Assembly (NCBI GenBank): GCA_019247865.1
Contig: JAFBAJ010000108.1
Location: 1-10,192 of the forward strand
Source: Acidobacteriota bacterium
GTDB taxonomy: Bacteria > Acidobacteriota > Blastocatellia > Pyrinomonadales > Pyrinomonadaceae
DNA: 10,192 nt
Direction of reading: 5' to 3'
Shown here: piece after piece, positions 1-10,192 of the stretch
Numbering within the stretch: position 1 is the stretch's first letter
Layout: each line of letters begins with the position of its first letter
Made by a program: the position numbers and the translations under genes
The notes under the pieces: generated by a model
Told to the model about the DNA's origin: nothing
What the model saw: the letters and a program-made list of their open reading frames with translations, nothing else
Database searches by the model: none

Positions 1-508
1 GGAACATGTGGAGCCACGTCGTGATAATCATCAAGTGCGCGGCCCAGCGGTGCATGTTCCGCAACAGCTTGCCGAACGGCACGTCGTGCTCCAGATAGAG
101 AATGTCGCGGAACGCCTGCACCTTGGTCGGGTGGTAGTAGTACATCAGCAGGACGCCCGTGAAGGTCAGCACAATGAAGAGATAGAACGTGATGCCGCCC
201 ATGCCCCAGGTAAAGTTGTAGCGCACCGCGTCGCGGTTGATCTTGGCCGGATGCAGGTGCAGAAAGACGTTCGAGAGAATCGCGAGGCTGCGATTGCGCG
301 GGTCTGAGCGGTCGTGCGAGACGCGAAAGATAGATTTCCAGAGCTGCGTCTGCTGCGGGTCTTTGTAGGCTTTGGCCTCTTCGACGGCGCGCGCCTTCAA
401 AGCCTCGCCTTCGGTCTTAACCCGCTCGATGAGGCTTCCGCGCGAGCCATTGCCATCGCTCAACTGCTTGACCTCGGTCTCTGTTCCTTCGGGACGTTCC
501 GGCTCCAT
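1..508 (-). CDS. Cytochrome b subunit of a quinol:cytochrome c oxidoreductase (5' part only)
   Basis: Partial gene: 169 N-terminal residues are visible and the rest lies beyond the left edge. Cytochrome b carries the two b hemes and the quinol sites of bc1/b6f-type complexes in the inner membrane. Residues about 1-95 form a charged, probably cytoplasmic extension. The first membrane helix spans about 103-124 and a second begins near 156. His153 and His167 are 14 residues apart in the pattern R-N-M-H-R-W-A-A-H...L-H-M-F, the usual first pair of heme ligands on helix B. The ATG at 508 is preceded by GGGAG about five bases upstream and lies 18 bases after the Rieske stop, so the two are cotranscribed. 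The long soluble N-terminus resembles menaquinol-type cytochrome b proteins of Acidobacteriota as I recall them. Whether this is a short b6-type or a full-length b cannot be seen. Confidence 0.9.
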   Translation of the reverse strand, partial: MEPERPEGTETEVKQLSDGNGSRGSLIERVKTEGEALKARAVEEAKAYKDPQQTQLWKSIFRVSHDRSDPRNRSLAILSNVFLHLHPAKINRDAVRYNFTWGMGGITFYLFIVLTFTGVLLMYYYHPTKVQAFRDILYLEHDVPFGKLLRNMHRWAAHLMIITTWLHMF

Positions 509-526
509 AGTCGCTCCCAACTTTCT

Positions 527-1234
527 TTAAAGCGGAATGTATGCGCCCTCGTTATTGAACTCGCCCGGCGCAGGCACGCCTTTCTCCCACTTGTAGAGGC
601 GGTTGACGTTGACGACGATCTGGCCTTCGGCATCCAGCTCGACGTGCGCGCGATCCATCGGACGCGGCGCAGGCCCCTCGAAGTTGATGGCCTCGCTGTC
701 GTAACCGCTCCCGTGACACGGGCATTTGAACTTGTTCTCGCTCGCCTTCCAGTCGGGCGTGCAGCCGAGATGCGTGCACCGCGCATAGATCACGAAGAGG
801 CGGTCGGGCGATTTATTCACCCAGATGCGGTACTGCTGCTGCCACTTGGTATCGATGCCGGGCGCGTAGTCTCCCGGATAGCCGATGCGAAAGATGCTCG
901 ACGGCTCGAAGATCTCCCGCGGCAGGAAGAAGCGCACGAACATCAGAAAGCAGGTCACGAGAAAGCCGCCGATGATGGACCAGGTGATGATGCGCCGCTG
1001 CTTGTTGACCTCCGGCTCGGCCGCGCTTTCGACGACCGCGCCTTTAGGACGTGGAGCGGCGGCGGCTTTGGGCACGCCTTTCGCTACGCCTGCGGTGGGC
1101 GTCGAAGAGGTCTGAGCCGCGCCCGGCGCGACGCGTGCGGCGGGCGGATTGCTCGCCGGCAGTTCCTGTGTAGACGGAGCGCTGCTGCTGCCCGCGCTCT
1201 CGGCGGATGGATTAGGATTTTCTGGACTCTCCAC
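527..1234 (-). CDS. Rieske [2Fe-2S] iron-sulfur protein of the cytochrome bc complex
   Basis: 235 residues. The Rieske protein takes one electron from quinol at the Qo site and passes it to a c-type cytochrome or equivalent. The cluster motifs are complete: C153-T-H155-L-G-C158 and C171-P-C173-H174-G-S176. C153, H155, C171 and H174 are the expected cluster ligands, and C158/C173 the expected disulfide. One membrane helix lies at about 82-104, so the cluster domain would face the periplasm. Residues 1-80 are Pro/Ala/Ser-rich, low-complexity and probably cytoplasmic, unusually long for this family. The start is GTG at 1234, with a strong GGAGG eight bases upstream. It heads an operon with cytochrome b, 18 bases downstream, the usual Rieske-then-b order. 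Confidence 0.95.
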   Translation of the reverse strand: MESPENPNPSAESAGSSSAPSTQELPASNPPAARVAPGAAQTSSTPTAGVAKGVPKAAAAPRPKGAVVESAAEPEVNKQRRIITWSIIGGFLVTCFLMFVRFFLPREIFEPSSIFRIGYPGDYAPGIDTKWQQQYRIWVNKSPDRLFVIYARCTHLGCTPDWKASENKFKCPCHGSGYDSEAINFEGPAPRPMDRAHVELDAEGQIVVNVNRLYKWEKGVPAPGEFNNEGAYIPL

Positions 1235-1328
1235 TCCGCAAACCTCCGTTCGCTGAAGCTATGTGCTGAACACCCGGAAAACACTGCACGGTACTGTATA
1301 GACCGCTCCCTTATGAACCTTAGCGCGG

Positions 1329-1358
1329 AATATAGCTATCCCGCATCACAGGGATCAA
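1329..1358 (-). promoter_or_regulatory. Candidate sigma70-like promoter for the Rieske-cytochrome b operon
   Basis: Read on the minus strand, TTGATC (1358-1353) and TATATT (1334-1329) are separated by 18 bases. The matches are 4/6 and 5/6 to the -35 and -10 consensus. Transcription would begin near 1322, leaving a leader of about 90 bases before the GTG at 1234. The 281-base divergent gap 1235-1515 holds this element and, for the opposite strand, only a weak TATACT (1450-1455) without a convincing -35. Nothing else is recognised in the gap. Inferred from consensus only. Confidence 0.35.
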
Positions 1359-1515
1359 ACTCTCTGCAACAATTACCCAACATGGTGGTGCTTCTGTATG
1401 AAGAGCGCCGTGCCAGAAATTTTATTATAAAGCGGCTCGGTGCAATATATATACTCCTATTCTCAATTCTGTGGCAAGGTTAAAATGTAAAAGGAATGAG
1501 AGGAGAGATGTTCAG

Positions 1516-1767
1516 TTGAAAGGCAAAGCCAGAGTCACGCTCTACACCAAACCCGGCTGCCATCTCTGCGAAGAGGCCAAACAGCAGATGCACGCCGCCG
1601 CCTGCGCCGAGCTATACGAGCTCGAAGAGGTCAACATCGAGACCGACCCGGAGATTTTCGAGCGCTACAAGCACTCGATCCCGGTCATCGCCATCAACGG
1701 CAGCGAAACCTTCAAATATCGCATCACACCCGCAGACTTTCGCAAGGCCGTGCAGGACGCTCGTTAA
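1516..1767 (+). CDS. Glutaredoxin-like small thiol-redox protein
   Basis: 83 residues with a thioredoxin fold of glutaredoxin size. After a first strand (VTLYTK) comes the redox motif C15-H-L-C18 in the context KPGCHLCEEA. The cis-proline region is S-I-P56-V, followed by a final helix. This fits the glutaredoxin-like family (DUF836 type) of uncharacterised dithiol proteins. A role in disulfide reduction is likely, but the partner is unknown. I chose the TTG at 1516 because AGGAG at 1500-1504 sits at a suitable distance and because the fold begins immediately. An in-frame GTG at 1471 would add 15 basic residues with no family match and a poorer ribosome binding site. It ends one base before the AraC-type regulator, so the pair is probably one transcript. 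Confidence 0.8.
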   Translation: MKGKARVTLYTKPGCHLCEEAKQQMHAAACAELYELEEVNIETDPEIFERYKHSIPVIAINGSETFKYRITPADFRKAVQDAR

Positions 1768-1768
1768 A

Positions 1769-2617
1769 ATGATGGAAATGAGGCGCAATGTGATAGAGGT
1801 CTGGCATCCGCCTGACCTCGGCCAGCTCGAAGCGCGGCGCGGCTTTGGCGTCGTGCGGCCCGTCCCGCGCCATTGCCACGAGGAATACCAGCTCTGCTTC
1901 ATACAGGCCGGAGACGGCGAGCTCTGCTATCGTGGCCGCAGCCTCTCGACGCCGCCGACCAGCCTCTTTATGGTCTATCCCGGAGAGGTGCACGCGAACC
2001 GCCCGTTCGACCAAGACGGATGCAGCTATCGGACGCTCTTCCTGGGGCCGGAGCTGATGCGCCGCGCCGCGACCGAAGCGCATCAGAGGGAGAGAGGGCT
2101 GCCCTTTTTTCCGACGGCGGTGGTCTTCGACGAAGAGCTGATCGGGCGTTACCTGCGTCTGCACCGTGCGCTGGAGCGCCACGCATCGAGCCTTGAGCGG
2201 CAGACCTTGCTCTACAGTTTTCTCAACACGCTCATCCTGCGCTTCGCGGAGCAGCGCCCGTCGCCGCGCCGCCCGGGGACGGGCCAGCATGCGCTCAGGC
2301 GCGCCTATGATTATCTGGCCGAGCATTACGCCGAGAACATCTCGCTCGACCAGCTCGCGGCCGTCGCGCACCTCAGCCTCTTCCATTTCACACGCGTCTT
2401 CGCGGAGCGATACGGGATGCCGCCTCATGCTTTTCAGACACAGCTCCGTGTCTTGCGAGCCAAAGCGCTGCTGCGCGAGGGTCTTGCCATCTCGCAGGTC
2501 GCGCAACAGACGGGCTTCGCAGACCAGAGCCATCTGACACGCCATTTCAAGCGGCTGGTCGCAATCACGCCCGGCCAGTACGCGCAAAACAGCAAGAACA
2601 TTCAAGACAGCATTTGA
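1769..2617 (+). CDS. AraC-family transcriptional regulator with N-terminal cupin domain
   Basis: 282 residues. Residues about 25-95 form the AraC-binding cupin, with H35, H37 and a P-G-E-V-H75 turn typical of the sensor domain. About 175-275 is the C-terminal pair of helix-turn-helix motifs: the first at about 191-212 (ISLDQLAAVAHLS), the second at about 240-262 (ISQVAQQTGF...HF), ending in the conserved ITPGQY. Such proteins bind asymmetric sites and respond to a small ligand; the ligand here is unknown. ATG codons at 1769, 1772 and 1778 are all possible; the first is annotated. It lies one base after the glutaredoxin-like gene and 65 bases before the hydrolase gene, either of which could be its target. 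Confidence 0.92.
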   Translation: MMEMRRNVIEVWHPPDLGQLEARRGFGVVRPVPRHCHEEYQLCFIQAGDGELCYRGRSLSTPPTSLFMVYPGEVHANRPFDQDGCSYRTLFLGPELMRRAATEAHQRERGLPFFPTAVVFDEELIGRYLRLHRALERHASSLERQTLLYSFLNTLILRFAEQRPSPRRPGTGQHALRRAYDYLAEHYAENISLDQLAAVAHLSLFHFTRVFAERYGMPPHAFQTQLRVLRAKALLREGLAISQVAQQTGFADQSHLTRHFKRLVAITPGQYAQNSKNIQDSI

Positions 2618-2632
2618 GCGATTCTCTATAAG
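2604..2632 (+). promoter_or_regulatory. Candidate promoter for the metallo-beta-lactamase-fold gene
   Basis: AAGACA (2604-2609) and TATAAG (2627-2632) are 17 bases apart, matching the consensus at 4/6 and 5/6. The -35 overlaps the last codons of the AraC-type gene. The start would be near 2639, with a leader of about 44 bases that includes the GGGGAG ribosome site. Consensus match only; readthrough from the regulator is an alternative. Confidence 0.3.
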
Positions 2633-2682
2633 CTACGAAGGTTAAATGTCCTAAGACCTTTGAGCCGGGGAGAAAAGCATCC

Positions 2683-3783
2683 ATGCCATCTTTGATGAAG
2701 AGGGTTTTATCCTTCCGCCTTTCGATACTGCTGCTCATCTGTTCGCTGAACGCCGCGCCGCTCTTCGCCGATTCGGTGACGACGCACGAGCGGACGGTGA
2801 CCAAAGTCTCCGAGGGAATCTATGTCATTCGCCATCCGGACGCGCCCGACAGTTTCCCGCAGGGCAACACGACGGTTATCATCGGCGAGCGCGAGGTGCT
2901 GGTGGTAGATTCCTGCCTCCTTCCATCAAGCACGAAGGAGGACATCAAACAGATTCGCCAGTGGACGAACAAGCCCGTGCGCTATCTGGTCAACACGCAC
3001 TGGCACTTCGATCACACGAACGGCAACGCCCTCTACGCTGAGGCGTTTCCGGGGCTCTCTGTCATCGCGCAGGTCGAGACGCAGAAGATGATTCAGAGCT
3101 TCAACCCGACCGCGATCACCAGCTACTCCAACCGCACAGAGCGTTTCAAGCGTTATCTGGAGACGGGCAAGGACGGTGACGGCAATCCGATCTCCGACGC
3201 TTTCAGAAAAGACCTCACCAACAGCCTCAACGGCATCGATTCGGTCGTCGCCGAATTCAAAAATCTCACACCGCTCGCCCCCAACGTGACCTTCGACCAC
3301 GAGCTCTCCGTCAATCTCGGCAATCGTGAAGTGCAGATCAGATTTCTGGGGCGCGGCAACACTGCTGGCGATACCGTGATCTTTCTGCCGAAAGAAAAGA
3401 TAGTCATCGTCGGCGACCTGCTAGACCATCCAGTGCCCTATTTTTACGGAGGCTTCCCGCTGGAACTCGCTGCGACGCTCCAACGCATCGCACAACTCGA
3501 CGCCCAAACCATCATTCCGGGCCACGGCGACATACAGCATGACAAAACATACCTGACGCAGGTCATCGGGCTCGTAGACGAAGTGGTGGCGGTGGTGTTG
3601 AAAGAGGTCAACACGACGCCCGGCCGGAAACTGGAAGAGGTGCAGCAGGCTGTCCCCAAAGCCGTCGATCTGGCCGCGTGGCGACAGAAGTTCGCTGGAA
3701 ACGATCAGGAGAACCGCGACAATTTTGATGCGTCCGTCGAGAGCCTGATCAAAGTCGCGTATAAGCAGGCGATGGTGCGTTAG
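2683..3783 (+). CDS. Exported metallo-beta-lactamase-fold hydrolase
   Basis: 366 residues. A Sec signal peptide is visible: basic start, hydrophobic stretch at about 11-25 and a likely cut after L-F-A29. The mature protein would be periplasmic. The MBL metal motif H106-W-H108-F-D110-H111 is complete, as are D245 (IVGD) and H281 (IPGHGD). The position usually filled by the third-motif histidine (G-H-T-x-G-D) is Asn226 in G-R-G-N-T-A-G-D, so the metal site may differ from the standard dinuclear zinc site. About 90 residues follow H281, more than in a minimal MBL domain. The overall pattern resembles SoxH/quinoprotein-relay-like members rather than antibiotic-degrading enzymes; the substrate cannot be read from sequence. 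ATG 2683 has GGGGAG ten bases upstream; ATG 2698 is a weaker alternative. Its 3' end overlaps the convergent bchH N-half by 35 bases. Confidence 0.88.
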   Translation: MPSLMKRVLSFRLSILLLICSLNAAPLFADSVTTHERTVTKVSEGIYVIRHPDAPDSFPQGNTTVIIGEREVLVVDSCLLPSSTKEDIKQIRQWTNKPVRYLVNTHWHFDHTNGNALYAEAFPGLSVIAQVETQKMIQSFNPTAITSYSNRTERFKRYLETGKDGDGNPISDAFRKDLTNSLNGIDSVVAEFKNLTPLAPNVTFDHELSVNLGNREVQIRFLGRGNTAGDTVIFLPKEKIVIVGDLLDHPVPYFYGGFPLELAATLQRIAQLDAQTIIPGHGDIQHDKTYLTQVIGLVDEVVAVVLKEVNTTPGRKLEEVQQAVPKAVDLAAWRQKFAGNDQENRDNFDASVESLIKVAYKQAMVR

Positions 3784-5920
3784 CGTGAGCGTCGTCCTGA
3801 AAATTCAGAGCCCGCGCCGTCTCTTCGATGACACCGAAAAGCTGTTCGCGCTCTCTTTCATCCGCCGTCTGACGATAAGCCGCCAGCAGTTCTTTCAACG
3901 ACGCGAGGTCTTTGTAAACTCCCGCGCGCTCAATCGGCGGCGTGAGATACGAGACCAGCTCCGCGTAGGAGCGGCGTTTGGCGATGGAGCCTTCCGAGGG
4001 ATTGTTGACGCTGTAGAGATAGAGGTGCGGCAGCTCTCCGATCAAACGGTCCGGCCAGCAGGAGTCAGAGAGGCCGACCTGTTTGCCCGGCATGAACTCC
4101 AGCGCGCCGTGCGTCCCGACATGCACCAACGCGTCCGCTCCGAAAATCTTTTCGAGATAGGTATAGAGCGCCATAAAGCCGTGATGCGGCGCGCCGCTCC
4201 GCGCCATCATGAGGCGCATCGGGTCGCCTTCATAACCGAAGGTCGGCTGCACGCCGATGAAGACGTTGCCGAGCTGTATTCCCTGAACCAGCAACTCGCC
4301 GCCGAAAGAATTTATCTTGCCGGGAGCCGTGCCCCACTCTGCTTCGATCTCTTCGACGAAGGGACAGAGCCTGCGGTACTCGTCCGTCCCCATGCGATAA
4401 GCGATTCGAGCCGTCGCGCCGTACTTCTCTGAATCTCCACCGAGCAGCAGTTCGCGCAAGGCGTCCGCGCTCGACGGAACTTCGACCTCATAACCTTCCG
4501 CTTTCAAGCGTCCCAGAATCTCCCACACGCTCGGAAAGACATCCAGATCGGCGGCCGTCCCGACGTTGCCTTTGTTCGGCGGAAAACAGAAGAGCAGCAG
4601 CGCCAGCTTCAAGGACGCACGCGGCGCTGTCTGCAAGCGATGCCAACGCTTCAACCTGCGCGCGAGACGAAGGCAGCGATCTTCCAGCGGCACGGGCTCC
4701 GCGCCGCCCGCAGGCATCCCGCCGTACACAAAAGCCTCTGTCGCGCCGTCCAATTCAGGAATCGCCACCTGCATCCCGGCCTGCACAGGATTGAGCCCCG
4801 TGCCGGACGCGCGCCAGTCCTCAATCGTCTGCATGTCCAGACTGACGCAGGAGCGGAGCGGCTTCTTCAGCTCTTTCAAGAACTGCGCCGCAGCTTCGCT
4901 GTCATTCATCGCCGGGCCGCCGACAAAGCTAAAGCCCGTCAGCGACACGATCTGGCTGACGCGCGAGGTCTGGTCTTTGAGAAAGAACTTTTCGCACGCC
5001 TCGCGGTTGTCCATGAGGGTCGAGAGGGCTGGCAGAACGGCTAAGCCTTCAGCTTCGATTGCGCGGATCAGGCCGTCGTAATGTCTGCGCGTCCGGCTCA
5101 CGATCTGCGGGCGCATCAGGAGCAGGCCGATGGTCTGCTCCGCTTCGAGCCTCTGCTTCGAGCGCTTCTCGTACCACTTGCGATAAGCCTCGTAAGTCTC
5201 AAACAGCGCGGGCGCGTCCGGATGATAGAGCGCGACCGCGGGCATCGTCTCGAACGGAACGGCCTTGACGTTCGCCAGACGCACGTCCGGCACATACTCT
5301 TTGAGCGCGTGCAGAATCATCGAGCGTATGTTCGCGGGCGTCGGCTGTAAAAAATAGCAGAAGAGCGCCAGATAATTTTTGAGGTCGCGCAATTTTCCAG
5401 CTCCCGGCACGAGCTTCAACAGCGCGGGCATCCGCTCAACCAGCTTGAGATATGTCGTATGGCTGCGCCGCTTCTTTTCCCTGTGCGCGCGCGCCTGCTC
5501 TCCCATCCACGCGGCCACGCTCCGCGCCAGACTTTTGCCGCGCACGGGCTTCCCCGTTTCGCCCTCCGACCTTCCCTTTCCGCCGAACATCTGCCCGAAG
5601 TCAACGCGCCCCAGACGCGTCCGGCGCATCAACTCCGGCATGCAGTTGATGACGATGACCGCGCGATGCCGCGCGCGATATTTTTCCAGCGCAGGCAGCA
5701 GCCGCGCGGCGTTCTCGCCGTCCATCACATGGATCACAAAGACCACATCCGCACGGCCCAGGTCACCTTCGACCTCGCGCCACACCTCCTCGCTCAACGC
5801 CGCGCCGAAGTTGTGCGCAGCGATCCTCAAGCCCAGCTCATACTCTGCATTGAGCTCCCGCTCCGCCTGCCTGAGCGGCGCGAGAAGGCTGGAGCCGATG
5901 TAAAGGACTGTGACGTTCAC
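3749..5920 (-). CDS. bchH: Magnesium chelatase large subunit, N-terminal half (split BchH)
   Basis: 723 residues matching the N-terminal part of BchH/ChlH, the protoporphyrin-binding subunit that inserts Mg2+ with ATP hydrolysis by BchI/D. It opens with the BchH-specific N-terminal domain (DUF3479 type; VTVLYIGSSLLAPL, then VVFVIHVMDGENAA near 59-72). It continues into the CobN/Mg-chelatase domain: FPPNKGNVGTAADLDVFPS (446-464), APHHGFMALYTYLEK (577-591), HVGTHGALEFMPGK (600-613) and NNPSEGSIAKRRSY (639-652). Homology ends near 710, and the last 13 or so residues look non-conserved. A full BchH would continue here for about 580 residues, which are instead encoded just upstream. The start is GTG at 5920, six bases after the C-half stop and in the same frame. 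No strong ribosome site is seen, so translational coupling is likely. The DUF3479-like domain argues against CobN. Confidence 0.9.
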   Translation of the reverse strand: MNVTVLYIGSSLLAPLRQAERELNAEYELGLRIAAHNFGAALSEEVWREVEGDLGRADVVFVIHVMDGENAARLLPALEKYRARHRAVIVINCMPELMRRTRLGRVDFGQMFGGKGRSEGETGKPVRGKSLARSVAAWMGEQARAHREKKRRSHTTYLKLVERMPALLKLVPGAGKLRDLKNYLALFCYFLQPTPANIRSMILHALKEYVPDVRLANVKAVPFETMPAVALYHPDAPALFETYEAYRKWYEKRSKQRLEAEQTIGLLLMRPQIVSRTRRHYDGLIRAIEAEGLAVLPALSTLMDNREACEKFFLKDQTSRVSQIVSLTGFSFVGGPAMNDSEAAAQFLKELKKPLRSCVSLDMQTIEDWRASGTGLNPVQAGMQVAIPELDGATEAFVYGGMPAGGAEPVPLEDRCLRLARRLKRWHRLQTAPRASLKLALLLFCFPPNKGNVGTAADLDVFPSVWEILGRLKAEGYEVEVPSSADALRELLLGGDSEKYGATARIAYRMGTDEYRRLCPFVEEIEAEWGTAPGKINSFGGELLVQGIQLGNVFIGVQPTFGYEGDPMRLMMARSGAPHHGFMALYTYLEKIFGADALVHVGTHGALEFMPGKQVGLSDSCWPDRLIGELPHLYLYSVNNPSEGSIAKRRSYAELVSYLTPPIERAGVYKDLASLKELLAAYRQTADEREREQLFGVIEETARALNFQDDAHANAPSPAYTRL

Positions 5921-5926
5921 TTAATT

Positions 5927-7681
5927 TTATGTGAGCCCTTCGAGCTGATCTTCGAGCCCTGCGAAAGTCTCGCGCAGGCGATTGAGCATCTCGTCATCCA
6001 CCTGCCAGAAGCCGCGCCCTTCGGCCTCTAAGAGCCGGGCGACGAGCGAGCGTGCGGAGTGCGGGTTGAGACTGCGCAGGCGATTCATCATCTCTTCATC
6101 GAGGACGAAGGTCTTCGCCACTTCCGTGTAGACCCAATCGTCAACGGCATCGGCCGTCGCGCTCCAGCCGAAGGTGTTGGCGACGTGGTTCTCGATCTCC
6201 GCGACGCCGCGATAGCCGTGCCTGAGCATCCCTTCGTACCATTTCGGATTGAGCGTCTTGGCGCGCGTCTCCAAACGCACGGTCTCTTCGAGCGAACGCA
6301 CCTTGCCGTCCGGCGAGAGCGTGTCCGAGAGATAGACTGCCGGACGCACCTGTGCGCGCTCCTCCACTGCACGGGTCACGCCGCCGAGGTATTCAAAGTA
6401 ATGGTCAACGTCCGTGATGCCGATCTCGAAGGTGTCTATGTTCTGGTAAGCGGCCTCGACGCGTGACAGCGCGCGATCCATCGCCAGGCGCGCCTCGCGC
6501 CCTTCGATCATGTGTCCCCGCGCGTCACGCCCGTAAGCGAAGCACTTGCGCGTCACGAACAGCTCGCCGAGCGTCGCGGAATTTTCCCACTGCGAGTCCA
6601 TCACCATAAAGTTGACGTTCGTCCCGTAATTGCCCGGCGCGTTGGAGAAGACGCGCGTCGAGGCTTCGTCAAAGGAACAATCGTCTGTGTGCATCTGCTC
6701 CGCGACATGCGAGCGCAGGTAGTTCAGCTCCGCCGGTTCGTCGAGCGCGGCCACCACCCGCACGGCCTTGTCGAGCAGTCCCATCGTCGCGCCGAAGAGG
6801 TCGCGGAAAATCCCGGAGACGGTCATCACGACATCAATGCGCGGGCGTTTCAATTTTTCGAGCGGGATGACTTCGACATCCGTCGCGCGGTTCATCGCGT
6901 CGCGCACCGGACGCACGCCCATCAGCCACAAAGCCTGCGCGACGCCTTCGCCCTGCGTCTTGATATTGTCGAGCCCCCACAGCACGAGCGCCATCGAGCG
7001 CGGCCAGCGTCCATGCTCCGCGCGATGTCTGTCCAGCAAAGTGTTCACGACGCGCTCTGCCCGCGTGAAAGCGATCTCGGACGGCACGGCGTAAGGGTTG
7101 ATGGCGTGCGTGTTGCGCCCGGTCGGAAGAATCGCGGGGTTCTGCACGATGTCCGCGCCCGGCCCGGGCTCTATGTACTCGCCGCGCAGAGCGCGCACGA
7201 GCGCGTCGGCCTCTTGATTGACCTTGAGCTCGGCGTGAATTTTTTCGAGCAGCATGAAGACCGGGCCGGAGTCGTCCGTTGAGACGCGCGCTTCACGCTG
7301 TAACCATTCGCACGCGGCGCGTGTGCCCGCACGCAGGAAAAGCTCGATGGCTTGAGCGACCATTTCATCCACGCGCTCGCGTTCGCGCAAAGCCTGCTCG
7401 TCGTTCCGGCTCGCGTCGAGGAGTTGGGAGTAAGGCTGTAAAGCTAAACCTTCTGCGACGAGTTCCGGGAGCGAGCGTGCGCCTGCTTCGGGCCGGTCGA
7501 AAGAGGCCACCATGCGCAGCATGTCCGCCTGCGCGGGCTCTTCGGGCGCGCGCCCGAAGACGTGCAGGCCGGTCGGAATCAGACGCTGCTCGATCTCCAG
7601 CAACTGCTCTGTCAGCGCCAGCACGCGGCGGTCGCGCTCGACACTTGAGAGGGATGCTGTCTGTGATGTGGGCTGCTTCAC
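5927..7681 (-). CDS. bchH: Magnesium chelatase large subunit, C-terminal half (split BchH)
   Basis: 584 residues matching the C-terminal part of BchH. After about 15 unrecognised residues it enters conserved sequence at L-L-E-I-E-Q-R-L-I-P-T-G-L-H-V (about 27-41). It continues with EPGPGADIVQNPAILPTGRN (171-190), HAINPYAVP and WGLDNIKTQGEGVAQAL (235-251). It finishes with the typical end RLLEAEGRGFWQVDDE and an EGL tail, so the native C-terminus is intact. With the 723-residue ORF it totals 1307 residues, the size of a whole BchH, with no obvious gap or duplication. It is nevertheless transcribed before the N-terminal half. The start is GTG at 7681, five bases after the stop of the BchI-BchD gene, with GGA about 12 bases upstream. 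The two halves presumably associate to form the active subunit. Alternatively this would be an inactive gene, but reading frame and motifs look maintained. Confidence 0.9.
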   Translation of the reverse strand: MKQPTSQTASLSSVERDRRVLALTEQLLEIEQRLIPTGLHVFGRAPEEPAQADMLRMVASFDRPEAGARSLPELVAEGLALQPYSQLLDASRNDEQALRERERVDEMVAQAIELFLRAGTRAACEWLQREARVSTDDSGPVFMLLEKIHAELKVNQEADALVRALRGEYIEPGPGADIVQNPAILPTGRNTHAINPYAVPSEIAFTRAERVVNTLLDRHRAEHGRWPRSMALVLWGLDNIKTQGEGVAQALWLMGVRPVRDAMNRATDVEVIPLEKLKRPRIDVVMTVSGIFRDLFGATMGLLDKAVRVVAALDEPAELNYLRSHVAEQMHTDDCSFDEASTRVFSNAPGNYGTNVNFMVMDSQWENSATLGELFVTRKCFAYGRDARGHMIEGREARLAMDRALSRVEAAYQNIDTFEIGITDVDHYFEYLGGVTRAVEERAQVRPAVYLSDTLSPDGKVRSLEETVRLETRAKTLNPKWYEGMLRHGYRGVAEIENHVANTFGWSATADAVDDWVYTEVAKTFVLDEEMMNRLRSLNPHSARSLVARLLEAEGRGFWQVDDEMLNRLRETFAGLEDQLEGLT

Positions 7682-7686
7682 GATTT

Positions 7687-9720
7687 TTAAGCTTCCAGGA
7701 GATTCGCCGCTTGCAGGCGTTCGTCAATCGCTCCGCCGGATGAGAGATAAAGATACCGCGCGCCGAGGCGCAACGCCAACGCGCGCCCGACGCCGCCGGA
7801 AGTAAAACGATTCTGCGTATCCACCAACACAGTCGAGACGCGCGCCTCGCTGAGCGCCGCGCCCAACTGCTCAAGCTCCTGCACGAGCGCGGCCTGCACA
7901 TCCTGTTTTGTGGCCGGACTATTCAAATGCTGCTCGCGCAGTGCGACGTTGGCCCGCCCGTCCGTGAAGAGGAGCAACACCACGCGCTCTGTGCCCTGAA
8001 GCGCGGCGCGCTTTGCAATCCTGTGTGCACAGGCGAGAGCGGAGGCGAGCGGCGTTGCTCCGCCCATCAGCATTTCGTCGAGCAGCCTGCGCGCGCGCGA
8101 CATGCTCTGCGAAGGAGACAACAACTCTTCTGCCTGCGCGCCGCGAAAGCTGACGAGCGCGACGCGGTCACGTCGCAGGTAAGACTTGTTGAGCAGCCAG
8201 ACGAGCGCTCCCTTCGCCTGCTCGATGCGATTCAAAGCCATGCTGCCCGAGGTGTCAATCGCCAGAATAAAGAGCGTGCCCTGTTTGCGCTTAAACTTTT
8301 TATAGCGCAGGTCTGCGAGCCTGGGACCTGGGACTTGGGACCTGGGACTTTGAGCAATGGCGCGGAGCGTGGCGTCGAGGGCGACCTTTGCTTCGGGCGG
8401 ACGGTTGATGACGGCGCGCGTGTAACGCCCACGCCGCGCGTCGTGCGTAGTGCGGCCGCGGCCGCGGCTTCTGTGTGCAGACTGTTCGGGCGTGCGCGCT
8501 TGAGCGGGTGTTTGAGAGTTCTGCTGAAGCGCGTCTGCCGGAAGCTGTGCGTCCGAGGGCGCGGGCGTGGGGCGTTCCGGTTGATCTTTGTCCGGCCAGT
8601 GCTGTGGTTTGCTCTCCGATTGGGCGCGCGTGCTCCTGGCTTCCGCCTGCGAAAAGTTTTTTTCGAGCGCCTGCGTGATGCGCTGGCCGCCGCCGGTCGG
8701 CTCCAAAGGATCGCGGCGCAGGCGATGGCGCAGGGCGAGTGGTGCGACGCGTTGGACATCCGCTTCGGAGGCTTCACGCCGCCCCTCGAAGGCGGACAGC
8801 GCACGCGCCGCACGTGCAATCGTCAGCTCGCCGCGATGCCCGTCGATCCTGAGTTGCAGACAGAGCGCAGCAATGGCGCGCAGCAGCTCCGTCGAGATGG
8901 TCACCTGCGTTGCGAGCTTGCGCGCGCGCGTGAGCCTGCGCCTGAGGCTCTGCTGCTCTGCTTCAAACTCCGCGCGAAACTTCGCCGGGTCGCGCTCGAA
9001 GGCTTCGCGCAGAGACACTATGCGAACGCGCTGCTCCAGGTCCGTCACGGTCTGCACTTCCACGTAGAGGCCGAAGCGGTCGAGCAGTTGCGGGCGCAAC
9101 TCTCCTTCTTCGGGATTGCCGGAGCCGACGAGGACGAAGCGCGACGGATGCGTGAGCGAGATGCTTTCGCGCTCGACCGTGTTGCGCCCAGTGACCGCGA
9201 CATCGAGCAGGAGGTCTACCAGATGGTCTTCGAGCAGGTTGACTTCGTCCACATAGAGAAAGCCGCGATGTGCGCGCGCCAGCAGCCCCGGCTCAAAAGC
9301 TTTGACGCCCTCCTGTAACGCGCGCTCCAGGTTGATCGTGCCGCAGACGCGGTCTTCGGTCGCGCCGAGCGGAAGGTCTACGACCGGCACAACGGCACGC
9401 GTGCGCGCGAGCTTGCCGTGCGCGGTCAGCGTCGCGTCGCATGCGTCGCAGAGATTTTCCGTCTCGTCCGGGTCGCAGCCGTACGCGCAATCCGCCGTCT
9501 TCCAGATTTGCGGCAGAAGGTCTGCGAGCGCACGCACGGCCGTGGACTTGCCAGTCCCGCGATGTCCCATAATCAACACGCCGCCGATGAGCGGATCGAT
9601 GACATTGAGGAGCAGCGCCAGCTTCATCTCCTCCTGCCCGACGATGGCCGCGAAGGGATAGACCTGCGCGGCGCGGCGCGCGGTCTGGCCCGTTGGCTTT
9701 GTCGGAACGCGTTTTGTCAT
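7687..9720 (-). CDS. Magnesium chelatase ATPase subunit, BchI-BchD type (AAA+ plus VWA)
   Basis: 677 residues that combine the motor and adaptor roles of the chelatase. AAA+ domain, about 20-350: Walker A G52-H-R-G-T-G-K-S-T60, Walker B FLYVDE (154-159) and a sensor/arginine region GSGNPEEGELRPQLLDRFGL (199-218). Four cysteines (C78, C82, C91, C94) form a possible metal-binding insert, as in cobaltochelatase-type ChlID and some BchI proteins. A Pro/Gln/Arg-rich linker spans about 355-445. The VWA domain, about 480-677, has MIDAS residues D489-T-S491-G-S493, T556 and D587. Unlike classical BchD, the Walker A is intact, so this one protein may replace both BchI and BchD. I prefer ATG 9720, where family homology begins (YPFAAIVGQEEMKLAL from 21). 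An in-frame ATG at 9840 adds 40 unmatched residues and lies upstream of the likely promoter. It is first in the operon, with the BchH halves 5 and then 6 bases apart. Confidence 0.92.
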   Translation of the reverse strand: MTKRVPTKPTGQTARRAAQVYPFAAIVGQEEMKLALLLNVIDPLIGGVLIMGHRGTGKSTAVRALADLLPQIWKTADCAYGCDPDETENLCDACDATLTAHGKLARTRAVVPVVDLPLGATEDRVCGTINLERALQEGVKAFEPGLLARAHRGFLYVDEVNLLEDHLVDLLLDVAVTGRNTVERESISLTHPSRFVLVGSGNPEEGELRPQLLDRFGLYVEVQTVTDLEQRVRIVSLREAFERDPAKFRAEFEAEQQSLRRRLTRARKLATQVTISTELLRAIAALCLQLRIDGHRGELTIARAARALSAFEGRREASEADVQRVAPLALRHRLRRDPLEPTGGGQRITQALEKNFSQAEARSTRAQSESKPQHWPDKDQPERPTPAPSDAQLPADALQQNSQTPAQARTPEQSAHRSRGRGRTTHDARRGRYTRAVINRPPEAKVALDATLRAIAQSPRSQVPGPRLADLRYKKFKRKQGTLFILAIDTSGSMALNRIEQAKGALVWLLNKSYLRRDRVALVSFRGAQAEELLSPSQSMSRARRLLDEMLMGGATPLASALACAHRIAKRAALQGTERVVLLLFTDGRANVALREQHLNSPATKQDVQAALVQELEQLGAALSEARVSTVLVDTQNRFTSGGVGRALALRLGARYLYLSSGGAIDERLQAANLLEA
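8320..8347 (-). repeat. Heptanucleotide tandem repeat inside the BchI-BchD coding sequence
   Basis: On the plus strand four consecutive 7-base units are CCTGGGA, CCTGGGA, CTTGGGA and CCTGGGA, with a decayed fifth (CTTTGAG). They encode part of S-P-R-S-Q-V-P-G-P-R (about 458-467), just before the VWA domain. Units of this kind resemble the short tandemly repeated (STRR) heptamers of intergenic regions in cyanobacteria and some other phyla. Here the array sits in frame in a linker that tolerates insertion. Confidence 0.8.
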
Positions 9721-9770
9721 GGCTGTCTGAAAGCGAAAAGGATTTTCAGAGCGGAAATATCGCAGCCCTC

Positions 9771-9800
9771 TTTGTAGCCGAAAATATGGTAGCGGGTCAA
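9771..9800 (-). promoter_or_regulatory. Candidate promoter of the Mg-chelatase operon
   Basis: On the minus strand TTGACC (9800-9795, 5/6 to the -35 consensus) and TACAAA (9776-9771, 4/6 to the -10) are 18 bases apart. Transcription would begin near 9764 and leave about 43 bases before the ATG at 9720. Its position rules against the longer reading from ATG 9840. Inferred from consensus only; regulation by light, oxygen or tetrapyrroles cannot be judged. Confidence 0.45.
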
Positions 9801-9824
9801 TTTGAAAAATCAAACCAAAGAATC

Positions 9825-9892
9825 TCCCGCACAGGCGCAAAGGTGTTGAGAGCTAATTTGTCTTGAATGCTTTTCTTTACGCCTGTGCGGGA
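9825..9892. repeat. Inverted repeat, 18-base arms, 32-base loop
   Basis: The left arm 9825-9842 (TCCCGCACAGGCGCAAAG) and the reverse complement of the right arm 9875-9892 agree at 17 of 18 positions. The loop is 9843-9874. The single mismatch (C versus T) still allows a G-U pair in one RNA orientation. T-rich DNA follows the stem on both strands, so a bidirectional terminator is possible, but the loop is long for one. A repeat-family element or a protein-binding site are alternatives. It lies just upstream of the chelatase promoter. Confidence 0.8.
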
Positions 9893-9925
9893 AACTGTTT
9901 TTGAGTCGTGTCCTAAATTGTTTTT

Positions 9926-10026
9926 CTCTGTGTTTCCTCTGCGCCAACTCTGCGTCTCTGCGTTGAGCTGATGCTCCACAATACTCAACGCCGCAGGCGC
10001 AGAGTTCACGCAGAGAAAGCGCAGAG
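9926..10026. repeat. About 100-base imperfect palindrome built of 11-base CTCTGCG/CGCAGAG units
   Basis: The left arm 9926-9967 and right arm 9984-10026 are imperfect inverted copies around a 16-base loop (9968-9983). The best paired stretch is CTCTGCG..AACTCTGCG against its mirror. CTCTGTG or CTCTGCG begins at 9926, 9937 and 9948, exactly 11 bases apart, with one more at 9956. On the right CGCAGAG begins at 9998, 10009 and 10020, again 11 apart. The arms are therefore tandem repeats facing each other. Such CTCTGCG repeats recur in intergenic DNA of several environmental phyla. Function is unknown; a long RNA hairpin could form on either strand. Confidence 0.8.
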
Positions 10027-10037
10027 AGTTGAATGTA

Positions 10038-10192
10038 GGTCACCACCTGTTTTTGGGGAGTGTCTAAATCGGAGTCGCTGATGTTAAGCTATGAGGATGC
10101 ATCAATGCCCTCATTGTTCGACAACAGAGCGACAGACCAAAGCCGGGCGGACACGCACCGGCAGTCAACGCTACAAGTGCAGAGAGTGTCAG
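10038..10192 (+). mobile_element. Left end of an IS1-family insertion sequence (partial)
   Basis: The transposase start at 10091 marks an insertion sequence that leaves the window on the right. IS1 elements begin with GGT and place the InsA start about 55 bases in. Here GGTCACCACC begins at 10038, 53 bases before the ATG, so 10038 is the best candidate for the terminal inverted repeat. The right end and target duplication are outside the window, so the boundary is inferred. Confidence 0.5.
10091..10192 (+). CDS. IS1-family InsA-like DNA-binding protein (N-terminal part only)
   Basis: Thirty-four residues are visible before the right edge. They form a four-cysteine zinc finger: C6-P-H-C9, 21 residues, then C30-R-E-C33 with G-S-Q-R-Y-K before C30. 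From memory, InsA of IS1 has the same spacing and a very similar G-H-Q-R-Y-L-C stretch. InsA binds the terminal inverted repeats and, in IS1, is joined to InsB by programmed frameshifting to give the transposase. An in-frame TAA lies two codons upstream of ATG 10091; ATG 10097 is an alternative start. No strong ribosome site is seen. IS1595-type transposases also start with a zinc ribbon and are the main alternative. Confidence 0.7.
   Translation, partial: MRMHQCPHCSTTERQTKAGRTRTGSQRYKCRECQ

Follow-up and report, generated by a model that had tools for sequence, protein, structure and literature searches.

A split and reversed BchH-type chelatase subunit in Acidobacteria without signs of chlorophyll synthesis suggests a two-piece enzyme with a nonphotosynthetic porphyrin role

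The chelatase H subunit encoded in the window (the whole 10,192-nucleotide stretch of Acidobacteriota DNA analyzed here) is encoded as two complementary polypeptides, and the gene for the C-terminal half lies upstream of the gene for the N-terminal half. Each of the two ORFs has its own start and stop, unlike the single polypeptide of ~1,250 to 1,400 amino acids that constitutes BchH/ChlH. We infer that the halves assemble in trans, are catalytic, and use a porphyrin substrate outside the chlorophyll and B12 pathways, and we put at about 70% the probability that together they constitute a class I chelatase of two chains whose porphyrin substrate belongs neither to chlorophyll nor to de novo B12 synthesis.

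Both ORFs lie on the minus strand, at the positions and lengths given by an earlier sequence-only reading: the C-terminal half, HC (584 amino acids), at 5927 to 7681 and the N-terminal half, HN (723 amino acids), at 3749 to 5920, with a 6-base gap (5921 to 5926) between the HC stop codon and the GTG start codon of HN. Against the NCBIfam BchH model TIGR02025 (1,271 positions), HN covered positions 2 to 694 (730.6 bits) and HC positions 700 to 1270 (676.9 bits); on the ChlH chain 4zhj, they covered residues 53 to 749 and 758 to 1350, respectively. Each half alone falls below the cut-off of 829 set for a single chain, but their summed score of ~1,407 bits is close to the 1,430 to 1,457 bits of the full-length proteins (six among 97 relatives) that exceed the cut-off. 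Because coverage of both the model and the ChlH chain is complementary, the halves do not overlap in homology and no block has been lost, which rules out a pair of paralogues and bears out the claim of the sequence-only reading that the two ORFs add up to one H subunit without evident loss. The break falls in a linker that varies in length in alignments of ChlH with the N-half and C-half rows. HN begins with a DUF3479 (PF11965) head domain (residues 5 to 184, 83.5 bits; 5369 to 5908, minus strand), which is also present in full-length BchH/ChlH among the homologues listed. No other PF02514 protein was found in the genome that contains the window, a metagenome-assembled genome of 855 contigs and 74% completeness in which an intact copy could hide, and none of the split-H genomes among the 97 relatives had an unsplit, full-length BchH that passed the cut-off for the family.

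We looked across these 97 relatives and found a split H in 36, four of which (G001, G014, G036, and G051) carried a single half or a fragment. The split is kept over several families and many genera of soil bacteria, and protein searches restricted by length returned thousands of homologues of each half. The reversed order reported for the window held throughout: HC preceded HN on the same strand in all 35 distinct loci having both halves, including the 5.1-Mb chromosome record OX638355.1 (L044), and homologous halves also sit on contigs longer than 5 Mb. The repeat loci L122, L123, L135, L136, L137, L145, and L150, together with L001 to L032 (short stretches from genomes already counted), were removed from the locus, residue, and distance counts. 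Estimated distances between HC and HN in the 35 loci ranged from −5 to 1,583 bases, nine of them being overlaps of 4 to 5 bases. Two genomes that belong to one genus (G067 and G075) have HC and HN at separate loci, so cotranslation is not required, and in G012 they are on two contigs that possibly adjoin.

The search for unsplit relatives drew 5,759 proteins with E values up to 1e-50 from 8,000 word-selected candidates of ~884 to 2,812 amino acids; among the 120 listed, none was a fusion, a C-N permutation, or a close relative that is unsplit. Among these listed matches, unsplit proteins that aligned with most of the query reached 45% identity, and one matched at 50% identity over 43% of the query. 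Two long frames were considered as fusions and rejected: in L044, the 1,185-amino-acid frame of the N half simply stays open upstream, in a different frame from HC, and in the 1,210-amino-acid frame of G054, ChlI/D and HC are in frame with each other but separated by a stop codon. In the searchable text of the open-licence PMC literature, we found no description of a split or reversed BchH, ChlH, or CobN; PMC12583661 mentions that hmuS has been wrongly annotated as two loci.

The residues expected at the active site are divided between the two proteins. HN supplies Glu608 (in THGALEF; 4097 to 4099, minus strand) and Glu643 (in NNPSEG; 3992 to 3994, minus strand), the counterparts of Synechocystis ChlH E625 and E660. 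Both were glutamate in all 38 readable N-halves of 39 rows, with one row showing a gap (for Glu608, the truncated L149). Solved ChlH variants include E625K, E660D, and E660W, and the E660D row was seen aligned with HN. Motifs for the metal-site histidines of HmuS were taken from PMC12583661, and alignment and motif together placed one counterpart in each half: His604 of HN (in HVGTHG; 4109 to 4111, minus strand) corresponds by motif to HmuS His-538, and His427 of HC (in DVDHYFEYLGG; 6401 to 6403, minus strand) to HmuS His-1209 (LDHxxEFMGG). The former was histidine in 38 of 39 N-half rows, with one gap, and the latter in all 38 C-half rows, aligning to LSLDHVYEFMGG in L144. Purifying selection acts on both halves (pN/pS of 0.08 to 0.31 in seven pairs). 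A functional enzyme would need the halves to assemble in trans, as the sequence-only reading had proposed.

Each half is predicted to have a class I chelatase fold. The AlphaFold models of HN and HC had mean pLDDT values of 79.9 and 80.8, respectively, and the best PDB matches of both by E value were ChlH. By TM-score the best match of HN was HmuS (9d26, 0.63, versus 0.47 to 0.51 for ChlH), and HC scored alike to ChlH, CobN, and HmuS (0.61 to 0.64), so that the comparison of predicted folds does not single out ChlH for either half. A conserved loop of HC (residues 155 to 193) had low confidence when HC was folded alone, as would be expected if the loop docks on HN.

In coding order, the minus strand of the window reads ChlI/D fusion, HC, HN. 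The first of these genes, 5 bases upstream of HC, encodes a 717-amino-acid fusion of ChlI/ChlD-type AAA+ and VWA domains (7687 to 9840, minus strand), the presumed motor, which scored 499.4 bits against TIGR02030 (cut-off, 466.95) and matched TIGR02442, "putative cobaltochelatase," below its cut-off. Downstream of HN lie genes for a Rieske iron-sulfur protein (527 to 1234, minus strand) and for the start of a b6-like cytochrome b that runs off the window (2 to 520, minus strand); facing the 3′ end of HN is a gene for a glutaredoxin-like protein that recurs in relatives (1471 to 1767, plus strand). Within the fetched stretches, a ChlI or ChlI/D homologue was present at 24 of the 35 loci and a downstream Rieske gene at 23, and CcmA/CcmB genes were nearby in part of the loci. 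ChlI was found in 27 of the 36 genomes with a split H, scoring above the cut-off in 26 and slightly below it in G048, and in only 1 of 55 genomes with neither a split H nor a full-length BchH. Six split-H genomes at 92 to 98% completeness lacked ChlI/D and kept both halves, and G071 had a D-like protein and no ChlI. Insertion may therefore not be the only activity of H, and these ATPase-free genomes do not fit an obligate ATP-driven chelatase. In the ATPase-free subclade, the glutamates and histidines checked were invariant except for H600, which is N in L147.

A BchH/ChlH gene is usually taken as a marker of chlorophyll biosynthesis. None of the 36 split-H genomes had BchM, BchL, or a type I (PsaA/B-type) reaction center over the cut-off (BchL was below it in eight further split-H genomes), and all three were present together in the same six other genomes among the 97 relatives. 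Profile and trees uphold the name BchH, given by the sequence-only reading, as a statement of family membership; a bacteriochlorophyll role is not supported. CbiC, a marker of de novo B12 synthesis, was found in none of the 97 relatives and in 7 of 14 control genomes. Of the 36 split-H genomes, 30 carried the ferrochelatase HemH, so replacement of ferrochelatase by the split H is not general; one genome of 99% completeness (G062) lacked HemH. A HemQ-like protein occurred in 25 of 36 split-H genomes and is common in Pyrinomonadaceae, where free protoporphyrin IX may consequently not be an intermediate. Heme oxygenase was found in none of the 36, compared with 10 of 55 others, a contrast confounded by the fact that 8 of those 10 genomes also lack ferrochelatase and many are close kin.

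In trees of HN, HC, and their concatenation, the split rows formed one clade inside BchH/ChlH (SH-aLRT, 100), apart from the CobN-like outgroup. All trees were built by the "quick" method with LG+G4, with long branches flagged; the outgroup was two CobN-like rows (one with an HmuS-type motif) in one set and one row in the other. The HN tree placed the split H beside cyanobacteria and heliobacteria, whereas the HC tree and the 37-row concatenated tree placed it beside Chloroflexi, Chlorobi, and Chloracidobacterium; the 64-row tree left the sister group open. Distances in HN and HC were correlated (r = 0.86 over 561 pairs, L149 left out, shared ancestry uncorrected). The BchH of Chloracidobacterium belongs to the same protein family and the same bacterial class but is one full-length chain of ~1,300 amino acids in a chlorophototroph rather than two chains; its rows were not the nearest to the split H, and a common grouping was not rejected (AU test, P = 0.317).

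The split probably arose when a single ancestral BchH/ChlH-type gene was broken within a flexible linker, its pieces then being left in C-then-N order; a tandem duplication whose copies then lost opposite ends would yield this order directly. To look for a trace of such a duplication at the break, we matched HC N-terminal extensions of at least 15 residues against seven full-length proteins and the HN of the window; the only match was a chance one of 6 residues (E = 0.095). The duplication route therefore stays an inference.

In the two-chain chelatase that we favor, HN would form the head, the neck, and the beginning of the body, HC would supply the remainder, and the two would join in trans as one class I H subunit. 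The porphyrin cavity would lie at their junction, where HN would contribute both key glutamates and one of the metal-site histidines and HC the other histidine. In most species, the ChlI/ChlD-type AAA+ motor would drive metal handling, whether the metal is inserted or removed.

A rival reading is that the two-chain H removes metal from heme or some other metalloporphyrin so that iron or porphyrin can be salvaged, in the manner of the related HmuS de-chelatase of Bacteroidota. HmuS (9d26) is a class I relative that functions without ATP (PMC12583661), and the H of the ATPase-free subclade would need to do the same. HmuS shares superfamily and histidine pair with the split H. The six genomes that retain both halves without the ATPase, the strong purifying selection on a pair from that subclade (L035/L146), the TM-score of the HN model, the absence of heme oxygenase, and the nearby cytochrome b, Rieske, and CcmA/CcmB genes are all consistent with metal removal. 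HmuS, however, is one chain with terminal membrane anchors, a Met-rich insertion in domain IV, and LSLDHxxEFMGG in domain V; HC has the BchH-type TDVDHYFEYLGG instead, no such insertion (80 to 120 residues) was seen in the alignments, and the split H usually comes with a ChlI/D motor. By sequence the halves also belong with BchH/ChlH rather than HmuS, each scoring ~500 bits to ChlH versus 150 and 224 bits to HmuS, and the heme oxygenase contrast is confounded as described above. Dedicated metal removal is thus a possible but doubtful reading.

It is unlikely that the split H binds or senses a porphyrin without catalysis, for example as a carrier for the neighboring cytochrome complex. The ATPase-free subclade, the recurrent Rieske and cytochrome b genes, and the CcmA/CcmB genes near some loci would suit such a role, but the glutamates and histidines checked are invariant even in that subclade apart from the substitution in L147, and ChlI co-occurs strongly with the split H. 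Still less probable is that the halves are functionless leftovers of a phototrophic ancestor. Chlorophyll markers and reaction centers are missing, one subclade lacks the ATPase, and the class holds one phototrophic genus (PMC8245765 and PMC12816986); against this, both frames are open in nearly all complete loci read (L149 is broken), active-site residues are invariant and pN/pS is low, tight spacing is often preserved, the halves are retained in several families, and neither the HC tree nor the concatenated one joins the split H to the Chloracidobacterium BchH, though the AU test does not reject that grouping. A cobaltochelatase for vitamin B12 is also very improbable. Several sources label the halves "cobaltochelatase subunit CobN," the motor has its match to TIGR02442, and CobN (7c6o, 9uk9) shares the class I body fold and the THG motif, yet CobN structures scored only 172 to 313 bits versus ~500 bits for ChlH, HN has the DUF3479 head domain, and the relatives lack CbiC. 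Finally, an assembly rearrangement or annotation artifact in one fragmented genome is refuted by the same order in many assemblies, in a chromosome record, and on contigs of more than 5 Mb.

Like the split H, BchH/ChlH (TIGR02025; 4zhj, 6ysg) has the full family length, DUF3479, the active-site glutamates, and an adjoining ChlI/D motor, and it falls within the same family tree; the split H differs in its two polypeptides, its C-then-N genes, and its hosts, which lack BchM, BchL, and the reaction center. A bolder account, less likely than not, is that nonphototrophic Blastocatellia have a metal pathway for porphyrins that has gone unrecognized: their BchH, obligately of two chains since a single event of splitting and reordering in their ancestry, would make or unmake a metalloporphyrin other than chlorophyll, ferrochelatase heme, or B12, with a possible tie to the Rieske/cytochrome b respiratory complex, and one subclade would have come to function without the ATP motor.

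The H subunit of magnesium chelatase is one very large chain in the full-length relatives examined, and here it is stably two. The split makes it possible to ask whether class I chelatases can form from halves, where within H a functional seam lies, and what role BchH-type chelatases have outside photosynthesis. It also calls for caution: "bchH" and "cobN" annotations in Acidobacteriota metagenome-assembled genomes are not proof of phototrophy or B12 synthesis.

Three genes lie close together on the minus strand of the window, separated by gaps of 5 and 6 bases. Domain and profile matches identify the first (9840-7687) as an AAA+ and VWA protein of 717 aa, a ChlI/ChlD-type fusion. Next come HC (584 aa, 7681-5927) and then HN (723 aa, 5920-3749); by profile matches, these make up a magnesium-chelatase H subunit in two parts, HC being the C-terminal one and HN the N-terminal one. 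The sequence-only reading had taken these two ORFs for complementary pieces of one BchH without evident loss, and alignment to the full-length family bears this out. HN covers positions 2-694 of the BchH model TIGR02025 and HC covers 700-1270; on the Synechocystis ChlH chain (4zhj), they align with residues 53-749 and 758-1350, respectively. Neither homology overlap nor an absent block was found between them in these alignments, and their summed model scores (~1,407 bits) come near the 1,430-1,457 bits of six full-length BchH proteins from the same class. The known BchH/ChlH family is therefore covered whole, but by two chains in a C-then-N gene order. Searches of the open-licence PMC literature turned up no account of BchH, ChlH, or CobN in split or reversed form; among the best 120 listed for each half, the source names, where given, are "magnesium chelatase subunit H," "cobaltochelatase subunit CobN," or the like.

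We located the break in an alignment of 39 N-half rows, 38 C-half rows, and 12 full-length proteins. It falls in a variable-length linker between an ARALN-like end and a RDRRVLxLYEQLLEIEQRLIPTGLH start, and the N-terminal extensions of HC showed no additional copy of the neighboring sequence. Predicted models of HN and HC (mean pLDDT, 79.9 and 80.8) both matched class I chelatases, with ChlH top by E value for each. By TM-score, the HN model was closer to the Bacteroidota heme de-chelatase HmuS (0.63) than to ChlH (0.47-0.51), and the HC model scored similarly against ChlH, CobN, and HmuS (0.61-0.64). With HC folded alone, confidence was low at residues 26-46 and 155-193; the latter segment is among the well-conserved parts and would presumably lie packed onto the N-terminal half if the H subunit were intact.

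The two-gene form (split H) was present in 36 of 97 relatives, the window's own genome included; both halves, whole or partial, were found in 32 of these and one half or a fragment in 4. After removal of seven repeats, 35 distinct both-half loci remained. The C-then-N order first noticed in the window recurs in all 35, with the C half upstream on the same strand, including a locus (L044) on the 5.1-Mb chromosome record OX638355.1. Estimated HC-HN gaps range from -5 to 1583 bases, with 4- to 5-base overlaps in nine loci. The two genes can live apart, since HN and HC are at separate loci in two genomes of one genus, G067 (L125, L126) and G075 (L127, L128); HC remains there beside ChlI and ChlD, with HN elsewhere. 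A further genome (G012) has the halves on two contigs, possibly adjoining. At L136 (G054), ChlI/D and HC are in the same frame, separated by one stop codon. At L149 (G015:C146), HN lies in two frames of 422 and ~330 aa, likely reflecting a frameshift or an assembly error. The N-half match is interrupted past the head domain in G009, G030, and G033, as well as in G020, which has ChlI.

Of 8,000 public proteins scored against HC, 4,461 were half-length homologues at E <= 1e-50, as were 3,279 of 7,995 scored against HN, and contigs of >5 Mb hold four of those among the best 120 listed for each half. Among 396 genomes sampled evenly across the phylum, half-length matches (E <= 1e-60) were seen only in the window's class; some split-H loci are in records labeled Bryobacteraceae and Terriglobia (L040, L044). 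Split H is a lineage trait.

Quick maximum-likelihood trees were built from the concatenation (64 and 37 rows), HN, and HC, with CobN-like rows as the outgroup. In each, all split rows formed one clade inside BchH/ChlH (SH-aLRT, 100). Chloracidobacterium, a phototroph of the same class, was not nearest to split H, although an AU test is compatible with a sister placement (P = 0.317). An unsplit long H clade (P0241, P0242, P0245, P0251, P0256, and kin; 1,373-1,400 aa), one member of which is named as coming from a Chloroflexia bacterium, was the nearest unsplit group by score among the matches listed. Both halves are under purifying selection, with pN/pS of 0.08-0.31 over seven pairs, the L043/L044 value being less clean because its N-half frames include an upstream open stretch.

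A Rieske gene occurs within the fetched stretch at 23 of the 35 loci, 22 of them also with cytochrome b, and CcmA/CcmB genes lie upstream in some. In the window, genes for a metallo-beta-lactamase (MBL)-fold protein and an AraC regulator (1769-3783, plus strand) separate HN from the glutaredoxin/Rieske genes, and tblastn at E 1e-15 gave no match to either of them in the other loci. The MBL frame overlaps the HN 3' end by 35 bases, and the final residues of the window's HN look different from those of its relatives. L043 has a different MBL-fold protein (725 aa) after HN.

The name BchH, in its chlorophyll sense, is not supported for split H. BchM, BchL, and a PsaA/B-type reaction center were over the cut-offs in 6 of the 97 genomes each, the same six that have full-length BchH, and in none of the 36 split-H genomes; none of the relatives with split H had a full-length BchH over the cut-off. 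Eight other named split-H genomes, whose completeness is not stated, likewise had no BchL over the cut-off. CbiC, a marker of de novo B12 synthesis, was detected in 0 of the 97 relatives and in 7 of 14 control genomes. PMC8245765 and PMC12816986 give Chloracidobacterium as the only chlorophototrophic genus of the phylum. The marker genes, and the grouping of P0333 (named Chloracidobacterium) with the six full-length BchH genomes in the tree, suggest that these six are Chloracidobacterium. They also carry a second H-like protein (~1,300 aa, 721-753 bits; L143, G069:C2:521467-524871) with no BchH head match, in genomes where no CbiC was found. Split H is best read as standing outside chlorophyll and de novo B12 synthesis.

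Of the 36 split-H genomes, 27 have a ChlI partner (over the cut-off in 26, slightly under it in G048), against 1 of the 55 that lack both split H and full-length BchH; this co-occurrence marks the ATP motor as part of the system. Neither ChlI nor ChlD was found in G009, G030, G033, G044, G052, and G058 (92-98% complete), which keep the halves; the other three split-H genomes without ChlI are G001 (71% complete), G051 (83% complete), and G071, which has a D-like protein. In G004 (78% complete), a ChlI-type protein (G004:C99:807-1808) was seen and no H half was found. Ferrochelatase was present in 30 of the 36 split-H genomes and a HemQ-like protein in 25; the latter would argue against a free protoporphyrin IX intermediate in those genomes, as it points to the coproporphyrin-dependent heme route. 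One split-H genome (G062, 99% complete) had no ferrochelatase and no HemQ-like match.

A serious rival, at least for the ATPase-free subclade, is that split H is a de-chelatase. HmuS, a class I relative, takes iron out of heme without ATP, according to PMC12583661, and the six genomes without ChlI/ChlD fit this precedent. Heme oxygenase, found in none of the 36 split-H genomes but in 10 of 55 others, points the same way only weakly, since many of the ten are close kin and eight also lack ferrochelatase. HmuS-like proteins occur in the window's class too, as a 1,627-aa CobN-family protein (L144, G087) bears the HmuS motif LSLDHxxEFMGG.

Solved ChlH variants are altered at E625 and E660, according to the names of the structure matches. 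All 38 readable N-half rows have E at both corresponding positions; the one unreadable row is L149, in which HN is broken. The central metal site of HmuS is held by two histidines, as PMC12583661 describes, and motif and alignment place their counterparts at HN His604 and HC His427. Since each half supplies one of these histidines, a functional metal site would require the HN and HC chains to come together. In the best reading, split H would be a class I chelatase of two chains whose porphyrin substrate belongs to neither chlorophyll nor B12 synthesis, with metal insertion more likely than removal as the direction of transfer.
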